From contig JAUXDE010000086.1 in the NCBI GenBank assembly GCA_030618495.1, positions 1 to 7,511 on the forward strand: a DNA stretch of 7,511 nucleotides, written 5' to 3'. Numbering within the stretch: position 1 is the first letter of the stretch; every line of letters begins with the position of its first letter. The position numbers and the translations under genes are program-made. Source of the stretch: Clostridia bacterium (GTDB lineage: Bacteria; UBA6262; WVXT01; JAUXBS01). Below are positions 1-7,511 of this stretch, in pieces. The notes under the pieces are model-generated. The model worked only from the letters and a program-made list of their open reading frames with translations. It was not told the DNA's origin and did no database searches.

Positions 1-75
1 GAGAAGTACCTGAAGATTAATCCAACTGCTCCTGAGGCGCACATATTAAGAAAAGAGATATCTAATAATAAATAA
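1..75 (+). CDS. C-terminal end of a TPR-like protein (partial)
   Basis: Frame 1 is open from the window edge and gives 24 residues beginning EKYLKINPTAPEAHILRKEI and ending in TAA. The pattern of a helix, an asparagine-proline turn and an Ala-X-X-Leu helix is typical of a tetratricopeptide repeat end (inference from a short stretch). This is the only plus-strand gene in the window and it converges on dinB. Too little is present to say what the protein does. Confidence 0.5.
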   Translation, partial: EKYLKINPTAPEAHILRKEISNNK

Positions 76-90
76 ACGGGCCATACCCCG
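62..90 (-). terminator. Possible weak Rho-independent terminator for dinB
   Basis: Read on the minus strand, a 4-bp G/C stem (CGGG, 6-base loop, CCCG; 77-90) is followed by a T-rich run (TTTATTTATTATT) that overlaps the end of the convergent gene. The position, about 75 bases after the dinB stop, is right. The stem is short, so efficiency is doubtful. Confidence 0.35.
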
Positions 91-139
91 TGACAACGAA
101 GTTCATACAACGTGGAAACGCAGTTTCTTTACGTTGTCA
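91..139. repeat. Inverted repeat with alternative hairpins between convergent genes
   Basis: TGACAACG at 91-98 is the exact reverse complement of CGTTGTCA at 132-139. A competing hairpin lies inside: ACAACGT (107-113) pairs with ACGTTGT (131-137), and above it GAAAC (115-119) pairs with GTTTC (123-127) around a GCA loop, with a small bulge. The right arm can therefore pair with either of two left arms. It fills most of the 88-base gap between the two gene ends and has no U-tract directly after it, so it is more likely a mRNA-end stabilising structure than a terminator. Confidence 0.5.
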
Positions 140-163
140 TTTCACAGGATGGTTCTCCTAAAG

Positions 164-1423
164 TTACTTCTTAACCACGGGGCCGCGTGGTCTGCAGAAA
201 CCAGATTTCACATGCCTGCCCGGCGAAATACCCGGCGCGGGTAATATACCAAACCTTTCGGCTATAATCAAAGATGCCGGTTTCACCGTAAAATTGCCGT
301 ACTTTGCATTGATGGAGTCAACCGCCCTGGTAATGGCTTCCCGGCTCCTGTAGCTATCAAGCAGAACCCCCTGCCCCCCATCGACAATAAGGTTTGACAC
401 TGAAACTCCCAGAAGCCTGACCGGTTTATGCAGGGGAAGGAATTTTGAAAATATCCTGCCTGCCACACCGTATATCTCAGTACCTGTGGAAATATAATGC
501 TTTAATGAAAACTGCCTTGAGAAGGTGCGGAAGTCCCGGTACCTCACAACAAGGCTCACTGTCCTGCCCATCATACCGTACCGTCTCATCCTGAAACCAA
601 CCTTCTCCGAAAGCATGAGGAGGAACGACTTCAGCACATCAACATCCGATGTATTGACCGGCAGGGTGTAAGAATGCCCCACTGACTTTACAATATCATC
701 GTCGTAGGACATGGACACGGGGCTGTTGTCCTCCCCCATTCCCATCCTCTTAAGTACATGCCCCCAGAAACCAAAGTGCTTCGTGAGCATCCCTGTGGGG
801 GCATCCCCCAGCTCCTTTGCCGTCCTTATCCCCACGCTGTTTAATGCCTTTGTAAGTTTTCTGCCTACGCCGCAGAGTTCCCCGACATCCAGGCCTTCCA
901 TTACGGGGGAAATATCCTCCTTATTAAGAATAACCAGCCCGTCCGGCTTCTTCATCCCGGAGGCAAGTTTTGCCAGGAACTTATTGGAAGCTATGCCCGC
1001 GGAACAGGTGATGCCTATATCCTCTCTTATTCGTTTTTTCATACTCCCGACAACCTTGGCGGGCCCTCCCGGCGCCCCGGCGCTTGCAGTGATATCCACA
1101 AATGCCTCATCTATTGAAAAGAACTCCACCCTGTCGGAGAACTCCATCAGTATACTTCTTATCCTCCTGGTGGTGTCAACGTACTTTTCCATATCGCCGG
1201 CAACATTTATAACATCCGGGCACAGCCTGCCTGCCTCCCGCGGGGTCATGCCGGTTTTTATGCCGTACCGCCTTGCCTCGTAGGAAGCGGTGGTCACCAC
1301 CGTCCTTCCCTCGCCGCACACGATAACGGGCTTACCCCTTAAGGCCGGGTTTGCCTGCTGTTCAACCGAGGCAAAGTAGGCATTCATATCAATATGCAAT
1401 ACCGTCCTGTTATCAGTCGACAT
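164..1423 (-). CDS. dinB: DNA polymerase IV (Y-family translesion polymerase)
   Basis: Error-prone translesion polymerase that copies past damaged bases in the SOS response. The 419 residues cover the whole family. The N-terminal palm motif HIDMNAYFASVE supplies D12, with F17 at the steric-gate position that excludes ribonucleotides. SIDEAF (103-108) gives the other metal ligands D105 and E106. The conserved S-N-K-x-L-A-K stretch is at 146-152, a helix-hairpin-helix-like thumb is around 178-205 (GVGRKLTKAL), and the little-finger domain spans about 241-390. The usual clamp-binding QLxLF site appears degenerate (QGVLLD at 351-356), and the tail is short, Pro/Gly-rich and basic. ATG 1423 is favoured: it lies in the 68-bp repeat and overlaps the end of a fragment of the 82-aa gene, which supplies a weak AGTAAGG ribosome site. 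The gene is visibly more G+C-rich than the BRO gene before it. Identification is secure. Confidence 0.96.
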   Translation of the reverse strand: MSTDNRTVLHIDMNAYFASVEQQANPALRGKPVIVCGEGRTVVTTASYEARRYGIKTGMTPREAGRLCPDVINVAGDMEKYVDTTRRIRSILMEFSDRVEFFSIDEAFVDITASAGAPGGPAKVVGSMKKRIREDIGITCSAGIASNKFLAKLASGMKKPDGLVILNKEDISPVMEGLDVGELCGVGRKLTKALNSVGIRTAKELGDAPTGMLTKHFGFWGHVLKRMGMGEDNSPVSMSYDDDIVKSVGHSYTLPVNTSDVDVLKSFLLMLSEKVGFRMRRYGMMGRTVSLVVRYRDFRTFSRQFSLKHYISTGTEIYGVAGRIFSKFLPLHKPVRLLGVSVSNLIVDGGQGVLLDSYRSREAITRAVDSINAKYGNFTVKPASLIIAERFGILPAPGISPGRHVKSGFCRPRGPVVKK

Positions 1424-1473
1424 AGACCTTACTCAAATACCATTTAAGAGATTTCCGGTTGAAACTCAACTCA
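1406..1473. repeat. 68-bp direct repeat, copy A (dinB side of BRO gene)
   Basis: Matches 2393-2460 at 66 of 68 positions; the differences are at 1431 (a versus g) and 1445 (t versus c), and identity stops sharply at both ends. This copy contains the first six codons of the functional dinB plus the last codons of the 82-aa gene. Together with copy B it brackets the BRO gene (1474-2392 is the unique insert). Confidence 0.93.
1413..1472 (-). pseudogene. Duplicated 3' fragment of the 82-aa DUF6504-like gene
   Basis: Nineteen codons and the stop match the end of the intact 82-aa gene, reading ELSFNRKSLKWYLSKVYVD. Two bases differ: one changes Glu to Lys and one is silent. No start remains, because the BRO gene lies directly upstream. 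The fragment still matters, as it provides the sequence in front of dinB, whose ATG lies inside its last codons. Confidence 0.85.
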
Positions 1474-1491
1474 GAAAAGATATTATTAGTT

Positions 1492-2334
1492 TCATGTTTT
1501 TCTTTTATTCTTTAACTTTTTTAATTTCTCGGTTTCTTTTAAATAATTCTTAGATGTAACTACTTTCTCACCGCTTCTTTTTTCCAGTTCTTTTCTGGCT
1601 ACTCCTGCTACAGTTCCTCCTTCTTTTGCGGCAGACTTATTCTTATCAAACCCAAGAGCATCCTTTTTTCTGGCAATTTTTGTGGTAGAAGCCTCACTAA
1701 GCATAGTAAATATTAATTCCAAATCATCCATATGATCTCTTAAGTTCTGGCGTTTAAGGCCCTTCAGTTTCTGATATTCACCAAGAGTCAATCCGAATGT
1801 TGCCTTGGATATTTCAGCAGTCAACATGGAATACTCTCTTTTTGTTTTTATGCCTCTTTTATCCCATTCATCTGTCAATTCATCCCTTATTGCAATACCT
1901 CTAACTCTTTTCTCAATCCAGTCATCAGAATATCCTTTTGATTTGAATAACTCCTTCATTCGTTTTTGCGCTAATTCCGGGTTTTCTATCTCTTGCACCC
2001 TGTCATAGCCAACCTTGGCAAGCCATCTCTTGAATGGCTCGGCCTTTCTTGAAGGGATTGACTGGATTATCCTGAACATTGATTCTGTTTTTGCACAATC
2101 TGTAACATAGAATTTCCCATCTGATGACTTTAATTTCAGTTGTCCGATTTTTTCGGACAACTCAAAACCTTCTTCATTAAGCCTTTTTTTCAGGTCAGAC
2201 CAGTATTTTCTTGCTCTTCCGCTTTCTGTTAAAACCTCCACAATATCCACTACTGAGAACCACCATTCTTCATTATGCCAGGTTCTTCTGATTTTACTGC
2301 TTTGGAAAACAACTAAACCATTTGATTGTTTCAT
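1492..2334 (-). CDS. BRO-N domain / DinD-like protein (phage antirepressor type)
   Basis: A 280-residue protein of the BRO-N family, recognised by memory of the family pattern. The N-terminal BRO-N domain covers about 8-105 (WHNEEWWFSVVDIVEVL, then QSIPSRKAEPFKRWLAKVGY at 91-110). The C-terminal half (about 150-265: LTDEW, ISKATFG, LRDHMDDLELIFTMLSEAST, ARKEL) parallels the back half of E. coli DinD, an SOS-induced inhibitor of RecA. BRO-N domains are DNA-binding modules common in phages. A basic tail (KKLKNKRKT) follows. ATG 2334 is well supported by AAAGGAG about ten bases upstream. The gene is flanked by a 68-bp direct repeat, is AT-richer than dinB and lexA, and interrupts a former gene overlap, so it is an acquired gene. 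A regulatory role in SOS is inference. Confidence 0.88.
   Translation of the reverse strand: MKQSNGLVVFQSSKIRRTWHNEEWWFSVVDIVEVLTESGRARKYWSDLKKRLNEEGFELSEKIGQLKLKSSDGKFYVTDCAKTESMFRIIQSIPSRKAEPFKRWLAKVGYDRVQEIENPELAQKRMKELFKSKGYSDDWIEKRVRGIAIRDELTDEWDKRGIKTKREYSMLTAEISKATFGLTLGEYQKLKGLKRQNLRDHMDDLELIFTMLSEASTTKIARKKDALGFDKNKSAAKEGGTVAGVARKELEKRSGEKVVTSKNYLKETEKLKKLKNKRKT
2134..2166. repeat. 33-bp in-frame palindrome inside the BRO gene
   Basis: AGTTGTCCGA (2138-2147) and TCGGACAACT (2153-2162) are perfect 10-bp arms around five Ts. Beyond one mismatch (2137/2163) three more pairs match (TTT/AAA). It encodes FELSEKIGQLK (residues 57-67), between the first part of the BRO-N domain and the conserved QSIPS region. 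As RNA it would form a stable hairpin within the coding sequence. Confidence 0.8.
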
Positions 2335-2392
2335 TTTTTATCAACTCCTTTATATAAGATTATTTTATTAACTGTCCACCTCGTTTCTTTTC

Positions 2393-2460
2393 CCTGTTAT
2401 CAGTCGACATAGACCTTGCTCAAATACCATTCAAGAGATTTCCGGTTGAAACTCAACTCA
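2393..2460. repeat. 68-bp direct repeat, copy B (82-aa gene side)
   Basis: Partner of 1406-1473. This copy contains the true end of the 82-aa gene and, overlapping it, a duplicate of the first six dinB codons (MSTDNR, ATG at 2410). That remnant runs on out of register with dinB and stops at 2360 after ten unrelated codons, so it is a decapitated dinB start. It shows that dinB once began here, directly behind the 82-aa gene. Confidence 0.93.
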
Positions 2461-2648
2461 TACAGGTTAGTCCCGTCGGTTACGGAAAAATACAGCAAAA
2501 GCACCTCCCCCCTGTGGACGTGCCAGGTATAAGTAACTTCCTTAACGGGGTACTTCCTGTCGTTCCATACGAACCATTTCGGACTGACTACATTATTACG
2601 GAAAACCACGCCCACCTGCACGGGTTCATCTACGTGTTCATATCCCAT
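2400..2648 (-). CDS. DUF6504-like small protein associated with Y-family polymerases
   Basis: An 82-residue protein with the spacing I associate with DUF6504-type small proteins found beside DinB/ImuB polymerases: PKWFVWNDRKYPVKEVTYTW (23-42), a central strand LLLYFSV, then YELSFNRKSLEWYLSKVY near the end (aromatic, Tyr-Glu-Leu, Trp-x-Leu). It looks like a small all-beta domain, with no signal peptide or membrane segment. Its stop lies inside a duplicated dinB start, so originally it overlapped dinB by 11 bases and was translationally coupled to it. That supports a role as a polymerase accessory factor (inference; biochemical function unknown). The ribosome site (GTGG) is weak. A palindromic regulatory-looking segment lies 40-80 bases upstream. 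Confidence 0.75.
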   Translation of the reverse strand: MGYEHVDEPVQVGVVFRNNVVSPKWFVWNDRKYPVKEVTYTWHVHRGEVLLLYFSVTDGTNLYELSFNRKSLEWYLSKVYVD

Positions 2649-2686
2649 ATTAACACCACAGTAACAGCTATTAACTTATACCACAG

Positions 2687-2731
2687 TTTAAAATTCCAAA
2701 TTGGAATCTTAAAAGTGTTACTTTAAGATTC
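2687..2731 (-). promoter_or_regulatory. Three-arm alternating palindrome before the 82-aa/dinB unit
   Basis: The segment holds three copies of a 10-bp arm in alternating orientation (plus strand): TTTAAAATTC (2687-2696), GAATCTTAAA (2704-2713) and TTTAAGATTC (2722-2731). The first pair forms a 27-bp palindrome around 2700 with one mismatch and a CAAATTG core. The second pair is a perfect 10-bp inverted repeat with an 8-base loop. As RNA the middle arm can pair with only one neighbour at a time. It lies 33 bases after the yhcG stop and 38 bases before the 82-aa start. It could be an operator, a folding switch or a relic; the sequence does not decide. Confidence 0.6.
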
Positions 2732-2762
2732 TTTATGCACCATTCACAACACATTAATGTTT

Positions 2763-3782
2763 CTATATATCCTTAAATAGTTTCTGTATCTGCTCAGGCG
2801 CAGGCAGTTCTTTTTTTAATCTCTGTGGCAGTTTCGTTGTAATCTTGTACTGCGCCACTGCAATGGGCTTTTTGGTTTCCCTGAGCGCATATTCTACAAT
2901 AGTACGCTTTTTCTCCTTGCAAACGATAATACCTATAGATGGATTTTCATGTTTTGCCTTTATTTTACTGTCCAATGCAGCAAGATAAAATTGCATCTTA
3001 CCCACATATTCAGGTATAAACTCTCCAACTTTCAGTTCCACTGCAACAAGGCATCGTAATTTGCGGTGATATAAAAGGATGTCAACAAAATATTCATTAT
3101 CATCTATTTTAAGCCTAAACTGATTGCCCATAAAAGCAAAAGAACCGCCCATTTCAATAAGGAAACGGTTTATTCTGGCAATCAATGCCCGTTCAAGTTC
3201 AACTTCGCTGTGATTCTCACCAAGCTCAAGAAAGTCAAATGCATATTCATCTTTCACTGCTAATTTTGCCTGATTTCTTATCTTAGCCGGGAGAGCTTTT
3301 TTAAAATTAGTCTGGCTGGTAAGAGTTTTTTCATATGTTCTGTTCTCAATCTGATGAATAAGTACGTTTTTACTCCAACCCATGCGACGGGTCATACGAA
3401 TATAGAATTCCCGTTCCAGGGGTTCTTTTACCTTACTCATAATAGTAAGATTATGTGTCCAGCTAATTTCTCCAACCAGTGATTGGAGATTTGAATTATT
3501 AGCATATTCCAGGTAAAACTGTCTCATATACCACAGGTTTTGTACGGAATAACCCCGTAATCCCGGGAGTTCTTTCTGTAGATCTCTCGAAAGTTTTTCA
3601 ACAATTGATTTACCCCAACCATGCTTTTTCTGTTTTTGAACAATCATTTTACCTATATCCCGGTAAAGACTGATAAGTTCATAATTAACCTTTTTTAAAG
3701 CTTCATATTGAGAAGAACATATTCTTTCTTTTATGTCCTTTAAGAACTTTCTGTACTCAATATTTTTGGGTATTTTATTCAT
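2763..3782 (-). CDS. YhcG-family PDDEXK nuclease (DUF1016)
   Basis: Predicted nuclease of 339 residues. The N-terminal DUF1016-type winged-helix region spans about 8-170 (VNYELISLYRDIGKMI; NLWYMRQFY; EISWTHNLTIM; FYIRMTRRMGWSKNVL; then QTNF). The C-terminal PDDEXK domain spans about 175-339 (VKDEYAFDFLELGE; D234 in YFVDILLYHR; E249 and K251 in VELKVGEF; YVGKMQFYLAAL; PSIGIIVCKEKKRT). All expected catalytic residues are present, so it should be active. The family is widespread beside mobile and defence genes, and its substrate is not established. The frame extends upstream to a TTG at 3836, but I chose ATG 3782 because GAGAGG stands nine bases before it and the family starts near there. It is AT-richer than lexA and dinB and is probably acquired. 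Confidence 0.92.
   Translation of the reverse strand: MNKIPKNIEYRKFLKDIKERICSSQYEALKKVNYELISLYRDIGKMIVQKQKKHGWGKSIVEKLSRDLQKELPGLRGYSVQNLWYMRQFYLEYANNSNLQSLVGEISWTHNLTIMSKVKEPLEREFYIRMTRRMGWSKNVLIHQIENRTYEKTLTSQTNFKKALPAKIRNQAKLAVKDEYAFDFLELGENHSEVELERALIARINRFLIEMGGSFAFMGNQFRLKIDDNEYFVDILLYHRKLRCLVAVELKVGEFIPEYVGKMQFYLAALDSKIKAKHENPSIGIIVCKEKKRTIVEYALRETKKPIAVAQYKITTKLPQRLKKELPAPEQIQKLFKDI
3469..3489. repeat. In-frame inverted repeat inside yhcG
   Basis: TCTCCAA (3469-3475) and TTGGAGA (3483-3489) are perfect 7-bp arms around a 7-base loop, in codons for NLQSLVGE (residues 98-105), just before the conserved EISW motif. It is shorter than the palindromes in the BRO and ORF6N genes and could be chance. 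Confidence 0.4.
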
Positions 3783-3888
3783 TTCTTTTATCCTCTCTGT
3801 TCGGGAAAGACATACCAGCCCAACTTGAGGTCGCAATTTGCGACATCAAGACTTCATGCTCTGATTTATCTAACTGAACTATGAAATC
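3775..3888 (-). pseudogene. Probable relic of a second ORF6N gene between lexA and yhcG
   Basis: Starting one base after the lexA stop, a frame with no start codon of its own reads DFIVQLDKSEHEVLMSQIAT and continues SSWAG to a stop that overlaps the yhcG ATG. It aligns without gaps to residues 53-72 of the intact ORF6N protein upstream (DFMFKLTRDESGSLRSQFVT): the DF, L, E, L, SQ and T positions agree. SQIATSSW-like segments are also familiar from ORF6N proteins. After SSWAG the similarity ends. The piece is not a working gene, but it hosts the yhcG ribosome site and a palindrome. Confidence 0.6.
3824..3850. repeat. 27-bp palindrome ahead of yhcG
   Basis: CTTGA (3824-3828) with TCAAG (3846-3850) and GTCGCAA (3830-3836) with TTGCGAC (3838-3844) form a palindrome centred on 3837 with one mismatched pair. 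It falls in the ORF6N relic at the same codons as the perfect palindrome in the intact ORF6N gene, and 42 bases before the yhcG start. It may be inherited from that gene, act as an operator for yhcG, or both. Confidence 0.7.
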
Positions 3889-3889
3889 C

Positions 3890-4477
3890 CTAATAATTAC
3901 GGATTATCCCCACCACTTTGCCTATAACGGAAAACGCCCTTTCCCTTATCGGTTCGTACCTTGGGTTGTCGGGCTCAAGCCATACATTGTTGCCCCTGCT
4001 CTTAAACCTCTTTATAGTTGCCTCGTCCTCCATGAGGGCAACCACGATGTCGTTGTTACCCGCTGACGGCTGCTTCTTCACCACGGCCAGGTCCCCTTCC
4101 ATGATACCGCTGCCCTCCATGCTGTCCCCCATGACCCTGAGGGCAAACACATCGTTATCTCTCGGGAACAGCCCTGAAACATCTATCCATTCCTCAATGT
4201 CCTCTACAGCATGCTCGGGGGCGCCCGCCCTGATCCTGCCCAGTACGGGAATGCCGAAAGCCGGGACAAGCAGTTCTATGCCGCGGTAGAAGTTCTTCTT
4301 GATATTTATTAACCCCCTGTCCTTAAGTATCCTCAGGTAGTCCTGCACCGTGCCGGGGGAGGCGTAGCCGAACCGGGCGGCAATCTCCCTGACCGTAGGC
4401 GGGACATTCTCGGAACGGATATGGTCCTTTATAAAATCAAACACCTTCTTCTGCTTTGCGGTCAATTGTTCTTTCAT
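3890..4477 (-). CDS. lexA: LexA repressor, SOS response
   Basis: Master repressor of the SOS regulon, inactivated by RecA-stimulated self-cleavage. The 195 residues have a winged-helix DNA-binding domain at about 1-70, with the HTH at PPTVREIAARFGYASPGTVQ (26-45), and an S24-type protease domain from about 75. The cleavage site is Ala84-Gly85 in RAGAP, the nucleophile is S119 in GDSM, and the general base is K156 in ATIKRF, so it should be fully autocleavable. The recognition helix (SPGTVQDYLRIL) differs from E. coli LexA, consistent with a different operator. The start is supported by a strong AAAGGGAGG about six bases upstream. It follows the ORF6N gene by 14 bases and is presumably driven by the consensus promoter at 5278-5306, which would make it autoregulated. 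Confidence 0.97.
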   Translation of the reverse strand: MKEQLTAKQKKVFDFIKDHIRSENVPPTVREIAARFGYASPGTVQDYLRILKDRGLINIKKNFYRGIELLVPAFGIPVLGRIRAGAPEHAVEDIEEWIDVSGLFPRDNDVFALRVMGDSMEGSGIMEGDLAVVKKQPSAGNNDIVVALMEDEATIKRFKSRGNNVWLEPDNPRYEPIRERAFSVIGKVVGIIRNY

Positions 4478-4491
4478 TTATTCCTCCCTTT

Positions 4492-4989
4492 CTAAAATCC
4501 TATCTTTCTCTTTTTCTTCTTTGGCGGGGCCATTAATTGTTTAATGGCATCAAATACTACTTTAAATTGACTGTCGTATTTGCGTTCCAGGTGTTCTATT
4601 TTGGCTCTTAAATCTTTATGAGTTGATAGTAATTCTCTGATTCTGGTAAAAGTTCTCATTATCTGGATATTCACATTAATTGCACGATCACTGTTAAGTA
4701 TGCTCGAAAGCATTGCTACTCCATTCTCGGTAAAGGCATAGGGGAAATATTTGGAGTGCTGTCCTCTCTTTAAGGTCACAAATTGTGACCTTAAAGAACC
4801 TGACTCGTCTCTTGTTAGTTTGAACATGAAGTCCGGGGGAAACCGTTTTGAATTACGTTTCACCGCCTGGTTTAAGACTTTTGCAGATACTCCATAAAGT
4901 TCCGCTAAATCTCTGCCCAGCATTACCTTATGACCCCTGGTGAAGTAAATCATATTCTCTATTCTATTTGATAGCATTACGCTTGACAT
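4492..4989 (-). CDS. ORF6N-domain protein (phage antirepressor type)
   Basis: A 165-residue protein with an ORF6N domain at about 10-100: VMLGRDLAELYGVSAKVLNQ, NSKRFPPDFMFKLT, YFPYAFTENGVAMLSSILNS and the NIQIMRTF helix. ORF6N is a DNA-binding-type domain found in phage and mobile-element regulators. A coiled-coil-like stretch follows (112-152), then a lysine-rich tail ending KKKKRKIGF. The end looks a little short for the family. ATG 4989 is the only sensible start, but a 265-bp element ends six bases before it and leaves no visible ribosome site. Codons 65-74 are a perfect 29-bp palindrome. It is encoded just ahead of lexA in the same transcript. The composition is AT-richer than lexA, so it is probably acquired. 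What it regulates cannot be read from the sequence. Confidence 0.9.
   Translation of the reverse strand: MSSVMLSNRIENMIYFTRGHKVMLGRDLAELYGVSAKVLNQAVKRNSKRFPPDFMFKLTRDESGSLRSQFVTLKRGQHSKYFPYAFTENGVAMLSSILNSDRAINVNIQIMRTFTRIRELLSTHKDLRAKIEHLERKYDSQFKVVFDAIKQLMAPPKKKKRKIGF
4768..4796. repeat. Perfect 29-bp palindrome within the ORF6N gene
   Basis: CTTTAAGGTCACAA (4768-4781) and TTGTGACCTTAAAG (4783-4796) are exact 14-bp arms around the single base at 4782. It encodes SLRSQFVTLK (residues 65-74) in the middle of the ORF6N domain. An uninterrupted palindrome of this length inside a coding region is very unlikely by chance. It could be a protein-binding site, possibly for the ORF6N product itself, or an inserted palindromic module. 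Confidence 0.9.
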
Positions 4990-4994
4990 TGATA

Positions 4995-5025
4995 GTGTAG
5001 TGTTACTAACATATCTTTACATATG
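4995..5025. repeat. Terminal inverted repeat, left
   Basis: Perfect 31-bp inverted copy of 5229-5259. Pairing breaks on both sides (4994/5260 and 5026/5228), which defines the element boundary. It forms the sequence just in front of the ORF6N start codon. Confidence 0.9.
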
Positions 5026-5228
5026 CTGGAAGTATTTTTCTTCAGCGTCAAGGAACGAAGAGTGAGAATACTGTACGTATGTGAACGATGAGTGACGCCG
5101 ACGATGAACAAAAGACGACAGCCCTTCGGGAAGGGTATCATTTGGACGCATTCTGCGTCTATCCTCTTCACCATATTCTCGATATGCTTTCATCGTCTTT
5201 CCTTGAATCCGTCCCAAAGCCTGCCCTT

Positions 5229-5259
5229 CATATGTAAAGATATGTTAGTAACACTACAC
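5229..5259. repeat. Terminal inverted repeat, right
   Basis: Perfect 31-bp inverted copy of 4995-5025, starting 18 bases downstream of the -10 box of the minus-strand promoter, so both repeats should lie within the transcript leader. Confidence 0.9.
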
Positions 5260-5277
5260 AATCTCTCTTTCTGATTC

Positions 5278-5306
5278 ATTATACCATACAACTGTATGGT
5301 TGTCAA
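5278..5306 (-). promoter_or_regulatory. Consensus sigma-70 promoter with palindromic operator, probable LexA-controlled
   Basis: On the minus strand, -35 TTGACA (5306-5301), a 17-base spacer and -10 TATAAT (5283-5278) match the housekeeping consensus at all twelve positions. The spacer and the first base of the -10 box form an 18-bp inverted repeat, ACCATACA, two bases, TGTATGGT (5283-5300). AT-rich sequence upstream could serve as an UP element. Such a strong promoter with an operator between its boxes is the classical design of a tightly repressed SOS promoter. With lexA as the second gene downstream, LexA autoregulation is the simplest reading. The half-site is not the E. coli CTGT/ACAG operator, so the assignment is inference. 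Confidence 0.85.
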
Positions 5307-5398
5307 GAAAAATCATAAGAAAGTTTTGTTTTAGGGTTTTTAAGCTGGGAAATTAAAATAATAGATGAATTGTCCGGGCGGGATGTTCCAAAGCGCAA

Positions 5399-6379
5399 CT
5401 AAAAGCGGTAATTAATCGATAAGGCTACCATCATGCTCTTTTTGTCTACCTGGTTGAAATTCAACGATAACATTATCGGATAGTTCTTCCGCAGGTTATT
5501 CAAATGCCTGGTTTCTTTGTCGGTTTTGTAATTCAGGGCCGCATTACGGGCGCCGTAAATCCCCCCAAAATAGAAAGCCAGGGCAAAATTGCCCCAGATT
5601 GCCGTAGCCAGCCTGCTGTCACGGTCCCATGAATAAATGGTTTGATATATAAGCGCCCCCGTCAACATAAAAGACAAGAGTGCATCTCCCTTCCTTCCGC
5701 AATACAACTGGCCGCTTCCGGGCAATAATGCCGACAAAACACTTGCAACCCGGGGGTTCTTGTCCTTGAACTTCAGGGCGGAGTCTATGTTAAGTTCCTT
5801 GACCTCAAGGAGTACATCTTTGTAAGTGCTGTTTTCATACTTCTTGAGGTATTCATTAATATGCTGATTGGCTTCCATCCATCTTTTCTCTTCAAGGGTG
5901 CTCTCAATGTACAATAAATGCGCTTCTTCGGCAGACTTGCCCCCGGGGAAATCATCCAGGTATTTCCGGAGTTCATGAGAAGCCACGTCATATTCTTTTT
6001 TGTTTAAATAGGATTTTGCAACCGTCATTTGCGCGTCATCCGCGAACCTGCCTTCCGAGTATAAAGTCAGAATGAAATTATTCAGCGAATTGACGGCCTC
6101 CGAATAGCGCCCGCTTTTAAAGTAACTCATGCCTATTAGATAAGACAACTCTTCGCAGAGGGCGTCTCCGGGGTAATAGGATATGTATCTTTCGCACTCG
6201 GTAATGGTCCTGAAATACTGTTCTCTTGAATAAAGGTGTGTAATGAACTGGAAGTGTTTGATTTTCAGGCTTTCTTCCAGCGGCGGGTCTTTTGCAATAG
6301 AAAGGTCAACACAAAGGAGAATGCCGATTAAACACACCGGCAGAATATATTTTAAATTAAGAGTACGCTGATTTTTCAT
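5399..6379 (-). CDS. Exported TPR protein with TM2-like membrane segments
   Basis: A 326-residue envelope protein. A signal peptide is likely at 1-29 (KYILPVCLIGILLCVDLSIA). TPR-like helical repeats cover about 45-200 (YLIGMSYFKSGRYSEAVNSL, TVAKSYLNKKEYDVASHELR, EAHLLYIESTLEEKRWMEAN), with the look of the periplasmic YbgF/BamD type. Two hydrophobic segments follow: 209-246, opening with RVASVLSALLPGSGQLYCGR, resembling small TM2/DUF5683-type domains, and about 256-282. The last 30 residues alternate polar and apolar and end in Tyr-Arg-Phe, like a terminal beta strand. ATG 6379 shares one base with the yidD stop, so the two are probably translationally coupled. A link to envelope biogenesis is inference; no exact family name is claimed. 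Confidence 0.8.
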   Translation of the reverse strand: MKNQRTLNLKYILPVCLIGILLCVDLSIAKDPPLEESLKIKHFQFITHLYSREQYFRTITECERYISYYPGDALCEELSYLIGMSYFKSGRYSEAVNSLNNFILTLYSEGRFADDAQMTVAKSYLNKKEYDVASHELRKYLDDFPGGKSAEEAHLLYIESTLEEKRWMEANQHINEYLKKYENSTYKDVLLEVKELNIDSALKFKDKNPRVASVLSALLPGSGQLYCGRKGDALLSFMLTGALIYQTIYSWDRDSRLATAIWGNFALAFYFGGIYGARNAALNYKTDKETRHLNNLRKNYPIMLSLNFNQVDKKSMMVALSINYRF

Positions 6380-6789
6380 TATTTTACGGGGTCATAGAAC
6401 TTGTAACATATATCGGATTTTATTAACGGATAATTCCCCAGTGTCCAGCAATGGCACCTTCCAAGCCTGTCAGCCGCCATGACCTCTCCCTTGATAAAAC
6501 CGTATTTATCTATAGCCTGCCTGGCGTAAGTGGAACAAGCCGGATGAAAAGCGCATTTATCTCCATCGTAAGGAGTGATATATTTCGCCCATATTCCATA
6601 AGCAAAGCCGACCAGGATTTTCAGGGTGGACGTTTCCTTCAAAACCGGCTGGCGTTTAAGAGGAATGCTTTCGTAGTCTTTAAGTAAATTGAATTCCCAA
6701 GGGGCGTCGTCAACCTCGGCGGCTCCTAAGACGCTGAAAAGCATTAATATACCTATCAGCGATACCATAATGCTCAATTTTATGTTCAT
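6379..6789 (-). CDS. yidD: YidD-family protein with N-terminal signal peptide
   Basis: YidD is a small membrane-associated factor that helps YidC insert membrane proteins. The core is recognisable: an amphipathic helix (about 54-73, LKILVGFAYGIWAKYITPYD) then DKCAFHPACSTYARQAIDKYGFIKG with C79 and C85, then RLGRCHCW with C112 and C114. Unlike the usual protein of about 70-90 residues, this one has a hydrophobic signal-like N-terminus (1-24, MVSLIGILMLFSVLGAA) plus a linker, giving 136 residues. The core may thus be exported rather than at the inner cytoplasmic face, an unusual arrangement. I chose ATG 6789 over 6840 because AAGGAT stands about twelve bases before it and the hydrophobic leader then sits at the terminus. 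It overlaps the TPR gene by one base. Confidence 0.85.
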   Translation of the reverse strand: MNIKLSIMVSLIGILMLFSVLGAAEVDDAPWEFNLLKDYESIPLKRQPVLKETSTLKILVGFAYGIWAKYITPYDGDKCAFHPACSTYARQAIDKYGFIKGEVMAADRLGRCHCWTLGNYPLIKSDICYKFYDPVK

Positions 6790-6867
6790 TTTAATCCAAT
6801 CCTTATTTTGTAAGGAAGAAATCACGGAGAAAGGGAACATGGAAACGATTCTCTGGCTGAACTCCAG

Positions 6868-7511
6868 TTACTTTGCGGATAAAGAGCCTACTTTTTTATA
6901 AAACCACTCTTCTGGATTATAGTTAACAAAAACTATTTCGCCTTTTCCAACTTTAACGTCGAATTTGGCTGTTGCATTGTCTCCCTTGATGTAATTGTTT
7001 ACCTTGGGAGGAGCCATGCATCCTCCTGGCGATGTATTCTTCTTCGTATCTTCAAAATTAAACTCTAAGGTGTGATTGCCAGGGGCTACATACAATTTTG
7101 AAACACATACTACTGAAGGCCATTTAGAAAATTTGCGAGGAACGTCCGGTTCTTTTTCCTTATTAAAGAACTCGTCCACAAAAAATCCAAGACAAGGAAT
7201 ACTACTGGCAAGTTCTATGGCTACTGACCTGGAAACTTCTCCCACCACCTCTTTTGCCACACCCTTGGCTAACTTCTTTACTTGCAATAAATACCTTTTA
7301 TTGTGTTCTACTAAATCCTCCAGCACCTCGGTCCTGGCGTAGTACTTGTCATCAACGTACACCTTGGCATAAGCGGTTTTAGAATAATACGGGACATCCA
7401 TTGTAATATAGACCACCCCCAGGTCTTTCAATGAATTCTTGCCTGATTCCAAATAATGAGCGGCCTTTTTGGAATTTATTGCTTCAGGGTCGGTTGCTAT
7501 GTACCGGTCAA
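6868..7511 (-). CDS. C-terminal part of a conserved exported/lipoprotein-like protein (5' end outside window)
   Basis: The frame remains open to the right edge; a TTG at 7452 is not a convincing start, since coding sequence continues upstream (DRYIATDPEAINSKKAAHYL). About 213 residues are visible. Two beta-rich parts (GVVYITMDVPYYSKTAYAKV; KLYVAPGNHTLEFNF and a closing KGEIVFVNYNP) surround an amphipathic helix (KKLAKGVAKEVVGEVSRSVA). The order helix, W-P-S-V, then an A-P-G-N-H-T-L strand recalls COG3014-type uncharacterised outer-membrane lipoproteins, but this is a recollection and not a proof. Any signal peptide or lipobox would lie outside the window. It precedes yidD by 78 bases on the same strand, so it is likely in the same operon. 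Confidence 0.7.
   Translation of the reverse strand, partial: DRYIATDPEAINSKKAAHYLESGKNSLKDLGVVYITMDVPYYSKTAYAKVYVDDKYYARTEVLEDLVEHNKRYLLQVKKLAKGVAKEVVGEVSRSVAIELASSIPCLGFFVDEFFNKEKEPDVPRKFSKWPSVVCVSKLYVAPGNHTLEFNFEDTKKNTSPGGCMAPPKVNNYIKGDNATAKFDVKVGKGEIVFVNYNPEEWFYKKVGSLSAK

Follow-up and report, generated by a model that had tools for sequence, protein, structure and literature searches.

A Bro-N gene inserted with a long target duplication next to dinB carries a palindrome predicted to bind its own protein

The Bro-N gene in the 7,511-nucleotide window (the whole stretch of DNA analysed, which is the complete contig G000:C11 of a draft genome of 1.69 Mb and 98% completeness) landed between two DNA-repair genes with both neighbours kept whole. 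That it entered by insertion with duplication of its target is virtually certain, and the locus as a whole is likely to be best explained as a single-gene insertion with duplication in which the gene carries a palindrome predicted to be the site of its own protein. The main genes of the window (ORF6N, lexA, YhcG/DUF1016, an 82-aa DUF6504-like gene, Bro-N and dinB) are all on the minus strand, and the features of the locus are as follows:

164-1423, minus strand: dinB (DNA polymerase IV), ancestral neighbour of the insert
1406-1473: copy A of the target duplication, which has the 3′ end of the 82-aa gene, now dead, as well as the live start of dinB
1474-2392: inserted unit of 919 bp (58-bp leader, Bro-N ORF and 18-bp tail), absent from the same-genus genome G001
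1492-2334, minus strand: Bro-N gene, 280 aa, with a Bro-N N-terminus, a helical C-terminus and a DdrC-like overall fold
2138-2162: intragenic palindrome AGTTGTCCGAAAAAATCGGACAACT in codons 58-66, the putative binding site of the gene's own protein
2173-2214, minus strand: codons of the predicted recognition helix, residues 41-54, in which K43, S46, D47 and K50 track the palindrome
2393-2460: copy B of the target duplication, with the end of the intact 82-aa gene and a dead six-codon dinB start
2400-2648, minus strand: 82-aa DUF6504-like gene, ancestral neighbour of the insert
3824-3850: palindrome LMSQIATSSWAG in an ORF6N remnant between lexA and YhcG
3890-4477, minus strand: lexA, in the ancestral order lexA-DUF6504-dinB also found in G001 and G003
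4492-4989, minus strand: ORF6N gene, which contains an intragenic palindrome of its own (4767-4797) that differs from that of Bro-N

The two copies of the direct repeat are identical at 66/68 positions with a spacing of 987, and local alignment of the flanks gave a score of 63 against a maximum of 13.5 across 100 shuffles. The intact 82-aa gene, whose DUF6504-like match is weak and below the cut-off, has its end in copy B, where the dead dinB start reads MSTDNR, while copy A supplies the final 22 codons of that gene (1416-1484, residues 61-82) together with the live dinB start at 1423. Bro-N is the sole gene in the insert and no recombinase gene was found in the insert or the window, which sets the unit apart from integrase-type elements; likewise no terminal inverted repeats were found at the insert ends and the duplication is 68 bp, unlike an insertion sequence or transposon. 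The original prediction had described a 68-bp repeat around a BRO gene, the preservation of both neighbours by a full copy of each and the lack of an integrase, and in these respects it was borne out.

In G001, the one other genome of the same genus that was compared, ORF6N, lexA, DUF6504 and dinB are consecutive, and at the corresponding locus (L007) the 82-aa gene (867-1115) overlaps dinB (1105-2337) by 11 bases with a single copy of the repeat and neither a Bro-N nor a YhcG gene, which is the empty site that had been predicted. A genome from another family of the same order (G003) also has lexA-DUF6504-dinB without inserts. As both genomes lack them, YhcG and Bro-N are additions in the lineage of the window, and of the two only Bro-N left a long duplication. 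The YhcG/DUF1016 gene and a palindrome-bearing ORF6N remnant (2763-3900) lie between lexA and the DUF6504 gene, are absent from G001 and have no long duplication. Elsewhere in the window, 35-bp inverted repeats that are 97% complementary and 203 bp apart (4991-5263) form a MITE-like structure upstream of the ORF6N gene. Empty sites were also found for a Bro-N gene flanked by a 120-bp repeat of a permease gene start (L022), with three genomes (G020, G025 and G026) having the permease, a single copy, no Bro-N and a collinear flank; a family search for a further flanked locus, L069, gave no clean empty site.

Bro-N relatives were fetched from genomes (80), viral contigs (59) and plasmid or phage records (10); scans of viral contigs that used just the window's Bro-N or ORF6N protein as query returned no relatives and an alignment was needed. 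Flanking direct repeats were tested by local alignment with a score threshold of at least 18, using neighbouring genes of similar size as controls, and were found at 15/119 Bro-N genes compared with 8/288 neighbouring genes (Fisher p 2.5e-4), the sampled sequences being related and the counts referring to sequences except where the tree is mentioned. Repeat pairs with a spacing of 880-1350 bp bracketed a Bro-N gene in 13 cases against 3.7 expected by random placement, the non-bracketing pairs being for the most part arrays of regular spacing or tandem genes. Because the flanked state changes 15 times between presence and absence on the protein tree, the flanked loci represent separate events. 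Most of the repeats are 25-220 bp long, each locus has its own repeat length and sequence, and the targets are the starts, ends or terminators of unrelated genes. Examples include repeats of 220 bp (L083), 102 bp (L104), 81 bp (L024), 64 bp at the end of a DegT gene (L074), 45 bp with 44/45 identity (L069), 41 bp on a complete plasmid (L015) and 32 bp at the start of a nucleotidyltransferase gene (L019), while at some loci the copies are more diverged (81-86%). Most loci come from metagenome-assembled genomes in which assembly errors are possible, yet the complete plasmid shows the same pattern. The search proposed with the original prediction, for other Bro-N genes flanked by duplicated ends of neighbouring genes, found them at lengths of 25-220 bp, and insertion with long target duplication very probably recurs across the Bro-N family. 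In around 85% of Bro-N genes no long repeat is visible, and therefore either this route is not the sole one or its traces decay.

The same anatomy is seen with other genes. At L024 a KilA-N and a Bro-N gene are set apart by three copies of one repeat. At L077 (1733-2975) 132-bp direct repeats bracket the gene for an AbiEii toxin, which lies immediately upstream of Bro-N. At L067 (3829-4167) a bAvd-like gene lies directly downstream of Bro-N, with the repeat corresponding to the start of the bAvd-like gene. In the Arcobacter cloacae plasmid pACLO (L014, 2504-3400), a type I-B CRISPR operon has Bro-N between its cas4 and cas1b genes.

The window gene belongs to Bro-N by score (PF02498, 44 bits against a curated cut-off of 25.6), while its neighbour is ORF6N (PF10543) and the second gene at L024 is KilA-N (PF04383). 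The label of DinD-like that had been attached to it is weak, with the DinD model NF008573 scoring 16 bits against a cut-off of 242. Among the Foldseek hits that were ranked, leaving room for families absent from them, the best whole-chain fold match was to DdrC of Deinococcus radiodurans (Z 14.6 and 14.4, well above the other rows) with 217 residues aligned at 11-12% identity and an rmsd of 11-12 over the whole chain. DdrC is reported to bind, circularise and anneal DNA and to do its binding without sequence specificity (PMC5436757). The modelled Bro-N protein shares the whole-chain fold but differs in that specificity is predicted for it. Given this modelled fold and the activities of DdrC, it is conceivable that the Bro-N protein may help its own gene to move.

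Insertion with long target duplication is known from restriction-modification genes, having been described in a comparison of two Helicobacter pylori genomes (Nobusato 2000, as described in PMC1643837), and restriction-modification systems are described as inserting with long, variable target duplications in PMC3031569. Like the Helicobacter insertions, the Bro-N insertions have a gene-sized insert, long variable repeats, a single-copy empty site and no transposase, but here the cargo is Bro-N (also KilA-N and AbiEii) and the distribution extends across bacteria and archaea. The window locus, with a repeat of tens to hundreds of base pairs on both sides, a relative with a single copy and a repeat length that varies among loci (25-220 bp), fits this class, so that the anatomy is known and the cargo is new. 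The mobility route that had been proposed was therefore upheld as insertion with duplication but not as undescribed, since long, variable target duplication is known for restriction-modification genes. At the window locus a one-gene mobile unit, made up of the Bro-N ORF with its short leader and tail, entered the DUF6504-like/dinB overlap of the lexA-DUF6504-dinB cassette, with 68 bp of the target being duplicated on insertion to leave a whole copy of each neighbour. Gene-sized DNA may have been joined into a staggered-end break with the gap then filled by host repair enzymes or another enzyme; this route, which we hold to be evenly balanced between right and wrong, is favoured because repeat length is variable, there are no conserved ends and there is no recombinase.

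Site-specific integration by a recombinase acting in trans, with the 68-bp repeats as attL and attR, would explain how the repeats restore gene ends in the manner of tyrosine-integrase elements and of integrase-type genomic islands with att-site duplication. The likeness to attachment sites in the original prediction was not supported, as the repeats share neither length nor sequence between loci, the targets are unrelated genes and neither window nor insert has an integrase or other recombinase, making this route very unlikely. Alternatively, a circle or transformed fragment with an already inserted Bro-N gene and one repeat may have crossed in by homologous recombination, the duplication being derived from a donor strain. 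In keeping with this, at the two differences between copies A and B it is copy A that matches G001 both times, whereas copy B, the one belonging to the intact gene, departs from it, and the greater divergence of the copies at other loci points the same way. This still requires an earlier insertion to be explained, and at L022 the differences are divided between both copies, as from drift after a single duplication, so that one foreign repeat copy is unsupported there; donor recombination is accordingly considered unlikely. A repeat that predates Bro-N and arose without it, by a tandem duplication preceding the insertion, is scarcely credible, as no point was found in its favour, the repeat is single-copy in G001 and the three L022 relatives, and repeats bracket Bro-N more often than chance placement allows.

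Beyond its insertion, the Bro-N gene carries a hypervariable palindrome that in 121 Bro-N genes occupies the same codon position, immediately behind the predicted recognition helix. In the AlphaFold model (pLDDT 87) helix 41-54 is followed by the palindrome-coded segment 57-67 and then a beta wing, and in 108/126 Bro-N genes the best palindrome of the ORF begins at nucleotides 140-260. When genes were aligned on a conserved codon, rather than on a centre chosen for symmetry, and bases -k were compared with +k (k = 1-12), mean complementarity was 0.82, whereas no other centre in the gene exceeded 0.41, and all four pair types were present at k6 and k7. A chance palindrome arising from the protein sequence was ruled out, since a synonymous-codon null gave 6.5±0.13 against 10.2 observed and two synonymous positions (codon 58, third base; Leu66, first base) are paired in 92/93 genes; on the tree each of them switched about 21 times, and 8/8 independent pairs changed in the same direction. 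The covariation of synonymous bases and the excess over the null indicate that the palindrome is under selection on DNA. A homologue from Parabacteroides distasonis has the palindrome AGTTGACTACAAATTGTAGTCAACT. No second copy was found within 200 bp upstream or downstream in excess of the palindromes of other genes, which differs from a classical multi-operator repressor with its several operators in that Bro-N has no second palindrome near the promoter. At L015 the repeats (2400-2440 and 3322-3362) each contain the palindrome AATTGTTTTCGCGAAAACAATT and the Bro-N gene has no internal palindrome. At L011 (G000:C129, 4574-4665) a 70-bp remnant of Bro-N, LFEVSEKIGQLKLSAPDGKMRDI, which includes the window palindrome core GTCCGAAAAAATCGGAC, lies just 3′ of a tRNA-Gln gene and adjoins a dispersed 26-bp REP-like motif that has many copies in G000 and G001.

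The columns outside the palindrome codons that best track the palindrome are 43, 46, 47 and 50, which form one helix face. Protein pairs with the same four residues have a common palindrome core in 237/243 cases, and in 73/74 where the proteins are less than 50% identical elsewhere, as against about 5% of pairs with different helix residues; for control residue sets the core was shared in 9% on average and 30% at most. At single positions, Arg46 goes with G at +8 (28/28) and Asp47 with C+4 G+5 (about 29/31), and Lys43 or Asp43 is in most cases accompanied by G at +6. In pairs with the same residues the helix codons agree at their third bases no more than background, so recent transfer of helix and palindrome by local block exchange was rejected. 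In ORF6N such a palindrome occurs at the corresponding place in 22/22 genes examined, including the window and its relatives, with helix RL..E associated with CGCAAATTGCG-type sites, (V/A/T)L..Q with CACAAATTGTG-type sites, QL..R with GCCAAATTGGC-type sites and NL..K with TCCAAATTGGA, an independent replication at sequence level of the palindrome and of a consistent helix code. Since the helix residues predict the palindrome, recognition by the protein's own helix is indicated and, on the strength of this coupling, it is highly probable that the palindrome is the DNA-binding site of the protein encoded around it. The domains match those of phage-type Bro-N, ORF6N and KilA-N DNA-binding proteins, the difference here being the helix-matched intragenic palindrome, of which no earlier description was found in the open-licence literature, leaving its novelty unproven.

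A hairpin in RNA for translation control, or in single-stranded DNA for mobility, would suit the A/T-rich and weakly paired centre (k1 0.49, k2 0.72), which is loop-like, but G-U pairs are almost absent at k3-8, which makes RNA unlikely, and the prediction of the sequence by residues 43, 46, 47 and 50 implies recognition by the helix, so that a hairpin is quite improbable. As a duplex site the palindrome would be occupied by the protein and so limit transcription of its own gene. We infer the binding site strongly and autorepression more weakly, with autoregulation somewhat favoured as the main role on the sequence evidence. Because the site lies inside its own coding sequence, the gene would stay self-controlled wherever it landed, which would suit operons with foreign promoters such as the SOS-type cassette of the window and cas4/cas1b in Arcobacter. 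It is improbable that the palindrome is instead an address for mobility, with the DdrC-like protein binding its own gene, joining the ends to a nicked target and promoting insertion with long duplication; if true, Bro-N, ORF6N and perhaps KilA-N genes would share a type of single-gene mobile element that recognises itself and needs no transposase.

With these findings, insertion with long target duplication is no longer confined to restriction-modification genes and extends to a common, poorly characterised bacterial and archaeal family with clean empty sites. Each Bro-N or ORF6N gene would be a record of the DNA specificity of its own protein, with a testable recognition code from residues 43, 46, 47 and 50 to half-site bases obtained from sequence alone, and for many uncharacterised proteins the binding site may be legible from the gene. 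An operator inside codons, as a portable self-operator, suggests why the gene survives landing in foreign operons.
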